Part shown: piece after piece, positions 1 through 64,000 of the stretch
Layout of the letters: each line of letters begins with the position of its first letter
Numbering within the stretch: position 1 is the first letter of the stretch
NCBI RefSeq assembly: GCF_000210915.2
Contig: NC_016620.1
Span: forward strand, 868,001 to 932,000
Source: Halobacteriovorax marinus SJ
GTDB taxonomy: Bacteria > Bdellovibrionota > Bacteriovoracia > Bacteriovoracales > Bacteriovoracaceae
Length of the DNA stretch: 64,000 bases
Direction: 5' to 3'
Position numbers and translations under genes: made by a program
Notes under the pieces: model-generated
Databases searched by the model: none
Told to the model about the DNA's origin: nothing
Seen by the model: the letters and a program-made list of their open reading frames with translations, nothing else

Positions 1-237
1 GACTTGCCAGTCAATACCTTTTCTCTTTTGGTGTCCATAAACTGAGTTTGTCGCTGTTACTACAATGATTGAGAGGGAAGTTCCAATGGCCATATGGATG
101 GCAATTTCAGGTGAAAATCCTAAGTACTTAAAACAGAAAAGTAAAGTTGGGACAATAACGAGTCCTCCGCCAATACCAAAAAGTCCAGAGAGTGTTCCTG
201 CGAAGACACCGAGAAAGAGATAAATTAAGTATGTCAT
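1..237 (-). CDS. TauE/SafE-family permease, N-terminal part only
   Basis: This reverse-strand reading frame runs off the left edge of the window, so only about the first 79 residues are present. They begin MTYLIYLFLGVFAGTLSG and continue with a glycine-rich FGIGGG motif, then a second hydrophobic segment. This is the typical start of TauE/SafE (TSUP) membrane permeases, which move sulfite, sulfonates or other small anions across the inner membrane. The ATG overlaps the stop of the upstream methyltransferase gene as ATGA, so the two are probably co-transcribed and translationally coupled. The substrate cannot be told from this fragment. Confidence 0.8.
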   Translation of the reverse strand, partial: MTYLIYLFLGVFAGTLSGLFGIGGGLVIVPTLLFCFKYLGFSPEIAIHMAIGTSLSIIVVTATNSVYGHQKRKGIDWQV

Positions 238-1253
238 GATTGCTTACTTCCCATAATTGTAACTTCATTCTTATTGGCATTTAGTTGTTTAAGAATGATA
301 TTAAATGTGCATTTCTTCGCTAGGTCTTTGAACTTTGTTAAGATATTGTACCCATCACTTCCTTGAAATTTAATGGTGAAAATGAAGTTGTGGCAAAGCT
401 CTCCAACAACCCAAGTTTCGATCAATTCAATAACTCTCTCAGGTGTGGATATTATATCTGAGACTGCCCAATCGAGTGTTTCCTCTGGTCTATATTTAAA
501 GGCATCGGTTTGTAAGAAAGTTACCTCTGGGTCAAGCATTAAGTCCTCTCGAAGTTCTGAGCGATCTATTGCAATGACACTGGCACCATTTTTTCTCGCA
601 ATATAGGTCCAACCTCCAGGGCAGGCCCCAAGGTCAATAAGAGTTTCCCCAGCAGATATTTTCTTGCCCATAATCTCTTGAGCTTCAACAATTTTTTTAA
701 AAGCACGGGATGGAGCTTTCTTGTCGTCTTCAACATTATTGAATCCCCCAATATAGGGAGAGTATAGAGTGCGATAGTTAGAAACTTCCTCTTTTGATTG
801 AATAGAAATAACTGCACTACGATCATCTAAGATCATAACTTGAGCATGGGCCTTACTTGGGTTGAATTCCTTGCGCAAGATTTTAACTCTCTCTTTTCTA
901 AGAGACTTATATATTTTGTCTTTTAAAATTTCTGCTCTACCTGTCTCTATAACACCATATTTCTGGGTCATACTAAAGACATGTAAATTTAAGAACTCTT
1001 CACTCTCGACTTTTTCTTTTATAAGTTCAACAATTTGATTGGCCTGCTTAGAGATAGAGTCCTCTGGAATAAGTTTCGTATTGATAAGTGCACTTGTAGA
1101 AAAAGCAATATATTTATTTTCTAGATTTACTGTCTCATCAATTGTTACAACAGGCAGACCTCTTAGCTTTTGTGATTGAGTATCAAGGTCTTGGATGAGC
1201 TCTCTTTGAAGAGGCTCAATCCACTGAGTATTTTTCGTAAGGATATAGTGCAA
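234..1253 (-). CDS. rlmM: RlmM-like 23S rRNA 2'-O-ribose methyltransferase
   Basis: The 339-residue protein has a C-terminal FtsJ-type Rossmann methyltransferase domain from about residue 200. Its S-adenosylmethionine motif LIDLGACPGGWTY is followed by an acidic strand end (AIDRS). DAFKYRP and the AVSD segment closely resemble E. coli RlmM, which methylates the 2'-O of C2498 in 23S rRNA. The N-terminal half would be the THUMP-like RNA-binding part. Length is near that of RlmM (about 366). The start is TTG, preceded by GGAG at a suitable distance. It overlaps the downstream permease gene by four bases. An RlmM paralogue with another rRNA target cannot be excluded. Confidence 0.78.
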   Translation of the reverse strand: MHYILTKNTQWIEPLQRELIQDLDTQSQKLRGLPVVTIDETVNLENKYIAFSTSALINTKLIPEDSISKQANQIVELIKEKVESEEFLNLHVFSMTQKYGVIETGRAEILKDKIYKSLRKERVKILRKEFNPSKAHAQVMILDDRSAVISIQSKEEVSNYRTLYSPYIGGFNNVEDDKKAPSRAFKKIVEAQEIMGKKISAGETLIDLGACPGGWTYIARKNGASVIAIDRSELREDLMLDPEVTFLQTDAFKYRPEETLDWAVSDIISTPERVIELIETWVVGELCHNFIFTIKFQGSDGYNILTKFKDLAKKCTFNIILKQLNANKNEVTIMGSKQS

Positions 1254-1329
1254 GTGAACTCCAATTTTCTTCCTAATAAGCCTAGCATTTAAATTTTAAT
1301 TTAACGAGGAAGAATGCTAAACTATAGCT

Positions 1330-1782
1330 ATGCAATTAATAGAAAAGGGAAGAACTCTTAAAATTAAAACCTCAATTATAACATTACTTTTTTGTGGAGT
1401 GATTTTTATCACAGGACTCTATCAGGTCTATAGATTTATTGATGGCCAAAATTACGATTTACTTGGTCTCTTTCTTTGCCTGAGTTTACCAATATTAGTT
1501 CTTGGATTTATTTATCCAAGAGAAATTCTTATAACAAAAGATAGTCATTTAACGATTAAGAGACTTTTTTTATTTAGAAGTGACAAGCACCAGTATGAAT
1601 TGACTCAAATTGATGGGGTAATGCTCTCAAGAGGTAAAGGGGACGGTGCTGCAAGTAATTATGGTGTCATCGTCATGAAAGGTAATGCTGTTATTAAGTC
1701 ATTTGGGCTTTTTTCAAAGCTTTCTAAGACAAAAGACAGAGAGACGGTATTTAATTTCTTCTCTGATATCTTGCTGCGTTAA
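1330..1782 (+). CDS. Hypothetical two-TM membrane protein
   Basis: I do not recognise this 150-residue protein. It has two hydrophobic segments (about residues 15-35 and 43-60) separated by a short polar loop. A roughly 90-residue soluble C-terminal part follows, rich in short beta-strand patterns (ILITKDSHLTIKRL, YGVIVMKGNAVIKSF). This arrangement resembles small bacterial membrane proteins with a PH-like cytoplasmic domain, but that is inference. It stands alone between the divergent RlmM-like gene and the cytochrome peroxidase gene. The coding frame is clean and codon use matches its neighbours. Confidence 0.6.
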   Translation: MQLIEKGRTLKIKTSIITLLFCGVIFITGLYQVYRFIDGQNYDLLGLFLCLSLPILVLGFIYPREILITKDSHLTIKRLFLFRSDKHQYELTQIDGVMLSRGKGDGAASNYGVIVMKGNAVIKSFGLFSKLSKTKDRETVFNFFSDILLR

Positions 1783-1891
1783 CTTTTCGCATGGCAAATA
1801 CTCTAAAATTGACTTTTGTTTGACTACTCAAACATTGTCATCGTAATCTCAGCCTCCACACACTACACATATTTCTACTGGGAAAGAAGAG

Positions 1892-3181
1892 ATGATCTTT
1901 AAAGTTTTACTACTGATTTTTGCCTCCAATTCTATCACTTTGGCCAATACTGTCTTAGATCAAAGATTAAAGTCTTATATTAAAACTTTTCAATTAAAGG
2001 CCGTGGAGAAACCGGCAGGTTTAAATGAAGTGAAGTACCTCTTGGGGGAAAAACTTTTTAGTGACAAGCTCCTCTCAGGCAATAGAAATATTAGCTGCTC
2101 TACATGCCATTCTCCAGAGCTAGGAAGTGGAGACGGTCTTCCTCTTCCAATTGGAGAAGGTGGTCACGGAGAAGGAAAGAGTAGAGTTGCGAAGAATGCT
2201 TCACAAATTATTCCTAGAAATTCACCCCCACTTTATAACTTAGGTCACGATGATATGGAGTTCATGTTTTGGGATGGTCGTGTTCATTATAGAAGTGATT
2301 GGGATGTTTATACGACTCCTAGTGAAGTTTTAAATGGAGACTATCCTGAGAGATGGGATATCACCGAAGCACTGGGGAGTGCGCTTGCGGCACAAGCACT
2401 CTTTCCACTACTATCACACGAAGAGATGCGCGGGCGAGCTGGAACAAATGAAATTGCAAATGCTAAGACTGACGAGCAGGCATGGAAGTTACTCTTAGAA
2501 CGTGTTCTTAAAGTAGGTGAGTATAGAAAACTTTTTAAAGACTCCTTTCCAAGGGCCGAGGAAATTAATATTGGTCACCTTGCAAATGCTTTAGCTCACT
2601 TTCAAAAACATCGCTTCGCTGTCTATGATACTCCCTGGGATAATTACCTAAGAGGAGATCAAGGGGCCATGAGTGCTAAAGCAAAGCGTGGGGCACTAGT
2701 TTTCTTTGAAGGGGGGATGTGTATTCGTTGCCACAATGGAACACTTCTGGGGGGATTTGCATTCGCTGGTGTTGCTGCTCCTCAAACCGGTCCCGGAAAA
2801 GATGTCAAACATAATGATGAAGGGCGTTTTTTAATTACGAAAAATGCAATGGATAAATACCAATTTAGAGTACCACCACTTAGAAATATTTCTAAGACAG
2901 CTCCATACTTTCACTCGGGGTCTTACCAAACATTGGAAGATGTAATCGAGCACTATAGAAGTGGAATGAAAGGGATAGATAATTACAATGGTCGTTGGTT
3001 AGATCAGTACTTGGGAGAGAACTATCCTGAGCGCTTATTTGTTGAAACAAATCGCTATATGAACTTTAAGAAAAAAGAGATGGCCCATCCTGTAATTTCT
3101 GGACAGGTTATTAGAATGAGTGAGTCCCAAAAAGCTGAGTTACTACTCTTTTTAAAGGACTCTTTAAACCAAAGAGACTAA
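1892..3181 (+). CDS. Di-heme cytochrome c peroxidase / MauG family protein
   Basis: A signal peptide (about residues 1-18) precedes two c-type heme motifs, CSTCH near residue 70 and CIRCH near residue 277. Two such motifs in a protein of about 430 residues define the bacterial di-heme peroxidase/MauG family, periplasmic enzymes that reduce hydrogen peroxide or carry out peroxide-dependent oxidations. The segments PRNSPPLYNLG, MFWDGRV and FRVPPLRNISKTAPYFHSG are characteristic of the family. AAGAAGAG lies just before the ATG. The gene meets the convergent hydrolase gene with a 4-base overlap. Whether it is a true peroxidase or a MauG-like modifying enzyme is not evident. Confidence 0.9.
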   Translation: MIFKVLLLIFASNSITLANTVLDQRLKSYIKTFQLKAVEKPAGLNEVKYLLGEKLFSDKLLSGNRNISCSTCHSPELGSGDGLPLPIGEGGHGEGKSRVAKNASQIIPRNSPPLYNLGHDDMEFMFWDGRVHYRSDWDVYTTPSEVLNGDYPERWDITEALGSALAAQALFPLLSHEEMRGRAGTNEIANAKTDEQAWKLLLERVLKVGEYRKLFKDSFPRAEEINIGHLANALAHFQKHRFAVYDTPWDNYLRGDQGAMSAKAKRGALVFFEGGMCIRCHNGTLLGGFAFAGVAAPQTGPGKDVKHNDEGRFLITKNAMDKYQFRVPPLRNISKTAPYFHSGSYQTLEDVIEHYRSGMKGIDNYNGRWLDQYLGENYPERLFVETNRYMNFKKKEMAHPVISGQVIRMSESQKAELLLFLKDSLNQRD

Positions 3182-4659
3182 GGTGAGATAAAGTCTTCGA
3201 TATCTTCGAGGACCCTTTTATCATAGGTAATAGCCCCATGGGCCTTCTTTGCATTGTATGAACCTTTGGGGAAGTCAATGTAGCGATTCTTTGCTCCTTG
3301 AACCTTTGATCCTAGAATAGGAACAGGGGCTTCTTCACTTAAGCCCACTTGATCTTGTTTTTGATAGAAGTTAATGGCCTTAATATTCTTTCCTTCAACT
3401 TTGAAAATACCTCTACCAGAATGATCCCCAATTCTTCCCTCTGTAAATGGATTGAGAATTCTTGCCGCTCCATTGGCAGCAGCTCTCTCCATTGGAATAA
3501 CAGGGTCAATAGTAATTAACTTGATATAGAGTTTAGGGTAGGACTTAGAGAGTCTATTCGCCATTTGTAGAGCACTATATCCGCCACTACTATGTCCAAT
3601 GACTGTAATTGTAGGAAGAGGAGATTCACCATAAACTTTCTTATGAAAGATGAAGTAATCCTCTAAGCACTCATTGGCCTTATCTCTGGCCTTCCCTTGA
3701 GGTTCAGAAGGAAAGTAGTTCCAGTTAGTAAGAGTGTTGGAATCTCTCTCTCGGTCAATCTCTGTAACGACACTCGCGAGAGGTCCATAAATCATGCCTG
3801 GCCAAGTATCTTGTCCCGTAGGGAGAAGGTAGGCCTTATCTTCATGCTGGTTACTATCACTGAGGTAGTCGCTTAGTTTCTTTTTATAGTTTTTACTTTG
3901 TTGATATTGAGATTGTGCGTGAAGGAGCTTGAGCTTATGCGCTTTCTTAGGGGAGTATCCGCCTGTTCCTTCAAAGACAATAACGTAATTTCTTGGGGGC
4001 TTTGAAATTTCTTTATCTCTAATTTTATCTAAATCATTTTGAGAGTACTTCTCATTTAATGTTTTAAATTCATTTGAATTGAGTAATTTTTGAAGCTCTC
4101 TCTTTCGTAGAGGAAGTTCTCTCTTTGCTCTTCTCACTTGATCATCAACTGATTTCTTATAATCGACATAGTGAGAGTAGGATTCTTTAAAAGGGGCGGT
4201 CTGAGATTTATTTAAAATATCTAAATGGTAATCTCCTTTCATTTCTTTGAGTACTGCCAAAATATTTTCGATATTATCGTGTACTCGAAGCGAGGGTCTA
4301 AGAGGCCCGTCATCTAGGCAGGAGAGTTCAATTAACTCTTGTTCTTTCAAGAGATAGCCTTCCTTTCTGCGCTCTAGCTCGGCATTATTCTGATCGAGAG
4401 TCACCATGTCAGAGAGGATTCTAATATCTTGCTCAAGACTTTGCTTCTTCTTTAATAGAGCGCGAGACTTCTTAAATTGCTCGGTTCTATCAAAGGGGAT
4501 GGTGAATTGGCACCTACTTGTATAGTAGGGTTGATCTTTGGCCAAATTAGTAAAGTAGTTTTGACCCTCTAGGGACTCGGATAATTCACTAGTGGCCAGT
4601 GGCATCGCCCCAATATAGAAAGAAAAAATATAAGTTATTAATATAAGTCGAATTTTCAT
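3178..4659 (-). CDS. Secreted alpha/beta-hydrolase (lipase-like)
   Basis: The 493-residue product starts with a signal peptide (MKIRLILITYIFSFYIGAMP). A charged, helical region of about 190 residues follows, then an alpha/beta-hydrolase core. The nucleophile elbow GHSSGG fits the GxSxG serine-hydrolase motif, and YVIVFEGTGGY looks like the strand leading to the oxyanion loop. ITIDPVIP supplies a candidate acid and the C-terminal AHGAI a candidate histidine. The longer TTG start at 4671 is less likely because GAGGAA sits before the ATG at 4659. An extracellular or periplasmic esterase or lipase role is inferred; the substrate is unknown. Confidence 0.7.
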   Translation of the reverse strand: MKIRLILITYIFSFYIGAMPLATSELSESLEGQNYFTNLAKDQPYYTSRCQFTIPFDRTEQFKKSRALLKKKQSLEQDIRILSDMVTLDQNNAELERRKEGYLLKEQELIELSCLDDGPLRPSLRVHDNIENILAVLKEMKGDYHLDILNKSQTAPFKESYSHYVDYKKSVDDQVRRAKRELPLRKRELQKLLNSNEFKTLNEKYSQNDLDKIRDKEISKPPRNYVIVFEGTGGYSPKKAHKLKLLHAQSQYQQSKNYKKKLSDYLSDSNQHEDKAYLLPTGQDTWPGMIYGPLASVVTEIDRERDSNTLTNWNYFPSEPQGKARDKANECLEDYFIFHKKVYGESPLPTITVIGHSSGGYSALQMANRLSKSYPKLYIKLITIDPVIPMERAAANGAARILNPFTEGRIGDHSGRGIFKVEGKNIKAINFYQKQDQVGLSEEAPVPILGSKVQGAKNRYIDFPKGSYNAKKAHGAITYDKRVLEDIEDFISP

Positions 4660-4794
4660 GCTTCCTCTCAATAGAACTTATCGGTACATATGGACTAATA
4701 CATTAATTATTTAGCACGTAAATCTAACAACTTAGGCCATGGCCAATTGAATAGATCGTCATTATAATTCGCTTTTTTATAGGGAGTTGAATTA

Positions 4795-5493
4795 ATGAAT
4801 AAGAGTTTAGTTACAAATATTTTCTCAATCGTTTTAATCGCTATTGGTTTTGTCTCACCAGTTTTTGGAGAGGAGATAAAAACAATGGGGCTCTTCTCAT
4901 TCTCTGGCGCGATCACTAATTGGCTCGCCATTCACATGCTCTTTGAAAAGGTACCAGGTCTCTATGGTTCAGGAATTATAACTGAGAGGTTCGAAGACTT
5001 TAAGAGCGCTATTAAAACGATGATGATGGAACAATTTTTTACAAAAGAGAATTTTGAAAAATTCTTAAGTTCCAACTCAAGTAACTTAATCCAAATTGAA
5101 GAAGATTCAATAATTCAAACAATTGATTTTGATAAAGTCTTTAATAAGCTCAAAGACGCAATCATGGAGTCACAATTTGGAAGTATGTTGGCCATGTTTG
5201 GTGGTGCGGCAGCTTTAGAGCCACTTAAACCACAATTTGAAATTAAGTTTAAAGAAATTATTAAAGAGATAATAGAAGATGAAAACTTTATTTCAAATTT
5301 AACAAAGAGTAGTGAGGGGAACTCTTCTTTAGCTGATAATGTTGAGGGAATGGTCGATGGAAGATTGAATGAGCTCACTCCACAAATGGTTAAAGAAATC
5401 ATTCAAACGATGATTAGAGAGCACCTCGGTTGGCTGGTTGTTTGGGGTGGTGTCTTTGGCGCTGTGTTAGGACTTATTTCAACTCTTCTATAA
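4795..5493 (+). CDS. DUF445-family membrane protein
   Basis: The 232-residue protein has a hydrophobic N-terminus, then the motif TNWLAIHMLFEKVPGLYGSG that is typical of DUF445 (YheB/YjiN-like) proteins. A long amphipathic helical middle follows, and a C-terminal transmembrane helix (WLVVWGGVFGAVLGLISTLL). The family is found in many bacterial envelopes, but its biochemical role is not established. It is short compared with many DUF445 proteins. AGGGAG lies at a good distance before the ATG. The 3' end overlaps the convergent DUF5522 gene by six bases. Confidence 0.8.
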   Translation: MNKSLVTNIFSIVLIAIGFVSPVFGEEIKTMGLFSFSGAITNWLAIHMLFEKVPGLYGSGIITERFEDFKSAIKTMMMEQFFTKENFEKFLSSNSSNLIQIEEDSIIQTIDFDKVFNKLKDAIMESQFGSMLAMFGGAAALEPLKPQFEIKFKEIIKEIIEDENFISNLTKSSEGNSSLADNVEGMVDGRLNELTPQMVKEIIQTMIREHLGWLVVWGGVFGAVLGLISTLL

Positions 5494-5928
5494 TTCAGGG
5501 TTAAAGAAACTAGCGACAGTATCTTTAGTGAGTCCTTGGTCTTTAAAGTGCTCTTTTAAGTAGAGAGCACTTACACCTAACTTTCCGACTTTCACAACAC
5601 CGCAAATATGATCTTTAATTTTAACTATACGGTAGGAGTCTAGCTGAAACTTGGAGATAGTGTCTTTTTTCTTCGCTCCACCAAAGGCACTTGCAAGTAA
5701 GCTAGCACTAACGCTATTCTCTTCTTTAGGGGAATTATCGTCGATAATTCTTTGGGCCTTTGCCATACTCTCTAGCTTCAATTGTTCAAACTCAAGTCCA
5801 TGCTTATTGAGTGTAAAGTTGTAGGGACAGTGGAGACACGATGTCTTACAGCAACTCCCTCTATTTTTAAGAAATTGACTCGTTTTAACCTGGTCACCAG
5901 ATTCATTTGTATATATTAGTTCTGACAT
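5488..5928 (-). CDS. DUF5522-domain protein (cysteine-rich N-terminus)
   Basis: The first 50 residues contain NRGSCCKTSCLHCPYNF, the four-cysteine signature of DUF5522, a small domain that probably binds a metal. The remaining 95 residues carry a charged linker and a compact segment (YRIVKIKDHICGVVKVGKLGVSALYL) with no match I recognise. The start ATG is preceded by GAGGAC. It is convergent with the DUF445 gene and stands alone. The cysteine pattern supports zinc or iron-sulfur binding; any specific function is unknown. Confidence 0.7.
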   Translation of the reverse strand: MSELIYTNESGDQVKTSQFLKNRGSCCKTSCLHCPYNFTLNKHGLEFEQLKLESMAKAQRIIDDNSPKEENSVSASLLASAFGGAKKKDTISKFQLDSYRIVKIKDHICGVVKVGKLGVSALYLKEHFKDQGLTKDTVASFFNPEL

Positions 5929-6069
5929 ATTAAGTCCTCAAAATTATGTCTTTTCAATCTACAGTATTGCCTAGAAAGCTTCAATACTTACATCATCGAA
6001 ATAGGGATTTCATTTTAATGGTGTGCCATTGCTGATTTCATGCTAATGAAGTTTCATAGGAAAGTAGAC

Positions 6070-6927
6070 ATGCTCAAAAGAATATATATTGAAATTTCCA
6101 ATATCTGTAATATACAGTGCTCATTCTGCCCTGTGGTGGAGAGAGATAAGCAGATAATGAGCCTCGCAGAGTTCAATAAAATACTTTCTGAAGCAGCGCC
6201 TCTGGCACAAGAAATTTGCCTCCATCTCATGGGAGAGCCACTAGCGCACCCTAAATTTCCTGAGATAATGGAAATAACGGGCGAGTATCAAACTCAAATT
6301 CAGTTAACGACTAACGGACTTCTACTAAAGCGCTATCAAGATCTTATTCTCTCTACAAATGTTGTGAGACAAATTAATTTCTCTCTGCAGTCTTTTAAAG
6401 ATAATTTCCCGCATAAGAGCTTGGATGAGTATCTTCGTCCAATTTTAGACTTTGTTCTTCTTGCCAGTGAGAAGAGACCGGAACTCTACATTAACTTTAG
6501 GTTGTGGAATCAGGACTCTGCCTATTCTGATAACTCTGATATCTTCGATTATGTAGAGAGATTCTTTGGAATAGAGATTAATAGAAATGTTGAAGTGGGA
6601 GCGATTAAATCTAAGAGAATTTGGAATCGACTCTATCTACACTTTGACTCTCGATTTGAATGGCCGTCATTGGATAATGAATATCAAGGTAAGCAGGGAA
6701 GATGTAATGGTATTCTTTCTCATATTGGAATTCATGCTGACGGCTCTGTTGTTCCATGTTGTTTAGATAAAGAAGCCGTCATTAATCTTGGTGACTGTAA
6801 GAAGGAATCTCTAACAAGTATTCTCTCTGGAAAGAGAGCGAGTGCTATGCGAGATGGCTTTAAGAATGGAGTACTGGTAGAAGATCTCTGTCAAAAGTGT
6901 TCATATATAAATAGGTTCAAGAAATAG
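6070..6927 (+). CDS. Radical SAM / SPASM-domain protein
   Basis: An N-terminal CNIQCSFC motif (C13, C17, C20 from this start) is the CxxxCxxC site that binds the catalytic 4Fe-4S cluster and S-adenosylmethionine. The C-terminal part has a SPASM-like cysteine set: CNG, VPCCLD and LCQKCSY. Such proteins modify peptides, proteins or small molecules by radical chemistry. I chose the ATG at 6070 because AGGAAAG lies before it, while the ATG at 6040 has no ribosome-binding site. No precursor peptide or partner enzyme is adjacent, so the substrate is unknown. At 285 residues it is shorter than most SPASM maturases. Confidence 0.85.
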   Translation: MLKRIYIEISNICNIQCSFCPVVERDKQIMSLAEFNKILSEAAPLAQEICLHLMGEPLAHPKFPEIMEITGEYQTQIQLTTNGLLLKRYQDLILSTNVVRQINFSLQSFKDNFPHKSLDEYLRPILDFVLLASEKRPELYINFRLWNQDSAYSDNSDIFDYVERFFGIEINRNVEVGAIKSKRIWNRLYLHFDSRFEWPSLDNEYQGKQGRCNGILSHIGIHADGSVVPCCLDKEAVINLGDCKKESLTSILSGKRASAMRDGFKNGVLVEDLCQKCSYINRFKK

Positions 6928-7022
6928 GCTAGACAAGAGATCAATTCTCTCAACTATCTCCATAAAATAATTCTTCTTTGATTTCTTATGTTAAAATAAT
7001 TTAAAAATCTATGGAGAGTTTT

Positions 7023-7433
7023 ATGGACAATATCTTAGCGCCTCTAGCGGGAGGTGCCATTATTGGGATCGGGAGTTCTGTTCTTTTCTTAGGAATTGGG
7101 CGCATTTCGGGAATCAGTTCGATCTTTTCTCATCTTTTAAATGACTTTGATCCAAAAGAGTCATGGAAATATTTCTTTATAGTAGGTCTTCTCATTGGCG
7201 GTCTATTCTTTAAAATTTTCTTTCCATCAATGTTTAATATCGAGTTATTAAATTCAAAGTTTGAAATAATTATTGCCGGACTCTTAGTTGGGTTTGGAAC
7301 TAGGCTTGGTAATGGATGCACTTCTGGTCATGGAGTTTGTGGAATCTCAAGATTCTCAATAAGAAGTATCATTGCAACTCTTGTCTTTATGGCCGCAGGA
7401 ATAGTAACTGTCTTTTTAAAGGGGGCTATCTAG
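7023..7433 (+). CDS. YeeE/YedE-family sulfur transporter, first half
   Basis: This 136-residue integral membrane protein has about four hydrophobic segments. Its motif RLGNGCTSGHGVCG is the signature of the YeeE/YedE (DUF395) family, where conserved cysteines take part in thiosulfate or persulfide import. The family is often split into two half-size proteins, and the next gene encodes the other half. I prefer the ATG at 7023, with GGAG seven bases upstream, over the ATG at 7011. Its stop abuts the start of the next gene, so the two are co-translated and probably form one transporter. Confidence 0.88.
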   Translation: MDNILAPLAGGAIIGIGSSVLFLGIGRISGISSIFSHLLNDFDPKESWKYFFIVGLLIGGLFFKIFFPSMFNIELLNSKFEIIIAGLLVGFGTRLGNGCTSGHGVCGISRFSIRSIIATLVFMAAGIVTVFLKGAI

Positions 7434-7856
7434 ATGATGAACGTTGTCGCTCTATTGTCAGGTTTTCTTTTTGCTATAGGTCTCGTTATTTCAGGAATGA
7501 CTAACCCAAAGAAAGTCATTGGCTTTTTAGATATCTTTGGAAGTTGGGATTACTCTCTGGCCTTTGTGATGATCGGTGCCATTGCTATTAATGTTTTAAC
7601 TTTTAACTTTGTTAAGAGAAAGAAGCCGCTCTTTTCTCTAGATTTTATACTCCCACTAAAGAAGAGTATTGATTCACGCTTAATAATTGGAGCCTCTCTC
7701 TTTGGTATCGGTTGGGGGTTAGTTGGAATTTGTCCAGGACCAGGTATTGTTAACTTAATGGCCTTGAATTCTTCAGCTGCTCTATTTGTTGTAAGCATGG
7801 TGGCAGGAATGTATTTATTTAAGAAATTTGACAATTATAATAGGAGACAAAATTGA
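7434..7856 (+). CDS. YeeE/YedE-like (DUF6691) sulfur transporter, second half
   Basis: The 140-residue membrane protein contains ISGMTNPKKVIGFLDIFGSWD and WGLVGICPGPGIV, matching the DUF6691/YeeE-like second half of split sulfur permeases. The GICPGP cysteine corresponds to the conserved cysteine of the family. It starts directly at the end of the first-half gene and ends overlapping the next start (TTGA). A three-gene operon with a downstream sugar-dehydrogenase-like gene is likely. The transported sulfur species is not visible from sequence. Confidence 0.85.
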   Translation: MMNVVALLSGFLFAIGLVISGMTNPKKVIGFLDIFGSWDYSLAFVMIGAIAINVLTFNFVKRKKPLFSLDFILPLKKSIDSRLIIGASLFGIGWGLVGICPGPGIVNLMALNSSAALFVVSMVAGMYLFKKFDNYNRRQN

Positions 7857-8902
7857 GAGCACTACTTTTATTTCTCGTTTCTTTAAGCACCTTATGTGCT
7901 CCAACAACTAAAGAAGTTTTTAAGACAAATGATATTATTTGGGGCTTTGACTTTATTAGTAAAGATCGAATCATCATGAGTTTAAAGGGCGGAAAGATTG
8001 TTGAATATGATCTGAAGTCTAAGAAGTCTCACTCTGTTGATATTCCCGATGTTAAGGTGACTGGACAAGGTGGTCTTCTCGACATTCGATACTTTGAAGT
8101 GAAGGGCACTCCTTATCTCTATTATACGTATGCAAAAGAAGTTGGAGATACAGTAGTTACCGCCCTGGCAAGATCAAAATATTCTTCTTTTAAGACAAGC
8201 GGTCACAAACTTTTATTCACTTCAAAAATACATAGCTCAACAGGAAGACACTTTGGCTCAAGAATTGAGAGAGTAGGAGAAGATCTCTTTATGAGTATTG
8301 GTGATAGAGGGGAGAGAAAGTACGCTCAAGATTTAAACTATCACAATGGGAAAATACTAAGACTCACTCTAGAAGGTAAAGCTGCTGCAAAGAACCCTTT
8401 TGCCTCTACTAAGAATGCCCTTCCTGAAATTTGGAGTTATGGTCATAGAAATCCTCAAGGACTTTATTATGACGAGAGTTCAAAAGCGCTTTACAGTTGT
8501 GAATTTGGGCCAAGAGGTGGAGATGAACTGAATCTAATTGAAGAGAAGAAGAATTACGGATGGCCGGTTATTACTTATGGAAAAGAGTATTGGGGTCCAA
8601 GTATAGGTGATGAAGCAAAAGAGGGAATGGAGCAACCTTTAACTCATTGGACTCCAAGTATATCGCCATCTGGTATGACAAAGTATACAGGGGATAAGAA
8701 CTCGAAGTGGAAGGGAAGCTTTTTCCTTGCGACACTAGGGGATACACATCTGCATAGAGTGGAAATAGATAAGAAGAAAGTAGTAAAAGAAGAGAGACTC
8801 TTAGATTCTCTAGGTGAGAGAATTAGAAATGTGAGAACTGGATTGGATGGTGAACTCTATATTTCAACAGACAGTGGAAAAATTCTCACTGTCCATCAGT
8901 AA
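7853..8902 (+). CDS. PQQ-dependent sugar dehydrogenase family protein
   Basis: A short signal peptide (about residues 1-16) is followed by a six-bladed propeller of the glucose/sorbosone dehydrogenase family. Diagnostic stretches are GRHFGSRIERVGEDLFMSIGDRG, where RHFGSR carries the catalytic histidine region, and EIWSYGHRNPQGL, GPRGGDELNLI and NYGWPVI. Members oxidise sugars in the periplasm using PQQ and calcium. The start is TTG, overlapping the preceding stop as TTGA and preceded by AGGAGA. No PQQ biosynthesis genes are seen in the window. The 3' end overlaps the convergent DUF3750 gene. Confidence 0.88.
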   Translation: MRALLLFLVSLSTLCAPTTKEVFKTNDIIWGFDFISKDRIIMSLKGGKIVEYDLKSKKSHSVDIPDVKVTGQGGLLDIRYFEVKGTPYLYYTYAKEVGDTVVTALARSKYSSFKTSGHKLLFTSKIHSSTGRHFGSRIERVGEDLFMSIGDRGERKYAQDLNYHNGKILRLTLEGKAAAKNPFASTKNALPEIWSYGHRNPQGLYYDESSKALYSCEFGPRGGDELNLIEEKKNYGWPVITYGKEYWGPSIGDEAKEGMEQPLTHWTPSISPSGMTKYTGDKNSKWKGSFFLATLGDTHLHRVEIDKKKVVKEERLLDSLGERIRNVRTGLDGELYISTDSGKILTVHQ

Positions 8903-9617
8903 TTGCTTTATCTTGAAACCCAAGCCTGCCTACAAATGGAAGTTTAAGGGCAGGTCTCCATGGGTCTAAACCAAAATTTAATCCCAGAATATTAACTTCG
9001 AATCCTTCTTCAACTCCAAGAGTAAGTCCAAAGAGTCCGTAAGCAGAGAATTGAAATCCTTTATTACTAGGACTTGAAGAAATTATATCGCTTCCCTCTA
9101 GATAATCTTTACCAATACCATTTGAAGGTAACTCAAGAGGAAGCTCTTCTATATTTCTAATAATGTGAGAAACAAATGTATTTGAATTTGGTCCAGGCCA
9201 TAGGCGATAGACTTTCTTATGTGGATAGTCTTCAATCAACTTCTTTGTCTTTGCTATAACTTCTCTCGCTTTTTCACCTTTTATTTCATAGAGAAGTGTA
9301 GGATCGTTGTCGTACCACTTTCTATCGGGAAGATCTTTCGCAACTGAGATGGCATTACCACTTCTTCTAATATTCCACGAAGTCACTTGAGCAACAGTAT
9401 AGCTTTGTTCTTCGGCCAGCTTCCACGAAACCCAAGGGTGAATTCCAAAGTACCCTCTCCAAGAGAATGCTCTAGCATAGTAAACTTGGAAGATATCTTC
9501 TTTTTGTAAATGGGCCTTGACGGCAATATTAGCACTTTCTCTCGAAGCACTTCTCCAATCTTTAGAGGAGCAAGAAAAGCTAAGAAATAGTGTTATAATT
9601 AAAAATAATACTTTCAT
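8886..9617 (-). CDS. DUF3750-family lipoprotein
   Basis: The N-terminus MKVLFLIITLFLSFSC is a lipoprotein signal with the lipidated cysteine at residue 16. The body contains RAFSWRGYFGIHPWVSWK, LWPGPNSNTF and a C-terminal glycine-rich part typical of DUF3750. The WPGPNSNTF stretch, with an invariant asparagine-rich core, is the best marker. The family has no proven function. The protein would be anchored to the outer or inner membrane facing the periplasm. It overlaps the convergent sugar-dehydrogenase gene by 17 bases. Confidence 0.8.
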   Translation of the reverse strand: MKVLFLIITLFLSFSCSSKDWRSASRESANIAVKAHLQKEDIFQVYYARAFSWRGYFGIHPWVSWKLAEEQSYTVAQVTSWNIRRSGNAISVAKDLPDRKWYDNDPTLLYEIKGEKAREVIAKTKKLIEDYPHKKVYRLWPGPNSNTFVSHIIRNIEELPLELPSNGIGKDYLEGSDIISSSPSNKGFQFSAYGLFGLTLGVEEGFEVNILGLNFGLDPWRPALKLPFVGRLGFQDKAITDGQ

Positions 9618-9627
9618 AAATAAGATT

Positions 9628-10488
9628 TTATTGAAAATCTTTGACTAAGTCTAGAAACGCCCTCGTCCTCTTAGACAAATTACTGGTGGCCGTATAAAGA
9701 ATTTTAATCGTATGCTTTGGACCTCTCCACTTGGGAAAGAGGTGAACCAGTTCTCCTGTTCTAATATATTCTTCACAATAAAAACTTGGAACAATGGAGA
9801 TACCATTTCCCTCCAGGGCCATATTAAGTAGCATAGGAATACTACTTGTGTTTATTTGATACTTTAGCGCTTCAGGAGAACTCGCTGAGTTTAAATTATT
9901 GAAGTCGAAACCTTTAAATGTCAGTAATTTGTGCTGGTGTAAATCCTTTGTAGATTTAGGCAGGCCATATCTTTGAATATATTCTCTAGAGGCGATGGCC
10001 ACGAAGTGTACATCTTTAAAAGATCTTTGAATTAAATTAGAGTCTTCTAACTTTCCAACTCTGAAGGCCAGATCAATATTGTCCTTGGTAAGGTCTAGGT
10101 ATTCACCAGTCAAAAGTGTTTGCACTTCTACGTTAGGGTAGAGGTCATTATACTTGGCAATAATATCTAAAAGGATTGATTGGCCTAGATCTTCAGGGGC
10201 AGTAATTCTTAAGACACCGCTAATTTCTTTCTTACTATCATTTAGTGAATCAATCTCTTCATCAAGCTGATGAATCAGGTCTTTGATTCTATTATAGAAA
10301 GCTTCACCCTCAGTAGTTAGTGAAGTTTGTCTGGTTGTTCTTCTGATTAACTCCAGCCCTATCTCGTCTTCAAGCCTAGAAATGGCCCTACTTACACGAG
10401 ATTTAGGCTGCTTTAGAACTTCGGCAGCTTTTGTGAAACTGCCTAATTCCGATACCTTAGAGAATGTCTTTAGAAGGTTTAAGTCCAT
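9628..10488 (-). CDS. LysR-family transcriptional regulator
   Basis: Residues 1-60 form the LysR winged helix-turn-helix (MDLNLLKTFSKVSELGSFTK, KQPKSRVSRAISRLEDEIG, LIRRTTR). A substrate-binding-like effector domain follows from about residue 90 to the C-terminus, 286 residues in all. AAGGA stands before the ATG. It is divergent from the YceI-pirin gene pair, an arrangement seen in many proteobacteria where this regulator controls the two genes. The effector is unknown. Confidence 0.92.
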   Translation of the reverse strand: MDLNLLKTFSKVSELGSFTKAAEVLKQPKSRVSRAISRLEDEIGLELIRRTTRQTSLTTEGEAFYNRIKDLIHQLDEEIDSLNDSKKEISGVLRITAPEDLGQSILLDIIAKYNDLYPNVEVQTLLTGEYLDLTKDNIDLAFRVGKLEDSNLIQRSFKDVHFVAIASREYIQRYGLPKSTKDLHQHKLLTFKGFDFNNLNSASSPEALKYQINTSSIPMLLNMALEGNGISIVPSFYCEEYIRTGELVHLFPKWRGPKHTIKILYTATSNLSKRTRAFLDLVKDFQ

Positions 10489-10587
10489 TGTTCCTTTTTT
10501 GAAACAGTATATCTCGATTGTGTCTCCTGTTGCAACTAAAGAATTTGATCGATACTAGTTACAAGCTAATCAAAAAGGAGATTAAAA

Positions 10588-11130
10588 ATGAAAACATTAT
10601 TAATAAGCACTCTAACTTTTCTTTCACTTTCAACTTTTGCTGGAAACGTTGACCTTACTAAAAGTCAATTTACTTGGACGGGAACAAAGGTCACTGGAGA
10701 GCATACAGGAGAGTTAAAATTAAAATCTGCTGATTTAAAGTTTGGAGAGAAGAATCTTATTCAATCAGGGGATCTTGTTATTGATATTAATTCACTAACT
10801 GTAACTGATCTCTCGGGTGAGTGGGCCACAAAATTTTTAAATCACATGAAGAGCGATGATTTCTTCAATGTAGAGAAATTTCCAGAAGCTAAATTAGTTG
10901 TAAAGAAAGATACAGGATCTAAGATTTCAGGTGTTCTTACAATTAAAGGAAAGTCTAATCCAGTAGAGTTTAACTATAAGAAGAATGGAAACTCATACGA
11001 GGGAACACTTACTTTTGATAGAACTAAGTTTGATATGATTTATGGTTCTGGAGGCTTCTTTAAGAATTTAGGTGATAAAGCGATTCACAATGAAGTTAAT
11101 TTAAAATTTAAATTAGTTGTAAAAAAATAA
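10588..11130 (+). CDS. YceI-family periplasmic lipid-binding protein
   Basis: A signal peptide (MKTLLISTLTFLSLSTFAG) is followed by a roughly 160-residue beta-barrel of the YceI family. Typical stretches are FTWTGTKVTGEHTGELKLK, LTVTDLSGEWATKFLNHMKSDDFFNVEKFPEA and FDMIYGSGGFF. The family folds as a lipocalin-like barrel that binds polyisoprenoids. AAAAAGGAG precedes the ATG. The downstream pirin gene is only 15 bases away, and the LysR regulator is divergent, so control by that regulator is likely. Confidence 0.92.
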   Translation: MKTLLISTLTFLSLSTFAGNVDLTKSQFTWTGTKVTGEHTGELKLKSADLKFGEKNLIQSGDLVIDINSLTVTDLSGEWATKFLNHMKSDDFFNVEKFPEAKLVVKKDTGSKISGVLTIKGKSNPVEFNYKKNGNSYEGTLTFDRTKFDMIYGSGGFFKNLGDKAIHNEVNLKFKLVVKK

Positions 11131-11145
11131 TAAGCGGAGAGAAGA

Positions 11146-12009
11146 ATGAAGACGACTAGAGTACGAAAAATCTTAAAGAATAGTCGAAAGCATTGGGTTG
11201 GTAATGGTTTCTACGTAAGCACTCTTTGGAGTCCGGGAACTTCTCTCTATGAATATACAAACCCTTTTCTGATGCTTGATTACGCCTCTCCTCTCGAGTT
11301 CTCCCCAAGAGAAAAAGAGAGAAGAGGAGTAGGGGTTCACCCTCACCGAGGATTTGAAACTGTTACTTTTTCAATCTTTGGTGAAGTTGAACACCGAGAC
11401 TCAAGTGGAGGCGGAGGGATCATCTGCCCTGGAGATGTCCAGTGGATGAGTGCTGCAAGTGGAGTTGTTCACGATGAATTTCACTCCGATAACTTTACAA
11501 GGAAGGGAGGCCTATTTTCGATGGTTCAGCTGTGGGTAAATCTTCCATCTGAACACAAAATGGGAAAACCTCGTTATCAAAGTATTAAGAGCGAAGAGTT
11601 CGAAAGATTTAAAAGCGATGATTTTAATGTAAAGGTTATTGCCGGAAGTTTTGAAGGTTTAGAAGGAAAGTGTGAGACGTATACAAATATGGATGTCTAC
11701 GATATTTCCTTTAAAAAAGATTCTGTTTTTAAAACTACTTATTTTAAAAACAGAAATTATATTGCTCTCATTTTAGATGGATCTTTAACTATAAATAATG
11801 AGACTTATTCTGGAGAAGTGGCCCTAAGTCTTGAGAGCTTAAATGACGAGCTTTCACTGAGTGCAGTCAAGGGCAGTAGAATTCTTCTAATGAGTGGTGA
11901 ACCCATTAATGAGCCAGTAGCGTCATATGGACCCTTTGTAATGAATACCAAGGAAGAGTTGGTGCAGGCCGTTGAAGACTTTAATGCTGGAAGAATGGGG
12001 AATTTGTAA
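11146..12009 (+). CDS. Pirin-family protein (bicupin)
   Basis: The 287-residue protein has the pirin N-terminal cupin signature, including VGVHPHRGFETVTF, EVEHRDSSGG and PGDVQWMSAASGVVHDE. The histidines and glutamate are those that bind iron in pirins, some of which act as quercetin dioxygenases. A second cupin domain follows from about residue 170. It is the second gene of the YceI operon, with AGCGGAGAG before the start. Metal binding appears intact; the physiological substrate is not known. Confidence 0.92.
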   Translation: MKTTRVRKILKNSRKHWVGNGFYVSTLWSPGTSLYEYTNPFLMLDYASPLEFSPREKERRGVGVHPHRGFETVTFSIFGEVEHRDSSGGGGIICPGDVQWMSAASGVVHDEFHSDNFTRKGGLFSMVQLWVNLPSEHKMGKPRYQSIKSEEFERFKSDDFNVKVIAGSFEGLEGKCETYTNMDVYDISFKKDSVFKTTYFKNRNYIALILDGSLTINNETYSGEVALSLESLNDELSLSAVKGSRILLMSGEPINEPVASYGPFVMNTKEELVQAVEDFNAGRMGNL

Positions 12010-12046
12010 TAGGCGATAAATCTAATTTTTGCTAATCTATCTCCCA

Positions 12047-13846
12047 ATGAGAGATAAGCAAATTCATCAGATTTTAAAAGATAAGTTCGGCCACAAGAGC
12101 TTTAGGCTATCACAGCACGATATCGTAAATTCCATACTAGATGGGCACGATACAATGGCGATAATGCCAACAGGTGGTGGTAAGTCTATATGCTACCAAG
12201 TTCCAGCTCTCTACTTAGAGGGAATTACTCTGGTTGTTTCACCTCTCATTTCATTAATGAGCGATCAAGTCTCTAATTTAGCTGCTAATGGTATTCATGC
12301 TGTTTACCTAAATTCTAATCAGAGTCCGGAACAAAGACAGGAAGCTATTTCTGATATTAGATCCAAGAGAGCAAAACTCGTTTATATTTCCCCGGAAGGA
12401 ATTCTCTCTGGTGGAAACTCAAGTCTCCTAGAGAGTATAGATATATCCCTCATTGCCATAGATGAAGCTCACTGTGTTTCTCAGTGGGGTCATGAGTTTA
12501 GACCGGACTACACCCGGCTTGGGCTATTGAAAGAGTTATTTCCAAGCACTCCTCTTATGGCCTTAACGGCGACGGCCGATGAGAAAACGAGAAGAGATAT
12601 AGCGTACCAATTGAAGATGGAAGAACCTAATATCTATATTTCATCATTCGATAGATCTAATATTAAATATTCAATCTTAGAGAGAGAAGACGAGATAAAG
12701 CAGCTAGATGAATTTATCTCTAAAAATCATGCTGGCGATACAGGTATTGTTTATTGCCTTTCAAGAAAGAAGGTTGAGTCCGTATCTAAGAAGTTAAAAG
12801 AGAGGGGACATCACTCCTTTGCTTATCATGCAGGTCTCTCCGCTAATGAAAGAGACTTTGTTCAAAAAGCTTTTAATAATGACGATGGAATTATTATTGT
12901 CGCAACTGTTGCCTTTGGAATGGGAATAGATCGACCTGATGTACGTTTTGTGGCCCACCTCGATTTACCTAAGAGTGTTGAGAGTTATTATCAGGAAACA
13001 GGGCGAGCAGGGAGAGACGGGCAAGCGGCGAATGCGTGGATGGTATACGGTCTGCAGGACGTAATAAAACACTCTCACATGCTTGAGACAACTGAAGCTT
13101 CTGAACATTATAAGAAAGTTGCGAGAGAGAAATTAGATTCAATGCTCTCAATTTGTGAGACGACAAAGTGTAGAAGGAACTTTCTACTACAATACTTTGA
13201 AGAAGAGAGTTCTCCTAAATGTGATAATTGTGATTCTTGCTTACATCCGGGTGATGTTTGGGATGCAAGAGTTGATGCACAAAAATTATTATCTACTATC
13301 TTTAGAACCGGTCAGAGATATGGTGCAAATTATATTGTGGACGTTTTAAGAGGGAGTAAGAACTCAAAGGTTGAAGAGAGAGGGCATCACAATCTATCGG
13401 TCTATGGGATTGGAAAAGATGAAACCAAATCTCATTGGAATCTCATCGTTCGTCAATTACTCAATATGAAGTATATCGCAATTAGTAATTGGGAATATAG
13501 AACTCTCACCCTAATGAAAAAGAGTGAAGCCCTATTAAAAGGTGAAGAAGAGTTCTTACTTAAAAAGAGAAAAATTACACTAAGAAAAAGCGCTCCAACT
13601 GAAAACCAGAATCACCAACGTGATGATCTATTCAATAATTTAAGAAAAATTCGTAAAAGTATTGCTAACGAAAATGGACTTGCTCCCTTTATGATCTTTG
13701 GCGATAAGACTCTTCATGATATGTGCCATCTTCTACCTAGAGATAAGAGCGAGTTTCTTATGGTCAATGGAGTGGGGACTAATAAGTGTGAGCGCTATGG
13801 TGATGACTTTCTAAAAGAAATCAACTCATATATACAAAGAAATTAG
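12047..13846 (+). CDS. recQ: RecQ-type ATP-dependent DNA helicase
   Basis: The protein has the complete RecQ helicase core: FRLSQHDIVNSIL (motif 0), MPTGGGKS (Walker A), AIDEAHC with the DEAH box, TATAD, and QETGRAGRDG (motif VI). A zinc-binding region with CETTKCRRNFLLQYFEEESSPKCDNCDSC follows, then an RQC winged helix and a C-terminal HRDC-like segment. RecQ unwinds DNA 3'-to-5' in recombination and repair. I prefer the ATG at 12047 to the upstream TTG at 12029, although neither has a strong ribosome-binding site. It ends overlapping the convergent kinase gene by four bases. Confidence 0.93.
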   Translation: MRDKQIHQILKDKFGHKSFRLSQHDIVNSILDGHDTMAIMPTGGGKSICYQVPALYLEGITLVVSPLISLMSDQVSNLAANGIHAVYLNSNQSPEQRQEAISDIRSKRAKLVYISPEGILSGGNSSLLESIDISLIAIDEAHCVSQWGHEFRPDYTRLGLLKELFPSTPLMALTATADEKTRRDIAYQLKMEEPNIYISSFDRSNIKYSILEREDEIKQLDEFISKNHAGDTGIVYCLSRKKVESVSKKLKERGHHSFAYHAGLSANERDFVQKAFNNDDGIIIVATVAFGMGIDRPDVRFVAHLDLPKSVESYYQETGRAGRDGQAANAWMVYGLQDVIKHSHMLETTEASEHYKKVAREKLDSMLSICETTKCRRNFLLQYFEEESSPKCDNCDSCLHPGDVWDARVDAQKLLSTIFRTGQRYGANYIVDVLRGSKNSKVEERGHHNLSVYGIGKDETKSHWNLIVRQLLNMKYIAISNWEYRTLTLMKKSEALLKGEEEFLLKKRKITLRKSAPTENQNHQRDDLFNNLRKIRKSIANENGLAPFMIFGDKTLHDMCHLLPRDKSEFLMVNGVGTNKCERYGDDFLKEINSYIQRN

Positions 13847-16653
13847 TCCTTAAAAAATTTATTTAGAACGCGAATAAAGTCATTTACCTTTACTGGCTTA
13901 GATATAAAGTCTCTCATCCCAGCATCATAACTTGTCTGTATTTCATCTTTCATGGCTGAAGCACTAACTGCAACAATTATTGGTGCATCTTGTTTGTACT
14001 TTTCAATGATCTTCCTTGTTGCCTCTAGACCATCCATTTCTGGCATATGACAATCCATTAGGATCAGGTCATACTTCTTTCTCTCAACGGCCTCTAGAAC
14101 CTCTAGGCCATTTTCAACGAGCTCTGCTTCTATTCCAACTTTTGAGAGCATTTTGGTGATAACAATTTGATTAATCTTATTATCCTCAGCAATTAGAACA
14201 GATATTGATTTAGCCCTTTCGCTTACTTCTAGAGTAGCTGTGCTAGCGTTGAAGTTGTTTTCAATTTCACTATCTGTCGCTTTAGTGAGAGAGATACTAA
14301 AGGTAAAGGTCGTTCCCTTGCCCTCCTCACTTTCAAAAGTAATATCTCCACCAAAAATTTCAGCAAGGGCCTTACTAATAGATAGACCTAGTCCTGTTCC
14401 TCCAAATCTTCTCGTTGTTGAGATATCAGCTTGAGTGAAAGATTTGAAAATATTACTCTGAGATGTTGCAGGAATACCAATCCCATTATCTTTTACAATA
14501 ATTTGCAAATTAGAGATCTCCTGACTAGAGGAAAGCTCTTTGACTGTGATCTCTATCTTTCCATTCGTTGTGAATTTATTAGCGTTACCAATAAGATTGA
14601 TTAGAATTTGTCTAATTCTCAGTCGATCGGATGTGTAAACTTTGGTGAGATCGTTGTCCCAAAAGATTTCAATTTTATTTTGAGAAGTACTCGAACTAAT
14701 CATGAGATTCTTAATATCTTCTAATTCTTTATGAAGATCAAAAGGTAAGCTCTCTAATTCGATACCATCGGACTCTATCTTTGAGAAGTCTAAAATATCG
14801 TTAATAATTTGTAAGAGATCTTCACTACTTCTCTTGATAATATTTAGATATTCAATATTTTCTTTCTTCTCCATTCTCTCATAGAGTAGGGAAGAAATAC
14901 CTAGAATACCATTAAGAGGAGTTCTTATTTCATGACTCATATTCGCCAAAAAGTTTGATTTGACTTCATTGGCGTGAATTAACTTCTTTGTTCTTTCTCT
15001 AACCTTAGCCTCTAGCTCTTCATTGGCGAGTTTAAGATCATTTTCTGATTCTTCTAATTTCTTCGTTACTAGCTTTAACCTATTCTCTTTACCCGTCACA
15101 ATGAGAAGAAAAGAAGAGATAATACTGAGTACAAATAGTCCTCCAGCGAGAACATACCATGCGTACCATGTTTGATGAGTAGTATTGTCATTTCCTGTCT
15201 GATTGATAATCAACTTCCAAGATCTATTCTTAAATTTAAGATTATATTCTTTTGTAAAATCCCCATTCACCTGCATGACTGAATTTGAATTGATTTCGGG
15301 GTATTTAGATGTGTGGAGTCTATCTACATTCGAATAGATGATATTATAAGTTTGATCTGCGAGATATAGCTCTAATCCGCTAGTATCTAATTCTTTGAAA
15401 ATTTCATCAATCATTTTCTTATAATTGAAGACTCCTACAACATAGCCATCAACTTCATTTAGACCATACTTCTTATAAACAGGAGTTAGTGTGAGAAATC
15501 CTTTTGGGTAGAGCTCATTTCTATCCTGAACTAAAGTAATATCAGCTGTGATAAATGTATCTCTTAGCTTATTGGCCTTAACTAATGTTTCCACTCTCTT
15601 TGGAGAATAGGAGATATCAAGACCATGGGCCAATTTATTCTCTTCAAAAGGATAGATATAGGAAACGATGACATGCTCATCTCTAGATCTAGCAGGAATA
15701 ATTCTATTATCACTATCTTTTTCAGTAACTCTAAAACTCTCGTGCCCACTCTTTCTCTTCATATCTATAAAGGATTCTAGATCTTCCTTTGCGACAACTT
15801 TATTCCATGAGATTGCTCTTATTCCAGACTTATTTCTAATGATATTAGAAGTAAATTTTTCAAAGGATTCTTCTTCTACAAATTCGGAACTTTCAAAGAA
15901 GCTTTGAGTAGAGTTAATTGTATCTTCATAGTAGTAGATATAATTTCTAAACATTGTGGTGAAGGTATTAAATCTGGAAATAAAGTTATTCTCTAGTCGA
16001 CTCTTTTCCCACTCTCTAGCATTTAAGAAGAAGAAAACGATAAGTGAAAATAAAAGGATTATAGGAATAGAGAAACTTAAAATTCTACTCTTCCATAGAG
16101 TATTTCCTTTTCTTATAAAGGTTAAAAAGAGAGGTGTGAAAACGAGAGCTCCAATCGCATCTCCAACCCACCAATTAAACCAAGAAAAGAGAAATGATTG
16201 GCTTGTGATTATTCCAGAAAAAAATAGTGTACTCACTCCAATAGATGAGCTTATTAACGACCCAATAGGGCCAGTGATAAATTGAAATTTTAATATGGAT
16301 TCTTTTGTATCTAGCTTAAGATTGCTGTTATCAAAGTAGAGTACTGCTCTATAAACGATCAGGGATTGTAAACTCGCTCCAACCGCAATTACAAAGGCTG
16401 TTATAAATGGCCTCTGCACTAGAGAGAAGTCTTCTACTGATATATGAGGCCAGAAGTTGGCCAAAAATGATCCCAATAAAATACCAACAACAGCGCTCTC
16501 TCTAAAGTAGAAGAGACAGGCCAGCGCAATACCTGCTGGAGGCCAAACAGCACTAGCAAAACCAGGTGGAATTGCTAGTAGTAGTGAGAATCTCGCAGCA
16601 ATAAAGTAGGCGAGAGCACTAAATAATATACTGATCAGGTATTTAATTTTCAT
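13843..16653 (-). CDS. MASE1-CHASE hybrid sensor histidine kinase
   Basis: This 936-residue membrane kinase begins with a multi-helix MASE1 sensor domain (about residues 1-220). A periplasmic CHASE domain (about 230-480, with NKSGIRAISWN and LTLVQDRNE-like segments) comes next, then a transmembrane helix near 500 and a coiled coil. The HisKA domain has FLANMSHEIRTPLNGILGI, where H is the phosphorylated residue. HATPase motifs NLIGNANKFT, DNGIGI and FGGTGLGLSI follow. The C-terminal receiver has LMDCHMPEMDGLEATRKI with the phospho-acceptor aspartate. No response regulator or phosphotransfer protein is next to it, so it is an orphan whose output partner is unknown. Confidence 0.93.
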   Translation of the reverse strand: MKIKYLISILFSALAYFIAARFSLLLAIPPGFASAVWPPAGIALACLFYFRESAVVGILLGSFLANFWPHISVEDFSLVQRPFITAFVIAVGASLQSLIVYRAVLYFDNSNLKLDTKESILKFQFITGPIGSLISSSIGVSTLFFSGIITSQSFLFSWFNWWVGDAIGALVFTPLFLTFIRKGNTLWKSRILSFSIPIILLFSLIVFFFLNAREWEKSRLENNFISRFNTFTTMFRNYIYYYEDTINSTQSFFESSEFVEEESFEKFTSNIIRNKSGIRAISWNKVVAKEDLESFIDMKRKSGHESFRVTEKDSDNRIIPARSRDEHVIVSYIYPFEENKLAHGLDISYSPKRVETLVKANKLRDTFITADITLVQDRNELYPKGFLTLTPVYKKYGLNEVDGYVVGVFNYKKMIDEIFKELDTSGLELYLADQTYNIIYSNVDRLHTSKYPEINSNSVMQVNGDFTKEYNLKFKNRSWKLIINQTGNDNTTHQTWYAWYVLAGGLFVLSIISSFLLIVTGKENRLKLVTKKLEESENDLKLANEELEAKVRERTKKLIHANEVKSNFLANMSHEIRTPLNGILGISSLLYERMEKKENIEYLNIIKRSSEDLLQIINDILDFSKIESDGIELESLPFDLHKELEDIKNLMISSSTSQNKIEIFWDNDLTKVYTSDRLRIRQILINLIGNANKFTTNGKIEITVKELSSSQEISNLQIIVKDNGIGIPATSQSNIFKSFTQADISTTRRFGGTGLGLSISKALAEIFGGDITFESEEGKGTTFTFSISLTKATDSEIENNFNASTATLEVSERAKSISVLIAEDNKINQIVITKMLSKVGIEAELVENGLEVLEAVERKKYDLILMDCHMPEMDGLEATRKIIEKYKQDAPIIVAVSASAMKDEIQTSYDAGMRDFISKPVKVNDFIRVLNKFFKD

Positions 16654-16788
16654 AGCTTATGGAACTATTCGGAAAAAAAGTTAAATGAATTTAGTAAATA
16701 TATCTTAATGTAGGTGTTTTTTCCCTCTTCTCTAAAATACGTTGCTTCTTTATTCAAATAAGCATAGTTTGTGCTTTTAGGAGAATTC

Positions 16789-17628
16789 ATGGTTGAAATT
16801 GGTCAAATAAATAAAATGGTTATTAGTCGTGTTTCTGATGGAGGGTCATTTTTAAAGCTCTCTGATGAGATTGATGAGGTATTTATGCCCAATAACCTAG
16901 GGCCGTTAAGTCCAGTTGTGGGTCAAGCAGTTGATGCATTTGTATATGTCGATACTGCCGGAAAACTCGTTGCCACTGATCAGACTCCAAGTGCAGTAGT
17001 GGGCGAATATGCCCTTATGAGGGCCATTGAAGTTCAAGAATTCGGCGCTTTCTTTGATTGGGGAATTGATAAAGACCTACTTGTTCCTGGTAACCAACAG
17101 AAAATGAGAGTCAGAAAGTTTGAAGATCATATTGTTAGGGTTTGTATTGAAGAGGAGACTGATCGAGTCTTTGGAAGTACAAAGCTTGGGAAGTATATCA
17201 GTGAGTCTAACTTTGATATCACTAAAGGTGATGAAGTTGAGATCGTTGTCGCCCATAAGTCAGAACTTGGATATAGAGTGATTATCAATAAGAAGTTTAT
17301 CGGTATGATCTATGACTCAGAAATTTTTCAAGATATTCAAGTCGGAGGTAAATACTCGGCCAATGTTAAGAAAATTAGAGATGATGGTCTAGTTGATATT
17401 TCTCTGCAACCTCTTGGCGTTAAGAATATGCTTGATTCAAAGGAAGTTATTTTAGAGTTTCTTAAGGATCAAGGAGGCTCAAGTCACTTAAATGATAAGA
17501 GTTCTCCGGAGGATATTAAACGCAGTCTAAATATGAGTAAGAAGACCTTTAAAGCCGCAATTGGTATGCTCTATAAGGACAAGAAGATAGCCATATCGAA
17601 GTCCGGGATCGAGCTTTTAAAAGTCTAA
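16789..17628 (+). CDS. CvfB-like S1-domain RNA-binding protein
   Basis: The 279-residue protein shows tandem S1/OB-fold segments (VISRVSDGGSFLKL, EFGAFFDWGIDKDLLVP, ANVKKIRDDGLVDISLQ) and a C-terminal winged helix (SPEDIKRSLNMSKKTFKAAIGMLYKDKKI). This is the domain order of CvfB/YitL, RNA-binding proteins that affect virulence gene expression in Gram-positive bacteria and are widespread elsewhere. I chose the ATG at 16789, with AGGAG just upstream, over the GTG at 16771. It stands alone. Confidence 0.88.
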   Translation: MVEIGQINKMVISRVSDGGSFLKLSDEIDEVFMPNNLGPLSPVVGQAVDAFVYVDTAGKLVATDQTPSAVVGEYALMRAIEVQEFGAFFDWGIDKDLLVPGNQQKMRVRKFEDHIVRVCIEEETDRVFGSTKLGKYISESNFDITKGDEVEIVVAHKSELGYRVIINKKFIGMIYDSEIFQDIQVGGKYSANVKKIRDDGLVDISLQPLGVKNMLDSKEVILEFLKDQGGSSHLNDKSSPEDIKRSLNMSKKTFKAAIGMLYKDKKIAISKSGIELLKV

Positions 17629-17703
17629 CTTGTCTAAGATAAACTTATTCATTCAACTTCATAAATTAGGTTATAATTTAAAAAAAATCTAAATGGAGTT
17701 TAT

Positions 17704-18291
17704 ATGAAGAAGTTATTATTCGCCTTTCTATTTTCATCGAGTTTATTTGCAATGTCTCCTGGTGATAAAGCACCAGATTTTAAATTACTAGGACAAGACG
17801 GTAAGCTCGTCTCTTTATCTAGTCTAAAAAAACCAGTTATGCTTGAGTGGTTTAACGATGGATGTCCGTTTGTAAGAAAGCATTACGACTCTAATAATAT
17901 GCAAGATACGCAGAAGTTTTTTAAAGAGGAAACTGGTGGAACTTGGGTATCTATTGTTTCTTCCGCAAAAGGAAAGCAGGGTCATCTCTCTTCTAGCTCA
18001 GTTGCAAAGGATATGTTGGAAGAGGAGAGTTCTAAGGCCGATCACATGCTATTGGACTTAGATGGAAAAGTTGGACAATTATACGGAGCCAAGACTACGC
18101 CTCAAATGGTTTATATTGGTGAAGATGGAATCGTTAAGTATTATGGTGCCATTGATAGTATTGCAAGTGCGGCAAAGAGTGATATCAAGAAAGCTGTGAA
18201 TTATGTCAAAGAAGCAGTTAAAGATTTAAAGAGCTCTGGCAAAGTAAAAGTTGCGAAGAGCAAGCCTTATGGTTGTGGTGTAAAGTACTAA
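17704..18291 (+). CDS. Periplasmic thioredoxin-fold / AhpC-TSA-like protein
   Basis: A signal peptide (about residues 1-17) precedes a redoxin fold with PGDKAPDFKLLGQDGKLVSL and WFNDGCPFVRKHY. The single cysteine in DGCPFVRKH (C54) sits where thioredoxins have CxxC, so the protein resembles one-cysteine peroxiredoxin-like or thioredoxin-family proteins rather than a disulfide oxidoreductase. TTPQMVYIGEDG carries the conserved cis-proline region. A second cysteine lies near the C-terminus (YGCGVKY). TGGAG precedes the ATG. It is convergent with an SH3 protein gene. Confidence 0.85.
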   Translation: MKKLLFAFLFSSSLFAMSPGDKAPDFKLLGQDGKLVSLSSLKKPVMLEWFNDGCPFVRKHYDSNNMQDTQKFFKEETGGTWVSIVSSAKGKQGHLSSSSVAKDMLEEESSKADHMLLDLDGKVGQLYGAKTTPQMVYIGEDGIVKYYGAIDSIASAAKSDIKKAVNYVKEAVKDLKSSGKVKVAKSKPYGCGVKY

Positions 18292-18746
18292 TTAAATCGA
18301 ATCTTCATAGAGGCAGTTTCTGGAAAAACATTTGTATTGTTTAACCAAAGCTGCCTTCTATTTCTATCAAGCACTAAATTACATCCAATCTCTTTGCGTA
18401 AAACTTTAAAGCCCTCGTTATATTCAATGGCCCTCTTATGTTGTTCGTTCTTTGTTGGACAAAAGGCATTCGCAGTATCTTTTACAGACATACACTCTAA
18501 GTTTTCGTCTAAGAGTGAGTGAAAGAGCCAGCCTTCAAATTTCATTCCTTTTACTTTGAACCAGTCTCCATTTTTTTCAAGAATGATTAATGGAGTGTAC
18601 TTAGGGAGTGCACTAACAATTGATGAATGTGTTGTTGCATCTCCACGTAAGTTACTTTTGTACTTGATTGTGCAAGCTGCTTGCGTTTCAAATTGAATTG
18701 CAAGGAAACCAAGAATGAGAGCGAAGATTAATTTCTTCATGATCAT
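18288..18746 (-). CDS. Secreted SH3-like domain protein
   Basis: A signal peptide (about residues 1-23) is followed by a bacterial SH3 domain. Its markers are SNLRGDATTHSSIVSALPKYTPLIILEKNGDWFKV and GWLFHSLL. Such domains bind cell-wall peptides or other periplasmic targets. The C-terminal 60 residues contain three cysteines and are not recognised. It begins two bases after the PqqD-like gene ends, so the two probably form a small operon. Either ATG at 18746 or 18740 could be used. Confidence 0.75.
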   Translation of the reverse strand: MIMKKLIFALILGFLAIQFETQAACTIKYKSNLRGDATTHSSIVSALPKYTPLIILEKNGDWFKVKGMKFEGWLFHSLLDENLECMSVKDTANAFCPTKNEQHKRAIEYNEGFKVLRKEIGCNLVLDRNRRQLWLNNTNVFPETASMKIRFN

Positions 18747-18748
18747 AA

Positions 18749-19012
18749 TTATCCTATTCTGCCTACTAGGCCAACATCTCTAAGCTGATGAACAATACTC
18801 TCTACGATATTGCTTAACTCTGGCTTATCTACTTTACTTGTTTCCTCAATTTTTTGAGAGATTTCATTTATTGAAGTTTCACCGTCAAGTGCTTCCCAGA
18901 TAAATGCAGACATATAAGTGACCTGAAAGGACTTTCCTTCAGGGTTATTGAGGATTGGATTTGAACGATCTGTCGTTCTTTCTTTATTGTAATGACCTCT
19001 TTTAATAAACAT
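18749..19012 (-). CDS. Orphan PqqD-like (RiPP recognition element) protein
   Basis: The 87-residue protein contains the PqqD-like winged-helix pattern: NPEGKSFQVTYMSAFIWEALDGETSINEISQKI, then helices and DVGLVG. In PqqD this fold binds the leader of a ribosomal peptide for a radical SAM enzyme. Here no precursor or radical SAM gene is next to it. GGAGG lies before the ATG. A related stand-alone protein is encoded at 23896-24183. It could be a detached recognition element or a repurposed winged-helix protein. Confidence 0.7.
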   Translation of the reverse strand: MFIKRGHYNKERTTDRSNPILNNPEGKSFQVTYMSAFIWEALDGETSINEISQKIEETSKVDKPELSNIVESIVHQLRDVGLVGRIG

Positions 19013-19075
19013 TCAAACCTCCATGTTCTTTTCATCATAGGACAAAGATAGATCAATTCAAAGTTAGGAGTTCTC

Positions 19076-19087
19076 TTATTCGAATAA
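19076..19087. promoter_or_regulatory. 12-base palindrome upstream of the PqqD-like gene
   Basis: TTATTCGAATAA is a perfect 12-base palindrome. It lies between the divergent PqqD-like gene (start 19012) and the small gene at 19167. It shares the TTCGAA core with the other TTCG...CGAA sites in this island but lacks their 5-base spacer. It could be an operator; this is inference. Confidence 0.3.
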
Positions 19088-19166
19088 TCCTAATTGCTTG
19101 TAACTCATATTGAAGAGTGAAAGGAGTTACGAGATAGTTTATAGGTCTACTTATAAGGAGTTCTAT

Positions 19167-19358
19167 ATGAGTATTTTATTAAACGAAGGTAGTGAAAGAT
19201 TTATTGAATATGGAAATGAAAAACTAACGAGAGAGTTTTTAAAAGAGAGAATTACTGAGCTTAGAACATGTTTAAGCGAAGAGGATGGATGCGACCTTCT
19301 CCTTACGAAGAAAAATCTAGAGTTGAATAATCGACTATTTGAGAGCTGTTTTTCCTAA
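19167..19358 (+). CDS. Small hypothetical protein (63 aa)
   Basis: I do not recognise this 63-residue protein. It begins MSILLNEGSERFIEYGNEKL and is predicted to be mostly helical, with three cysteines (TCLSEEDGC and SCF). The start is supported by AAGGAG six bases before the ATG; an in-frame ATG at 19110 lacks such a site. It lies just upstream of the osmotic-stress genes but is separated from them by a region with operator-like repeats. It could be a real small cytoplasmic protein. Confidence 0.5.
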   Translation: MSILLNEGSERFIEYGNEKLTREFLKERITELRTCLSEEDGCDLLLTKKNLELNNRLFESCFS

Positions 19359-19384
19359 CTAAGTAGTTAGAAGTACATAGCTGG

Positions 19385-19429
19385 TTCGGTAAAATCGAAT
19401 AGGGTGTATAACATCTTCGGTATTTTGAA
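19385..19429. promoter_or_regulatory. Candidate operator/promoter of the ablB transcription unit
   Basis: TTCGGTAAAATCGAA (19385-19399) is an imperfect inverted repeat, TTCGG-N5-TCGAA. A second partial copy, TTCGGTATTTTGAAA, starts at 19416. TATAAC at 19407-19412 sits 16 bases after TTCGGT and could be a -10 element. The same pair of elements (TTCGG-N5-CCGAA, then TTCGGTATTT) precedes the NhaR-like regulator gene. A shared LysR-type binding site is the simplest reading. Confidence 0.5.
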
Positions 19430-19450
19430 ATCTTTAGCTATGATAGATTT

Positions 19451-19624
19451 ATGAAAAATTACGAAAAAAAGAAAGACATTGAAAAAGAAAATTTAACAGA
19501 AGAAGAGAAGACTGCTCGTGAGAGAGATCTTGAGAATGAAATTCAAATGATGAATTTCAAGAGATCACTCGGTTCTGTGAGAACAGGTCTTAAGACTAAG
19601 AAAGATTGCTTATCTAGGTTATAA
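19451..19624 (+). CDS. Possible small charged protein (57 aa)
   Basis: An open frame of 57 codons starts MKNYEKKKDIEKENLTEEEK and ends in KKDCLSRL. It is highly charged and would form a helix. It lies between the operator-like repeats and ablB, ending 27 bases before the ablB start, so it would be the first gene of that operon. The ribosome-binding site is weak, which lowers confidence. It may be a genuine small protein or just a leader region. Confidence 0.35.
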   Translation: MKNYEKKKDIEKENLTEEEKTARERDLENEIQMMNFKRSLGSVRTGLKTKKDCLSRL

Positions 19625-19651
19625 AATAATTTAAGAAGAGAGATAGTAAAG

Positions 19652-20488
19652 ATGAATTACGACCAGCTAGAAAGCGTCGATGGCTCCCTGACTCAACATG
19701 GGAAGTATAATGATCGTCTCTATATTATGAAGCTGGCGAAGTCCGGCGATATCTCAAAAGCAATAAGTAAAATTGAAGGTCTGGCCAAGCGTAAAAACTA
19801 TGGCAAAATCTTTGCGAAGGTTTCTAACCTAAGTGCAAAGTACTTTGGTGAAGGCAAGTATAGCCTTGAAGCAAAAGTTCCAAATCTATACAACGGAAGT
19901 AGGGATGGTTATTTCTTCTCAAAGTATCTCGATGATCAAAGAGAAGAAATTGATGATGAATCTATTGCTAGCGTTGTAAAGCTTGCTGAAAAGAAAAAAA
20001 ATAGTTCAAAAAATATAGATGAAGAAATGACTTTTGAAGAGTTAAGTGAAGATGACGTAGATGATATTGTAAAAATCTATAAAGTTGTCTTTAAAACTTA
20101 TCCTTTTCCCATCTTTGATCCAAAGTATGTTCTGGATTCTCTAAAAGAGAACGTCAGGATTTTTGGTGCAAAGGTTAATGGGAAAATCATTGCTGTTTCA
20201 TCCTGTGAAATTGACTACGATGCAGAGAATGTTGAAATGACTGACTTCGCAACACTCCCAGAGTATCGAGGTAAAGGAATTTCCCATAAACTCCTCTCTT
20301 TAATGGATTTAAAGATGAAGCTGGCAGGAATTAAAACAGCTTATACTATTGCTCGTTCAAAATCGTTTGGGATGAATATTACTTTTTCAAGAAGAGATTA
20401 TTCATTTGCGGGAACGCTAAAGAATAATACGAATATATCAGGCAGCATTGAGAGTATGAATGTCTGGTACAAGCGACTAAGTTTCTAA
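19652..20488 (+). CDS. ablB: Beta-lysine N6-acetyltransferase (AblB)
   Basis: AblB acetylates beta-lysine to N-epsilon-acetyl-beta-lysine, a compatible solute made under salt stress. The protein has the family's N-terminal region (GSLTQHGKYNDRLYIMKL, KIFAKVS) and a GNAT domain from about residue 135. The GNAT motif is TLPEYRGKGISHKLLS, followed by the near-diagnostic AYTIARSKSFGMNITF and SGSIESMNVWYK. Its usual partner, lysine 2,3-aminomutase (AblA), is not encoded in this window. Downstream genes for a Na+/solute symporter and MscS suggest an osmotic-stress operon. Confidence 0.88.
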   Translation: MNYDQLESVDGSLTQHGKYNDRLYIMKLAKSGDISKAISKIEGLAKRKNYGKIFAKVSNLSAKYFGEGKYSLEAKVPNLYNGSRDGYFFSKYLDDQREEIDDESIASVVKLAEKKKNSSKNIDEEMTFEELSEDDVDDIVKIYKVVFKTYPFPIFDPKYVLDSLKENVRIFGAKVNGKIIAVSSCEIDYDAENVEMTDFATLPEYRGKGISHKLLSLMDLKMKLAGIKTAYTIARSKSFGMNITFSRRDYSFAGTLKNNTNISGSIESMNVWYKRLSF

Positions 20489-20532
20489 TTAAATAAAACA
20501 TAATATTAATTTTTAAAAAAAGGATTCAACCT

Positions 20533-21954
20533 ATGGTGGTTTATAGTTTTCTATTTTTTCTACTTCTATTTGTATTGATAGGAGTTTCCTCAACTCTTAA
20601 AAGTAAGAAGAATAATTCAGACTACCTAATGGCGGGACAAGATATCAAACCTTGGTTGGCCGCCCTTTCTGCGGTTGCGACTAATAATAGTGGATATATG
20701 TTTATTGGTATGATTGGTTATACATATACCAGCGGGTTACAATCTATCTGGCTAATGGTTGGATGGATCTTTGGTGATTACATTGTAAGTAATTTTGTTC
20801 ACAAGAAACTTAGAGTACAAGCAGAAGAGAAGAATATGCTAAGTTTTGGAGGGGTTCTTTCAAGATGGTATGGTGAAGACTTTAAAAAATTAAGGTTGTT
20901 AGCAGGTGTTATAACTGTTCTCTTCCTTGGTGTATATGCTGCCGCTCAGTTTAAGGCCGGAAGTAAGGCTCTCCATGTTCTCTTTGGTTGGGACTATAGT
21001 ACGGGAGCAATAATTGGAAGTATTATCGTTTTTGCTTACTGCCTATCTGGTGGACTTAGAGCGTCTATCTGGACTGACGCTGCTCAATCTATTGTCATGA
21101 TTTTTGCGATGGCAATGTTATTCTTTGTTGGTGTGAGCAATACTGGTGGATTCTCATCTTACTTATCAAATTTAAATTCTGTGGCACCAGGGTACCTGAG
21201 TGTAATCCCAACTGGACTTGCCATTGATAATTCTATGGGAGTCTTTCTCTTTATTGTTGGTTGGATCTTCGGTGGTTTCGGAATTATCGGTCAACCACAT
21301 ATCATGATTCGATTTATGACTATAAATAATTCTGAAAGTATGAATAAGACACGTGCTTACTACTATGCTTGGTATATTGCTTTTTACGCATTAACAATTG
21401 GTGTAGGGCTTACTGCGAGACTGATTTTACCAGAGGCCAGCAACTTTGATGCTGAATTAGCACTTCCTCTAATGAGTCAGGCGCTACTTCCAAAAGTATT
21501 AATTGGAGTTGTGTTAGCGGGAATTTTCTCTGCCACTATGTCTACAGCTGACTCACAAATTCTGAGTTGCTCAGCGGCGTTTACAATGGATATTTTTCCA
21601 AAAGGAAAATCAAATTTATGGATTACCAAGCTTACAACAGCGTGTGTGACAGTGATGGCACTATTGATTGCACTCTATGGTAGTAAGAATGTTTTTGAAC
21701 TTGTTCTTATATCATGGTCTGTTTTATCGGCAGCCTTTGGTCCACTCTTACTTCTCTTTGCAATAGGAAAGAGATTAACTGAAGCGAGTGCAATTGCTGT
21801 AGTTCTCTCTGGAGTTATAGTTACAGTTATCTGGAGAGCAATTGGGCTTGGAGGAACAATGTTTGAAGTTGCTCCTGGAATGATTGCAGGTTTTCTGACA
21901 TACTTTGTATTATCTAAACTTACTGAGTATGTACCTAAGGAAAGTGAATGCTAG
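20533..21954 (+). CDS. Sodium:solute symporter (SSS family)
   Basis: The 473-residue protein has about 13 hydrophobic segments and SSS-family signatures. These include the SDYLMAGQDIKPWLAALSAVATNNSGYMFIG start, GGLRASIWTDAAQSIVM and AGIFSATMSTADSQILSCS, the last containing sodium-binding serine/threonine residues. It resembles PutP/OpuE proline transporters, which import osmoprotectants with sodium. It lies 44 bases after ablB and overlaps the mscS-like gene by seven bases. Proline or betaine uptake is inferred from the context. Confidence 0.9.
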   Translation: MVVYSFLFFLLLFVLIGVSSTLKSKKNNSDYLMAGQDIKPWLAALSAVATNNSGYMFIGMIGYTYTSGLQSIWLMVGWIFGDYIVSNFVHKKLRVQAEEKNMLSFGGVLSRWYGEDFKKLRLLAGVITVLFLGVYAAAQFKAGSKALHVLFGWDYSTGAIIGSIIVFAYCLSGGLRASIWTDAAQSIVMIFAMAMLFFVGVSNTGGFSSYLSNLNSVAPGYLSVIPTGLAIDNSMGVFLFIVGWIFGGFGIIGQPHIMIRFMTINNSESMNKTRAYYYAWYIAFYALTIGVGLTARLILPEASNFDAELALPLMSQALLPKVLIGVVLAGIFSATMSTADSQILSCSAAFTMDIFPKGKSNLWITKLTTACVTVMALLIALYGSKNVFELVLISWSVLSAAFGPLLLLFAIGKRLTEASAIAVVLSGVIVTVIWRAIGLGGTMFEVAPGMIAGFLTYFVLSKLTEYVPKESEC

Positions 21955-22829
21955 AAGAGCTCGCCGTATACTCATACCCATTGGGTGTGAGTATAATTTT
22001 TATCCTCTTATATCTATATTTTCGTTTAAAGATTAAGAGAGCTGAAAAATTAAAGTTAAAGAATATAAAGAAAAGGGAGATTCATGGAGCTGTAGAAACA
22101 GATTCTCCCGTTGAAAATGATGAAAAAGATATTAAAGAGAGGGGGATTCATGCTATTGAAGACCGTTTCTCTTTCATCAGTAAAGCTCTACCCCTTGCGC
22201 TCTTTGGAATATGGTCTATCGTTGTCTTTATTCCTTATCTAGGAAGTATTCCCTCTGTTTATATTTCAATAATTGCGGCCATCCTCTCTGTTATAGCGGG
22301 TGTGTCTCTAAGACCTTTCTTGGAAAACTTATTCTCTGGAGTTGTGATCTCATTTTTTAAGTTTATTAAGATTGGTGATACCGTCATCATTGACGATCAC
22401 TACGGCTTAATTGAAGAAATCGGCTTAACTTATTCCATCGTAAAGAAATGGGATTGGAATAGAGTTGTTATTCCAAATTCAAAGTTAATTCAAAAAGAAA
22501 TTCAAAACCTCACAATTAACGATCAGTATATTTGGGCCCATATCGAGTTCTATGTTTCTCCTGAGACAGATCTAGAGGAGCTTGAGAAATGGGCGAAAGA
22601 AAGTCCATTGAAGTCCAAGTATTTTGCAAATACGGAAGAGCCGACGTTTTGGGTAATGGGACTAGAGAAGGATTCAATTAGATGTTGGGTCGCTGCCTGG
22701 GCCGATAATCCTAGTGATGCGTGGGAGCTTCGAAATGATATGCGAACAAGCCTTCTGAAGAGGCTGCAGCAAGAAGGGGTTAGCTTTCACCTTAACCATT
22801 GGAAAACTAATTTAATTTCAAGTAGTTAA
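21948..22829 (+). CDS. MscS-family mechanosensitive ion channel
   Basis: Hydrophobic segments at about residues 8-24 and 75-120 lead into the MscS pore-lining helix and beta domain: RPFLENLFSGVVISFFKFIKIGDTV, then VIPNSKLIQKEIQNLT. MscS channels open during hypo-osmotic shock to release solutes. At 293 residues it is close to MscS in length. AAGGAAAG precedes the ATG, which lies within the end of the symporter gene. Together with AblB and the symporter it completes an operon for synthesis, uptake and release of osmolytes. Confidence 0.88.
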   Translation: MLEELAVYSYPLGVSIIFILLYLYFRLKIKRAEKLKLKNIKKREIHGAVETDSPVENDEKDIKERGIHAIEDRFSFISKALPLALFGIWSIVVFIPYLGSIPSVYISIIAAILSVIAGVSLRPFLENLFSGVVISFFKFIKIGDTVIIDDHYGLIEEIGLTYSIVKKWDWNRVVIPNSKLIQKEIQNLTINDQYIWAHIEFYVSPETDLEELEKWAKESPLKSKYFANTEEPTFWVMGLEKDSIRCWVAAWADNPSDAWELRNDMRTSLLKRLQQEGVSFHLNHWKTNLISSS

Positions 22830-22840
22830 GTCTTGTTGCG

Positions 22841-22888
22841 TTCGGTTTATCCGAATGGGTCGTTTGGTTATTGTTGTTCGGTATTTCC
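22841..22888. promoter_or_regulatory. Candidate operator of the NhaR-like regulator gene
   Basis: TTCGGTTTATCCGAA (22841-22855) is a perfect 5-base inverted repeat with a 5-base spacer. TTCGGTATTTCC follows at 22877. The same two elements precede the ablB operon, and TTCGATTTAGCCGAA precedes the antiporter gene. The position upstream of a LysR-type gene suggests autoregulation. No binding has been shown. Confidence 0.5.
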
Positions 22889-22931
22889 TCAGTTAGAATA
22901 AGATATATTCGTATTTAACTAACTGAGGAAA
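22884..22931 (+). promoter_or_regulatory. 13-bp inverted repeat covering the ribosome-binding site of the NhaR-like gene
   Basis: TTTCCTCAGTTAG (22884-22896) is perfectly complementary to CTAACTGAGGAAA (22919-22931), with a 22-base spacer. The right arm contains the GAGGAA ribosome-binding site, three bases before the ATG at 22934. If both arms are transcribed, the stem would hide the site and limit translation. It could instead be a DNA-level operator. There is no T-run, so it is not a terminator. Confidence 0.55.
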
Positions 22932-22933
22932 GT

Positions 22934-23893
22934 ATGCATAAATTAAAAGATATTAATTGGAATCATCTCTACTGCTTTTATGAAGTGGCCAAGGCGCAGT
23001 CTTTAAAGAAGGGTGCTAAGAATATTGGAACGGCTTCTTCAACTCTTAGTGAGCAGTTAAAGAAATTAGAAGAAAAATTTAATAAGAAGTTATTTGTTAG
23101 AAGTCCCAAAGGGCTTTCTCTCACAACCGATGGCGCTCAGTTATTTGATAAGACTCGAGTTATTTTTGAAGAGGGGAGTAAGATACTTGAGCACTTTTCA
23201 GATGATGTGGTTGGCGGATATCCAGTGAATGTTGGTATCGAGGAGACGATTACATATGATCTTGCTTGTGAGTTTGCTTCCCAGTATTGGGACCTCTATA
23301 CTCCCTACGGTACAGTGAACACCATTAGGCAATCAGAGCACGATATTTTGGTAGAGAATCTTATTCAAGGAAATATTGATTGGGGGATATCTCTTCGAAA
23401 GCCTAAGAGAAAGAGTTTGGACTATCAAGAGATCGGCTCGTTCGAAGTTGTCTTTTGTTGTTCGCTGGATCTGTACAATAAATTTAAGAGCGAGAAAGAT
23501 ATTCTTGTGAATATTCCTTTTGCAGAGAATAGCTGGGATAAGAGTTTGAATCGAACGATTTACCAGTACCTTAGAAAGAAGGGGATTATTCCTAAGGAGA
23601 AAATCTTCAGTGATCACTCTGACTTTGTAAATAAACTCTGTGATAGAGGTCGTTGTGTGATGTTTATTCCTAAGAATCCTCTAGAGGAATATCCTGGTCT
23701 TAAAACTTTCCAACTTGATGAGCCCATTAAGGTTTCTCTCTTTGCAATTTGGAAGAAGAATGATGAGGGATTGATTTCCATAAGAAAGCTTAAAGAGTTA
23801 ATCCAAACAAAACTCTCATATGTTCCAGAGAGATATGAAGATGTTGATTTACAGATTGAAGTATCAGAAGTTTCAGATGATTTGTTGAAGTGA
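22934..23893 (+). CDS. LysR-family regulator, NhaR-like
   Basis: The N-terminal winged helix (INWNHLYCFYEVAKAQSLKKG, TASSTLSEQLKKLEEKFNKKLF) resembles NhaR, the activator of the E. coli nhaA sodium/proton antiporter gene, whose start reads NYNHLYYFWHV. An effector-binding domain fills residues 90-300. It sits between the osmotic-stress operon and a cation/proton antiporter operon. TTCG...CGAA motifs precede its own gene and both neighbouring operons. A role as sodium or osmotic-stress regulator of this island is inferred. Length 319 residues is normal. Confidence 0.85.
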   Translation: MHKLKDINWNHLYCFYEVAKAQSLKKGAKNIGTASSTLSEQLKKLEEKFNKKLFVRSPKGLSLTTDGAQLFDKTRVIFEEGSKILEHFSDDVVGGYPVNVGIEETITYDLACEFASQYWDLYTPYGTVNTIRQSEHDILVENLIQGNIDWGISLRKPKRKSLDYQEIGSFEVVFCCSLDLYNKFKSEKDILVNIPFAENSWDKSLNRTIYQYLRKKGIIPKEKIFSDHSDFVNKLCDRGRCVMFIPKNPLEEYPGLKTFQLDEPIKVSLFAIWKKNDEGLISIRKLKELIQTKLSYVPERYEDVDLQIEVSEVSDDLLK

Positions 23894-23895
23894 TT

Positions 23896-24183
23896 TTAGT
23901 GTTCTAATCTCTTAAACTCTACGAGTTTTGCTTTGTTCAGTTTTTCAATGATCTCAGAAACCTTCTCTGTTAGATCGACAGAGTTATTCTTAGAATTCGC
24001 ACGTAGCTCATTACAAAGTTGAGTTACGGAGGATTCTCCTGAGCAGAGTTCCCATATAAGTAAAATGGCAGAGTTTGTAGAGTAGGCCTTCCCCTCGCTA
24101 TTTAAGAGCATGAAGTTCTCGTCTTTATCCTTGGCCAATTTTCCCTTTTTAACAGGGTAGAGGTTATCAAGTTGTGATTCCAT
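23896..24183 (-). CDS. Second orphan PqqD-like protein
   Basis: This 95-residue protein has the PqqD-like arrangement: DKDENFMLLNSEGKAYSTNSAILLIWELCSGESSVTQLCNEL, a helical segment, then LNKAKLV. It resembles the protein encoded at 18749-19012 in length and fold pattern, although identity looks low. No RiPP precursor or radical SAM gene is adjacent. AAGGAGG gives a strong ribosome-binding site. It ends two bases after the convergent NhaR-like gene. Confidence 0.68.
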   Translation of the reverse strand: MESQLDNLYPVKKGKLAKDKDENFMLLNSEGKAYSTNSAILLIWELCSGESSVTQLCNELRANSKNNSVDLTEKVSEIIEKLNKAKLVEFKRLEH

Positions 24184-24253
24184 ATTTCCTCCTTGTTAGT
24201 ACTCCCTTATCTTAACACCCCAGCAAAACACACTCACGAAGTAAGTTTTGAGC

Positions 24254-24268
24254 TTCGATTTAGCCGAA
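24254..24268. promoter_or_regulatory. TTCG-N7-CGAA operator-like site upstream of the antiporter gene
   Basis: TTCGATTTAGCCGAA matches the site before the NhaR-like gene (TTCGGTTTATCCGAA) at 13 of 15 positions. It lies between the divergent second PqqD-like gene and the antiporter gene starting at 24391. It fits the T-N11-A style of LysR-type sites. Confidence 0.45.
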
Positions 24269-24294
24269 TATCTGTAATCAGTGGGTTTTGATGC

Positions 24295-24306
24295 GTGGCG
24301 CGCCAC
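24295..24306. repeat. GC-rich 12-base perfect palindrome
   Basis: GTGGCGCGCCAC is a perfect palindrome in an otherwise AT-rich intergenic region, 85 bases before the antiporter start. It could bind a dimeric regulator or form a short hairpin. Nothing identifies its partner. Confidence 0.4.
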
Positions 24307-24390
24307 TCCACAGGAGTTCAAATACATAGAAGTGTACTTAATTCATTATTTTTAGGATAAAATTTTCTAAATACTATATTAAGGTGACAA

Positions 24391-25551
24391 ATGAATCTAT
24401 CAATTACAAATGACCTTGAATATCTAGCAATATTCACACTAGTTCTTATTCTTCCAAAATTACTACTTAGGTTTCGACTCCCATCTGGAATCACGGCCCT
24501 CGTTATCGGGATAATGTTCTCGATGATTGATCCTACAATTCAGGATGATCGACTCTTTAGGTTTCTCTCTCAAATTGGCATTACTTCACTCTTTCTCTTC
24601 GCTGGACTTGAAGTGGATTTTGGAGAATTAAAGAGTGACGGAAAGTACCTCTCTAAGTATATCGGAAAATCTCTCGTTGTTATTTTGCTAATGGTTTTAG
24701 GACTGAGTGAGTTTTTTGATCTCAGCTATCCAAGTGCAACAATTCTCGCTCTGGGGATCTTTACTCCTTCAGCAGGTTTTATCATGAACTCTATGCACTC
24801 GTTTAATATGGGAGAAGACCAAGAGTATTGGGTGAAGTCTAAGGCAATTAGTAAGGAGTTGATGTCAGTCGTGCTGCTGTTCATTGCTCTGCAAGGGCAC
24901 GATATTAAATCAATGTTGATATCATTGATTTTCTTCGCGGCCCTCTTTGCATTTCTTCCGCTTATCTTTAAGCTCTATTTTAAATTTATTTCCCCATATG
25001 CTCCAAATTCAGAAATCCCATTCCTAGTTGTTCTCTCCCTCACTGCCGGAGTTATTTCTAAAGAACTAGGAACATACTATCTAGTAGGGGCCTTCATCGT
25101 AGGTCTAATTGGTTCAAGATTTAAGCACAAAATTTTTAAAGACGATGAGCAAATGCTCTTTAGCGCTCTCGCTGGATTCTTTAATGTCTTTCTTCCATTC
25201 TACTTCTTTCAAGCGGGGCTTAAGATCTCTGTTGGTGAGCTAACGATGGACTCTTTTATTCTAGGTATAATTTTCATCGTGATCTTTGTGCCACTTAGAA
25301 TTATTCTAACAAGCTCAAGTTTAAAGTATATCTTAAAGGAATTTATCAATAAGCCTTATCAGATTTCTCTCTCTCTCATGCCAACACTTATCTTTGGTTT
25401 AGTTGCAGCGGGAGCTCTAAGAAATAGAGGAGAGGTAGATTCAAAACTTATTTATGCACTTATTTTCTATACATTGATTTCAAGCTTACTTCCTTCAATC
25501 TTTTTCTCTCTTAGAAAAGGTGAGGCAAAACAGGTAGAGCAACAGGGGTAG
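24391..25551 (+). CDS. CPA2-type cation:proton antiporter
   Basis: The 386-residue membrane protein has about 12 hydrophobic segments and the Kef/NapA-like core. RLPSGITALVIGIMFSMIDP, GITSLFLFAGLEVDFGELK and the ALGIFTPSAGFIMNS discontinuous-helix region mark the CPA2 family. No C-terminal TrkA-N domain is present. It would exchange Na+ or K+ for protons. AAGGTG precedes the ATG. A DUF2391 membrane protein gene follows after three bases. Proximity to the NhaR-like gene supports a sodium-stress role. Confidence 0.88.
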   Translation: MNLSITNDLEYLAIFTLVLILPKLLLRFRLPSGITALVIGIMFSMIDPTIQDDRLFRFLSQIGITSLFLFAGLEVDFGELKSDGKYLSKYIGKSLVVILLMVLGLSEFFDLSYPSATILALGIFTPSAGFIMNSMHSFNMGEDQEYWVKSKAISKELMSVVLLFIALQGHDIKSMLISLIFFAALFAFLPLIFKLYFKFISPYAPNSEIPFLVVLSLTAGVISKELGTYYLVGAFIVGLIGSRFKHKIFKDDEQMLFSALAGFFNVFLPFYFFQAGLKISVGELTMDSFILGIIFIVIFVPLRIILTSSSLKYILKEFINKPYQISLSLMPTLIFGLVAAGALRNRGEVDSKLIYALIFYTLISSLLPSIFFSLRKGEAKQVEQQG

Positions 25552-25554
25552 AGT

Positions 25555-26055
25555 ATGACAAAAGATCGCTTTAAGTCTGAGATTAAGCAAGTTGGTGGCT
25601 ACTTAAAAGAAGTCGTTACCTTCTTTGATTCATCAGGAAAACCGATTAGTCATGTTGTAAATCCACTCATGGTTGAATTGAGACCACGAGATATCACTCA
25701 GATTTTTGTCGGAGCACTCCTAGTTTCTTCGCCTCTATGTTTTACGGAAGAAGTTTGGGTTCTGAGCATGAATCTTAGAAATGAGAATGTAATCTACCTT
25801 GGCATTTGTTCTATCGTAGTTGTGCTTCTCTTTGTCTATTTCAACTTCTACCGAGATAAGCTAAGAGGAAATGTCATTGAATTTATAAAGAGGATTATTG
25901 CCATCTATGCCATATCAATTCTAAGTATTGTCTTAGTTCTCTTTCTCATCGATAAGTTTCCAATTATGACAACTCCCTATATCGCTTTAAAGAGGGTTAT
26001 TATCATCGGGTTCCCATCTATATTTGGAGCTGTGATTACAGACTCTTTAAAGTAA
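25555..26055 (+). CDS. DUF2391-like membrane protein
   Basis: The 166-residue protein has a charged N-terminal 50 residues, then four hydrophobic segments. GALLVSSPLCFTEEVWVLS and GFPSIFGAVITDSLK resemble the DUF2391 family of integral membrane proteins of unknown function. It follows the antiporter gene after three bases and is almost certainly co-transcribed. It may assist or modulate the antiporter. Its end overlaps the convergent znuB gene. Confidence 0.7.
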   Translation: MTKDRFKSEIKQVGGYLKEVVTFFDSSGKPISHVVNPLMVELRPRDITQIFVGALLVSSPLCFTEEVWVLSMNLRNENVIYLGICSIVVVLLFVYFNFYRDKLRGNVIEFIKRIIAIYAISILSIVLVLFLIDKFPIMTTPYIALKRVIIIGFPSIFGAVITDSLK

Positions 26056-26847
26056 TTTTGTTCTAGAGAGCTTTACAAGACCACATAGAAGCGCAAGTAA
26101 TACGACTTGCGTTGGTGTGGTGCTAAGGTTTTCAAAGTATATGGAAAGAAATAATCCACCCACGGAGGCGAAGATACTTATAATCGCCGTACAAAGAGTA
26201 TTGATCCTTTGATTTGAAAATCCATTGGCCAGTATGATAGCTCCAAGGGAGAGAAAACTTAGAGTGTAGATCAGTCCAAGACCAAAGACTCCTATGATCA
26301 CTGGTATAAGTAAGAAGTATTCGTCCTTGGTCTTCTTCTTATTTCTTTGGAAGAAGCTAATTTCAAGGGAGTTCTTAGAGATCACTTTATTATAGAAAAA
26401 GAGTAGTATGAGTAAGAGCCCATAGATACTAATCATCCACATATTCTCATAATCGAATGCAGTAACCATACTTCCGAAGAGGCCGTTATTTAGATGGGTT
26501 TCTAAATTTGGAAAGAGAGAAATCATTAAGAATTGAATTGAATTTAGAACAAGGTAGATTGTAATCATTCTGGTAGAACGGTCTTTACTATTAATTCTTA
26601 GAATATCAAAGAGAGTCTTTCCTAAAACAAAGAAAGCGATACTTGTAATTAGTGGTGTAACTTCTAAATGAATAAAAGGAATAAGTAAGTGACCAACTAA
26701 ATTACCTATAATGGCAAATTGGCAAAGAGTGAAAAGCTCTAGAAATTTATTTCTCCAAATAAAGTGCTTTCCGATAATAGAAAAACTCGCACTGGAGAGA
26801 ATTGAAGTGATGAAGCTAAGCTTATAAAAGAGTAGCATCTCTATCAT
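26047..26847 (-). CDS. znuB: Zinc ABC transporter permease (ZnuB)
   Basis: This 266-residue protein has seven to eight hydrophobic segments and belongs to the ABC-3 metal permease family. Segment LSLGAIILANGFSNQRI is at the conserved coupling-loop region. With ZnuA and ZnuC it would import zinc across the inner membrane. It is the last gene of the operon and overlaps znuC by ATGA. The permease is more divergent than its partners, so assignment relies partly on context. Confidence 0.85.
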   Translation of the reverse strand: MIEMLLFYKLSFITSILSSASFSIIGKHFIWRNKFLELFTLCQFAIIGNLVGHLLIPFIHLEVTPLITSIAFFVLGKTLFDILRINSKDRSTRMITIYLVLNSIQFLMISLFPNLETHLNNGLFGSMVTAFDYENMWMISIYGLLLILLFFYNKVISKNSLEISFFQRNKKKTKDEYFLLIPVIIGVFGLGLIYTLSFLSLGAIILANGFSNQRINTLCTAIISIFASVGGLFLSIYFENLSTTPTQVVLLALLCGLVKLSRTKLL

Positions 26848-27401
26848 AATTCAAACTCCCTTAGTTCTAAGTCAATTTCTAAGTGAGAGACGATTAGAAT
26901 GGAAAAATCGGCACTCTTATGCATAAGGGTGAGGAGTAACTCTTCAATTAACTTTCTAGACTCTGCATCTAGGTGGTTAAGAGGCTCATCTAGAATTAAG
27001 AGCTTTGTGTGCTGACTAATTCTAGATAATATTAATGTGAGTTGTTTCTCTCCTCCGGAGGCGTTGATCCAGAGCCTATTCTTTAACTCATCACTTAAAA
27101 TAGAACTAATATCATTAGGGACTTCATAGAGTTCTAGAATTTCTTCAAGCGTAAAGTTGAAGTTCGTAGAGAGAAATCCTGACTGGGGAAGGTAAGAAAT
27201 CTCTTTGGCCCTAAGATGCCATTTAAAGTTTCCCGACCTCTTGGATATTTCTCCTAAAAGAGTCTTTAAAAGAGTACTTTTTCCAGAGCCGTTTCTTCCT
27301 TTTATGTGAAGGATTTCACCACTTTCAATTGCTAGTTCATCTATTTTGCATAAGTCTTTCTTATGGCCGATAACTAGATTTTCAGTGGTGAGGTATTTCA
27401 T
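26844..27401 (-). CDS. znuC: Zinc ABC transporter ATP-binding protein (ZnuC), short form
   Basis: All ABC ATPase motifs are present: Walker A GRNGSGKST, Q-loop LPQSG, signature NASGGEKQ, Walker B LLILDEP and an H-loop in IVSHLE. At 185 residues it is well below the roughly 250 of E. coli ZnuC and lacks the C-terminal extension. The core appears complete, so it should be active. It overlaps both znuA and znuB by four bases, giving tight coupling. Metal specificity is inferred from the operon. Confidence 0.88.
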   Translation of the reverse strand: MKYLTTENLVIGHKKDLCKIDELAIESGEILHIKGRNGSGKSTLLKTLLGEISKRSGNFKWHLRAKEISYLPQSGFLSTNFNFTLEEILELYEVPNDISSILSDELKNRLWINASGGEKQLTLILSRISQHTKLLILDEPLNHLDAESRKLIEELLLTLMHKSADFSILIVSHLEIDLELREFEL

Positions 27402-28294
27402 TTTAGCTTCAAGAGTTGATCAATAATATTGTCTTGTAGTTTATTATAAGATTGATCATCGGTATAGTCCTCAATACTTAAAGGAGAGTAAATAATCTTA
27501 ACTCCTGTTGCAGAGGCAATTTTATCTAAAACAGCTTTAGGAGCATTCGTTGTCGCCAGTATTGCAGAAACTTTATTTTCTTTAATTAAATTAATGACTT
27601 TTATAATACGAGAAGCAGAAGGAGGAACACCTGAGATTTCTTCAACACTTTCAATATTTTTCAAGTCATAATCTTTAAGAAAGTAAGTGAATTCCTTGTG
27701 GTATTCCATGAAGCTTAAAGATTTAATTCTTTGTAGGGCCCTCTCTTTTTCTTTCTTATATGAGTCTAGAGATGCAGCTAGTTTTTGATAATTTTTCTCA
27801 AAGAACTCTTTCTTCTTTGGAGAGAGAGTTGTGAGTTTATCGCGCAGCTCTTTCCCTGCCATAAGCAAGTAGCTAGGTCCTAAGTGGTAGTGAGGATTTC
27901 CCGCCGAGTGAACGTCACCATGCGACCTATCGAGTCCATGGTCAAGTTTTCCAAGCACTTCAACTTGCTTACTAAGGTCACAACTTCCCTTTGCAGCGTC
28001 TTGAATGTCTTTATTGCCAGACCTCGCTTTTACTTTTTTTGACCAAGCACTCTCAAGCTCAAGCCCTATCTCACAGAATAAATCTGCATTGGCGGCCTTG
28101 TGAATAAAGCTTGGGAGCGCCTCAACAAAGTGAGGGTCTTCCGTACCTTTAAGAAGTGCTCTTACTTTCACTTCCTCTTTACCTATTTGATTGGCCAGCC
28201 ATGCAATATCAGTCGTAGTTGTCACGACATTTAACTTTGCAAAAGCTGAGATAGAGGAGAGCAATGTTAAACAAATAATTACTTTAGAATACAT
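27398..28294 (-). CDS. znuA: Zinc-binding periplasmic protein (ZnuA)
   Basis: A signal peptide (about residues 1-19) is followed by a cluster A-I metal-binding protein with KLNVVTTTTDIAWLANQIG and the ligand region GTEDPHFVEALPS. A His-rich segment, DHGLDRSHGDVHSAGNPHYH, resembles the flexible zinc loop of ZnuA. MEYHKEFTYF and IEEISGVPPSASRI-like stretches complete the family pattern. It captures zinc for the ZnuBC transporter. The gene overlaps the upstream outer-membrane barrel gene by 11 bases. Confidence 0.9.
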   Translation of the reverse strand: MYSKVIICLTLLSSISAFAKLNVVTTTTDIAWLANQIGKEEVKVRALLKGTEDPHFVEALPSFIHKAANADLFCEIGLELESAWSKKVKARSGNKDIQDAAKGSCDLSKQVEVLGKLDHGLDRSHGDVHSAGNPHYHLGPSYLLMAGKELRDKLTTLSPKKKEFFEKNYQKLAASLDSYKKEKERALQRIKSLSFMEYHKEFTYFLKDYDLKNIESVEEISGVPPSASRIIKVINLIKENKVSAILATTNAPKAVLDKIASATGVKIIYSPLSIEDYTDDQSYNKLQDNIIDQLLKLK

Positions 28295-29345
28295 GAGCTG
28301 GATGACTCCCTAGGATAAATACGAGTTGTAGCATGGCCTTTGTGTCTTTGCTGACAGTATTTGCAAAGTGTCTTGAAAACTCATGAGTAACACTTGTTCT
28401 AATCTTAGCGAACTCACTTGAGTTATAGGTATATTGTCCTGTTATTCCATAATCAACTTGATCGTTACTACTTGTTAGATTCTTTAAGAAGTCTAGTCTT
28501 ACACCAAGGGCAGAACTTTCAAATACTGAATACTCGTTAAAGAGGTAAGCTCCAAGCTCTTCAGTTTTTACATGATCTTCCTCTGATTCTCTGAACCAAA
28601 TTTCTGATTGAAGAATAAATGTATTTGTTTTTCCAACTCTATTCTTTAGAAGGTAGTCAATTCCAGCGAAGAGTTGCTCTTCTCCGTGAGCATTTTTCTT
28701 TCTTAAGAAATTTATTCCTGTCTCCATTCCCTTTGTGGCAGAGAATTCTTTAAAGTGAGAAAAGCGAAGGTAGTGAGTTGGGTACTTTGCTTTTTCAGAG
28801 TCGTGATCGTGACCAGCATCATCTTCATCGTGATCATGTTCGTGACTAAAGTCATCACCAATTGTTAGACCTAGTGTTAGGTTGAAGATGGCTTCAGTAG
28901 GAAGAAGGTAATTGTATTCAATACCAGAATCAAAAGCAGCTTCTTCTGCAAAGAAGTTTTCATTCACAATCGGAGCATTAGTAAAGAACCAGTCGTGGCG
29001 GTGGAACCTATTAAGGCGACCAATACCCAAGAAGAACTTACCAACTTTAAAAGTTGATCTAGGAATTAGAGAAGTATTTTCAATATAGAGTTCATGGAGC
29101 TCGAAATTATTTGAGCCCTCGTGATCGTGAGAGGCAACACTAATCACTCCATTGAAGTTGTGATCAATTGGTGCGTAGAAAGTAAGCTCAGCTGAGCGCA
29201 TTTCTAGTTTCTCTTTTGCTGTGCTGGACTTATTTATACCTTGCTCGTAGAGCATATCGGCAGCGGCCGAAATTTTAAGGCCACCATTATCTGCGGCCCA
29301 TGATGTTGCTGTTGTTAGTAGTAAAAGTGAAAGGATTTTAAACAT
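28284..29345 (-). CDS. His-rich outer-membrane beta-barrel of the zinc operon
   Basis: A signal peptide (ends at about SWA) leads into a 330-residue beta-rich barrel without a TonB plug. A loop near residues 165-185 carries HEHDHDEDDAGHDHD, a dense His/Asp cluster suited to zinc binding. The barrel ends in GSHPAHVF with a terminal phenylalanine, the usual barrel-assembly signal. As first gene of the operon it would bring zinc across or hold it at the outer membrane. It resembles zinc-regulated outer-membrane proteins found beside znu genes. A porin-type rather than TonB-dependent mechanism is inferred. Confidence 0.75.
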   Translation of the reverse strand: MFKILSLLLLTTATSWAADNGGLKISAAADMLYEQGINKSSTAKEKLEMRSAELTFYAPIDHNFNGVISVASHDHEGSNNFELHELYIENTSLIPRSTFKVGKFFLGIGRLNRFHRHDWFFTNAPIVNENFFAEEAAFDSGIEYNYLLPTEAIFNLTLGLTIGDDFSHEHDHDEDDAGHDHDSEKAKYPTHYLRFSHFKEFSATKGMETGINFLRKKNAHGEEQLFAGIDYLLKNRVGKTNTFILQSEIWFRESEEDHVKTEELGAYLFNEYSVFESSALGVRLDFLKNLTSSNDQVDYGITGQYTYNSSEFAKIRTSVTHEFSRHFANTVSKDTKAMLQLVFILGSHPAHVF

Positions 29346-29369
29346 AAACTATCTCCAAATATTTAGAAC

Positions 29370-29398
29370 ATAATAGAGATAGTTTATTTGCAACTCAA
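29370..29398 (-). promoter_or_regulatory. Promoter of the zinc-uptake operon
   Basis: On the reverse strand TTGAGT (29398-29393) and TATTAT (29375-29370) are separated by 17 bases, a good sigma-70 spacing. The -35 element lies inside the inverted repeat described as a candidate Zur operator. The predicted start site would give a leader of about 15-20 bases before the first gene. Confidence 0.5.
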
Positions 29399-29424
29399 TT
29401 GCAATAAAAATGCGTTTGAGTTGC
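29390..29424. promoter_or_regulatory. Candidate Zur operator
   Basis: GCAACTCAA (29390-29398) is perfectly repeated in inverted form as TTGAGTTGC (29416-29424). The left part is also within TTGCAACTCAATTGCAA. The repeat covers the -35 element of the zinc operon, so a bound repressor would block transcription. Zur control is inferred from the genes regulated; the Zur motif of this group is unknown to me. Confidence 0.45.
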
Positions 29425-29461
29425 GTTTTGTCGAATATTTTTACGCAATTACAGTATCTTA

Positions 29462-30088
29462 TTAGTCTAGGTGATAGATCTCCATAATACCTTTGAGAAT
29501 TTCTTGGAAGTTAATTTCAAGATCAATCAACTTTCCAGTTTCCATATCGAAGACCCAACCGTGAACTTTGATGTCACGACTCTTTGAGGCCTGCTGGACA
29601 CATGCTGTTTTAATTAGGTTAATACATTGCTCTTGAACATTTAGCTCAACCAGCTTTTTGTAGCGATCATGCTCATCTTCAATTGCATTCAATGTGTTTT
29701 TGTGAAGGCGGTAAACGTCTCTAATATTTCTTAGCCAAGGATTTAAAATTCCTAAGTCCTTGCTCTCCATTGCGGCCTTAATACCACCACAACCATAGTG
29801 TCCACAAACAACGACGTGATTTACTTCAAGATGTGTAACCGCATAGTTGAGTACTGATTGTACGTTAAGATCTAAGCTACTAACCATATTGGCAATATTT
29901 CTATGAACAAACGCTTCACCTGGGTTAATCCCCATAAGCTCTTCTGCTGTAACTCTTGAGTCTGAACAACCGATGTAGAGAATCTCTGGAGTTTGCCCTT
30001 TAGAGAGTTCTTTGAAGTAATCTTCGTCTATAGCAAGCTTTCCCTTGATCCACTCTTCATTATTTTTAAATATATTTTTAATATCCAT
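29462..30088 (-). CDS. Beta-class carbonic anhydrase
   Basis: The 208-residue enzyme has the zinc site of beta-carbonic anhydrases: GCSDSRV with Cys and Asp, and VVCGHYGCGGI with His and Cys. It interconverts carbon dioxide and bicarbonate in the cytoplasm. NPGEAFVHRNIANMV and MESKDLGILNPWL are also typical. It follows the zinc operon region but reads from its own start, and it lies downstream of the hydrolase gene in the same direction. The ribosome-binding site is GAGGAT. Confidence 0.95.
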   Translation of the reverse strand: MDIKNIFKNNEEWIKGKLAIDEDYFKELSKGQTPEILYIGCSDSRVTAEELMGINPGEAFVHRNIANMVSSLDLNVQSVLNYAVTHLEVNHVVVCGHYGCGGIKAAMESKDLGILNPWLRNIRDVYRLHKNTLNAIEDEHDRYKKLVELNVQEQCINLIKTACVQQASKSRDIKVHGWVFDMETGKLIDLEINFQEILKGIMEIYHLD

Positions 30089-30111
30089 CTTTTATATCCT
30101 CTTTATACTTC

Positions 30112-30888
30112 TTAATTAAATACTTCATCAAAGAAGTTATTCATCATAATAAACGATCTCTTAGCAGCAACGGGGTGATACTCTGATCGACCTTTGCGAT
30201 TAGCCTCTGGGTTTGTAAAAGAGTGAACGGCTCCACTGAAGTTTACAAATTGCCAATCAACCTTTGCCTCATTCATTTCTTTTTCAAAATCTGCAATTTG
30301 CTCTTTTGGTACGGCTGGATCAATTGCCCCGTTTAGAACTAGAACACTGGCCTTGATATTTTTAGCGTCTTTAGGATCAGGTGTGTTTAGGTTTCCGTGA
30401 AAAGAGACAACGGCCTTTAAATTCTTACCTGAACGTGCAGACTCAAGAACTGCTCCACCACCAAAGCAAAATCCGATTGCGGCAATATTCTCTTGGTTCG
30501 CTTTAAGCTTTTTTCCTTCTTCTTTCAAAATGTCGATGGCCTTATTCGTGGCCTTTCTAAGAAGAGGAACATCGCTCCTCATTTTTGTAGCGGCTACCTT
30601 GGCCTCATCATTATTCTTCGGCCTTACATTTTCTCCATAAACATCGGCCAGCATGACAATGTACTTATTTGCTGCAACTTTCTTGGCCTTTGTGAGTGAG
30701 CCCTCAGTCATACCTCTCCAATTTGGGACCATTAAGACGAGTGGGGCGTTTGTAGGAACTTTATCTGAGAAGACTAATTGGCTTTTGTAATAGGTGTCTC
30801 CCATTTTATATCTAACTTCTTTGGTGATCATTTTAGAAAATGAATTGAATGCAAAAAACATTGCAGTAAGTGCAATTAAAATTTTCAA
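30112..30888 (-). CDS. Secreted dienelactone hydrolase-family protein
   Basis: A signal peptide (ends near NSFSK) precedes an alpha/beta-hydrolase with the dienelactone hydrolase pattern. The nucleophile elbow is GFCFGGG, with cysteine as nucleophile. NGAIDPAVP carries the acid and GAVHSFTNP the histidine, so the Cys-Asp-His triad is complete. MVPNWRGM is at the oxyanion region. Homologues hydrolyse esters or lactones; the substrate here is unknown. AGGTTTCC-type purine-rich sequence precedes the start. It is 23 bases upstream of the carbonic anhydrase gene. Confidence 0.88.
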   Translation of the reverse strand: MKILIALTAMFFAFNSFSKMITKEVRYKMGDTYYKSQLVFSDKVPTNAPLVLMVPNWRGMTEGSLTKAKKVAANKYIVMLADVYGENVRPKNNDEAKVAATKMRSDVPLLRKATNKAIDILKEEGKKLKANQENIAAIGFCFGGGAVLESARSGKNLKAVVSFHGNLNTPDPKDAKNIKASVLVLNGAIDPAVPKEQIADFEKEMNEAKVDWQFVNFSGAVHSFTNPEANRKGRSEYHPVAAKRSFIMMNNFFDEVFN

Positions 30889-30906
30889 AGGAAACCTCTC
30901 TGCTAG

Positions 30907-31461
30907 TTAAACAAATTGTAACAACTTTCTTCTTAAAAAGTTGTTCAATGCTAACATTACAGATGCACCAAGAGAAGCGCCTATTACCCAAATTAGTGTA
31001 AGGTCTAAGTATAGCTTTGCGCCAAAAGTGAGAAAGCCAACTAGGGCGATTCCCGAAATGGCCAAATAGAAGAGTCCATTTGTTCTGCGAATAACTCTCA
31101 CTTCTTCGAGATCCAAAGTATATGCGGCCACCACAGCACCAGAGCCTAGAAAGATTGCGCCGCAGATCATCATGCAGATATATTCTCCAAAATTGTGATG
31201 GAAGTAGTGGAAGAGTTGGTGATTATTGGTCAAGCTCATTTGAAACTGCGGGCAAAAGAGCATGGTGAGAATTCCAACAAATAATTGAAGAAAGAGAAGC
31301 TTTGCAAAGACTATACTCTTGTTAGGGTTCAGCTCAGCGGCCACTCGCTCTACAATAGAGTGGGAGAGAGTTCTTGGGGCAGACTCATGGGAGTTTAAGA
31401 AATTTCTATAGTCATCCTTATAGTGATTCTCTTGGAGACTAGATTGTTTTTTATCTTTCAT
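30907..31461 (-). CDS. Membrane partner of ECF sigma factor (probable anti-sigma factor)
   Basis: The 184-residue protein has a 60-residue hydrophilic N-terminus, with SAPRTLSHSIVERVAAELNP typical of sigma-binding helices, then five hydrophobic segments. It overlaps the ECF sigma factor gene by ATGA. The layout is that of anti-sigma factors of the DUF1109/NrsF type, which hold the sigma factor at the membrane. No zinc-binding HxxxCxxC motif is present. The role is inferred from position and topology. Confidence 0.68.
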   Translation of the reverse strand: MKDKKQSSLQENHYKDDYRNFLNSHESAPRTLSHSIVERVAAELNPNKSIVFAKLLFLQLFVGILTMLFCPQFQMSLTNNHQLFHYFHHNFGEYICMMICGAIFLGSGAVVAAYTLDLEEVRVIRRTNGLFYLAISGIALVGFLTFGAKLYLDLTLIWVIGASLGASVMLALNNFLRRKLLQFV

Positions 31462-31970
31462 GATTCCCCCTTGATGAGAGCTTCTTTTACTTTCTTCAAT
31501 GCTCTAGAAAAAATCTTTCTAGCATTACTTTGTGAAATATTTAGAGCTTCAGATATCTCACTATAGTCTAGGTCGGAGATGAACTTTAGACTTAAGAGCT
31601 CTTTTTCTTTTTCACTCAAGTTCTTGTAGTCTTTGAGCTCTAGCTCTCCATCCACGCTAGTGTCCTCGCTCGCCATTTCTATATACTCTATATGAACAAC
31701 TTTCTTTTTCTTACAAAAATCAAGTAGCTCAGATCTTGCAATGACGTATAGCCATTGCACAAAGAGGAATTTGGGGTTGTAGTTGTGCCTAGACTTATGG
31801 ACTTTTAAAAAAGCATTTTGAAAAACTTCTTCCACATTATCGCTATGGGGAAGTCTCTTTTTTAAATAGCTATAAACCTTTGCCTCATGGCGCTTATACA
31901 AAACCTCAAAAGCTCTGTGGTCTCCGTTTTGGTACTGAATCATTAACTCTTGGTCGTCTAATTCTTGCAT
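31458..31970 (-). CDS. ECF-type RNA polymerase sigma factor
   Basis: Region 2 (GDHRAFEVLYKRHEAKVYSYLKKRL, EVFQNAFLKVHKSR) and region 4 (LKFISDLDYSEISEALNISQSNARKIFSRALKKVKEAL) of sigma-70 are present in 170 residues, the size of an ECF sigma factor. A GTG at 31988 could extend it by six residues, but GAGGAG directly abuts that codon, so I choose ATG at 31970. It is followed by its probable membrane anti-sigma partner. The divergent gene encodes a DUF3347 protein. Confidence 0.92.
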   Translation of the reverse strand: MQELDDQELMIQYQNGDHRAFEVLYKRHEAKVYSYLKKRLPHSDNVEEVFQNAFLKVHKSRHNYNPKFLFVQWLYVIARSELLDFCKKKKVVHIEYIEMASEDTSVDGELELKDYKNLSEKEKELLSLKFISDLDYSEISEALNISQSNARKIFSRALKKVKEALIKGES

Positions 31971-32020
31971 AATTTCCGGTGGAGCCACTCCTCATAACTT
32001 ATTACGATGGTGACCCTCAT

Positions 32021-32088
32021 TTTGTGACAAATGTTTAACATATTAGAATTTAAGTGTTTATTCTAAATAATTAGAGATATGTCACAAA
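32021..32088. promoter_or_regulatory. Paired TTTGT-S-ACAAA operator-like repeats
   Basis: TTTGTGACAAA (32021-32031) is an 11-base palindrome. TATGTCACAAA (32078-32088) is a near copy. Together TTTGTGACA and TGTCACAAA also form a 9-base inverted repeat. Both lie between the divergent ECF sigma and DUF3347 genes. They look like two binding sites for one dimeric regulator. Confidence 0.4.
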
Positions 32089-32159
32089 TTCTAAGTCATA
32101 ATCGTAAATATTCAAGAAAATAAGATTTAATGAGTATGACGAAATATAAGGAGCATTTT

Positions 32160-32630
32160 ATGAAGTCTATTATTTTAATTTTCTCACTACTTACCATTAA
32201 CCTCAGCTTCGCTAAGGAGAGCATAGAGGAAGGTGCAAAGAATTCAATGTTAAAAGTACTGGAGAGTAACGAGGCTCTGCACGCTTCATTTTTTAAGTAC
32301 AATCCTAAAGAAGTTGAGCAAAACGCTAAGAAAACTTTAGATGCTTTAAATGCCATTAAAAATCCTGAACTTAAAAAGCTCTTGGCCAAGGCAGGTGAGA
32401 AGCTAAAGCTCATTACTGCAACAGCAGAGAGGGAAGCTAATAATGTCAATTATCACCAAGCTTCTATGGCCTTTATTTATATAATTAATAAATACGATTT
32501 AGGTGAAAAGTACGCCGGTTACAGATGTCCAATGGTGAAAAAGAAGTGGGTTCAAAATACAAAGAAAATGGGAAGAGTTCACAATCCTTATGACCCATCT
32601 ATGCCACATTGTGGTGGAAAAATGAATTAG
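32160..32630 (+). CDS. Periplasmic DUF3347-like protein
   Basis: A signal peptide (MKSIILIFSLLTINLSFAK) is followed by a helical domain and a C-terminal YRCPMVKKKWVQN...NPYDPSMPHCGG. The CPM...W.Q...NPY...M..CG pattern is the end of the DUF3347 domain, found in copper- and other metal-resistance periplasmic proteins. The Met, Cys and His residues could bind copper. AAGGAG precedes the ATG at 32160, which is preferred to in-frame codons upstream. It is divergent from the ECF sigma gene. Confidence 0.78.
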   Translation: MKSIILIFSLLTINLSFAKESIEEGAKNSMLKVLESNEALHASFFKYNPKEVEQNAKKTLDALNAIKNPELKKLLAKAGEKLKLITATAEREANNVNYHQASMAFIYIINKYDLGEKYAGYRCPMVKKKWVQNTKKMGRVHNPYDPSMPHCGGKMN

Positions 32631-32662
32631 AGCCCTCTGCTTTGTGTCAGAGTCCTCCTAAA

Positions 32663-32726
32663 AAGGCCGCCGCTTAGTGTTGTTCCCCTCTTTTACAGGG
32701 GTTCAACTTTACCTCTAGGCGGCTTT
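32663..32726 (+). promoter_or_regulatory. Large structured RNA element or terminator before icd
   Basis: AAGGCCGCC (32663-32671) pairs with GGCGGCTTT (32718-32726). Within it, GTTG-TT-CCCCT pairs with AGGGG-TT-CAAC around a short loop. This two-part hairpin is GC-rich against an AT-rich background. It has only a weak T tract, so it could end the DUF3347 transcript or act as a leader element of the isocitrate dehydrogenase gene. Confidence 0.4.
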
Positions 32727-32752
32727 GATATATTCTAGCTCTCGTAAAATAA

Positions 32753-35002
<2,250 letters not shown>

Positions 35003-35021
35003 TTTTTAGAAATAAAAGAGA

Positions 35022-35057
35022 GGGCCTTTTACTAGTTACTAGTAGAAGGCCTTTTTT
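35022..35057 (+). terminator. Rho-independent terminator of icd
   Basis: GGGCCTTTTACTAGT pairs with ACTAGTAGAAGGCCT around a short loop, followed by a run of seven T. It lies 20 bases after the icd stop and ends just before the next start. Confidence 0.88.
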
Positions 35058-35071
35058 TATAGGGGTAGGTT

Positions 35072-36199
35072 ATGATTAAGATTTCAGATAATTTTGATAG
35101 TGGAAATATTAGAGTCCTGGACTTAAGCAATCCACAAGATATTAAGCTTGAGATTAAGAATGACAATGAATCAGAGTTCTTTCAGTGGTTTCACTTTCGT
35201 GTTCAAGCACCAAAGGGGACAAAGTTAAAGCTTAACATCCTAAACGCTGGTAAGAGTGCTTACACACCTGGTTGGGAGAATTATAAGGCCTGTGCTAGTT
35301 ATGAACGCAGTGAGTGGTTTAGAGTTGAAGAGACAAGCTTTGATGGAGAAACTCTCTCAATTGAGATTGAAAATGAATTTAACTCAATCTACTTTGCATA
35401 CTTTGCTCCTTATTCCCACGAGAGACACTTAGACTTACTCTCACTCTCTCAATTAGATACGAGGACAGAACTTATTTCTCTAGGAGAAACTCTCGATGGA
35501 AGAGATATGAGTCTTCTAAAGATTGGCTCAGGAGATAAGAAGGTTTGGATGACTGCGAGACAACATCCTGGTGAATCTATGGCCGAGTGGTTTGTCGAAG
35601 GCTTCTTAGAGAGACTATTAGATAATACAGAGAGCTTATCTATGAAAGTATTAGATCAAGCGACTTTCTATATCGTACCAAATATGAACCCAGACGGTTC
35701 TATTCGCGGACACCTGAGAACGAATGCTCTAGGAGTAAATCTCAATCGTGAGTGGCAAACTCCGAGCTTAGAGAGGTCCCCTGAGGTTTTCTTAGTGCGC
35801 GAGAAAATGGATGAAGTAGGAGTGGACCTCTTTCTAGATATCCATGGCGATGAAAATCTTCCATATAATTTTGTCGCAGGAAGTGAAGGGAATCTCTCTT
35901 ATACAAGTGAAATTGAAGAGCTTGAAAATATCTTTAAAGATTCATTTTTAGCTGCATCTCCTGACTTTCAAACGAAAGTAGGTTACCCAATCGATGCAAA
36001 GGGGGAGGCCAATATGACGGTTGCAACCAACGCTATTGGAGATCGTTTTAATTGTCTTGCTTATACATTAGAAATGCCATTTAAAGATAACTGCGAAATG
36101 CCTTGTCCTATCTACGGATGGTCGGCTCCACGCTCAATGGCACTTGGAAGAGATATCCTTCATCCAATTAGTGCGGTTTTAAATAAGCTAGCTCACTAA
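35072..36199 (+). CDS. M14-family zinc carboxypeptidase (cytosolic type)
   Basis: Residues 1-125 form the beta-sandwich N-domain typical of cytosolic carboxypeptidases (FQWFHFRVQAPKGTKLKLNI). The catalytic domain has the zinc ligands ARQHPGESMAEW (H and E) and LDIHGDE (H). NMNPDGSIRGHLRTNALGVNLNREW includes substrate-binding Arg and Asn. The final catalytic Glu is in YTLEMPFK. Related enzymes (CCP/AGBL family) trim acidic or other C-terminal residues. No signal peptide is seen. Confidence 0.92.
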   Translation: MIKISDNFDSGNIRVLDLSNPQDIKLEIKNDNESEFFQWFHFRVQAPKGTKLKLNILNAGKSAYTPGWENYKACASYERSEWFRVEETSFDGETLSIEIENEFNSIYFAYFAPYSHERHLDLLSLSQLDTRTELISLGETLDGRDMSLLKIGSGDKKVWMTARQHPGESMAEWFVEGFLERLLDNTESLSMKVLDQATFYIVPNMNPDGSIRGHLRTNALGVNLNREWQTPSLERSPEVFLVREKMDEVGVDLFLDIHGDENLPYNFVAGSEGNLSYTSEIEELENIFKDSFLAASPDFQTKVGYPIDAKGEANMTVATNAIGDRFNCLAYTLEMPFKDNCEMPCPIYGWSAPRSMALGRDILHPISAVLNKLAH

Positions 36200-36212
36200 T
36201 AAATACAGTTAC

Positions 36213-36247
36213 TTATAGGGGTGTATAGGAAGTTTACACCCTTATAA
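36213..36247. terminator. Hairpin between the carboxypeptidase gene and the unknown operon
   Basis: TTATAGGGGTGTA (36213-36225) pairs with TACACCCTTATAA (36235-36247) with one G-A mismatch. The flanks are AT-rich but lack a long T-run. It probably ends the carboxypeptidase transcript. Confidence 0.45.
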
Positions 36248-36315
36248 TTTCTTCAAAATCCACCTCTGTACTCCATAAATTTACTATTATCTAAGGTAAT
36301 ATTTTTGGAGAATTT

Positions 36316-37275
36316 ATGCTTTTTACAAGAGATTTAATCTACTGCCTGATGGCGGTTCCTAATTGGATTGGTCACAATCTTCACAATACTTATGGAATTC
36401 TAAAAGTATTCTATATTATGTGGCTAAGGCCTTTGCGTGGAGGGCTAATTTCAAGTGAACACCCATATGTTACTGGGAAGAGTCCTGTGGATGGGGAGCT
36501 AATTTGGGAAAAGAATATAGTCTATAGCTCGAAGAGAAAGAGAGAGTTTAGTGAAAGTGATTCTCTCATCGTTAAGCGAGTGATGAAGTTTCTCTCTCGT
36601 ATGGTTGAAAACTCTAGTGCAACTATAAATCATCCAAACGGCAAGAAGAATAGAATGCCACCGGCAGTTAATTATATCCACGGTACAGTTCACTATAATG
36701 GTGTTTCTTTGATCTTTGATGATTTCAAAGATGCCTTAGAGCATTTCACTGATCGAAGGTTCTACTTTGATTTTCTAAAAATGGTTATGATTGAAAAGAG
36801 AGAGCCAACTATAATTTTTAGGGACCGTGATTATGATCCAGATGAGTTTGCAATCTTCTCTTGTTTTATGAAGACAAGATTTCCTTTCTTTGGAAATCCA
36901 AACGGAAATAAGAAGAGGCTTCATTGGGGAACACCTTCACCACAGCCTGCCTTTAATTTAATTATAGGATGGTGGATAACGCCAACTCTAAGGCTTCGTT
37001 TCAAAGATAAGCATGATGATATTTTGCGCTCGCCAGTTGCCAAGCAAAAATATCTCCTACGAGATGACTATGGAGTTCTTGGTAGAAGAAAGTATCTCTT
37101 TCCTGAACTTCTTTGGTCTAGGTTCACTTACTTTAGAATCAGACTTAGAGGCGATAGAGGGGGAATGTACTTTACTGATAAAAGAAAGATCGACAACGGG
37201 TTTCTCTATGATCCGACTAACTTAATTACTCTAAAAGAGAGATTAGTAGAAAAATTCTTTGGAGTAAGTCAGTGA
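36316..37275 (+). CDS. Unrecognised 319-aa protein, first gene of a six-gene overlap operon
   Basis: I do not recognise this protein. It begins with an aromatic, hydrophobic segment (CLMAVPNWIGHNLHNTYGILKVFYIMWLRPL) that may dip into or anchor to the membrane. The rest is basic and aromatic-rich, with YFDFLKMVMIEKREPTIIFRDRDYDPDEF and PAFNLIIGWWITPTLRLRF. Possible conserved polar residues are the RDRDYD acidic cluster and several histidines. TTGGAG precedes the ATG. Its stop overlaps the next gene's GTG start (GTGA). It may be an enzyme acting on lipids, but no motif proves this. Confidence 0.6.
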   Translation: MLFTRDLIYCLMAVPNWIGHNLHNTYGILKVFYIMWLRPLRGGLISSEHPYVTGKSPVDGELIWEKNIVYSSKRKREFSESDSLIVKRVMKFLSRMVENSSATINHPNGKKNRMPPAVNYIHGTVHYNGVSLIFDDFKDALEHFTDRRFYFDFLKMVMIEKREPTIIFRDRDYDPDEFAIFSCFMKTRFPFFGNPNGNKKRLHWGTPSPQPAFNLIIGWWITPTLRLRFKDKHDDILRSPVAKQKYLLRDDYGVLGRRKYLFPELLWSRFTYFRIRLRGDRGGMYFTDKRKIDNGFLYDPTNLITLKERLVEKFFGVSQ

Positions 37276-37916
37276 AATATTCCGTCAAAATGGCCACACA
37301 TTCTTACGGAAAATGGAAGGTGCCTGAGGACTTTAGGGCAGGTGAGGAAGTGCTTATTGCGTTCTCTAGAAAGAATGGTCACGCCTACCTGATTGCTGGT
37401 AAGTACGAAGTACACGGTCACTTTATTTTTAAGAAAACATTCTCAAGGGGCTTTTGTGAACTTTCATGTGAGCCCCTTTTGTATATTCGTTTCAAAAATA
37501 TCACTGGAGAAGATCTTATTTTAATAGAGAATTATATTGAATCCCACGAAGGAGTAAGGGAATCAAGTTGCATTAACTATTGTTTAATAACTCTATTTAA
37601 CTCTCTTGGTATTCGAATAAATTCCCAGAAGAAAAATATAGTAAATTTAGAGGATTGCCTTCTTAATATTCTTCATAGTGGTGCAAGTCGAAATGAGAGG
37701 GAGCAGGAGGTTGAAGTTTACAAAACCCTGCCTTGGTCAATTCTTCAGATTGTAAATCATTTTAATCTTTTGGAGAAACGCTTCTCTCTTACACATATAT
37801 GTAGTCGCTTCTTAGGAAAAATTCTCTTCTATCTAAGACCTGAGCATAGGGCCTATTACCGAGAGGTGAACTATATAGATACCTCTTACTTAGTGAGACG
37901 ACTTGGTGAGAGATAG
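37272..37916 (+). CDS. Unrecognised 214-aa protein, possibly papain-like
   Basis: This protein is not recognised. It starts at GTG, overlapping the previous stop. RAGEEVLIAFSRKNGHAYLIAG in the N-terminal part and SSCINYCLITLFNSLGI in the middle are arranged like the histidine and cysteine of permuted NlpC/P60 (papain-like) amidases. The motif match is loose. A 40-residue aromatic, basic C-terminus follows (FLGKILFYLRPEHRAYYREV). The 3' end overlaps the oxidoreductase gene by about 11-14 bases. Hydrolase or acyltransferase function is speculation. Confidence 0.5.
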   Translation: MKYSVKMATHSYGKWKVPEDFRAGEEVLIAFSRKNGHAYLIAGKYEVHGHFIFKKTFSRGFCELSCEPLLYIRFKNITGEDLILIENYIESHEGVRESSCINYCLITLFNSLGIRINSQKKNIVNLEDCLLNILHSGASRNEREQEVEVYKTLPWSILQIVNHFNLLEKRFSLTHICSRFLGKILFYLRPEHRAYYREVNYIDTSYLVRRLGER

Positions 37917-38883
37917 AGTCATTTTTGACATTATTGTGATTGGTGCAGGACCATCTGGTATTGCTCTAGGACATATTCTAAAAGAAAAGAATCTAAACTA
38001 TCTTATTCTAGAAAAGGGAAGAGTTGCTAATTCATTCTTCAATATGCCAGATAAGCTCTCTCTTATAACACTTTGGCGATCAAATTACCTAAGAGAAGCT
38101 GATAGAGAGCTCTTTGATCTCAACTCCACTCAAACTGCTAAAGAGTATGGAGGCTACCTTGTTAAAATAGCGCAAGACTTAGAAATAGAAGAGTCATGTG
38201 AAGTTTTTGGTATTGCAAAAGAAGATATCTATACGCTTAAAACAAGCTCTGGTGATTATCAGACTAAGATAGTTGTTGATGCAAGTGGATACTTCTCATC
38301 TCCTTATATTCCTAAGTTTCAAAAAAATGATGTAACAGCAAAGATCTATCATTTTAATGACTTTAAAAATGCTGATATGATCCACTCAGATGATCGTATT
38401 CTAATTGTTGGTTCTAGACTCTCTGCTGGTCAGCTTATTGGTGAGTTAAGTTCAAGATGCAAAAACATATCCCTTTCATTGAGGAGTGAAGTTAAATACT
38501 CATCTAAGGTAGGAGTTCGGAACTTCTTTCTAAGAAATATTAAGCTTTTTGATTTTCTTATTTCTCTTTTTGGGAGGAGAAAGAAGTTAGAAGTGCCTAT
38601 GGACTATGAGTATAAGCAAATAGTCTCTACACTTTCTCACTATCCAAAGATTGCTTCTATCACACATAAGAGTGTGACCTTTGAAGATTCTAGAGTCGCA
38701 GAGTTTGATTATATTTTCTTTGCCACGGGCTATGAGAATGTAGGGCAGTTTACAAAGCACTACAGCACTAAGAATTTCTACAGTATTGGTAGAGAATGTC
38801 TTTATAGCTTTAAAAGTCGTTTTCTTAGAGGCATTAGAGAAGATGTTTTTAGACTTTGGAAAGAGATTGAGGTGAATATATGA
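37903..38883 (+). CDS. FAD/NAD(P)-dependent oxidoreductase (flavin monooxygenase-like)
   Basis: The N-terminal Rossmann motif DIIVIGAGPSGIALG binds FAD and is followed by YLILEKG. A second nucleotide-binding segment, ILIVGSRLSAGQLIGEL, has the position of the NADPH site but a degenerate GxSxxG pattern. DYIFFATGYE is the usual third dinucleotide motif. At 326 residues it is shorter than classic flavin-containing monooxygenases and resembles YpdA/CzcO-like proteins. The start may be TTG at 37903 or GTG at 37906. It overlaps the RND gene by four bases. Confidence 0.8.
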   Translation: MVRDRVIFDIIVIGAGPSGIALGHILKEKNLNYLILEKGRVANSFFNMPDKLSLITLWRSNYLREADRELFDLNSTQTAKEYGGYLVKIAQDLEIEESCEVFGIAKEDIYTLKTSSGDYQTKIVVDASGYFSSPYIPKFQKNDVTAKIYHFNDFKNADMIHSDDRILIVGSRLSAGQLIGELSSRCKNISLSLRSEVKYSSKVGVRNFFLRNIKLFDFLISLFGRRKKLEVPMDYEYKQIVSTLSHYPKIASITHKSVTFEDSRVAEFDYIFFATGYENVGQFTKHYSTKNFYSIGRECLYSFKSRFLRGIREDVFRLWKEIEVNI

Positions 38884-41800
38884 AGGCCTTATTAAAATAT
38901 CTCTTTGATAATCCACTTATTACAAAGTTTACCTTCATCATCATCTTAGTAGGTGCTCTTATCGGAATGAAGAACTTAAAGAGAACGAGCTATCCTCAAG
39001 TTGATTTGCATAAGGTCATAATAACAACTTTCTACCCAGATGCCTCTCCAAATGATGTTGAGGTCAATATAACTAATAATCTTGAATATGAATTAAAGAA
39101 AGTCGAAGGCGTTAAGTACTATACTTCGCGCTCTATGGAAGGGCAGTCCACTATTACAATGGTTCTTGATCAGGAGTACGGTGACTTTCAATCCGTTAAG
39201 GATAATATCTATAGAGCATTAGGTAAGGTAAGAAACCTTCCCTCTAGAGTGACTCAAAGGCCCAAGGTTATGGAGATGAAAGTTGATAACTTTCCTATCT
39301 ATGATGTTGCCTTAATTTCAAATGAGATGTCTGAAGAAGAAGTCATTGAGGTGACTAAGAAACTTAGAAGAAAAATACTACAGATACCTGAGATATATAA
39401 AGCAGAGGTAAGTGGCAAAAGGGAGAAGGAATTTCAAATTATTCTAGATCCAAAAAAACTGACTCTCTATGATATATCTTTTGAAGATGTCATTAATGCT
39501 GTAAAGGGGAATCAGATTAGAGCGACGGGTGGAACGATTGAATCATTCGTTAATGAAAAGAAGATTATTACGCTCTCTGAAATGGATACTCCTAAGAAGC
39601 TACGAAATATCATTGTTCGCTCTAACTATTCGGGAAAGAAGGTTAGAGTGAGCGATCTTGGTGAGGTGAGTTTCTCTTTTAGTAAGAAAAATATTATGAC
39701 CTCATATAATGGAGATGAAGGTATTGGTCTATGGCTCTACAAAGTTCCAAGCTCAGATATTATTAGAACTATTGATAAGGTTAGAAAGGTTATTGCAGAT
39801 TTTAAAGAAGAGAATAAGTCTCGTGATTTAAAAATTGTTAATACTCACGATCTCTCAAGTGAGACGAGATCTAGATTAGAGATGGTATACTCTAATATAA
39901 TCATGGGCCTCATTCTTATCTTGGCCATTCTTATCTTCTTCTTTAATATTAAACTTGCCCTATGGGTCTGTGTTGGAATTCCATTTAGTTTGGCCTTTTT
40001 GATGATTGCTATGCCGCTTCTTGGCCTAACACTCAACTCGATTAGCCTCTGTGGTGTTATTGTCGTTCTCGGAATGATTGTAGATGATGCCATAATCGTT
40101 TCTGAAGCAATTTACTCTAGAGAGGGCAATAGTGAAGAATCTCTAATTAAAGCTGTTCTTGGTGTGGCACGGCCTATTTCAATTACTATTTTAACGACGA
40201 TCATATCTTTCATTCCTATTTACTTTATTCCAGGTATGATGGGGCAGTTTACCGCAGAGATTCCTTCTGTTGTTATCATTGTTCTATTGGGAAGCTTCTT
40301 TGAGTCTCTTATCTTTCTTCCCATTCACCTTAGAAATATTAAAAGTGGCACTGTCGAAGAGCTGAGAGCAACTCATTTAGGAAAGAGAACGATGAATTTC
40401 TTAGAGTCTCAGTACTCAAAATTCTTAAAGAAATTAATCTCTAAAAAAGAGATTGCTCTAGTGTCTCTTATCTCAATTCTTGCTCTATTTCTTTCAATAG
40501 GAATTTATAAATTTAAATTTCAAATGTTTCCTGAGTTTCAAGCGCAAAGAATCTACCTCTATGGAGATGTCGAAAGAGGGAAGACTCTTGAGTATACAGC
40601 ACAAGTTGCTAAGAAAGTTGAGTCTGTCCTTCAGAATGTAGTTGCAGGTGATATAAAATCTTTTCGAACGAGAGTTGGGAGAAACTATGAAGGACAGTAT
40701 CACTGTGAACAATGTTTTTACACTAAACTCGAACTAACTCATTTTAACTCAAGAGAGCGTAGTGCTCTGGATATAGAGAGTAAAATATTAGAAGAGATTA
40801 AAGGTATTAGTGAATTGAAGAGCTTTGGTTCGAGAATAGACTCTGGAGCTCCTCCTAGAGGTAATGATTTAGAATTAGTTATTCTCTCTGATAATGAATC
40901 TAAGAGAGTAGATGTCATTAGGTCGCTAGAATCAAAGTTAAAAGAGCTTGGAGAAGTTTCTAATGACTTTATTTTAGGAGATAGTTCACTAGTCCTTCGC
41001 CCTCTCTATGAGAAGATGTCGCGAATGGGGACAAATGTTCAAGAGGTGGCCAAGAGTCTTCGCATTGCCTTTAGTGGTGAGTTCATAGGATTTATTAGTA
41101 AGGGTGATGAGAGAAATTATATTAAGGTAACATCTAATCTCTCAGATAAAGGCTTTGGTGCTCCTCTAGAAGATTTAAGTGTTTTAAATAATCAGGGGCG
41201 TAAGATACCTCTAAAAAAACTGGTGAGTCTTCAAGAAGAAAAAATGCCAGTTGTCCTCACTCACTACAATGGAGAGAACTCAAATACACTTAGTATAAAT
41301 AAGATTTCGCGAAAAGATGCCAAGGAAGTGATTTCTAAGATAGTAAAAGACGTGAAGAGTGAGTTTAGTGACGTTGATATTATTCTTAAAGGAAGAATGT
41401 TTAAAGATAGAGAGGGGAGAGCGAACCTATTTCTTGGAGCGCTAATTACTTGTCTCATTATCTACTTCTCTTTAGTGATTCTCTATAAGTCTTATCTTTT
41501 ACCGCTTCTTATTTGCTCGTCTGTTCCAGTTGGTCTCATTGGTATACTATTTTCTTTCAAAATCCATGGCGCACCTTTATCAGCTCTTGGCCTTGTTGGT
41601 ATTATAGGTTTTATTGGAGTCGTTATAAATGACGCCCTCCTTATGGTTGAGGTGATGAAAGAACCAAGGAGTATAGAGTCAATTGATGGGCTAGCAAGAG
41701 GGGCGACCAAGCGCTTTGCACCTATTTTTCTAACCACAATAACCACTGTCTTTGGTCTTTTGCCTAGTATTTATGGATTTCTTGGTGGAACAGATGCATT

Positions 41801-41912
41801 TATCTCTCCAATGGTTCTCTCTATGGGAAGCGGATTGCTCTTTGGAACCATATCCGACTTGATCCTTATTCCACTCGTCTTTGGATTTATCTATAGGGAT
41901 AAGCATGTTTAG
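38880..41912 (+). CDS. RND-superfamily efflux permease (HAE1-like)
   Basis: This 1010-residue protein has the RND layout: a first transmembrane helix (LITKFTFIIILVGALIGM), a large periplasmic loop, and helices 2-6 with VVLGMIVDDAIIVSEAIYS. A second loop and helices 8-12 with LVGIIGFIGVVINDALLMVE follow. The Asp pair typical of proton relay is in VDDA and its helix-10 counterpart region. No membrane-fusion protein or outer-membrane channel gene is adjacent, unlike usual drug pumps. It may therefore move a lipid or metabolite made by its operon partners. ATGA overlap couples it to the oxidoreductase. Confidence 0.9.
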   Translation: MKALLKYLFDNPLITKFTFIIILVGALIGMKNLKRTSYPQVDLHKVIITTFYPDASPNDVEVNITNNLEYELKKVEGVKYYTSRSMEGQSTITMVLDQEYGDFQSVKDNIYRALGKVRNLPSRVTQRPKVMEMKVDNFPIYDVALISNEMSEEEVIEVTKKLRRKILQIPEIYKAEVSGKREKEFQIILDPKKLTLYDISFEDVINAVKGNQIRATGGTIESFVNEKKIITLSEMDTPKKLRNIIVRSNYSGKKVRVSDLGEVSFSFSKKNIMTSYNGDEGIGLWLYKVPSSDIIRTIDKVRKVIADFKEENKSRDLKIVNTHDLSSETRSRLEMVYSNIIMGLILILAILIFFFNIKLALWVCVGIPFSLAFLMIAMPLLGLTLNSISLCGVIVVLGMIVDDAIIVSEAIYSREGNSEESLIKAVLGVARPISITILTTIISFIPIYFIPGMMGQFTAEIPSVVIIVLLGSFFESLIFLPIHLRNIKSGTVEELRATHLGKRTMNFLESQYSKFLKKLISKKEIALVSLISILALFLSIGIYKFKFQMFPEFQAQRIYLYGDVERGKTLEYTAQVAKKVESVLQNVVAGDIKSFRTRVGRNYEGQYHCEQCFYTKLELTHFNSRERSALDIESKILEEIKGISELKSFGSRIDSGAPPRGNDLELVILSDNESKRVDVIRSLESKLKELGEVSNDFILGDSSLVLRPLYEKMSRMGTNVQEVAKSLRIAFSGEFIGFISKGDERNYIKVTSNLSDKGFGAPLEDLSVLNNQGRKIPLKKLVSLQEEKMPVVLTHYNGENSNTLSINKISRKDAKEVISKIVKDVKSEFSDVDIILKGRMFKDREGRANLFLGALITCLIIYFSLVILYKSYLLPLLICSSVPVGLIGILFSFKIHGAPLSALGLVGIIGFIGVVINDALLMVEVMKEPRSIESIDGLARGATKRFAPIFLTTITTVFGLLPSIYGFLGGTDAFISPMVLSMGSGLLFGTISDLILIPLVFGFIYRDKHV

Positions 41913-42813
41913 TAGGAGTGTCGATTTACTTAAAAGAGTTCTTGGACTAGCGATCTTGATATACTTATGTATCTTTCTGAGTCAAAACTTCTCTCTTATT
42001 AAAAACTTAAACCCGCTCTCTCTTTCGAAATTTGCTCTAGTATTCTTTGGATTCTACTTCTTTTTAAGCATTCCTTTTTGGTTCACTCTGCTAAAGAAAG
42101 TTCCTCTCTTAGACTTATATAGCTTAAGCTTCTTAGCCAACTTCTTAAATCTCTTCTTGCCGTTTAGAGGTGGGATTATTGTTCGTGCTAGTGTTCTAAA
42201 GAAAAAGTTCTCAATCTCTTTCAAAAGATATACGAGTGTAAGTGTTCTCTTGAGTGTTAGTAGTATATTTAGCTTGGGTCTATTCTCTCTCATTTGTAGT
42301 GAGAGTGCTATTATTCGACTTAGTGCCTATTACTATTCTATTAAAACAAGTTCATTTATCTTCTTTCTTTCAGGATTAATTTTCTTTCTATTTAGCCATG
42401 TAATTGTGAAGCGATTTAAGAGAGATTATCTTTTAGATGTTTTTAAAATTGAAAATATTGTCGTAACGGTCATTTGTTACTTTGCATGTATCTTTTTATA
42501 CTTTCTTCGTTATAAAATTCTATTCAATATCTTTAATATTATAATTGATGATTTTTCTCTATTTACTATAACTGTCTTCCACCTTTCTATTGGTTTACTC
42601 ACAATTCTTCCTGGAAACCTTGGAGTAAAAGAGTTTAGTTTTGTTGGAATCTGCTCACTATTTGGAATTCCCTCTGACATTAGCTTGGCGATGGTGAGTT
42701 TAGATAGAGTCTTACAAGTTTTATATCTTAGTTTTGCCAGCTCTTTATATATGAATAGAATTGGTTTAAAATTTTCTAAATTACTTAATTTTAGAAAGGA
42801 TGGTCTCTTTTGA
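41905..42813 (+). CDS. Flippase-like membrane protein (LPG synthase TM / UPF0104 family)
   Basis: The 302-residue protein has about eight hydrophobic segments. NLFLPFRGGIIVRASVLKKK and ILPGNLGVKEFSFVGICSLFG are the two motifs typical of the lysylphosphatidylglycerol-synthetase transmembrane region, a lipid-flipping fold. The aminoacyl-transferase domain is absent. I chose ATG at 41905, with AGGGA upstream, inside the end of the RND gene. It could flip or move a glycolipid or other lipid. The stop overlaps the SDR start as TTGA. Confidence 0.8.
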   Translation: MFSRSVDLLKRVLGLAILIYLCIFLSQNFSLIKNLNPLSLSKFALVFFGFYFFLSIPFWFTLLKKVPLLDLYSLSFLANFLNLFLPFRGGIIVRASVLKKKFSISFKRYTSVSVLLSVSSIFSLGLFSLICSESAIIRLSAYYYSIKTSSFIFFLSGLIFFLFSHVIVKRFKRDYLLDVFKIENIVVTVICYFACIFLYFLRYKILFNIFNIIIDDFSLFTITVFHLSIGLLTILPGNLGVKEFSFVGICSLFGIPSDISLAMVSLDRVLQVLYLSFASSLYMNRIGLKFSKLLNFRKDGLF

Positions 42814-43667
42814 AGAATGCAATTGTTACTGGTGCAAATATAGGACTTGGTCTTGAAACTGTAAAAGGGCTTGTTAATGAGGGCTATCAAGTGACTCTTG
42901 CATGCCGAAGCGAAGAGAAGGCAAGTGCTGCGATTGAAGAGGTGAGAAGGGAGTTTCCTGAATGCCATCTACAATTTCTTGCTCTGGATTTAAATGACTT
43001 CTCAAGTGTTAAAAACTTCTGTCATGAGTATGAAAAGAACTTTAAAAAACTTGATCTTCTAGTTAATAATGCTGGAATTATGATGCCTCCATTTTCACTG
43101 ACGGCAAACGGTTTTGAAAGTCAGTTTGGAGTGAATTACCTCTCACATTTTTTGTTAACAGGACTATTATTAAACTTATTGAAAGAGAGTGAGAGTGCAC
43201 GAGTTATTAATTTGGCAAGTCTAGCTCATAAATGGGGTGATATATACTTTGATGATATCAACTTTAAGAAGTCTTACAATAAGAAGAAGGCCTATGGGCA
43301 GAGTAAGTTGGCCTGTTTAATTTTTTCCTATGAGTTAGACAGAAGGTTGAAAAGTGAGGGGCTTAACATTCGCTCTATTGCTGCTCACCCAGGTGTCTCT
43401 AGCACTAACCTTGGACAATTCATGCCTAAATTTATGTCTATCGGGATGTCTCTTATTTCCCAATCTTCAAAAAATGGCGCGGCACCTTCATTATTTGCGG
43501 CCCTAAATGAGGATCTTAAAGGGGGAGAATATATCGGTCCATCTGGAATTGGTGAACTATCAGGTGCTCCAAAAATTGTGGATTCAAATGCTCGCTCTAA
43601 AGACCTTGCCGTTGCTAAGAAATTATGGGACGTTTCTAAAGATTTAACCGGTATCGATTTCTTATAA
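42810..43667 (+). CDS. Short-chain dehydrogenase/reductase (SDR)
   Basis: The 285-residue enzyme has the SDR cofactor motif TGANIGLG (TGxxxGxG), NNAG in LLVNNAGIM, a catalytic serine in NLASLAH and YGQSKLA with the YxxxK pair. It resembles retinol dehydrogenase/WWOX-like SDRs, with CRS(E)EKA suggesting NADPH. It uses a TTG start overlapping the preceding stop. It is the sixth gene in the operon and would reduce or oxidise an alcohol, aldehyde or ketone. Confidence 0.9.
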   Translation: MKNAIVTGANIGLGLETVKGLVNEGYQVTLACRSEEKASAAIEEVRREFPECHLQFLALDLNDFSSVKNFCHEYEKNFKKLDLLVNNAGIMMPPFSLTANGFESQFGVNYLSHFLLTGLLLNLLKESESARVINLASLAHKWGDIYFDDINFKKSYNKKKAYGQSKLACLIFSYELDRRLKSEGLNIRSIAAHPGVSSTNLGQFMPKFMSIGMSLISQSSKNGAAPSLFAALNEDLKGGEYIGPSGIGELSGAPKIVDSNARSKDLAVAKKLWDVSKDLTGIDFL

Positions 43668-43676
43668 GGATTAAAT

Positions 43677-44099
43677 ATGAGTGAAAGTTTAAAGGACAAT
43701 GTAAGTAAGCAAATCATAGCAGCAATGAAGGCCAAGGATAAAGTAAGACTTAATGCCTTGAGATACTTAAAGAAACTCTTTATTGAGAATGAAACATCTA
43801 AGAAGCCAGTCTCTGAAATGGATATTGTTATTTCATATGCTAAGAAGATGAAGGACTCAATGGGAATGTACCCTGAGGGGAGTGAGCAGCGAGTAGAGCT
43901 TGAAAAAGAAGTCGCTGTATTAAGCGAATTCCTTCCTAAGCAATTAACAACTGAAGAAGTTCAGGCGATGATAGATGAGCTTAAGGCCTCGATTGAGAAT
44001 CCAAATATGGGTAGTCTTATGGGAGCCCTTAGTGCAAAAACAAAGGGCCGTTTTGATGGTAAGAAATTATCTCAAATGGTTTCGGCCTCTTTAAAGTAG
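43677..44099 (+). CDS. GatB/YqeY-domain protein
   Basis: The 140-residue protein is a complete YqeY protein. SLKDNVSKQIIAAMKAKDKVRLNALR, SYAKKMKDSMGMYPEGSEQRVELEKEVAVLSEFLPKQLT and MGSLMGALSAKTKGRFDGKKLSQMV are characteristic. The domain is shared with the tail of GatB in the tRNA amidotransferase. Its exact role is unclear, but it likely contacts tRNA. It begins nine bases after the SDR gene with AAGGA upstream. It may be co-transcribed with the unknown operon. Confidence 0.93.
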   Translation: MSESLKDNVSKQIIAAMKAKDKVRLNALRYLKKLFIENETSKKPVSEMDIVISYAKKMKDSMGMYPEGSEQRVELEKEVAVLSEFLPKQLTTEEVQAMIDELKASIENPNMGSLMGALSAKTKGRFDGKKLSQMVSASLK

Positions 44100-44678
44100 G
44101 CCCTTTTCTGAATCGTAAATGATTTTAAAATCTTTAGAGTAGTAAAAGTCATTAGGGGAAATCCCTTCAATACCTTGTGGTGGTCCTAGTCTGAAATGGG
44201 CCGCCCAATAATCCCAATTCCTAGTAAAGTCCATTGGTGCAGAGCTTAGGTGCTTAAAGTTTATAAAGCGCGCCATAAACTTATAGAGAAACTCAGAACA
44301 ATAGAGAGTTTCATCATCCCATCTATAGTCATTGTCAAAAGGAACTTTGTAGTATTCGCTCTTATAGGCTTGCCAATGATATTTTTTAAAATTAGTGAGA
44401 TTAACTTTTGGTCGAATGACTACGTACTTCTTAGTGTATTTTAAGAATTTTTCAATTGGCATGTGATGAACAAAGCCTAGTGATTGGGCGGCGTAGAGTT
44501 CTCTTCCATCGGATATAACAACACCTGAGTGTGAAAATCTTCCCCCGCTCTCGTCTTCAATTATCTGACAACTTCTGCAATCTAGATCGAGTAAGATAAC
44601 ATCGCCGACTCTAAAATCGTTAAATGCATGTGCCTTAAAGGCAAGAAGTAGTAGTGTTAAAATTGTTGTGATTTTCAT
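44091..44678 (-). CDS. YiiX/YebB-like NlpC/P60 hydrolase
   Basis: A signal peptide (MKITTILTLLLLAFKAHA) precedes a permuted papain-like domain with FRVGDVILLDLDC, RFSHSGVVI (catalytic histidine) and LYCSEFLYKF (catalytic cysteine). These are the markers of YiiX-like amidases that cut peptides or lipids in the envelope. Its start overlaps the methyltransferase stop upstream by ATGA, and its end overlaps the convergent YqeY gene by nine bases. The substrate is unknown. Confidence 0.86.
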   Translation of the reverse strand: MKITTILTLLLLAFKAHAFNDFRVGDVILLDLDCRSCQIIEDESGGRFSHSGVVISDGRELYAAQSLGFVHHMPIEKFLKYTKKYVVIRPKVNLTNFKKYHWQAYKSEYYKVPFDNDYRWDDETLYCSEFLYKFMARFINFKHLSSAPMDFTRNWDYWAAHFRLGPPQGIEGISPNDFYYSKDFKIIYDSEKGLL

Positions 44679-45481
44679 TTATTCTCTCTTTGAACTCTCG
44701 CCATGTGATACATCGCTATCGCACCACAAGTTCCGACGTTAAGGGAGTTCTTCTTCCCATCAAGTCTAATTTTTAAAATCTCATCCGATCTATTTAGGAC
44801 GCTTTCATTTAGACCATATCTCTCATTACCAAGAACTATCGCACACTCTCTAATTTCTCTTACTTCTTCAAGTGCTTTTGCATTTTTTTCAGTTTCAAAA
44901 GCATAGATCGAGGCGCCCCTCTCTTTGAGAGCATCAATACAATCTAGGCTAGATTCCCAATAACTCCACTTGATCCACTTATCGGTACCAAGTGCTGATT
45001 TCGCAGTCTTAGAGTTCTCTGGAGTAGGCGTATAGCCACAGAGGTGAACTTCTTTGATTCCTATGGCCTCTGCTGTTCTAAAGAGACTTCCAACGTTGAA
45101 GGAGCTTCTCAAATTATCTAGAACGAGATGGATTGGATTTGGCTCATCGTTAATCTTGGCAAAATCATCTTCTGTTGTAATGAGAAAATCGCTATCTTTT
45201 AAATCCTTATTTTCAATTCTCTCTAGCTTCATTAAGAGGTCTTGTAGCTTAGGACGAGTGCTTGGGAAGTCTGAGAGAATCTCTTGTCCAAGACCAATTA
45301 GCGCTTCGTCTTCATGGGACTTGAGTGCGACGAGATTATTCTCTAATATCTCAAGTGAGTTCAGTCTAAGACTCTCGTTATCCCATTTGTCATCAACTTG
45401 CTTGAAGGCCCTATAAAGAGTATTGATGCATTGCTTGTAGCTAAAAGATAGAAAGGCTTTATTTGGTATCTCAATGGCCAT
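44675..45481 (-). CDS. SpoU/TrmH-family RNA 2'-O-methyltransferase
   Basis: Residues 130-265 form the SPOUT fold with NLRSSFNVGSLFRTAEA (motif 1), AIVLGNERYGL (motif 2) and LDGKKNSLNVGTCGAIAMY (motif 3), which build the knotted cofactor site. The first 120 residues are helical and unassigned. The enzyme would methylate a ribose in tRNA or rRNA. It heads a two-gene operon with the YiiX-like gene. Which RNA it targets is not known. Confidence 0.9.
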   Translation of the reverse strand: MAIEIPNKAFLSFSYKQCINTLYRAFKQVDDKWDNESLRLNSLEILENNLVALKSHEDEALIGLGQEILSDFPSTRPKLQDLLMKLERIENKDLKDSDFLITTEDDFAKINDEPNPIHLVLDNLRSSFNVGSLFRTAEAIGIKEVHLCGYTPTPENSKTAKSALGTDKWIKWSYWESSLDCIDALKERGASIYAFETEKNAKALEEVREIRECAIVLGNERYGLNESVLNRSDEILKIRLDGKKNSLNVGTCGAIAMYHMARVQRENK

Positions 45482-45572
45482 AATTTCTCACTGTGTTAAT
45501 GGCAGAAGTTATAGCAATATTCACTCAATTTTGCTAAGTTTTCTTCTGATTATTTATATTTGGAGCAATTAA

Positions 45573-47282
45573 ATGCAAGAAAAGAAGTACCTCATTACGG
45601 CAGCACTCCCATATGCAAATGGACCGATTCACTTTGGCCACATGGCAGGAGCTTATCTCTCCTCAGATGTTTATAATAGACATAGAAAACTACAAGGTCA
45701 CAAGACATTATTTATAAGTGGTTCAGATGAGCATGGTGTGGCGATTATGTTAAATGCCAAGAAAGTAAGTGAGCCGTATCAGGAGTATGTCAATAAATGG
45801 CATAGAGAACATAGTGAACTCTTTAAAGATTTTGGTATCGGTTTTGACTTCTTCGGACAAACATCTGCTGACTACCATAAAGAAGAGGTTATCAAGTGGT
45901 TTAAAGTTCTTCATGAAAAAGGATATATTGAGCCAAAAGATTCTCAACAACTCTATTGTAATGACTGTCATAATCATCTTCCTGATCGTTTTGTAGAGGG
46001 AACTTGCTACAAGTGTGATTATGAACATGCTAGAGGAGATGAGTGTCCTAATTGTGGTGAGTTCATTGATCCTGTTAAATTAACAAATACAGTTTGTAAG
46101 ATCTGCGCGAGTCAAAATATTTCTGAGGTAACAGTTACTCAATACTATATTTGTCTCTCTAAGTATCACCCTGAATATAGAAAGTGGCTTGAGACTAAGA
46201 GTGATGAGTGGAGAAAGACAGTCTACCCTTACGTTGATAGTTTAACTAAAGAGAATCTACATGATCGTGCCATTACGAGAGATATTGATTGGGGAATAGA
46301 TGTTCCTCTTCCTAATACTGAAGGAAAGAAACTCTACGTTTGGTTTGATGCTCCTATTGGTTATGTTTCAAATACCAAGAAGTATTTAGAGCAGGTTGAA
46401 TCTAGTGAAGACTATATCAATGACTGGTGGAATAGCGATGATGTTGAGTTAACTCACTTCATCGGTAAAGATAATATAATTTTTCATACTGTTATCTTTC
46501 CAACCATGAGTATGGCCTCTGGAATTTGTAAACCGGCCAATCAAGTGCCTGCAAATCAATTTTTAAATTTAGAAGGAAAGCAATTTTCTAAATCAACAGG
46601 TCACTATGTTGATGCGGCGAAGGCCGTTGCTAAGTTTGGACAAAATGCACTGAGATACTATCTACTTTCTATTCTACCTGAGCAGACTGACTCAAGCTTT
46701 AGTTGGGAACAACTTCAGGCCAAGGTGAATAACGAGCTTGCCAATAATATTGGAAACTTTCTCAATCGTTGTTTGAAGTTTACGCAGAAGAATTGGAATG
46801 AGGGGATGCCTGCTAAGTATTACGAGGGCTTTACTGGCTCAAGTGCTTGTGAGAGTTTGTCCGCCGATATAAAAGCATTAAATGAATTAGTTGATGGTTA
46901 CAATATTAAAAAGGGTATTGAAAAGGTTATGTTCATTGGTCAAAGTGCCAATAACTTCTTTTCAGACAATGCTCCGTGGGCACAAATAAAAGAGGACAAA
47001 GACCTTGCTGGTAAGACCTTGGCCCACTCGTCAATTTACGCTCTATGCTTAGGTGTTATCATGAAGCCGTTTTTACCAGCGCTTTCAGATAGTATTTTAA
47101 AGCACTACGAAAATATTTTAACTGAGGAACATCAGAGAAAAATCTATAGTGGAGACTTAAGTGTCATTGATGAGATCTTCTCTAAAGGTCATGTCTTAAG
47201 CGAAGAAGTGGTAGCACTAGTTCCAAAGATTGACGATGCTCTTATAAAAGAAGAATTAGAAGCTCTAGAGGCCAAGAAGTAA
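45573..47282 (+). CDS. metG: Methionyl-tRNA synthetase
   Basis: The 569-residue class I enzyme has the HIGH-like motif PYANGPIHFGHMAG. Zinc knuckles follow (YCNDCHNHL, CYKCDYEH, CPNCGEF, CKICAS), and the KMSKS equivalent is QFSKSTG. GRKDN-like VWFDAPIGY binds methionine. The anticodon-binding helical domain ends the protein; the C-terminal EMAP/Trbp111-like extension is absent. TTGGAG precedes the ATG. The FSKS variant is seen in other MetRS sequences. It overlaps the next gene by one base. Confidence 0.97.
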   Translation: MQEKKYLITAALPYANGPIHFGHMAGAYLSSDVYNRHRKLQGHKTLFISGSDEHGVAIMLNAKKVSEPYQEYVNKWHREHSELFKDFGIGFDFFGQTSADYHKEEVIKWFKVLHEKGYIEPKDSQQLYCNDCHNHLPDRFVEGTCYKCDYEHARGDECPNCGEFIDPVKLTNTVCKICASQNISEVTVTQYYICLSKYHPEYRKWLETKSDEWRKTVYPYVDSLTKENLHDRAITRDIDWGIDVPLPNTEGKKLYVWFDAPIGYVSNTKKYLEQVESSEDYINDWWNSDDVELTHFIGKDNIIFHTVIFPTMSMASGICKPANQVPANQFLNLEGKQFSKSTGHYVDAAKAVAKFGQNALRYYLLSILPEQTDSSFSWEQLQAKVNNELANNIGNFLNRCLKFTQKNWNEGMPAKYYEGFTGSSACESLSADIKALNELVDGYNIKKGIEKVMFIGQSANNFFSDNAPWAQIKEDKDLAGKTLAHSSIYALCLGVIMKPFLPALSDSILKHYENILTEEHQRKIYSGDLSVIDEIFSKGHVLSEEVVALVPKIDDALIKEELEALEAKK

Positions 47283-47803
47283 TGGCCTCTTCACCTAAGT
47301 TTCCAAGTACAGATTGGGCGTGGCAAATTTCGTCTAAACCAAATGAGACGGCAAAGATTATTCACCCTAGTGGATTTGTATTTGTTTCTCCGGTTAAGCT
47401 TAATCGCTTAGATAGATTAGAAGGACATGAGGACTATCTCTATAAGTTAACAGAGAAAGATAGCTTCTTACTTAGTTACACTATTGATTACTTTAGAAGT
47501 AAATCTAGAGTAAAAGGTCTATCTGAACACGAGTCTATGATTCTCTCTGCTAATTTAGTTTGTTCATACCGCTTTAGAACACCTCTTGGTACTGAATTCT
47601 TCACTGATCAAAAAGCTAAGGATGATGAGTGGAGAAAGTTTGGAGAGCACCTTGTTGTCGTTGAAGGCAAAGAGTATGAAGTCTTTGTGATTGGACATAA
47701 TAAGGGAACATTGATTGCTGTAACTTTAGATAAGATATCTGATGAAATAAGAAATCTTGAACTTTTAGAATTACCTAGAAGTTACTTCAAGAGAAACTTC
47801 TAG
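47282..47803 (+). CDS. Hypothetical protein following metG
   Basis: I do not recognise this 173-residue protein. It starts within the metG stop (TAATG), so translation is coupled. It has beta-strand patterns and several tryptophans (TDWAWQISSKPNETAKIIHPSG, then GTEFFTDQKAKDDEWRKFGEHL). No membrane segment or signal peptide is seen. A cytosolic role near translation is suggested only by position. Confidence 0.6.
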   Translation: MASSPKFPSTDWAWQISSKPNETAKIIHPSGFVFVSPVKLNRLDRLEGHEDYLYKLTEKDSFLLSYTIDYFRSKSRVKGLSEHESMILSANLVCSYRFRTPLGTEFFTDQKAKDDEWRKFGEHLVVVEGKEYEVFVIGHNKGTLIAVTLDKISDEIRNLELLELPRSYFKRNF

Positions 47804-47817
47804 GTTTAAATTTCTGA

Positions 47818-49263
47818 CTAAGAGAAGTAGCCAATGAGAGTTTCAACTCCTTGGCCGCTTCCACCTTTTTGCACAAGACTTGGTTTAGAACCATTAGTCC
47901 AAGCAAAAATATCTAAGTGGGCCCACTTCGTTTTACCAACAAATTTCTGTAAAAATAGTGCCGCAGTTATGGCCCCACCATGACCACTGGCCGAGTTAAC
48001 CATATCTGCAAAGTCTGACTTGAGCCCGCTGAAATAAGGGTTATAAAGAGGCATTCTCCATACAAGATCACCCATTTTGTGAGAAGAGCTTAAGAGCTCA
48101 TCTGCTAGAGCATCGTTATTTGAAAATAAACTTGCGATATCTTGTCCTAGAGCAACTTTTCCAGCTCCAGTTAAAGTTGCAACATCAATCATAACCTCTG
48201 GCTTAAGCTCTAGAGCTAAGTCCATAGCATCAGCTAGTGCAAGTCTACCTTCCGCATCAGTGTTGTGAATCTCAACAGTGAGTCCATTTCTTGCTTTATA
48301 AATATCACTCGGTCTAGAAGCATTTTCACTGACAGCATTTTCAGCAAGAGCTAGGTAGATATCAACATTCTTTCTTACACCAGAGCTCTCTAGCCATCTA
48401 GAGAAACCAACTAAGCAAGCAGATCCACCCATATCTTTTTTCATGTAGCGCATTCCTGCTGCGGGCTTCATATCAAGTCCACCAGAGTCAAATGTGATTC
48501 CTTTTCCAATGAGAGCAACTGACTTCTTAGATGCTCCTTTAGGTCTATATTTTAAGTGAACAATTCTTGGTTTATTGTTTGATGACATCCCAACAGAGAG
48601 GAGAAGATTACAATTTTCTTTTTGTAACTTCTTCTCATCTAAAATTGTAACTTTCATTGTCTTTGAAGTTTTAAATAAGTCTTTGACTTCGTTTGCATAG
48701 CTTACTGGGTTTAAGTCATTTGGCGGAAGATTTACTAAGTGTCTTGCTTGATTTACACCAAGAGCGATGGCCTTGGCCTTATTAACTAGAGAAGTGCTTA
48801 CTTTCTTATTAAAAGAATTGAATTTAAGTGTTCCAATATTTTCTGATCCATTAAATCTATAGAGGGCTAGCTCTATCCCAACTATTGATCCAATAATCTC
48901 TTCTTCACTCTCTGTGTAGAAATTAAAAGTAATCTCTTTTGACTTATCAGCAACTAATGAATTCGTTAGTCTTCCTATTTGTTCTCTTGCACTAGCGTAA
49001 AGACTTCTCTCAAGTAGACCGCTGTGAGAGTCAGAACTCTTCGCCTCTAATTTACAAAGGTAGATTGGTCCATTCTTTCCCGTATATGTTGTTTCATTGG
49101 AGTTTTTTAGAGCACTCTTTTGCCAAGTCGAAAATTCCTTGGAAACAATACTATGTACATCTTTTTGTGTCTTAGAGTTGTAGATATAAATATTACTCTT
49201 AGCAGTGTTTAACTCTTTTGCAGAGGACTTTTTGGATAGGCTTGAACTTACCTTAAATTGCAT
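47818..49263 (-). CDS. pepA: Leucyl aminopeptidase (M17 family, PepA-like)
   Basis: The C-terminal catalytic domain has GKGITFDSGGLDMKPAAGMRYMKKDMGG with the metal-binding Lys and Asp and active-site Lys, and NTDAEGRLALADA with the second metal-ligand set. VATLTGAGKVALG is also typical. The first 170 residues form the less conserved N-domain. M17 enzymes remove N-terminal amino acids and need two divalent metals. ATG at 49263, after GGGAG, is preferred to the TTG at 49275. Confidence 0.94.
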   Translation of the reverse strand: MQFKVSSSLSKKSSAKELNTAKSNIYIYNSKTQKDVHSIVSKEFSTWQKSALKNSNETTYTGKNGPIYLCKLEAKSSDSHSGLLERSLYASAREQIGRLTNSLVADKSKEITFNFYTESEEEIIGSIVGIELALYRFNGSENIGTLKFNSFNKKVSTSLVNKAKAIALGVNQARHLVNLPPNDLNPVSYANEVKDLFKTSKTMKVTILDEKKLQKENCNLLLSVGMSSNNKPRIVHLKYRPKGASKKSVALIGKGITFDSGGLDMKPAAGMRYMKKDMGGSACLVGFSRWLESSGVRKNVDIYLALAENAVSENASRPSDIYKARNGLTVEIHNTDAEGRLALADAMDLALELKPEVMIDVATLTGAGKVALGQDIASLFSNNDALADELLSSSHKMGDLVWRMPLYNPYFSGLKSDFADMVNSASGHGGAITAALFLQKFVGKTKWAHLDIFAWTNGSKPSLVQKGGSGQGVETLIGYFS

Positions 49264-49365
49264 ATTTTCTCCCAATGTAAAATTATTCTAAATTTATACT
49301 AGAGTTGTCTTAAAGTGTTAAGGAGTGTTCGTATTTTCTGTCTAATGATGTAGACTAGGGGGACT

Positions 49366-50937
49366 ATGGATAGAAAATTAGATGAATTAGAATTTGAAAA
49401 TAACTTTGTGAATAACTTTAAGGGAAATGACCAGGTTTCTCGCACACCTAGTGAAACTCTTGACTCCCTTTATACTAGGGCCATGCCAACACCTGTAAGT
49501 GGGCCAAGACTCATTGCTTATTCAAGTGAATTGGCCAGCGCTATGGGTATAGATCAGGGCGCTGAAACAAGGGAGAGCGTAGAGATTTTAAGTGGTAATA
49601 GGGTCAATAGAACTATGATTCCCTATGCTGCTTGCTATGGTGGTTTTCAATTCGGGCACTGGGCAAATCAGCTGGGAGATGGAAGGGCCATAACTCTTGG
49701 TGAAATAAGCAAAGGAAATCAGATCTTTGAACTCCAACTAAAAGGTGCCGGTCAAACAGCTTACTCAAGAAGGGGAGATGGCAGAGCTGTACTTAGATCA
49801 TCTGTTCGTGAATTCTTGATGAGCGAGGCCATGTTCTACCTTGGCGTTCCCACAACGAGGGCCCTAAGTCTTGTAGATACAGGGGATAAGGTTCTTCGAG
49901 ACATGTTCTATGATGGCAATAGTGAGTATGAGAATGGAGCCATTGTCTCAAGGGTCGCTCCGAGCTTTCTTAGATTTGGCAATTTTCAAATCCTCTACGC
50001 AAGAGGTGAAGTCTCTAATTTAGAGGACCTCCTGAATTGGAGTGTTCAAAAATTCTATCCAGAGATTAAAGAGCAAGGGGATCAAAAGATTATTTCCTTT
50101 TTTAGGGAAGTTTCAAAGAGAACATCTCGAATGATTAGCGAGTGGATGCGAGTTGGATTTGTCCACGGAGTAATGAATACAGATAATATGTCCATATTGG
50201 GACTAACTATAGATTATGGTCCTTTTTCTTTCTTGGATAATTTTGATCCAAATTTCACTCCAAATACAACGGATCTTCCCGGTAGAAGATATGCCTTCGC
50301 TAAGCAACCTTCAATTGCTCTTTGGAATCTCCAGAGATTTGCTGAGAGTCTAATGCCTTTAATGCAGGAGACGAACTTATTAGAAGATGAGGTCTCTAAC
50401 TTTAAAGAGTATTATACAACTGACTATTATCAGATGATGTCTCGAAAGTACGGTTTAAGTAATTTAAAAACAGAAGAAGGTGAGGAGTTCTTAGATCAGA
50501 TGAGGTCACTTCTCTATGATTGCAAAGTTGATATGACACTCTTCTTCCAATATCTAATTGATCTTGCAAGAGGTGAGGCAAGTAGAGAAGAGGTGATGAA
50601 TCACTTTAATGAGTGCTTTTATAGAGAGCTATCAGAGTCTGAACAAAGAGAGTTCTATAATCTTATTAAAGTTTATAAGTCGTTTCTTGAAAAAGACAGT
50701 CTAACTACCTCTGAGTCAAGACAGATAATGAGCGAGGCCAACCCTAGATTCATACTTAGAAACTACCTTCTTCAAAAGGCCAGTGAAGAGCTTGAAGCTG
50801 GAGACGATACTCTCTTTAATGAACTCTTCACAGCACTTAAGAATCCATACTCTAAGGGGAGTGATAGATTCTTCTGTAAGAGACCTAAGTGGGCGGAAAA
50901 TAAGGCAGGATCGTCTATGCTTAGCTGTAGTTCCTAA
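49366..50937 (+). CDS. selO: SelO/YdiU-family protein AMPylase
   Basis: The 523-residue protein matches SelO (YdiU): PYAACYGGFQFGHWANQLGDGRA, ELQLKGAGQTAYSRRGDGRAVLRSSVREFL, VGFVHGVMNTDNMSILGLTIDYGPFSFLD. The last part holds the pseudokinase-like Asn/Asp metal site. SelO transfers AMP to Ser, Thr or Tyr residues on redox proteins. The selenocysteine found near the C-terminus of some animal and bacterial SelO is not present; here the tail ends MLSCSS. Confidence 0.93.
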   Translation: MDRKLDELEFENNFVNNFKGNDQVSRTPSETLDSLYTRAMPTPVSGPRLIAYSSELASAMGIDQGAETRESVEILSGNRVNRTMIPYAACYGGFQFGHWANQLGDGRAITLGEISKGNQIFELQLKGAGQTAYSRRGDGRAVLRSSVREFLMSEAMFYLGVPTTRALSLVDTGDKVLRDMFYDGNSEYENGAIVSRVAPSFLRFGNFQILYARGEVSNLEDLLNWSVQKFYPEIKEQGDQKIISFFREVSKRTSRMISEWMRVGFVHGVMNTDNMSILGLTIDYGPFSFLDNFDPNFTPNTTDLPGRRYAFAKQPSIALWNLQRFAESLMPLMQETNLLEDEVSNFKEYYTTDYYQMMSRKYGLSNLKTEEGEEFLDQMRSLLYDCKVDMTLFFQYLIDLARGEASREEVMNHFNECFYRELSESEQREFYNLIKVYKSFLEKDSLTTSESRQIMSEANPRFILRNYLLQKASEELEAGDDTLFNELFTALKNPYSKGSDRFFCKRPKWAENKAGSSMLSCSS

Positions 50938-50990
50938 GTAAATTCTACAAGGTTTTCTTATACTCCATAAAATCATGTTAGATTGGGTGG

Positions 50991-51443
50991 ATGCAAAAAG
51001 CACTTATCTCTCTATTCATAATTTTGATGTCTCTATCTCTTAGTGCGATGGAGTGTGACCAATTAGAAGATGATTGCGACTACTACTCTTGTATAGAAGA
51101 GCAACGTCACTGTGGAAAACGTGGTTATCCTCTAAACTTTGGAAAGAAGTATTGTCTGAAGTTTAATAAAGAAGAGGATAGATTCTCGGAAGAGGGAAAG
51201 AGATGGATTCGTGATGTGAGACAATGCCTTATTGATCAGGCACTCGAATCAAAAGATCATTTAAGTTGTAAAGAATTTAAGAAAGAGCAATTTAAGGCCC
51301 ACGTTCCTTGTTACATAAAAACAGGATACTGTGAGTTGAGTCGAGCTGATCGCTTTGCAGTAAAGAAAGTCATCTATAAATCTATGTGGCGGCCTTATTT
51401 AATTTGGTTTGGCATGAAGATTGTCATCAAGTGTAGACTATAG
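50991..51443 (+). CDS. Secreted cysteine-rich hypothetical protein
   Basis: A signal peptide (MQKALISLFIILMSLSLSA) is followed by about 130 residues with at least ten cysteines (ECDQLEDDCDYYSCIEEQRHCG, CLKF, QCLIDQ, LSCKEF, VPCYIKTGYC). The cysteines are probably paired as disulfides in the periplasm or outside the cell. The family is not recognised. Its end overlaps the convergent DCC-family gene by six bases. Confidence 0.6.
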   Translation: MQKALISLFIILMSLSLSAMECDQLEDDCDYYSCIEEQRHCGKRGYPLNFGKKYCLKFNKEEDRFSEEGKRWIRDVRQCLIDQALESKDHLSCKEFKKEQFKAHVPCYIKTGYCELSRADRFAVKKVIYKSMWRPYLIWFGMKIVIKCRL

Positions 51444-51833
51444 AAATCGATGCTTAATACTCTCATCTAGTAGAAGGCATTGAGTATTATCTTTAAAAAA
51501 ACGTCTACGATTCACAGCAATGATTTTATAAATAGTATCTCTAAGAATTGGAGGAATAATTATGAATCCAAATAATAGAGAGAGAGGAAATTTCATTTTC
51601 CTGAATATTCTAAGGGCCGCGCTGGACTCATAGTAAAGCTCTTCACTTTCTTTTAAAACAACAGAGTCAAGAGTGCGATGACCTAATATTTTTCTTGAGA
51701 GATCGGAATCTAGAGGACAGAAGTAGTAATTAGGATTTTTCTCAAACTTTAAGATGAGTTGAATAAATCGACTACATAGCCCGCAATCACCATCATAGAA
51801 AACGATATCAATTTCATTTAGGTTCATATTCAT
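51438..51833 (-). CDS. DCC-family thiol-disulfide oxidoreductase-like (DUF393)
   Basis: The 131-residue protein opens with IVFYDGDCGLCSRFIQLIL, the YDGxCxxC signature of the DCC family, whose name comes from its Asp-Cys-Cys residues. YYFCPLDSD and SSAALRIFRKM are also family features. A hydrophobic segment (FPLSLLFGFIIIPPILRDTIY) near the C-terminus suggests membrane association. Members are predicted thiol oxidoreductases without proven substrates. Confidence 0.86.
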   Translation of the reverse strand: MNMNLNEIDIVFYDGDCGLCSRFIQLILKFEKNPNYYFCPLDSDLSRKILGHRTLDSVVLKESEELYYESSAALRIFRKMKFPLSLLFGFIIIPPILRDTIYKIIAVNRRRFFKDNTQCLLLDESIKHRFL

Positions 51834-51909
51834 TGTAACTCATTGTAATTTGGGCCTTGGCCCACAGAATCTTAATAATCTTAAACTTTAGATTCACGTG
51901 CATATGGCC

Positions 51910-51993
51910 TATAATATCATAGGAGTTCATATGAGAATAGAGACAAGACGCTTGATCATATCCTGCATAGTCTTATTAACGAGTAGATTCTAA
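51910..51993 (+). CDS. Candidate 20-aa microprotein with its own promoter and ribosome-binding site
   Basis: TATAAT (51910-51915) is followed by AGGAG at 51921-51925 and an ATG at 51931. The frame encodes MRIETRRLIISCIVLLTSRF and stops at 51993. The centre is hydrophobic. It lies between two reverse-strand genes and overlaps the end of the rlmG-like gene. The start site predicted from the -10 box would leave almost no leader, so this is only a candidate. Confidence 0.25.
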   Translation, partial: YNIIGVHMRIETRRLIISCIVLLTSRF

Positions 51994-53052
51994 GATATGA
52001 AATTTCTTATTCTGGTTGATGATTTTGCAATTTCCAAATATCTTTTTCAATTTTAAGTTATATCGCAAGTGTGAGTTTCCAATAACAATGAGCTTTCCAC
52101 CTCTTTGTAGTTTTTGAAAAGAATTCTTAAACATCTGCCAAGCAATAAAATCTCCAATAGTATTGCCTTGGTGAAAGGGAGGGTTACAGAGAACGAGATC
52201 AACTTCACTAAAGTCCTCGTCTTCATAGCAATTAGTCCAATTATAAATGGCGCAATCATCAAAGCTATTTTGATAATTTGCTCTTGCACTCTTAATGGCC
52301 ATATAAGACTCGTCCACAAAGTGAATTGTTGCACTGGGATTGAGTTGTTTAGCTTTAAGCCCAATGAGTCCATTGGCGCATCCGAGATCGAGAATATTTT
52401 TAAAGTCACCACGTGGAATATTTTCTAAAAAGAATCTCGTTCCAATATCTAATTTCTCTCTCGAGAATAAATTACTTTCATTTTGAAGATCTATATCCCA
52501 CTGTGGAATGCTTATAGAAAGTGGGTATATACTTTGTGCTTCTTCTTTTTCGAGGTTGGCAAAAATGAGTCTCGCTTTCTTCTTTGCCAAGCTAGTAGAT
52601 GTTTCACCGATATACTTATTGATTAAATCAAAGTGACCATTGGCCATATGTTTAATCATTCCCGAAAAAATAAGTGGTGTAGACTTTGGAAGAAAGCGTG
52701 TCAGTTGGATTAATATATCTTCTAAAAAGGACAAGTTCTTAGGTAGTTTTATAACGACTAGATCGTAGTCTCCTTTAAGATCATTTAAATCATTTAGAAG
52801 ATTTGGAGTGGAGGGCATATTTTGTTCAATGGCCATCTTTGAAACATAGGAGTCGCTATAGCAGTAAATCTCTCTACTCTCAGAGGCCTTGCAAAGTGCT
52901 CCAAAGCTATCATTAATTAAGAGCAGCTTTTTACACTCACAATACTTAGGTGTTTTAAGGTATTCTCCTACTAATTCGTCTGAAGCATCCCATGCTTTTA
53001 AAGGGTCATTCTTTATAATGGGATAGCGCTTGAGTTTTGAAAAATCTGTCAT
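51976..53052 (-). CDS. rlmG: RlmG-like 23S rRNA guanine-N2 methyltransferase
   Basis: The C-terminal class I methyltransferase domain has ILDLGCANGLIGLKA for S-adenosylmethionine binding and VLCNPPFHQGN, the NPPF motif of N2-guanine methyltransferases. The end, LKLKKIFGNCKIINQNKKFHIL, matches E. coli RlmG closely (KIFGN...NNKF). The first 180 residues are a degenerate copy of the fold, as in RlmG/RsmC. RlmG methylates G1835 in E. coli 23S rRNA. Length 358 is near the expected 378. Confidence 0.83.
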   Translation of the reverse strand: MTDFSKLKRYPIIKNDPLKAWDASDELVGEYLKTPKYCECKKLLLINDSFGALCKASESREIYCYSDSYVSKMAIEQNMPSTPNLLNDLNDLKGDYDLVVIKLPKNLSFLEDILIQLTRFLPKSTPLIFSGMIKHMANGHFDLINKYIGETSTSLAKKKARLIFANLEKEEAQSIYPLSISIPQWDIDLQNESNLFSREKLDIGTRFFLENIPRGDFKNILDLGCANGLIGLKAKQLNPSATIHFVDESYMAIKSARANYQNSFDDCAIYNWTNCYEDEDFSEVDLVLCNPPFHQGNTIGDFIAWQMFKNSFQKLQRGGKLIVIGNSHLRYNLKLKKIFGNCKIINQNKKFHILESTR

Positions 53053-53192
53053 GGGCCATTTATTAGCATAGCTTAGTGATTTAAGCTATTTAGTTAGATT
53101 TTTCTGTATTTATTTCAATATGACCAAGAGGAGAGTTGCTTAATGTTATTTCGGCCGATAACTACTTGAAAGTAAATATTTTGAGGAATGAA

Positions 53193-54110
53193 ATGGCAAA
53201 GAAGGCAAAGAGAAGCTATAGCGAAGATATTACTCTAACAGAGTATCGCGACCACACTAAGGCATTTAACTGGTTTCCAGGACATATGGCAAAGGCCATG
53301 AAGCAGGTTGGAGAGAAGTTGAAGATGGTGGATATCGTTCTCGAACTTCGTGATGCAAGAATCCCGCTGCTATCGGGAAATGAGGATTTAAAGAAAGTTC
53401 TCGGAAATAAGTGTCGTTTAATTGTTCTCAATAAAGTTAATCTCTGTGACCCTGAAAAATTGGCCGACTGGAAGAAGTGGTTTGATGATAATGGCGAGCA
53501 TCACATCTTTATCAACGTCTTAGATCGAAATGCAGTGAAACTCATTACCGAAAAATCCAGAGAAATTGTCGTTGCTAATCGCATAGCTTCAGGTGGAAGT
53601 GGTGAGAAGACAAGAAAGTTTAGAATGATGATGGTAGGGCTTCCAAATACAGGCAAGTCAACTTTAATAAATTCTCTTGGAGGAAGAAAGGCCGCTAAGA
53701 GTGGTGATAAACCGGGGCTAACTCAATCTCAACAGTGGATTAAATTAGCTGGTGATATAGAGTTACTAGATACTCCTGGGATTATGCCAAGAAAGATTGA
53801 AACACGTGAAGAAGGTATGTGGCTTTGTGCAACTCACGCAATTAAAGATCAGATTCTTGGGCAAGAAGAGGTTGCCTGCTTTGTTGTAGAGTATCTAATG
53901 AAGTACTTTCCAAAGAATTTGGAAGAAAAATATAATATTGATAAACTCGCCACTTCTAGTGGTGAAGTTCTTGAGCAAATTTCTCTTAGTCGCGGATTCA
54001 TTAAAAAGAAAGGGGTGGCAGACTTCGATAGAACATTTGCAACAGTTTTATCTGACTTTCGTAAAGGTGAACTGGGATTAATTACCTTCGAAAATATTCC
54101 TATGCTATAA
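53193..54110 (+). CDS. ylqF: Ribosome biogenesis GTPase YlqF/RbgA
   Basis: The circularly permuted GTPase motifs are in the order G4-G1-G3: LNKVNL, then GLPNTGKST (P-loop) and DTPGIM. The N-terminal FNWFPGHMAKAMKQ is the hallmark of YlqF, needed for late assembly of the large ribosomal subunit. The C-terminal 100 residues form the RNA-binding part. GAGGAA before the ATG at 53193 fixes the start; the upstream in-frame ATG at 53136 is less likely. Confidence 0.93.
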   Translation: MAKKAKRSYSEDITLTEYRDHTKAFNWFPGHMAKAMKQVGEKLKMVDIVLELRDARIPLLSGNEDLKKVLGNKCRLIVLNKVNLCDPEKLADWKKWFDDNGEHHIFINVLDRNAVKLITEKSREIVVANRIASGGSGEKTRKFRMMMVGLPNTGKSTLINSLGGRKAAKSGDKPGLTQSQQWIKLAGDIELLDTPGIMPRKIETREEGMWLCATHAIKDQILGQEEVACFVVEYLMKYFPKNLEEKYNIDKLATSSGEVLEQISLSRGFIKKKGVADFDRTFATVLSDFRKGELGLITFENIPML

Positions 54111-54136
54111 TTTCTCTTTATCTTTAGGGAGAAATT

Positions 54137-54595
54137 ATGGACCAAAACTTTTGGCGTAAATGCATTGTTTGTAAAAAAGAAATTAATTTCACTACGAAGT
54201 ACTATAAATGCTCTGTGAGTTCATGTGATAAGAAGCGTGCTCCAGCGCAGTTTTGTTCAGTTGACTGTTGGGGTGTTCACAGTAGTACTCTCAATCATAA
54301 AAGCGCTTGGGCCGAAGAGTTTCATTCTCCGTCAAAAGAGCAGTGGAAAAGCGCTCCTAAGGTGAGAATTGTCTCGTCTTCTAAGAGTAGTACATCAGCT
54401 GATGTTGAAGGATTGCCAAAAGATATTCTAGTCGTTGTCTCTAAGCTCAAGGCCTATGTGAAGGCACGCGGAGATTTAAATACTTCGGCAGATGTGAGTG
54501 ATGTTCTATCAGATATCATTCGAAGAGAATGTGACCGCGCAATTGAAAGGGCCAAGAGCGATGGAAGAAAAACATTAATGGGAAAAGACTTTTAA
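54137..54595 (+). CDS. Zinc-finger protein with C-terminal histone fold
   Basis: This 152-residue protein joins two modules. Residues 9-54 hold eight possible zinc ligands: C9, C12, C25, C30, C40, C44, H48 and H54, in a cross-brace arrangement like ZZ, MYND or HIT fingers. A Ser/Lys-rich linker covers about 62-92. Residues 95-152 look like a histone fold: helix 1 (ILVVVSKLKAYVKARG), helix 2 from NTSADVSDVL to AIERAKSD, then GRKTLMGKDF, the RKT turn and a short helix 3 as in archaeal HMf histones. It probably binds DNA. AGGGAG precedes the ATG. The 3' end overlaps the convergent nuclease gene. Confidence 0.72.
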   Translation: MDQNFWRKCIVCKKEINFTTKYYKCSVSSCDKKRAPAQFCSVDCWGVHSSTLNHKSAWAEEFHSPSKEQWKSAPKVRIVSSSKSSTSADVEGLPKDILVVVSKLKAYVKARGDLNTSADVSDVLSDIIRRECDRAIERAKSDGRKTLMGKDF

Positions 54596-55173
54596 TTCTT
54601 GGCCAATTGCATTTTCTTATAAATTTGTAATCCAACCCACGCATCACAAGCGGCATAGTGAATTTGCGCTTGAGTAAGCTTGGGTTGTTCCCAATTTGTG
54701 ATCTTTGCTCTTTTAGAGAGTCTATAATTTAGAAAGATGGCACAAAGGGCCCTCAGTCCAAAATTTTTCACTCCCAATTCCTTCGCGACATCTTGTAACT
54801 CACAAAAGCTCTCTTCTTTAAAAGGATTAAGTTTTTGTAGAGATTTAATATCATCTCTTACCGCCACACCAGCTTTGACAATATTCTCATCGGCCAATAG
54901 GTCTACGAGTTCATTAGGAAGTTTCATTTTATTTAATCTAAAGAGATAGGCATCATTTTCTGTCGAAAGTTGAAGAAGGGCCACGTCATAGTTTTCACCC
55001 TTTTTAAAACTTGGTCTCGTTTCAGTATCAAAACCTAGAATCTCTTCACTACTTAGTTTCTTTGCAATCTTAATTGCCTCAGCATCATCAGTGATAAGGT
55101 GAATATTGCCTTGAAACTTAAGCATTTCAAGTTTGTTAATTTCTTCTTTCTCTATACTCTTTTTAAAACTCAT
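54592..55173 (-). CDS. RNase D-like 3'-5' exonuclease (DEDD family)
   Basis: The 193-residue protein is a lone DEDDy exonuclease domain. LGFDTETRP holds the first Asp-Glu pair (ExoI), VAVRDDIKSL the second aspartate (ExoII), and HYAACDAWVGLQIY the ExoIII Tyr and Asp. There is no HRDC domain, so it is shorter than RNase D. Likely substrates are RNA 3' ends or DNA. Its start is divergent from the pyroglutamyl peptidase gene. Confidence 0.9.
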   Translation of the reverse strand: MSFKKSIEKEEINKLEMLKFQGNIHLITDDAEAIKIAKKLSSEEILGFDTETRPSFKKGENYDVALLQLSTENDAYLFRLNKMKLPNELVDLLADENIVKAGVAVRDDIKSLQKLNPFKEESFCELQDVAKELGVKNFGLRALCAIFLNYRLSKRAKITNWEQPKLTQAQIHYAACDAWVGLQIYKKMQLAKN

Positions 55174-55230
55174 TGGATTAACTTATCATGTGTGAGAGGA
55201 TTCTTCTATATCTTATATGGAGAGTTAGTT

Positions 55231-55815
55231 TTGAAAATTCTAGTTACTGGCTTTGAGCCATTCGGTGATATCTCAAGCAATTGTACTCAAATGATAATCG
55301 ACAAATTTAAGAGTGAAAGCCTAGTAGATACTCTGATTCTTCCTGTTGTCACTACTAAGTGTTTTACTGTTTTAGAAACATTTCTTGCGGGTAAAGAATA
55401 CGATTTTATTATTCTTCTAGGGCAGGCGAGTAAGAGAGATAGAATATCAATTGAGCGAGTAGCACTTAATGTTTTAGACTTTCCGATTGCAGATAATGAT
55501 GGAAATCTCATTGCTCATAAGAAGATTATTGAAAATGCGAGCGATGGAATTTTTACGGGCCTTCCCTTAGAGGAGTTACAAAGAACTTGTAAAGAGAAGT
55601 CGATACAGGTAGAAGTTTCAAATTGTGCTGGGACTTATATTTGTAATGAAATTTTCTTTAGAACATTATTTAAGTTTAGAAATAGTAGAACTAAAGTTGG
55701 CTTTATTCACCTGCCACTTGTTCTTGAGCAAAATATTTCATCGAATAGGGTGAATATTACAATAAATGATTTATATCAGAATTTAAAAATTGTCTTAGGT
55801 AGCCTAGTTAAGTAG
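55231..55815 (+). CDS. pcp: Pyroglutamyl-peptidase I (C15 family)
   Basis: The enzyme removes N-terminal pyroglutamate from peptides. KILVTGFEPFGD is the typical start, and LGQASKRDRISIERVALNV carries the catalytic Glu. SNCAGTYICNEIFF has the nucleophile Cys (in YICN) and GFIHLPLV the catalytic His, so the Glu-Cys-His set is intact. At 194 residues it is slightly shorter than the usual 215. I use the TTG at 55231, with GGAGAG upstream; longer upstream extension overlaps the divergent nuclease gene and is not conserved in type. Confidence 0.9.
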   Translation: MKILVTGFEPFGDISSNCTQMIIDKFKSESLVDTLILPVVTTKCFTVLETFLAGKEYDFIILLGQASKRDRISIERVALNVLDFPIADNDGNLIAHKKIIENASDGIFTGLPLEELQRTCKEKSIQVEVSNCAGTYICNEIFFRTLFKFRNSRTKVGFIHLPLVLEQNISSNRVNITINDLYQNLKIVLGSLVK

Positions 55816-55922
55816 TTGATTATTCAAGAGAATTCCTAGGGGAATATTTCTTGTCTATCTATTTTGCGTCGCATTTTGTTTTGTGTCTAAATATTGTTTT
55901 TTTATCGTTGCTTTATATACGC

Positions 55923-55928
55923 TATAAT
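55923..55928 (+). promoter_or_regulatory. -10 box of the cold-shock gene
   Basis: TATAAT lies 68 bases before the cold-shock start codon. The leader from there to the ATG is AT-rich and about 60 bases long. Long leaders are common for cold-shock mRNAs, but no cold-box motif is evident. Confidence 0.4.
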
Positions 55929-55995
55929 ACTATAAATATGACTAATAAATTGTTGTTATATTACATAGCGACGCGAATACGTTTAAGGAATATTT

Positions 55996-56190
55996 ATGGA
56001 AACAGGTAAAGTTAAATTTTTTGATCAAGAAAAAGGTTTCGGATTCATCACTCCAGAGAATGGTGGAAAGGATATCTTCGTTCACATTACGGGAATTCAG
56101 AGTGGACCTCTTAATGAAGGTGACACTGTTGAGTACGAAGTTGGTGAAGGGCTAAAAGGACCTTGTGCTGTAAACGTATCTCGCAAGTAA
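55996..56190 (+). CDS. Cold-shock domain protein
   Basis: This 64-residue protein is a single cold-shock domain. [18 protein letters not shown] contains RNP1 (KGFGFI) and KDIFVHIT contains RNP2. It binds single-stranded RNA or DNA and acts as an RNA chaperone. AAGGA precedes the ATG. A strong terminator follows, so it is likely a single-gene transcript. The next gene encodes a DEAD-box helicase. Confidence 0.96.
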
Positions 56191-56214
56191 GACTTTTAAT
56201 TAAAAGAATTCTTT

Positions 56215-56245
56215 AAAGGAGATCATCTCGATCTCCTTTTTTTTT
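56215..56245 (+). terminator. Rho-independent terminator after the cold-shock gene
   Basis: AAAGGAGATC (56215-56224) pairs perfectly with GATCTCCTTT (56230-56239) around a 5-base loop, followed by more T. It lies 13 bases before the helicase start. Confidence 0.9.
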
Positions 56246-56257
56246 ATCCGGTTATGA

Positions 56258-57553
56258 ATGACTCAATTTAAAGATCTCAAACTCAGTAGCAAATTATTAA
56301 AGACTCTAGCCGATAAAGGCTATTCAACCCCAACAGATATTCAACGAGAGGCCATCCCACTTATTTTAGAGGGAAGGGATATTCAAGGAATTGCACAAAC
56401 AGGCTCTGGTAAGACGGGAGCTTTTTCAATTCCAATGATCGAAAATCTTTCTCGTTCTAAGCAAGTAGTGAAGGCCAAGAGAGCAAGGGCCCTTATACTT
56501 ACTCCTACGCGAGAGTTGGCGAATCAAATTAATGGGCAGGTTGAGATTTACTCTAAGGGTATGAATTTGTCTTCAGCTGTGATCTTTGGTGGAGATGGTC
56601 CATTAAATCAAGTGAGAAAGCTTGCAACTGGAGTTGATCTTTTGATTGCGACACCGGGACGTTTATTGGACTTTCTACAAAGAGGTCATATTAAGCTAGA
56701 TGAGTTGGAAACTTTTGTTCTTGATGAAGCAGATAGAATGCTTGATATGGGATTCATCAAAGATATCGAAAAAATTATCGAGAGACTACCAAAGAAGAGG
56801 CAGACTCTTTTTTTCTCTGCAACGATGCCAAAGGATATCTCTAAGTTAGCAAGCACGATTCTAACTAGGCCTAAGATTATTGAAGTCTCTCCTCCATCAA
56901 CTCCGGTAGAATCTATTGCTCAATATTTAATTCATATTGATAGAGTACAGAAGCCAAAACTTTTAAAGAAGATCATTAATGAATCTGTTAGTGAGAGTGT
57001 GATTGTTTTTACTAGAACCAAGTACGGTGCTGATAGAGTGTGTAAGCACTTAATGAAAGCAGGAATAGAGTCTAGCTCGATTCACAGCAATAGAAGTCAA
57101 GGTGCCAGAGAGAAGGCATTGGCTGCTTTTAGAAATAAGAAAATTAAGGCCCTTGTCGCTACGGATATAGCTGCGAGAGGAATTGATGTAGATGGAATTA
57201 GTCATGTGATAAATTATGATGTTCCTCTAGAGGCCGAGAGCTATATTCATAGAATAGGTAGAACTGCCAGAGCAGGTAAGTCTGGTGTGGCCTATACTTT
57301 CTGTGATCCTGCAGAGACGAAGTCTTTAAAGGCCGTTGAGAAATTACTAGGCTTTAAAATTAAGGTTAATTCAGACTTTGAAATTACGGAAGAAACTGAC
57401 ACTATTCCTCCAATAAATAATCCGGGACGAAAGCTTCGAAATCCTAACCTTACAAAGAAGAAAGCGAATAAAAAATCTCAAAAGAAAGTGATTAAACCAA
57501 AAGCTCCCTCTAAGAAGAGGTTTTCAGGCAAGAAAAAACCTACCAAGTCTTAG
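56258..57553 (+). CDS. DEAD-box RNA helicase (RhlE-like)
   Basis: All core motifs are visible: the Q motif (GYSTPTDIQREAIP), AQTGSGKT (Walker A), PTRELA, TPGR, DEADRMLDMGF, SATMP, TDIAARGID and HRIGRTARAG. The helicase core ends near residue 370. A Lys-rich tail of about 50 residues follows, typical of RhlE-type helicases and suited to RNA binding. It unwinds RNA in ribosome assembly or decay. It follows the cold-shock gene, and both may serve low-temperature growth. The start region is very close to the upstream terminator. Confidence 0.94.
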   Translation: MTQFKDLKLSSKLLKTLADKGYSTPTDIQREAIPLILEGRDIQGIAQTGSGKTGAFSIPMIENLSRSKQVVKAKRARALILTPTRELANQINGQVEIYSKGMNLSSAVIFGGDGPLNQVRKLATGVDLLIATPGRLLDFLQRGHIKLDELETFVLDEADRMLDMGFIKDIEKIIERLPKKRQTLFFSATMPKDISKLASTILTRPKIIEVSPPSTPVESIAQYLIHIDRVQKPKLLKKIINESVSESVIVFTRTKYGADRVCKHLMKAGIESSSIHSNRSQGAREKALAAFRNKKIKALVATDIAARGIDVDGISHVINYDVPLEAESYIHRIGRTARAGKSGVAYTFCDPAETKSLKAVEKLLGFKIKVNSDFEITEETDTIPPINNPGRKLRNPNLTKKKANKKSQKKVIKPKAPSKKRFSGKKKPTKS

Positions 57554-57592
57554 TATATTGATTGAAATTTTTCTCCATGCTAAAATTTTAGC

Positions 57593-58102
57593 ATGAGTAA
57601 AAAGACCTATTTAATACCAAGCTTCTCTAGAGTGATACCTAGTAAGCAGACTAGAAAACTTGCTAATCAAGCTACTCTTGGAAGATCATTAGAAGACTTC
57701 GATAATTATGGAGATTGGTTCTTCTACGGTCACGTTGATCCTGTTCAGAGATATCTTCACTTATTTGGAATGTTGACTGGAACATTGCTCTACCTTCATT
57801 CCATAATCACGCTCATAAATCAGCAGTGGTTAATTTTAGTAATTGAACTTATTCTTGCAACTTTCCTCTTTTATGGAACAGGTGTCCTTTCTCATATTAT
57901 CTACGATAAGGGCGCTTCAAAGTCGGACCCTAAGTTTTGGAGTGTAACTTTTAAGGTTGTCGTCTATATCAACCTACTCACATTGGTAGGTCGCTTTGAT
58001 AAAGTCTTTAGAGAGTATGTGGAGAAGTATCCCTTTACTAGAGAAGACTATCAACTCATTGAAGTCGATAAGCTTGGAATTTGGAAAACAATTTTTAAAT
58101 AG
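57593..58102 (+). CDS. DUF962/Mpo1-like membrane protein
   Basis: The 169-residue protein has three to four hydrophobic segments. YGHVDPVQRYLHLFGMLTGTLLYLHS and VLSHIIYDKGASKSDPKFWS loosely resemble the DUF962/Mpo1 pattern, in which histidines bind iron. Yeast Mpo1 is a dioxygenase of the phytosphingosine-degradation pathway. The match is weak, and the family may be only distantly related. It converges on a ceramide-desaturase-like gene, which supports lipid metabolism. An ATG at the end of AGCATGAG is the start. Confidence 0.5.
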   Translation: MSKKTYLIPSFSRVIPSKQTRKLANQATLGRSLEDFDNYGDWFFYGHVDPVQRYLHLFGMLTGTLLYLHSIITLINQQWLILVIELILATFLFYGTGVLSHIIYDKGASKSDPKFWSVTFKVVVYINLLTLVGRFDKVFREYVEKYPFTREDYQLIEVDKLGIWKTIFK

Positions 58103-58110
58103 GGTAGAGA

Positions 58111-59076
58111 CTATTCAATGGCCCTTTTTGGGTGCCTATCTGGATGAATAATTCTCGAGTATGAGTCCATCTTTGGATTGAAAATAAAATTCAAAAGAAC
58201 TCTAGTCCACGACTGGTATGATTTTAAATTATCGTAGTACTCAGGAGCTGCTTTTTTAAGCTCTGGTAATCGACTCCAAGGGATGTGCATAAAGTCGTGA
58301 TGTTCATTGTGGTAGCCCATATTAAATGTAAGCTTATTTAAAATTCCATAGTAGGAGTATGTCTCCTGTCCCTCTTCGGTAATATAGTGTTCTTGAATCC
58401 ATCTTCCACCAAGCGGGTGAAGTCCTAGAGCAAAGAGAGTTGATAGAGCTAGGTAGATAAGTGCACCTGGCCCAATAAAGAAGTAAATTGCAATATTAAC
58501 GGCGACAATGACAATCGTATTGATTACAGACCAGCGATCAAGTGGCTTATAGTATTGTACTTTTAGTGGTCGAAGGGCCTGAGAGAGTGAGAATAGCGCC
58601 AACCAGAGAGCTTTTTTAAAAGGATTATTACCAATTAAATCAGCTTCTAATCTACTTGTAATATCTGGGTCGTATGAATATTCACCTAAGTGTTTATGAT
58701 GAATCATATGATACTTTCTAAAACCCATGGCTGATGGAAGAAAGAGTGGTAGATCACAAATAATACCCATAACCTTATTATAAAATGCTTTCTTAAAAAC
58801 AGTGTTGTGACAACACTCATGAATCATAACGTAGAGAGAGTGATTGGCCACAGCACCGACAGTATAACTGAGAATGAGAATTGCCCACCATGCCTGATCT
58901 TTAATTAAGGTCGCAAGAATAAATTGAAGAGTTACAATTAGTGAAATGTACAGAGCAGATAATGGGTTTGTACCATAGAGCTCTTTAACAGCAGGATATT
59001 TTTGTAAAATTTCGGCCCTTCTCTTAACGTGACAATTGACATCGTTAACAAGGGTGTAATCTCTCTTTTTTTCCAT
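58111..59076 (-). CDS. Dihydroceramide delta-4 desaturase-like fatty acid desaturase
   Basis: The 321-residue enzyme closely resembles animal DEGS/DES1 sphingolipid desaturases. The three histidine boxes are H86-ECC-H90, H123-MI-HH127 and H256-NE-HH260. The diagnostic stretches are RYHM-like KYHMIHHKHLGEYSYDPDI, GLHPLGGRWIQEHY, ETYSYYG and GYHNEHHDFMHIPWSRLPEL. The N-terminal HVKRRAEILQKYP and C-terminal SYSRI also fit DEGS. It would insert a double bond in a sphingoid chain, using a di-iron centre, at the inner membrane. Some fatty-acyl desaturases share the fold, so substrate needs proof. Confidence 0.85.
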   Translation of the reverse strand: MEKKRDYTLVNDVNCHVKRRAEILQKYPAVKELYGTNPLSALYISLIVTLQFILATLIKDQAWWAILILSYTVGAVANHSLYVMIHECCHNTVFKKAFYNKVMGIICDLPLFLPSAMGFRKYHMIHHKHLGEYSYDPDITSRLEADLIGNNPFKKALWLALFSLSQALRPLKVQYYKPLDRWSVINTIVIVAVNIAIYFFIGPGALIYLALSTLFALGLHPLGGRWIQEHYITEEGQETYSYYGILNKLTFNMGYHNEHHDFMHIPWSRLPELKKAAPEYYDNLKSYQSWTRVLLNFIFNPKMDSYSRIIHPDRHPKRAIE

Positions 59077-59182
59077 AGGGGCTCAACTTAATGTTTTAAA
59101 AAGCTTGAGTCAATAAAGTGTTACAAACGTGTAAGATTTAGCACAATTTTTAAATTATGATAGACAAGAATTTAATTTTAAT

Positions 59183-59199
59183 ATACCCTGTGGGGGTAT
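59183..59199. promoter_or_regulatory. CsoR operator
   Basis: ATACCCTGTGGGGGTAT is an inverted repeat, ATACCC-N5-GGGTAT, 10 bases before the copZ start. G/C-tract palindromes of this type are bound by copper sensor CsoR, whose gene closes this operon. It would repress the operon until copper is bound. Confidence 0.72.
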
Positions 59200-59209
59200 T
59201 GGAGGTTTT

Positions 59210-59428
59210 ATGAAAAAGATAGGATTTATGGTTGAAGGAATGAAATGTGGTGGTTGTAAGAGCAAGATCGAAAATGCGCTCTTAGGCAGTGATATGGCCA
59301 CAAATGTAACTATAGACTTAGAGGAAAAGACAGTTATTTTAGAGTGTTCTGATGACGCCTCAACAGTTGATACTAAGAACGCAATTGAAGAGCTAGGGTT
59401 TTCGATTACAAAGTCGTTAAGAGTGTAG
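59210..59428 (+). CDS. copZ: Copper chaperone (CopZ-like heavy-metal-associated domain)
   Basis: The 72-residue protein is a single HMA domain with the metal-binding motif EGMKCGGCKSKIENALL (MxCxxC). It carries Cu(I) in the cytoplasm to the ATPase encoded next. TTGGAGG precedes the ATG. The CsoR-type palindrome lies just upstream. It is the first gene of the copZ-copA-csoR operon. Confidence 0.88.
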   Translation: MKKIGFMVEGMKCGGCKSKIENALLGSDMATNVTIDLEEKTVILECSDDASTVDTKNAIEELGFSITKSLRV

Positions 59429-59473
59429 TTTTAAAAATAGGTTAGTCAGTAAACCTTTTGAAGAGAGTATTCT

Positions 59474-61633
59474 GTGGATTTAAATATTAAAATTAGTGGA
59501 ATGAGTTGTGCTAGCTGTGCTTCGAGTATTGAGCGCGAAGTTGCAAGAATTGATGGAGTGACTAAGTCCTCAGTCAACTTTGCTACAGAGAGCGGTAAGT
59601 TTAATATCCTCTCGAGTGAGGTTCAAAACTTAGTTGAAAGTAAAATCTTAGAATTAGGTTATGAATTAGAGTATGAATCTCAGGGAAAGGAAAGAGGAAG
59701 TGAGATTCTCTTCTTTTGGATTGCTTTTATTTTTTCTCTGCTCTTGTTCTCTTTAGAGATGGGACCACTTAAAAATACTTTCTCTACTAAAGTTAATTAC
59801 TATATTCAATTTGCACTGGCTCTTCCTATTTGGGCCTTTATAGGAAAGAAGTTTCAGCTCTCTCTTATAAATTTTATTCGTACTGGTCGATCAAATATGA
59901 ATACTCTTATTGGACTCGGGACAAGTGCAGCTTTTATCTACTCATTCTTTATTACATTCTTTAGCTCTTACGCTCTAGAGTTTGGACTGACTCAAAAAGT
60001 TTACTTTGAAGCAGTAGGGTTTATTATATCTTTTGTCTTTCTTGGAAATTACTTTGAAGATAAAGCTAAGAGAAAATCAAAAGATGCTCTCAACTCCCTC
60101 TTAAGTTTAAGTGCAAAGAGTGCACTCGTTTTGAGAGATGGAGAGTTTGCTGAAATTGATATCTCAAAGGTTAATATTGGAGACACACTTAGAGTCTTAC
60201 CGGGTGGCAAGTTTCCTGTTGATGGAAAAATTGTAAAAGGTGAGAGCTCTATTGATGAATCAATGCTCTCTGGAGAGCCAATCCCTGTTTTTAAAACAGT
60301 AGGAGATCAAGTCTTTAGTGGTACATTAAATGGAGATAGCGCAATTGACTTTACTGCTAAGAAAGTAGGTTCAGATACTTTTTTATCTCACATTGTGGAG
60401 TTTGTAGAAAATGCACAAAATAATAAACCAGAAATTCAAAGGTATGCAGATAAGATAAGCTCTTACTTCACTCCCGCGGTTTTAGTATTCTCTATTATGA
60501 CTCTTGTCGCATGGCTCTTCGTAGGCGGCGAGAATGCTTGGGGAAATGCCATCTCTAATTTTATTGCAGTCTTAGTCATTGCTTGTCCTTGTGCTCTTGG
60601 GCTCGCAACTCCAACTGCAGTCGTGGTCGCGACGGGACGTGCTTCACTAAAGGGACAGCTTATTGGTGGAGGAGAAGTTCTTGAGAAGGCCTGTAATATA
60701 GATGCTATTATTTTTGATAAGACTGGTACTCTTACCGAGGGAAGACCTGAGATTATTGAAATCAAGATTCACAATAATATTGATGAGAATGAAGTTCTAA
60801 GTGATGTGGCATCAATTGAAAAGTTATCAGAACATCCTCTTGCTAAGGCCATTATTTCTAGGGCTAATGAACTAGGGCTTAAGTTCAATGAGCCAGACTT
60901 CTTTGAGATTCATAAAGGAATGGGGATAGAAGCAGATATTAACGGATCGACCTATGTTGTAGGTAATAGAAAGCTTTTTGATAAGTTTGAAATTGAAATT
61001 AATGAGGAAGATGTCACTAAGCTTGGAAGTTATGTCTTTATTGCGCGAGATAAGCAGTATATTGGTGTTATTACTATTGGAGATAAAATAAAGGCCAACG
61101 CTAAAGAGATGATTGAGAATCTTCAAAAGCGAGGTATTGAGACGTGGTTAATCACAGGAGATAATAAGGCAATTGCCAACTCTGTAAGAGATGAGCTTGG
61201 AATTGATAAGGTCTTAGGAAACGCCTCTCCACTTGAGAAAGCCTCTAAACTTGAAGAGATTCAAGCAAGTGGAAAGAGAGTGGCCATGATTGGTGATGGT
61301 ATTAACGATGCTCCAGCACTTGCTAAGGCCGATCTCTCTATGGCAATGGGAACAGGAACAGATATTGCGATCTCTACTGCCGATGTAACAATTGTAAAAG
61401 GGGATATTGAAAAAGTTGTAACCTTCTTAGATTTATCAGAAGGGACGATGAAAATAATTAAGCAGAATTTATTTCTTTCTCTGATTTATAATACTCTTTT
61501 AATTCCTATAGCTGCTGGTGCACTTGTTATTTTTGGAGGACCATTAATGCCTCCAATCCTAGCAAGTGTTGCGATGGGATTAAGTTCAATATCAGTTGTT
61601 AGTAATAGTTTGAGAATAAGGAATTTAATATGA
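59474..61633 (+). CDS. copA: Cu(I)-exporting P1B-type ATPase (CopA)
   Basis: The 719-residue ATPase has one N-terminal HMA domain ([13 protein letters not shown]), the copper-path motif [13 protein letters not shown] (CPC), the phosphorylated DKTGTLTEG, the HP motif SEHPLAKAI and [15 protein letters not shown]. The membrane helices match P1B-1 pumps that export Cu(I) from the cytoplasm. The start is GTG with a weak ribosome-binding site. It overlaps csoR by ATGA. Confidence 0.95.
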
Positions 61634-61914
61634 AAATGGAGAGTGAGGCCCACAAGAAGTTAAAGAATCGCATGAGTCGAATTGAGGGGCAAGTTAAAGG
61701 AATATCTAATATGATCGCCACTGAGAAGTATTGTATTGATATTCTTACACAGACTAAGGCCATACGAAGTGCTATTAAGAGTGTTGAGTTGGAGATCTTA
61801 GAAAATCATTTAAATACTTGTGTCAAAGAGGCGATGGAATCTGGAGACAGTAATAAAAGTAGTGAGAAATTAGACGAGATAATGTTACTATTGAAGAAAA
61901 CAACTAAGTTATAA
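61630..61914 (+). CDS. csoR: CsoR-family copper-sensing repressor
   Basis: The 94-residue protein is all-helical with the DUF156/CsoR pattern: [28 protein letters not shown] and [12 protein letters not shown]. The Cys, His and Cys of the Cu(I) site are in [14 protein letters not shown]. It should bind the palindrome at 59183-59199 and release it when copper is high. ATGA overlap with copA gives co-translation. The family also includes nickel and formaldehyde sensors, but the operon supports copper. Confidence 0.9.
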
Positions 61915-61923
61915 GAGTAAGAG

Positions 61924-62748
61924 ATGGATTTAAAAAATATTTTAGGATTTGGTGTCGCAGGTAATTTTGCTGGGCATCTTGAACAAGCAAATGAGGCAAG
62001 TGACTTTAAAAATATAGAAGTTAGTGAAGTGAATCAGCCCAAAGCAATTTTCCCTTTCTATATTCCAGAGAAGGAGAACTCTTTTCTCAATGTATTTCCA
62101 TTTTCATCACATCAAATCAATATGCCCGATACAGACTATGACGTACAAATCGAGCCTGAAGTTGCCCTGCTTTGTAATGTAGAATATAGAGAAGGTAAAA
62201 TCTCTGCTCTAATACCAAAGAGTTTTGCTGCTTATAATGATTGCTCTATTAGAAGACCTGGAGCAAAGAAGATAAGTGAGAAAAAGAATTGGGGAGAGTG
62301 TTCTAAAGGTCTATCCAATAGCTTTATTACCATCGATGAATTTTCTAAGGGTGGAATTCTAGACCACTATAGGATTGCGAGTTTTCATATAAGAGATGAA
62401 AAGGTTTATATTTACGGCGAAGATAGTGCAGTAAAGAGCTATTCATATCTATATGAGAAATTAATTAATTGGAGTATAGATAAATTTAATAATCAGGCAG
62501 ACATAGGTCCTGCAGAAAATATCAGCGAGTATATTGCTCAGGCCGGATATCCTTCTCAATTTATCATCGGAATTGGTGCGACTAGATATACTGACTACGG
62601 TGAGAATAATTTCTTATCTCGTGGTGATACAAGTGTTGTTGTTCTCTATGATGAAAGAGTTTATAGCTCTCAAGATATAGCTGTGAAAGTAGAAAAGAGA
62701 GACTATAGTGGAGAGTCTCTCTCATTTCTAGTTCAAGAAGTTAAATAA
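61924..62748 (+). CDS. DUF5718-family protein
   Basis: The 274-residue protein begins LGFGVAGNFAGHLEQANEASDF and contains VALLCNVEYREGKISALIPKSFAAYNDCSIRRPGAKKISEKKNWG, which fit the DUF5718 family. The middle resembles the fumarylacetoacetate-hydrolase style of fold, with polar residues PEVALLC and NDCS, but the function is unknown. It follows csoR by nine bases and may be co-transcribed with the copper operon. Its end overlaps the convergent MAPEG gene by eight bases. Confidence 0.7.
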   Translation: MDLKNILGFGVAGNFAGHLEQANEASDFKNIEVSEVNQPKAIFPFYIPEKENSFLNVFPFSSHQINMPDTDYDVQIEPEVALLCNVEYREGKISALIPKSFAAYNDCSIRRPGAKKISEKKNWGECSKGLSNSFITIDEFSKGGILDHYRIASFHIRDEKVYIYGEDSAVKSYSYLYEKLINWSIDKFNNQADIGPAENISEYIAQAGYPSQFIIGIGATRYTDYGENNFLSRGDTSVVVLYDERVYSSQDIAVKVEKRDYSGESLSFLVQEVK

Positions 62749-63163
62749 ACTTAATTAATAGATTGATACTCATTAAGACTAAAATAAGCCAACCCGCTCC
62801 AAAGCTTAGCATTCTTAGGGGAAGCTTATTGGTTGTTATGTGAACGAGAGTGTGAATTATTCTTGATGCTAGAAAAAGCCACGCCAATGTCATCATTAAA
62901 GGTGTCACATTCCCTGTGACAAAAGTGATAAGACAAAGAAAGTAAAATAGTGGAGGGGCCTCTTGAAGATTGGAGAAGTTTCTTTGTGCCTGAATTGTTT
63001 TAACCGCCTCTGTCTGTCCTGTTGAATATGTCTTAAAGTGACCAGGTGTAATTTCTCCCTTTTTTAGTCCGCGCATACGTCTATTAAACATGATATTTAA
63101 AACTAGAAAAGTAAGTAGAATTAAAATTAAACATGGAACAAAAATAATTTGCGGATTTGACAT
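62741..63163 (-). CDS. MAPEG-family membrane protein
   Basis: The 140-residue protein has four hydrophobic segments. RNFSNLQEAPPLFYFL is the MAPEG signature (N-x-x-E-xPP-F). Eukaryotic members are glutathione- or leukotriene-metabolising enzymes; bacterial ones are little known. ASRIIHTLVHITTNKLPLRMLSFGAGW is also typical. It stands alone and is divergent from the HIT gene. Confidence 0.85.
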   Translation of the reverse strand: MSNPQIIFVPCLILILLTFLVLNIMFNRRMRGLKKGEITPGHFKTYSTGQTEAVKTIQAQRNFSNLQEAPPLFYFLCLITFVTGNVTPLMMTLAWLFLASRIIHTLVHITTNKLPLRMLSFGAGWLILVLMSINLLIKFI

Positions 63164-63239
63164 AATTTTCCTTTGGTTAATGTATAATTAATTATCTATT
63201 TTTTAACTAGTGATTGCAAATTTTAGCATAAGGTGAATT

Positions 63240-63632
63240 GTGGAAATAAATGAACGTATTTTAAATGATTCAGAGTTTATCTGTAAGTTAAACCTAAGTG
63301 AGTTGAGACTTTTCAAAGATGGAGAGCTCGATTGGTTTATTCTCGTTCCACTTAAAGAGGGACTTATTGAGTGGTGCGATCTAGAGTTGGAAGATCAGTA
63401 TACTCTAACGGAAGAGATTGATTTACTTTCTAAAGAGTTAAAGAAGTTGGGGTACGATAAAATAAATATTGGCTCCCTTGGCAATATGGTTGCCCAGCTT
63501 CACATTCATGTAATTGGTAGAAGAAAAAGTGATAGAGCTTGGCCAGGTGCTATCTGGGGAAGTCAGAGTGAAGCAGAGTTTGACTCAAGCAATATTTCTT
63601 TGTGGCAGACTAGAATTAGTAAAGCTCTTTAA
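63240..63632 (+). CDS. HIT-domain protein
   Basis: The 130-residue protein has GNMVAQLHIHVIGRRKSDRAWPGAIWG. QLHIHVI is the QxHxHxx form of the histidine triad, and the WPG-WG stretch is common in this bacterial subgroup. HIT proteins hydrolyse nucleotide-linked phosphates or phosphoramidates. The start is GTG with AAGG upstream. Its end overlaps a reverse-strand gene. Confidence 0.85.
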   Translation: MEINERILNDSEFICKLNLSELRLFKDGELDWFILVPLKEGLIEWCDLELEDQYTLTEEIDLLSKELKKLGYDKINIGSLGNMVAQLHIHVIGRRKSDRAWPGAIWGSQSEAEFDSSNISLWQTRISKAL

Positions 63633-64000
63633 GTGAATCTAAGACGGCCTCTCCTTGAAGAAAGAGGTCTTTTAAAGTTCTCGATTCTGATAGAGGAATA
63701 TCTCTAATTGACTCATGGGTAAGGGAGTTTATGCCATAGTCCCTAACGAGTAGTATTCTTGACATTTTCCTATGTCCATTTGAAATATAGAATTGTCCCG
63801 CTTGCCATGGATCTCTCTTTCCAAGAGAATCTATAAAGCTTTGTTGAGTTTCAAAAAAATCTTGCCCATTAAAAGATTTTGAAACTCTGTAGATAAAGTC
63901 TTCAGTAAAAGAGCCATGCATATCTAGAGCTATAACTGGTTTCTTATTATCTTGTAGGTAGCTATCTAAATGCTTATGAATCACTTTGACTTCATCATAA
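63616..64000 (-). CDS. Unrecognised protein, N-terminus outside the window
   Basis: The reading frame is open to the right edge of the window: in-frame sense codons continue upstream of the GTG at 63984, so the N-terminus may be missing. The visible 122 residues include VIALDMHGSFTEDFIYRVSKSFNGQDFF and ISNGHRKMSRILLVRDYGINSLTH. I do not recognise the family. It overlaps the convergent HIT gene by 17 bases. Confidence 0.5.
   Translation of the reverse strand, partial: YDEVKVIHKHLDSYLQDNKKPVIALDMHGSFTEDFIYRVSKSFNGQDFFETQQSFIDSLGKRDPWQAGQFYISNGHRKMSRILLVRDYGINSLTHESIRDIPLSESRTLKDLFLQGEAVLDSLKELY

Follow-up and report, generated by a model that had tools for sequence, protein, structure and literature searches.

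Flippase-like proteins of the LPG_synthase_TM family (PF03706; TIGR00374) occur in MprF and in archaeal AglD-type proteins. In arsenosugar synthesis, the part of the literature available to us describes ArsS as working with ArsM in the first steps (PMC8552651), and an excerpt on T. curvata ArsI gives its residues Cys98, Cys99, Gln103, Lys105 and Glu117 (PMC12607644). The accessible portion of a report on AglA names a cysteine thiolate, Cys44, as the heme ligand and reports it as conserved in the six members compared (PMC12866846).

Here we analyse a run of genes in the window, a 64,000-nucleotide stretch of DNA from Halobacteriovorax marinus SJ, in which a flippase-like protein is encoded together with a flavoenzyme, an RND permease and two further proteins, A and B. 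Our leading reading, put forward tentatively, is that the run contains a mobile cassette whose products oxidise a membrane-linked metabolite, edit its acyl groups and flip it. Its observed basis is gene order, patchy presence, empty sites, linkage across species and gene fusions.

Results

Six overlapping genes and their products

Six genes lie on the forward strand between 36316 and 43667 and, as the first-pass annotation had described, all five junctions overlap. Gene A (36316..37275; 319 aa), from an uncharacterised family with a predicted alpha/beta fold and an N-terminal helix, shares 4 bp (37272-37275, GTGA) with gene B (37272..37916; 214 aa), which we place with caution as a permuted papain-like protein of the YiiX / HRASLS-H-REV107 type. 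The FMO-like flavoprotein (37903..38883; Pyr_redox_3) overlaps B by 14 bp if it starts at TTG 37903 and by 11 bp if it starts at GTG 37906, and shares 4 bp (38880-38883, ATGA) with an AcrB-family RND permease (38880..41912; 1010 aa). The flippase-like membrane protein (FLIP, 41905..42813; LPG_synthase_TM) overlaps the permease gene by 8 bp if ATG 41905 is its start and by 32 bp in its longest ORF, from 41881; the last junction, with the SDR oxidoreductase gene (42810..43667), is again 4 bp (42810-42813, TTGA). With 64 window ORFs of at least 100 aa picked longest-first, 37 pairs of neighbours share a strand and 13 of these overlap; the longest run of overlapping junctions in the window is the five at 36316-43667, and the runner-up has three. 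The FLIP/SDR overlap is not kept in the closest relative, G050 (L042), where the flippase gene ends at 12373 and the SDR gene starts at 12380. Upstream, an inverted repeat read from the sequence (GGGTGTA...TACACCC, 36219..36241, + strand) lies 3' of an M14 peptidase gene, and a similar repeat is present in G050. The terminator scan made no call at this repeat; upstream transcription probably stops here, and the cassette would then have a transcript of its own.

Profile searches bore out the proposed identities of the flavoprotein, RND permease, LPG_synthase_TM protein and SDR (NCBIfam PRK06197, 322.8 bits, cut-off 268). Among NCBIfam models the flavoprotein comes nearest to YpdA and ArsO, with scores well short of either cut-off. 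The permease matches ACR_tran at 469.2 bits over residues 8-1003, as an AcrB-type protein would, and the six genes and nearest flanking genes scanned hold no membrane-fusion or outer-membrane partner, in agreement with the earlier description. FLIP scores 75.7 bits against PF03706 (cut-off 33.4), aligned over residues 20-281, and is thus a family member. As had been suggested, the Pfam scan matched the transmembrane region alone of this 310 aa protein, with no C-terminal transferase domain; FLIP is not a complete MprF. It also stays under the cut-offs of TIGR00374 (26.5 of 43.2) and HpnL (20.1 of 195.65).

Genes A and B

A and B had both been called unrecognised, a description that holds for A and that we revise for B. 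B matches no Pfam or NCBIfam family, its lone sub-threshold NCBIfam match reaching 16.5 bits (cut-off 525). Across 16 B sequences the only invariant residues are H37 and C100, spaced 62-65 residues apart, and this order, a conserved His before a conserved Cys, is that of the permuted papain-like (YiiX / NlpC-P60-like) fold. In VIA comparison the B model gave modest scores, with YiiX as the best row (Z 7.7; 120 aligned, 3.0 A), 3kw0 at Z 6.9 and HRASLS2 at Z 4.4; Foldseek placed H-REV107/HRASLS3 at ranks 1 and 3, weakly (E 0.23-0.39). Profile comparison with YiiX relatives (hhalign) gave a probability of 0.1%, the LRAT Pfam model matched none of the 16 B sequences at E 1, no other supporting Pfam match was found among them, and a search of PDB sequences with the B profile returned nothing useful. 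On its predicted fold, and with due caution, B resembles hydrolases or acyltransferases of the permuted papain-like (YiiX/HRASLS) type.

A likewise matches no Pfam or NCBIfam family; its 26 members give only scattered weak Pfam matches, and the A profile found nothing useful among PDB sequences. The predicted structure (pLDDT 89) yielded no clear match in structure comparison. Its predicted N-terminal helix spans residues 2-37 and has a best 19-residue hydropathy mean of about 1.0 in the window protein, too low for a classic transmembrane segment. The 26-sequence alignment A4 contains 24 invariant columns; broken or partial rows (G016, G170, L075, L080, L082, L083) were excluded from A1 and A4. 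The family extends to Planctomycetota, Bacteroidota and others, at least five bacterial groups in all. Among 392 genomes searched from the phylum of G299, G299 alone was positive, and A is therefore rare in that phylum. Two Hymenobacter plasmids carry A, annotated there as a hypothetical protein only.

Conservation of the module

The first-pass annotation had taken the overlaps to mean that all six products work together and had proposed synteny across Bdellovibrionota as a check. This analysis supported linkage of part of the set and not a six-gene unit. A and B are adjoining or fused in all 16 Bdellovibrionota loci (a weak A match in G268, 6.1e-4, and a weak B-only match in G127 were left out before counting), and in two, G109 and G167, they form one protein. 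Flippase and flavoenzyme genes stand alongside A and B in 11 of the 16; four loci lack them and one is undecidable at a contig end. An RND gene occurs at 3/16 loci and an SDR gene at 2/16. Synteny supports a functional link among A, B, flippase and flavoenzyme, and not one of all six genes. Judged from these neighbourhoods, the conserved core is A, B, the FMO-like flavoenzyme and the flippase-type membrane protein.

Outside the Bdellovibrionota loci, B was not found near A. An Obscuribacterales contig (L078) encodes A and the flavoenzyme as a single polypeptide of 947 aa, and a CDP-alcohol phosphatidyltransferase gene lies downstream of A in L072, L073 and L080. An LpxG/YaeI-like phosphoesterase, named from the G235 protein and assigned by similarity to it in G178, G016, G032 and L063, is encoded near A in these five. 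The fused A-B proteins of G109 and G167 read as starting with export signals (signal peptide, lipoprotein); A could therefore act outside the cytoplasm there, a poor fit with a cytoplasmic flavoenzyme partner. These export signals, the missing B near A outside the phylum, the weakly hydrophobic A helix, the modest fold scores and negative profile comparison of B, and G281 and G045, which have A and B with neither flippase nor flavoenzyme nearby, speak against our leading reading.

Limits and mobility of the cassette

The unit is the five genes 36316-42813, with the SDR gene outside. In G178 an SDR (58% identity) already lies between the peptidase gene and the counterpart of the gene at 43677, with the cassette absent from that slot; in two other genomes of the genus the corresponding slot is occupied by a different gene. 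The SDR was also not found at E 1e-40 in 6/8 relatives searched, the RND-type relative G067 being among those searched. We therefore reject a six-gene unit, and the SDR appears as a resident of the insertion site, outside the conserved module, because G178 has it between the same flanking genes without the cassette.

Within the genus, A is present in G000 (the window genome), G050 and G178 and absent from G059 and G078, and cassette-free insertion sites were found in relatives. The window A protein is 46% identical to that of G178 versus 73% to that of G067, from another genus, whereas the flanking 43677 protein is 75% identical to G178 and 70% to G067. The patchy presence in the genus, the empty sites, this contrast between A and its flank and the plasmid copies of A argue for mobility. 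In our best, still provisional, explanation, the segment 36316-42813 would be a metabolic cassette of five genes that spreads horizontally and has entered between the carboxypeptidase and SDR genes.

Discussion

A pathway acting on a lipid or membrane metabolite had been proposed for the run. The flippase, B and the phosphoesterase and CDP-alcohol phosphatidyltransferase neighbours fit this proposal, and the candidate substrate would most likely be a lipid or a glycoside linked to one. In the cassette as we picture it, A would use its N-terminal helix to rest on the inner membrane and there, jointly with the FMO-like flavoenzyme, oxidise a small molecule. B, as a papain-like His/Cys enzyme akin to YiiX and HRASLS, would act on an acyl (or peptide) group of this molecule, by removal or transfer. 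The LPG_synthase_TM protein would flip the product, linked to lipid, from one face of the inner membrane to the other, and the RND permease, in this lineage only, may pass it further on or extract it from the membrane. The SDR would be a bystander that became translationally coupled. In sum, the five-gene set of this marine predatory bacterium probably serves to oxidise and relocate an unusual membrane-linked molecule that may contain arsenic.

The arsenic link comes from neighbours of A. We consider it rather unlikely that the module serves organoarsenical metabolism, in which it would oxidise, attach to lipid, remodel or export an arsenosugar-type compound (arsenosugar phospholipid), which relatives would make themselves and the window organism would obtain from its prey or from sea water. 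In four Bacteriovorax genomes (G235, G032, G204, L063) the A-B-flippase-flavoenzyme set is directly beside ArsS and a fused TIGR04283/TIGR04282 arsenosugar glycosyltransferase adjoins, with an ArsM-like gene in G235; this neighbourhood may, however, be one event in one genus, and in L070 ArsS lies 5.7 kb away with unrelated genes in between. Outside the phylum, an ArsI/CadI-type gene is immediately upstream of A in 7/16 loci, all Planctomycetota/Gemmataceae (the L066 protein scores 125.6 bits, cut-off 116). All seven proteins carry CCYAxQ(T/S)K with a Glu 12 residues past that Lys, matching the Cys pair, Gln, Lys and Glu spacing in the available excerpt on ArsI (PMC12607644), and by this motif the neighbour looks like a complete ArsI C–As lyase. 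In four further loci A has a TIGR04283 protein as fusion partner or neighbour (glycosyltransferase fusions in L076, L081 and L082, adjacency in L074). In family f1, with genomes counted by hand from a listing, ArsS exceeds its cut-off in 5/14 A-positive versus 7/83 A-negative genomes (Fisher 0.013, ignoring kinship). Yet the phylum-wide Fisher value for A and ArsS is only 0.049, kinship again ignored. ArsS is missing from 10/15 A-positive genomes of the phylum sample and from 13/18 reached via named loci (G164 and G016 belong to both sets); the 13 include every one of the four where TIGR04283 is fused to A or adjacent. Since most A-positive genomes lack ArsS, we reject a general dependence of A on it. 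The window genome itself has no ArsS over the TIGR04167 cut-off of 300 bits (best 63.9 in the genome, 65.1 for an ORF) and yields nothing ArsM-like at E 1e-40, and its flavoenzyme stays far under the ArsO cut-off (NF040505; 68.5 of 425 bits, with 105.9 for the L078 protein). Counting ArsS together with ArsS-like radical SAM proteins (60-80 bits) gives 13/14 A-positive versus 28/83 A-negative f1 genomes (Fisher 3.7e-5), an association to which we give no weight because the threshold was post hoc, the count was made by hand and the proteins examined are nearer Rv1681-type than ArsS. Two further comparisons were likewise set aside: TIGR04283-like proteins at E 1e-30 occur in 11/14 A-positive versus 25/83 A-negative f1 genomes (p 0.0009, kinship ignored), and ArsM-like proteins in 9/15 A-positive versus 4/15 A-negative genomes (p 0.14).

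Structure comparison raised a heme enzyme, for which we see very little chance: A as a divergent N-oxygenase of the AglA (YqcI/YcgG) kind, the flavoenzyme as its reductase, and an N-hydroxylated metabolite exported by flippase and RND. The top five VIA rows with A are all AglA entries (Z 4.2-5.0, 147-153 residues aligned; next row Z 2.3), and the A-flavoenzyme fusion and a bacterial globin as the sixth gene in G067 would suit such chemistry. The similarity to the AglA sandwich fold (Z 5.0, 153 aligned, rmsd 5.2 A) is nevertheless within the range of common arrangements, hhalign against six PF08892 members gave a probability of 0.1% (E 0.42), and PF08892 matched none of the 26 A members. We reject this assignment on the negative sequence test and on alignment A4, where no Cys column is invariant or close to it. 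A resistance set against antibiotics or toxic compounds, modifying them and pumping them out and selected in a predator that meets prey metabolites, is improbable as well: pairing a flavin oxidase-type enzyme with an RND pump would make sense for resistance, and the patchy distribution and plasmid copies of A would agree with it, but RND is found in so few loci, with B and flippase the more constant partners, and the lone resistance-named NCBIfam match scores 16.5 bits (cut-off 525). PADLOC gave no match, which also leads us to reject a defence system.

A thus represents a conserved enzyme-like family that has no family model, spans several phyla and is plasmid-borne. Its fusions and neighbours name concrete partners, namely a flavoenzyme, a glycosyltransferase, a C–As lyase, a flippase and a papain-like enzyme, and these make its chemistry testable. 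Were the arsenic reading true, the cassette would supply genes for bacterial arsenolipid handling, for which the partly accessible literature found names none. A bolder form, which we hold to be doubtful, is that A defines a so far undescribed enzyme family of organoarsenical metabolism, spread over at least five bacterial groups, and, with B, flavoenzyme and flippase, supplies steps still missing from the route by which an arsenosugar is placed on the membrane lipid or passed through it, predators carrying a portable cassette even without their own arsenosugar synthesis.

Compared with known systems, FLIP resembles LPG_synthase_TM proteins in exceeding the PF03706 cut-off and differs from MprF in lacking the transferase domain and in having A, B and a flavoenzyme as neighbours. 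B resembles YiiX (2if6) and HRASLS/H-REV107, at modest scores, in its predicted fold, and shares with them a His ahead of the Cys, both invariant in B, but has no Pfam or profile match to them and is an operon partner of A. A is weakly similar in structure to the AglA / YqcI-YcgG heme hydroxylases (Z 5.0), without their sequence similarity or a conserved Cys. The described parts of the ArsS–ArsM pathway, in the partly available literature found, do not include A, B or the flippase, and the window genome has neither ArsS nor a strong ArsM match; even so, the ArsS and TIGR04283/04282 genes of that pathway adjoin A-B-flippase-flavoenzyme in the four Bacteriovorax genomes.

A five-gene block beside a resident SDR gene

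Six ORFs lie on the plus strand at 36316-43667 in the order A-B-FMO-RND-FLIP-SDR: two proteins to which the Pfam and NCBIfam search assigned no family (A, 36316-37275, 319 aa; B, 37272-37916, 214 aa), an FMO-like flavoprotein (FMO, 37903-38883; Pyr_redox_3, 103 bits), an RND permease (RND, 38880-41912; ACR_tran, 469 bits), a flippase-like protein (FLIP, 41905-42813; LPG_synthase_TM, 75.7 bits), and an SDR (42810-43667; PRK06197, 322.8 bits). The first-pass annotation had every junction overlapping, and the sequence bears this out at all five (4, 11-14, 4, 8, and 4 bases); these junctions form the longest run among the 13 of 37 same-strand neighbour pairs that overlap in the window. It had also taken all six genes as one operon. 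Synteny in relatives, the check that it proposed, retains the five genes from A to FLIP (36316-42813) as a block but removes the SDR gene, which G178 of the same genus has at this site with no cassette there.

In G178, the M14 peptidase gene is followed by SDR (58% identity) and then by the equivalent of the gene at 43677; the M14-SDR interval is empty, and the A-B-FLIP-FMO set lies on a different contig. The corresponding slot in G059 and G078 is filled by another gene of ~305 aa, and A is absent. We therefore infer that the A-to-FLIP block was inserted next to a resident SDR gene. The complete arrangement is kept in G050 (same genus), together with the isocitrate dehydrogenase and M14 peptidase genes on one flank and the genes downstream on the other; the FLIP and SDR ORFs do not overlap there, and the TTGA overlap is a local feature.

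A is 83% identical to its counterpart in G050, 73% to that in G067 (another genus), and 46% to that in G178, whereas the neighbouring 43677 protein shows 75% identity to G178 and 70% to G067, a pattern that points to horizontal transfer. The slot between the M14 and 43677 genes (window 35072-44099; L155 8727-11274; L153 8731-11363; L154 6558-11154) is a variable insertion site, with a cargo that differs from one compared Halobacteriovorax genome to the next: the cassette and SDR, only SDR, or a ~305-aa HEYGH-motif protein, alone or with further genes.

A conserved core in Bdellovibrionota

A matches occur in 16 and B matches in 15 of 290 phylum genomes. Leaving out two weak matches (A in G268, B in G127) and adding one named genome (L063) to the 15 remaining A genomes gives 16 loci, at every one of which B adjoins A or is fused to it (fusion in G109 and G167). 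FLIP and FMO occur together at 11 of the 16, counting G016, where a contig end cuts FMO; they are missing in G281, G045, G167, and G109, and the G114 locus ends with its contig. These loci show linkage among A, B, FLIP, and FMO. RND is present at 3/16 loci (the window genome G000, G050, and G067) and SDR at 2/16 (G000 and G050). In G067, a bacterial-type globin gene (L043 12389-12817) follows FLIP in the sixth operon position, replacing SDR. An LpxG/YaeI-like phosphoesterase lies near the A locus in G178, G016, G235, G032, and L063.

As read from their sequences, the A-B fusions of G109 and G167 carry a signal peptide and a lipoprotein signal, and such exported fusions show that an extracytoplasmic location of A is also possible. 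Two relatives have a broken A: that of G016 is interrupted by an in-frame stop, and that of G170 is split into halves separated by ~1.1 kb (L048 6013-6987; L055 10902-12967); the adjacent B and FLIP are still open. B-like proteins with apparent signal peptides also occur away from A, beside the fused gene of G109 and alone in G127 (L077 5932-6639; L056 8091-8843), which may point to a broader papain-like family of secreted proteins.

A beyond the phylum and a possible arsenic connection

Across 84,980 scanned species genomes, where Halobacteriovorax are the nearest named relatives bearing A, 27 A loci were found. By record title, 16 lie outside Bdellovibrionota (Planctomycetota and Gemmataceae, an Erythrobacter bin, Saprospiraceae, Myxococcales, Obscuribacterales, and unclassified sources), two of them, L080 and L083, coming from one and the same bin. 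B was not found beside A at these 16 loci. An ArsI/CadI-type gene lies directly upstream of A in seven, a TIGR04283-type glycosyltransferase is fused to A in three and adjoins it in one, FMO is fused to A in one, and a CDP-alcohol phosphatidyltransferase lies downstream in three. Two Hymenobacter plasmids encode A, annotated as a hypothetical protein; the two different plasmids carry the identical protein WP_133271070.1 (L172 8914-9942; L173 8914-9942), next to a metallophosphoesterase gene run. Among 392 genomes sampled from the phylum of the A-bearing genome G299, no further A was found, and the family is therefore thinly spread.

The boldest reading, though not our main one, ties the cassette to arsenic metabolism. 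The core adjoins ArsS and an arsenosugar glycosyltransferase fusion in G235, G032, G204, and L063, and at seven Gemmataceae loci A is preceded by a protein in which the Cys-Cys pair, Gln, Lys, and Glu of ArsI are correctly spaced, judged by residues given in PMC12607644. However, the window genome (a 3.44-Mb assembly in two contigs) has neither ArsS nor a strong ArsM match, and ArsS is missing from most A-positive genomes, being present in 5/15 of the phylum sample and 5/18 of the genomes of named loci. A separate ArsM-like/DUF547/ArsS-like (Rv1681-type) radical-SAM run is conserved in several Halobacteriovorax relatives (L159 4991-6642; L169 4914-6580; L161 6542-9296; L163 5568-8349; L166 4750-7485; L170 4852-7635); in G050 and the window genome, DUF547 and radical SAM persist, and no ArsM-like gene is seen there.

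Proposed function and comparison with known enzymes

Our main reading builds on the constant partners of A (B, the flippase-type FLIP, and the flavoenzyme FMO), to which other lineages add lipid-type enzymes. From this we infer each catalytic step: the substrate would be a membrane-linked small molecule, oxidized by FMO with A, subjected to acyl or peptide editing by B, flipped by FLIP and, in the window lineage, transported onward by RND. The A-to-FLIP set is not described in the available parts of PMC12866846, PMC8552651, PMC12607644, and PMC12159101, and a term search within PMC5258700 gave no match; a word-based literature search likewise did not find it described, although words cannot find an unnamed gene by its sequence.

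The model of A (pLDDT 89) had no Foldseek match in the PDB (best E 1.5). In the VIA comparison its top five entries were all AglA (Z 4.2-5.0), a heme hydroxylase with Cys as heme ligand according to PMC12866846. No profile similarity to the AglA family was found and no Cys is conserved in a 26-sequence alignment of A; membership of that family was therefore set aside. The same 26 sequences share 24 invariant columns, His, Arg, Glu, Asp, and Asn among them, which would fit an enzyme.

The model of B (pLDDT 90.6) is nearest to YiiX (Z 7.7), with HRASLS2/H-REV107 weaker (Z 4.2-4.4). A YiiX-like permuted papain-like ORF also lies near the cassette on the minus strand (44091-44678); it is resident in relatives without the cassette, and its likeness to the predicted fold of B is therefore probably coincidence. 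Sequence-profile tests of B (a Pfam scan and YiiX-relative profiles) left a permuted papain-like placement unconfirmed. The sole invariant residues of B in 16 sequences are H37 and C100, and their order matches the His/Cys order of permuted papain-like enzymes.

Follow-up and report, generated by a model that had tools for sequence, protein, structure and literature searches.

What does a bacterial histone do with a zinc finger at its N-terminus? The question is raised by a 152-aa protein of the predatory marine bacterium Halobacteriovorax marinus SJ, encoded in the window analysed here, a stretch of 64,000 nucleotides whose relevant features are collected in Table 1. The protein is a ZZ histone, a small DNA-packaging protein with a zinc-binding module: it has the N-terminal finger with C4 and C2H2 ligand sets and the C-terminal bacterial-dimer-like fold with the RKT...D motif that characterize this class. 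Since ZZ histones were described by Schwab et al. 2024 (PMC11390915), the finger-histone fusion is already known and not new, and the class to which the original prediction gave this name exists. What is new here, as far as genome sequences tell, is that the zinc module also exists alone and that finger and histone are separable.

The gene starts with ATG, preceded by AGGGAG, and is under strong purifying selection (dN about 0.15 versus saturated dS among same-genus orthologues). The AlphaFold2 monomer consists of two confident domains, finger and histone fold, separated by a disordered linker; together with the zinc ligands and the match to the Bdellovibrio histone HBb described below, this bears out the predicted joining of a zinc finger to a histone fold. 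Both neighbours were also correctly named: the YlqF-type GTPase gene lies upstream and, judging from the 26-bp gap, is probably co-transcribed with the histone gene, and a converging 3'-5' exonuclease gene (RNase D-like) lies downstream. The YlqF, exonuclease and pyroglutamyl-peptidase neighbours are common to same-genus loci only, and therefore give no clue to ZZ-histone function. Scanning the surroundings of the gene for promoters and terminators gave no more hits than shuffled sequence did, an NCBIfam search with the 152-aa protein returned nothing meaningful, and no homologue was found in the phage collection searched.

Table 1. Features of the ZZ-histone locus (positions in the window).
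Feature	Position	Strand	Evidence
YlqF/RbgA-type GTPase	53136..54110	+	ends 26 bp upstream of the histone gene
Ribosome-binding site AGGGAG	54126..54131	+	sequence; 5 bases 5' of the ATG
ZZ-histone gene, 152 aa	54137..54595	+	translation, homologues, purifying selection
Two-zinc finger, residues 6-66	54152..54334	+	ligands invariant in 54 homologues; AlphaFold2 pLDDT 88
Disordered linker, residues 76-90	54362..54406	+	pLDDT <50; length varies among homologues
Alpha3-type (bacterial-dimer-like) histone fold, residues 95-152	54419..54592	+	HBb match, profile, Foldseek, contact residues

The C-terminal half had been read as a histone fold with an RKT turn and a short third helix, related to the histones of Bdellovibrio, and this reading was confirmed. 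Residues 95-151 and HBb (Bd0055; 8cmp, E=1.4e-12; 8fvx, E=1.9e-12) can be aligned with no gap, and the proposed profile search with the histone module matched HBb at E=2e-17 and HMfB only at E=0.36. The AlphaFold2 model contains alpha1 (101-112), alpha2 (120-141) and an alpha3 of one turn, the full-length alpha3 of nucleosomal archaeal histones being absent, and its top Foldseek match was the HBb-DNA structure 9f0e (prob 1.00, rmsd 0.9). The FtF histone HLp of Leptospira perolatii has the alpha3 histone fold as well, but its similarity is lower (9qt0, E=1.7e-6) and it forms tetramers (PMC12701072). The clamp and DNA-loop positions of HBb are occupied by D142, R144, K145, T146 and D151, the motif itself reading R144 K145 T146 (x4) D151. 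Eight of the top ten DNA-contact residues of HBb (N22, R57, S9, T53, T8, S24, K10, K12, K52 and K16; PMC11317129) are identical: S9, K10, K12, K16, N22, S24, K52 and T53 are found as S102, K103, K105, K109, N115, S117, K145 and T146, while R57 and T8 are changed to K150 and V101. HBb L38 corresponds to E131. Because these contacts are kept and their columns are conserved across 60 fused sequences, the C-terminal half would be expected to bind DNA non-specifically as a bending dimer. HBb thus shares the fold, the motif, the contact residues and the short alpha3 with this protein, but it has neither finger nor linker and is abundant.

The literature gives B. bacteriovorus two histones, of which Bd0055 (HBb) is finger-less, and from this we infer that Bd3044 is its ZZ histone. 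That Bdellovibrio histones coat the chromosome, as stated in the original prediction, is backed by the literature for Bd0055, but the ZZ histone of B. bacteriovorus is reported to be of low expression and abundance (PMC11390915). A 2023 review names Bd3044 essential (PMC11318664); the available part of the study behind this statement describes deletion attempts for bd0055. A literature search retrieved no biochemical data on, or characterization of, any ZZ histone. Bd3044 and the Haliangium protein D0LYE7 have the same C4 and C2H2 finger with the same ligand order, the same linker and the same C-terminal bacterial-dimer-like alpha3 fold, with no architectural difference from the protein studied here, whose genome also encodes a tailed FtF histone.

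The eight ordered Cys/His ligands predicted in residues 9-54 (C9, C12, C25, C30, C40, C44, H48 and H54; C-x2-C-x12-C-x4-C-x9-C-x3-C-x3-H-x5-H) were found with exactly this spacing. Together with P65 they are invariant in 54 diverse homologues from the phylum and from Myxococcota at a mean column identity of 56%, so that the pattern is not a matter of chance; the ligands are also seen in 23 full-length relatives. A cross-brace is presumed, with C9/C12/C40/C44 as the C4 site and C25/C30/H48/H54 as the C2H2 site, since the scheme published for D0LYE7 (PMC11390915) was carried over. In that publication the C4 site of D0LYE7 is given as C20, C23, C51 and C53; C53 may be a misprint, as the family alignment has C-x3-C there and C51/C55 would be expected.

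Modelled alone, the finger folded with confidence (pLDDT 88). Its nearest fold in Foldseek was the ZZ domain of p62 (E=0.34, prob 0.51, below significance), followed by those of PRT1, BIG, KCMF1 and HERC2, none of them significant. In the proposed profile search with this module, the Pfam scan of the 54 members gave weak zf-MYND and FLZ matches (best zf-MYND E=0.0033, below the curated cut-off), with ZZ absent among the matches listed; against PDB sequences just uninformative CxxC matches to cytochrome c3 appeared (E>0.1). Eukaryotic ZZ domains (p62/SQSTM1, HERC2, p300, ZZZ3) have the same two-zinc C4 and C2H2 layout and are the nearest solved folds, but they show no significant sequence or fold match to the finger, the core of which is basic here. 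The original "ZZ/MYND-type" label was thus fair in its ambiguity, with ZZ folds nearest and a weak MYND signal, but a Pfam ZZ match or a significant fold match did not accompany it; "ZZ-like two-zinc finger" is the limit of assignment, the resemblance to ZZ domains being weak.

The finger was found in 174 of 369 genomes of the phylum, as a single copy in all but one of the genomes listed. It is fused to a histone in 59 of the 129 genomes of the H. marinus family (a count that includes G083, a MAG contig joining the finger to an RlmG-like gene) and in 87 genomes of other families, and unfused in 28 genomes of the phylum, all outside the H. marinus family. The free-finger proteins read have 73-122 aa, exemplified by the 73-aa finger-only L153:1440-1661. 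Most of the tested free-finger genomes also encode a separate alpha3 histone. In the six genomes of genus g125, which have the finger, the best histone hit was at E=0.117 and none was better than E=0.1; these are draft assemblies, 83-98% complete, in which very divergent histones could be missed.

Conversely, finger-less histones occur in genera g3/g16 and g15 of the same family as H. marinus, as starred clades nested among fused rows in the histone tree, with the fused long branch L004 falling within the g3/g16 clade. The tree, built from 60 columns, resolves few forks, and therefore only the starred clades and one case of synteny were used: the finger-less gene of G048 has the same flanking genes as the fused loci of genus g4, a sign that at one locus the finger was either lost or gained. 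Parsimony on the tree gave seven changes of state, one of them (L015) an artefact; this "histone only" case was rejected as a frame break in a MAG. Also set aside was a finger-methyltransferase fusion (L023:2319-3381; L064:2-1063 (-)), in which the finger, the linker and the histone start are joined to an RlmG-like methyltransferase gene; it is probably a deletion or an assembly chimera in one MAG that is 59% complete.

Two further observations were made on these genes. The fused proteins of family f22 (L122:1990-2583 (+), L135:1997-2566 (-)) contain an internal Met (MTEGN...EKEVL) exactly where the free histones of sister genomes start, and internal initiation there could give a finger-less product. 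Apparent doublet alpha3 histones, with two tandem histone-fold matches in one open frame of 137-152 aa, were seen in the H. marinus family (G024:C34:15060-15449 and G021:C1:374833-375222).

Sequences and models together establish the domain architecture, the kinship, the conservation of the DNA-contact residues and zinc ligands, and the separability of the modules. As to function, the best explanation, which we hold to be somewhat favoured, is a dimer that bends DNA and uses the finger to dock a partner other than a histone. The C-terminal halves would pair as an antiparallel histone-fold dimer, which would bind to the DNA backbone irrespective of sequence and, like HBb, bend the DNA. At the N-termini of the dimer, the two fingers, each presumably binding two zinc ions, would be carried on flexible linkers as separate docking modules for a cellular ligand, probably a non-histone one and most likely another protein. 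With its fingers docking a separate ligand, the protein would act as a sparse DNA-bound adaptor and not as a bulk packager. A broader proposal is put forward tentatively: the finger may constitute a single-copy bacterial zinc-finger family of its own with a non-histone ligand, repeatedly joined to and split from a DNA-bending histone, so that ZZ histones would be adaptors.

The finger could instead be a second nucleic-acid module, its basic residues contacting DNA or RNA so that one dimer clamps or bridges two DNA segments. The finger core has a net charge of +5 (median +5 in the 54 sequences, range 1-8), the seven positions 7, 8, 13, 14, 32, 34 and 55 carry a basic residue in 70-100% of these sequences, and the finger occurs as a stand-alone protein. 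The nearest folds are, however, protein-binding ZZ domains, even if below significance, and the profile searches gave no convincing match to any nucleic-acid-binding zinc family. We regard this explanation as unlikely.

The original prediction saw in the finger a targeting module of a type that reads protein tails in eukaryotes. Reading of histone tails would parallel the binding of histone H3 by eukaryotic ZZ domains, the nearest folds to the finger. The finger would bind a basic N-terminal tail, that of an FtF histone or an H1-like SWIB tail, and recruit the ZZ histone to chromatin. Suitable tails are encoded in the genome surveyed (3.44 Mb, two contigs). Its second histone is of the FtF type (L027:1477-1731 (+), G000:C1:1059342-1059593) with a Lys-rich, Lys/Thr/Ala-rich N-terminal tail (MAKKKATKKAATKKKATKTTKASKKK...); a small SWIB gene (C1:1055704) is found about 3.6 kb away. 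Three HU/IHF-family and two SWIB proteins are also encoded, and one of 235 aa (L137:1495-2202 (-), around G000:C1:2076763-2076978) carries a (KKVAKKAT)n H1-like tail of about 150 aa followed by the SWIB domain. In genus g36 a gene for a Lys/Ala-tailed SWIB protein lies directly 3' of the ZZ-histone gene (L032:2032-2482 (+), L024, L046, L051, L055), but this adjacency is limited to that one genus; SWIB genes as such are present in 86 of 134 phylum genomes.

Against tail reading stands the distribution of the histones. Both ZZ and FtF histones were found in 24 of the 129 genomes of the H. marinus family, ZZ only in 35, FtF only in 33 and neither in 37, and the two occur independently (Fisher p=0.48; p=0.77 by genus; kinship ignored). 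In 23 genomes of the family no histone other than the ZZ histone was found, in agreement with a broader profile (A4) in G004, G007, G061 and G128, the second matches of which in G061 and G128 appeared only at E>0.4. The six finger genomes without detectable histones point in the same direction, but for histone binding by the fused form the argument is not strict, because the ligands of fused and free fingers could differ. In addition, the finger core, with its net charge of +5, has just two mostly acidic positions (46 and 61), unlike a pocket for basic tails, and Schwab et al., who doubted histone reading, reported no conservation of the pocket residues in the ZZ-histone finger (PMC11390915). 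The comparative results extend that doubt by a different route. The finger is thus probably not a reader of other histones, and recruitment by a basic tail is judged quite unlikely.

That the histone fold was recruited outside chromatin, TAF-like, as the dimerization module of a regulator in which DNA binding plays a secondary part, is very improbable: the low expression and abundance in B. bacteriovorus (PMC11390915) and the non-chromatin gene neighbours would suit it, but conservation of the residues through which HBb contacts DNA speaks against it.

Research on bacterial histones is young, and the present comparison weakens the idea that the ZZ-histone finger is a histone-tail reader. It points to natural experiments, namely free fingers without histones, a syntenic finger-less relative and genomes with the ZZ histone as sole histone. 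The remaining lead on tail reading is the adjoining SWIB gene of g36, SWIB being otherwise common in the phylum. If the reading of the finger as a family of its own is true, ZZ histones would be DNA-bound adaptors for a non-histone ligand and not readers of histones.

Follow-up and report, generated by a model that had tools for sequence, protein, structure and literature searches.

A DEGS-family protein of Halobacteriovorax marinus belongs to a widespread bacterial family and probably oxidises the sphingoid base of ceramide

Background

In the literature that we found, bacterial sphingolipid genes have been assigned to serine palmitoyltransferase (SPT), the formation of ceramide, hydroxylation of the N-acyl chain and head groups, and no paper there describes a bacterial gene that gives the base its sphingosine-like character. 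The pathway of Caulobacter and E. coli B is encoded by spt, aca/bcerS (yghO) and epi/cerR, where YghO is the counterpart of Caulobacter CC_1154, a protein required for dihydroceramide formation (PMC9386255). A different FA_desaturase-family protein of Caulobacter, the DesA-family CC_0202, hydroxylates the N-acyl chain (PMC11324152). The closest described relatives of the protein studied here are eukaryotic: DEGS1/DES1 (human, Drosophila ifc, Arabidopsis) and DEGS2/DES2, a bifunctional enzyme that performs desaturation and C4-hydroxylation, both from the same fold (PMC10140171). Here we describe a DEGS-family protein encoded in a window of the Halobacteriovorax marinus SJ genome, the window being the whole stretch of 64,000 nucleotides that was analysed (NC_016620.1, positions 868,001 to 932,000; Table 1).

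Results and discussion

Membership of the DEGS family

The protein encoded at 58111-59076 is a member of the DEGS family, with a sequence similarity far beyond chance. A BLASTP comparison with human DEGS1, for which we used a sequence that is not a database record but itself scores 5e-21 to PF08557, gives 131 identical residues over 317 (41%) with 7 gapped positions, 234 bits and an E value of 7e-80. In Pfam the protein matches FA_desaturase (6.5e-32) and PF08557 (Lipid_DES, sphingolipid delta4-desaturase), the latter at 35.8 bits against a curated cut-off of 23; none of 14 control genomes contains a PF08557 match. The FA_desaturase core carries the HX3H, HX2HH and HX2HH boxes intact, as HECCH, HMIHH and HNEHH. 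The pairing of PF08557 with PF00487, the length (321 versus 323 aa), the three histidine boxes, ETYSYYG and the C-terminal YSR are all shared with DEGS1/DES1. A preliminary description of the locus had likened the protein to DEGS1 along its length and not just at the histidine boxes, and the alignment bears this out. The individual stretches it quoted need one correction: HNEHHDF, GLHP...EHY, ETYSYYG and YSR do align with human DEGS1, but within GLHP...EHY the H. marinus protein has GGRW where eukaryotes have SGHF, so that it reads GLHPLGGRWIQEHY and not the eukaryotic GLHPISGHFIAEHY (GLHPxxGHFIxEHY). The loop after box 1 is also two residues shorter than in animal DEGS, and the partner that would form ceramide is another one than in eukaryotes, a YghO-type acyltransferase.

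Table 1. Features of the window discussed in the text, with positions counted from its first nucleotide
Feature	Position	Strand	Remarks
Predicted DEGS-family dihydroceramide C4-desaturase (or C4-hydroxylase)	58111..59076	-	putative membrane di-iron enzyme, 321 aa, ATG start
Lipid_DES domain, N-terminal (residues 4-39)	58960..59067	-	PF08557, 5.3e-9
Histidine box 1, HECCH (residues 86-90)	58807..58821	-	H86, H90 invariant in 50 bacterial homologues
Histidine box 2, HMIHH (residues 123-127)	58696..58710	-	H123, H126, H127 invariant in 50 bacterial homologues
GLHPLGGRWIQEHY subfamily signature	58384..58425	-	motif table: bacterial RW versus GH(F/Y), which includes eukaryotes
Histidine box 3, HNEHHD (residues 256-261)	58294..58311	-	H256, E258, H259, H260, D261 invariant in 50 bacterial homologues
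Weak Mpo1-like protein, 169 aa	57593..58102	+	PF06127, E 0.0038, below curated cut-off
MAPEG-family membrane protein	62741-63163	-	PF01124, 1.2e-23

The general FA_desaturase match would also suit an ordinary desaturase of acyl lipids or fatty acids with no relation to sphingolipids. We regard that reading as very unlikely, given the PF08557 domain, the 41% identity to DEGS1, the close association with SPT and ceramide synthase, in occurrence and in gene order, described below, and the separation of the protein from the other desaturases of the genome. These comprise three further FA_desaturase proteins, all distant, the nearest of them at 23% identity (E 2e-6). Elsewhere in the genome there is a tandem pair of FA_desaturase-family genes (G000:C1:1530091-1531596, L121).

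An AlphaFold2 model built from an alignment of 50 bacterial homologues has a mean pLDDT of 93.9 and a pTM of 0.90. Among solved structures the model scores best against two chains from FtsHi motor complexes of the chloroplast (Z 18.5 and 17.0), followed by AlkB, a di-iron alkane hydroxylase (Z about 15), and, more weakly, by stearoyl-CoA desaturase (Z about 7). A predicted fold like that of AlkB and SCD1 fits a membrane oxidase with a histidine-bound di-iron site. A sequence search returned no solved structure of a DEGS relative.

Ceramide genes in H. marinus

Searching the genome for sphingoid-base genes, as the preliminary description had envisaged, uncovered SPT, a YghO-type acyltransferase and a CerR-like reductase, which we take as sequence evidence that dihydroceramide is supplied in the organism that carries the DEGS gene. 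They lie together at about G000:C1:1166136-1170988. The SPT is the sole gene in the genome to match SPT; it reaches 8e-145 to the NCBIfam model SerpalmtaseCFB (Bacteroidota-type), yet falls below the cut-off of that model, and its closest solved relatives are bacterial SPTs. Adjoining it on the same strand is a GNAT acyltransferase with 37% identity end to end with E. coli BL21 YghO, and beside it, again on the same strand, an SDR protein resembling CerR (25%, 4e-21 to the E. coli B epimerase/dehydrogenase, the CC_1164 counterpart). The opposite strand encodes a PAP2 protein and an Scs7-like 2-hydroxylase of fatty acids; among solved structures the latter comes closest to the yeast ceramide fatty acid hydroxylase Scs7 (PDB 4zr1, 3e-29), and its gene is kept in all 26 relatives examined. 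The gene pepN is also near SPT. Compared with the Caulobacter and E. coli B pathway, H. marinus has counterparts of all three steps but an SPT of the Bacteroidota/delta type, with the Scs7-like hydroxylase and DEGS as additions; beside its SPT we saw no dedicated ACP or acyl-ACP synthetase.

The preliminary description stated that predators of the Bacteriovorax type contain sphingophosphonolipids. The remark applies to B. stolpii, but the H. marinus genome has no match to PEP mutase (TIGR02320), a model matched in 30 other genomes of the class, 22 of them above its cut-off. Lipids of the B. stolpii type can therefore not be assumed here, and we rejected a sphingophosphonolipid head group for H. 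marinus.

Association of DEGS with ceramide genes across bacteria

The class was sampled with 129 genomes, of which 43 encode DEGS and 71 an SPT proper (46% identity or more). SPT is present in 41 of the 43 DEGS-positive genomes versus 30 of the 86 DEGS-negative ones (Fisher p 5.5e-12); counted by genus, the figures are 20/20 versus 13/28 (Fisher p 6e-5), and tests at these two levels correct in part for shared ancestry. The two DEGS-positive genomes without SPT are drafts with a completeness of 84%. Elsewhere in the phylum SPT accompanies DEGS in 16 of 18 genomes, among them every one of the 13 with a completeness of at least 90% and a contamination of no more than 5%. Beyond the phylum about 31 of 37 DEGS-bearing genomes encode a protein like SPT (identity 41% or higher), while the other six, mostly Cytophagales, have more distant relatives only. 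The Flectobacillaceae Sandaracinomonas (L088) and Aquirufa (L105) carry DEGS genes in genomes that show distant alpha-oxoamine synthases only, so that the DEGS substrate there may be another long-chain base. Within the genus of H. marinus, DEGS is missing from two of five species (G043 and G046, both with SPT and the Scs7-like hydroxylase), which makes it an accessory gene in the genus.

In H. marinus itself 240 kb separate DEGS from the ceramide locus, a distance that we count against the desaturase reading, together with the accessory status of the gene and the six DEGS-bearing genomes of other phyla that lack a close SPT. In relatives the genes can be adjacent. One genome (G069) has the contiguous order pepN, PilZ gene, SPT, bCerS, Scs7-like gene (reverse), DEGS; in three others (G048, G050 and G051, the last being Bacteriovorax sp. 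UBA1852, L092) DEGS and SPT are some 5 kb apart, pepN lying between them in G050 and G051. Since pepN is near SPT in H. marinus too, DEGS may have left the locus in this genus, or joined it elsewhere. G016 has the order bCerS, CDP-alcohol phosphotransferase, DEGS, and G017 the order DEGS, LysE-like gene, C-terminally extended PEP mutase, phosphonopyruvate decarboxylase. The Flammeovirgaceae MAG L051 has PEP mutase, phosphonopyruvate decarboxylase and AEP aminotransferase to one side of DEGS and, to the other, CDP-alcohol phosphotransferase together with acyl-chain enzymes and bCerS; in L045, a MAG with a Rickettsiales label, DEGS shares a cluster with SPT, bCerS, ACP, acyl-chain enzymes, a nucleotidyltransferase and CDP-alcohol phosphotransferase. 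Such ceramide-cluster arrangements in unrelated bacteria are our strongest evidence, drawn from gene order, that the family would work on ceramides. We stress that a ceramide gene within 6 kb of DEGS is the minority situation, most of the best 80 of at least 585 loci being without one.

The two MAG clusters can be described in more detail. Positions 1-12918 of L051 (Flammeovirgaceae UBA7330) form an apparent ceramide-aminoethylphosphonate cluster, in which the PEP mutase is a fusion, the bCerS is a YghO-type acyltransferase and a PLD-like protein is also encoded. The same interval of L045 (Rickettsiales NP5 label), again with bCerS of the YghO type, holds more FA_desaturase-like genes, a KAS, a dehydratase and an SDR. 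An apparent SPT linkage at L063 was dropped, because the match sits among biotin genes and reads as BioF.

Origin and subfamilies

The preliminary description treated a DEGS in a bacterium as unusual. In our scan, for which each species was represented by a single genome, a relative is encoded at 585 or more bacterial loci, and the best 80 of these come from Bacteroidota, Myxococcota, Bdellovibrionota, Ignavibacteriota, KSB1, Gemmatimonadota and others. The nearest relatives of the H. marinus protein are all bacterial (a congener at 87% identity, followed by the rest of the class at 75-50%), and maximum-likelihood trees place it in a separate Bdellovibrionota clade (100/99) that also takes in a single MAG with an Epsilonproteobacteria label. 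Eukaryotic DEGS, represented by four sequences that are not database records but that we treated as usable (mutual identity 47-65%), groups instead with Myxococcota and an aberrant Bacteriovoracaceae protein, L002 (99/93). Forcing the eukaryotes together with the H. marinus clade costs 140 log units (AU p 1.9e-7). Of the two origins that had been offered, transfer and an ancient bacterial lineage, the trees, on this sampling, reject the former, as an acquisition from a eukaryote, and favour the latter; notwithstanding the 41% identity to the animal enzyme, a recent acquisition of this kind is extremely improbable.

The position of eukaryotic DEGS beside Myxococcota suggests that the eukaryotic enzyme has a bacterial root. 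With outgroups as distant as those available the root of the tree is uncertain, and the bacteria-to-eukaryote direction is accordingly read from the nesting. In IMG/VR no eukaryote-type DEGS was found. L002 (634-1623, in the Bacteriovoracaceae UBA7317 genome G120) lies outside the clade of its own family and shows 46-52% identity to the animal and plant DEGS used; it is probably a second, horizontally acquired DEGS type. Another homologue, L005 (1199-2176, G035), has HLIHN in place of HLIHH as its second histidine box and may therefore be inactive.

A motif table divides the family at the stretch in which the H. marinus protein departs from eukaryotic DEGS. The GH(F/Y) subfamily comprises eukaryotes, Myxococcota, Ignavibacteriota and part of Bacteroidota; the (G/A)RW subfamily comprises the H. 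marinus clade and its bacterial relatives, with members in Bdellovibrionota that it shares with Bacteroidota, KSB1 and Gemmatimonadota. The biochemical kind is already known from eukaryotes. In the searchable literature, outside which most subscription papers lie, we found no described bacterial DEGS, RW subfamily or placement of DEGS in ceramide or ceramide-phosphonate clusters, so that, as far as sequence comparison goes, the bacterial branch, the RW subfamily and the cluster context appear to be additions to what has been described.

Proposed function

From the ceramide genes in the genome, the co-occurrence with SPT and the clusters in relatives, the sphingoid base is very probably the substrate, and we are confident that the enzyme would oxidise the base of a ceramide. 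As to the main product, we favour, with clearly less assurance, the 4,5-alkene, that is, we hypothesize that the protein is a dihydroceramide delta-4 desaturase. In the pathway that we infer, including its catalytic activity, desaturation outcome, order of steps and electron donor, SPT would condense serine with acyl-CoA, the YghO-type acyltransferase and the CerR-like reductase would yield dihydroceramide, and the Scs7-like hydroxylase would put a 2-hydroxyl on the N-acyl chain; the DEGS enzyme, with a di-iron site held by its histidines, would then use O2 and two electrons to remove hydrogen at C4 and C5 and give a sphingosine-type ceramide.

The main competitor is a protein that acts mainly as a dihydroceramide C4-hydroxylase, forming phytoceramide, or as a bifunctional enzyme like DEGS2, which belongs to the same family and likely shares the substrate. 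B. stolpii is, to our knowledge, the only member of this order whose sphingoid bases are known, and these are reportedly iso-C17 phytosphingosine and dihydrosphingosine, with no sphingosine. Together with the dual activity of DEGS2, this keeps C4-hydroxylation a serious proposal, the more so as no Sur2-type hydroxylase was clearly recognised beside SPT in H. marinus, and a second FA_hydroxylase (L037:17739-18629) is closest, weakly, to OlsE. Against it, the sequence around box 1, HECCHNTVFKKAF, shows no close resemblance to either of the mammalian proteins. On balance we consider C4-hydroxylation unlikely to be the principal outcome, although it is the foremost alternative to desaturation.

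The replacement of HF by RW in a conserved His-rich stretch means that regiochemistry could differ, and this subfamily signature is one reason to consider action on a sphingoid-type lipid with another regiochemistry or substrate, be it a free or keto base, a capnine-like sulfonolipid or the N-acyl chain. Some DEGS-bearing Cytophagales, moreover, have only a distant alpha-oxoamine synthase, a possible maker of another long-chain base, and CC_0202 provides a precedent for N-acyl hydroxylation within the same superfamily. CC_0202 itself is no DEGS, since PF08557 is absent from Caulobacter, which was among our controls; in H. marinus its role is better filled by the Scs7-like enzyme, which would already serve the N-acyl chain. 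Given also that the catalytic region is otherwise conserved with DEGS1, we judge another regiochemistry or substrate improbable, and retain delta-4 desaturation of dihydroceramide as the working assignment.

Neighbouring genes

The Mpo1-like gene lies tail-to-tail with the desaturase gene across an 8 bp gap and is near DEGS in one congener (G045). A tie of this gene, a putative 2-hydroxy fatty acid dioxygenase, to sphingolipids is only suggested; as the genome encodes an Scs7-like 2-hydroxylase, a role in alpha-oxidation of released 2-hydroxy acids is conceivable. CopA, CsoR, DUF5718 and MAPEG form a block conserved in the genus beside the DEGS gene, to which we draw no functional link.

Conclusions

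We tentatively propose, as a scheme about which we have more doubt than conviction, a large bacterial family of dihydroceramide-oxidising enzymes with two subfamilies: GH(F/Y), the source of eukaryotic DEGS, with a myxobacteria-like bacterium as the probable donor, and an RW subfamily that is confined to bacteria and has shifted chemistry. If this is true, the predatory Bacteriovoracia would combine bacterial and eukaryote-like steps in one mosaic pathway leading to ceramides that are unsaturated or 4-hydroxylated. A widespread bacterial DEGS family tied to ceramide clusters makes the formation of sphingosine-like bases directly testable, and leads us to expect sphingoid bases with a double bond or a 4-hydroxyl in predatory bacteria, Myxococcota and many Bacteroidota. 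In environmental samples, sphingosine-type lipids should thus not be taken as purely eukaryotic by default. The placement of the eukaryotic enzyme within bacterial diversity would also bear on how eukaryotes acquired their sphingolipid pathway.
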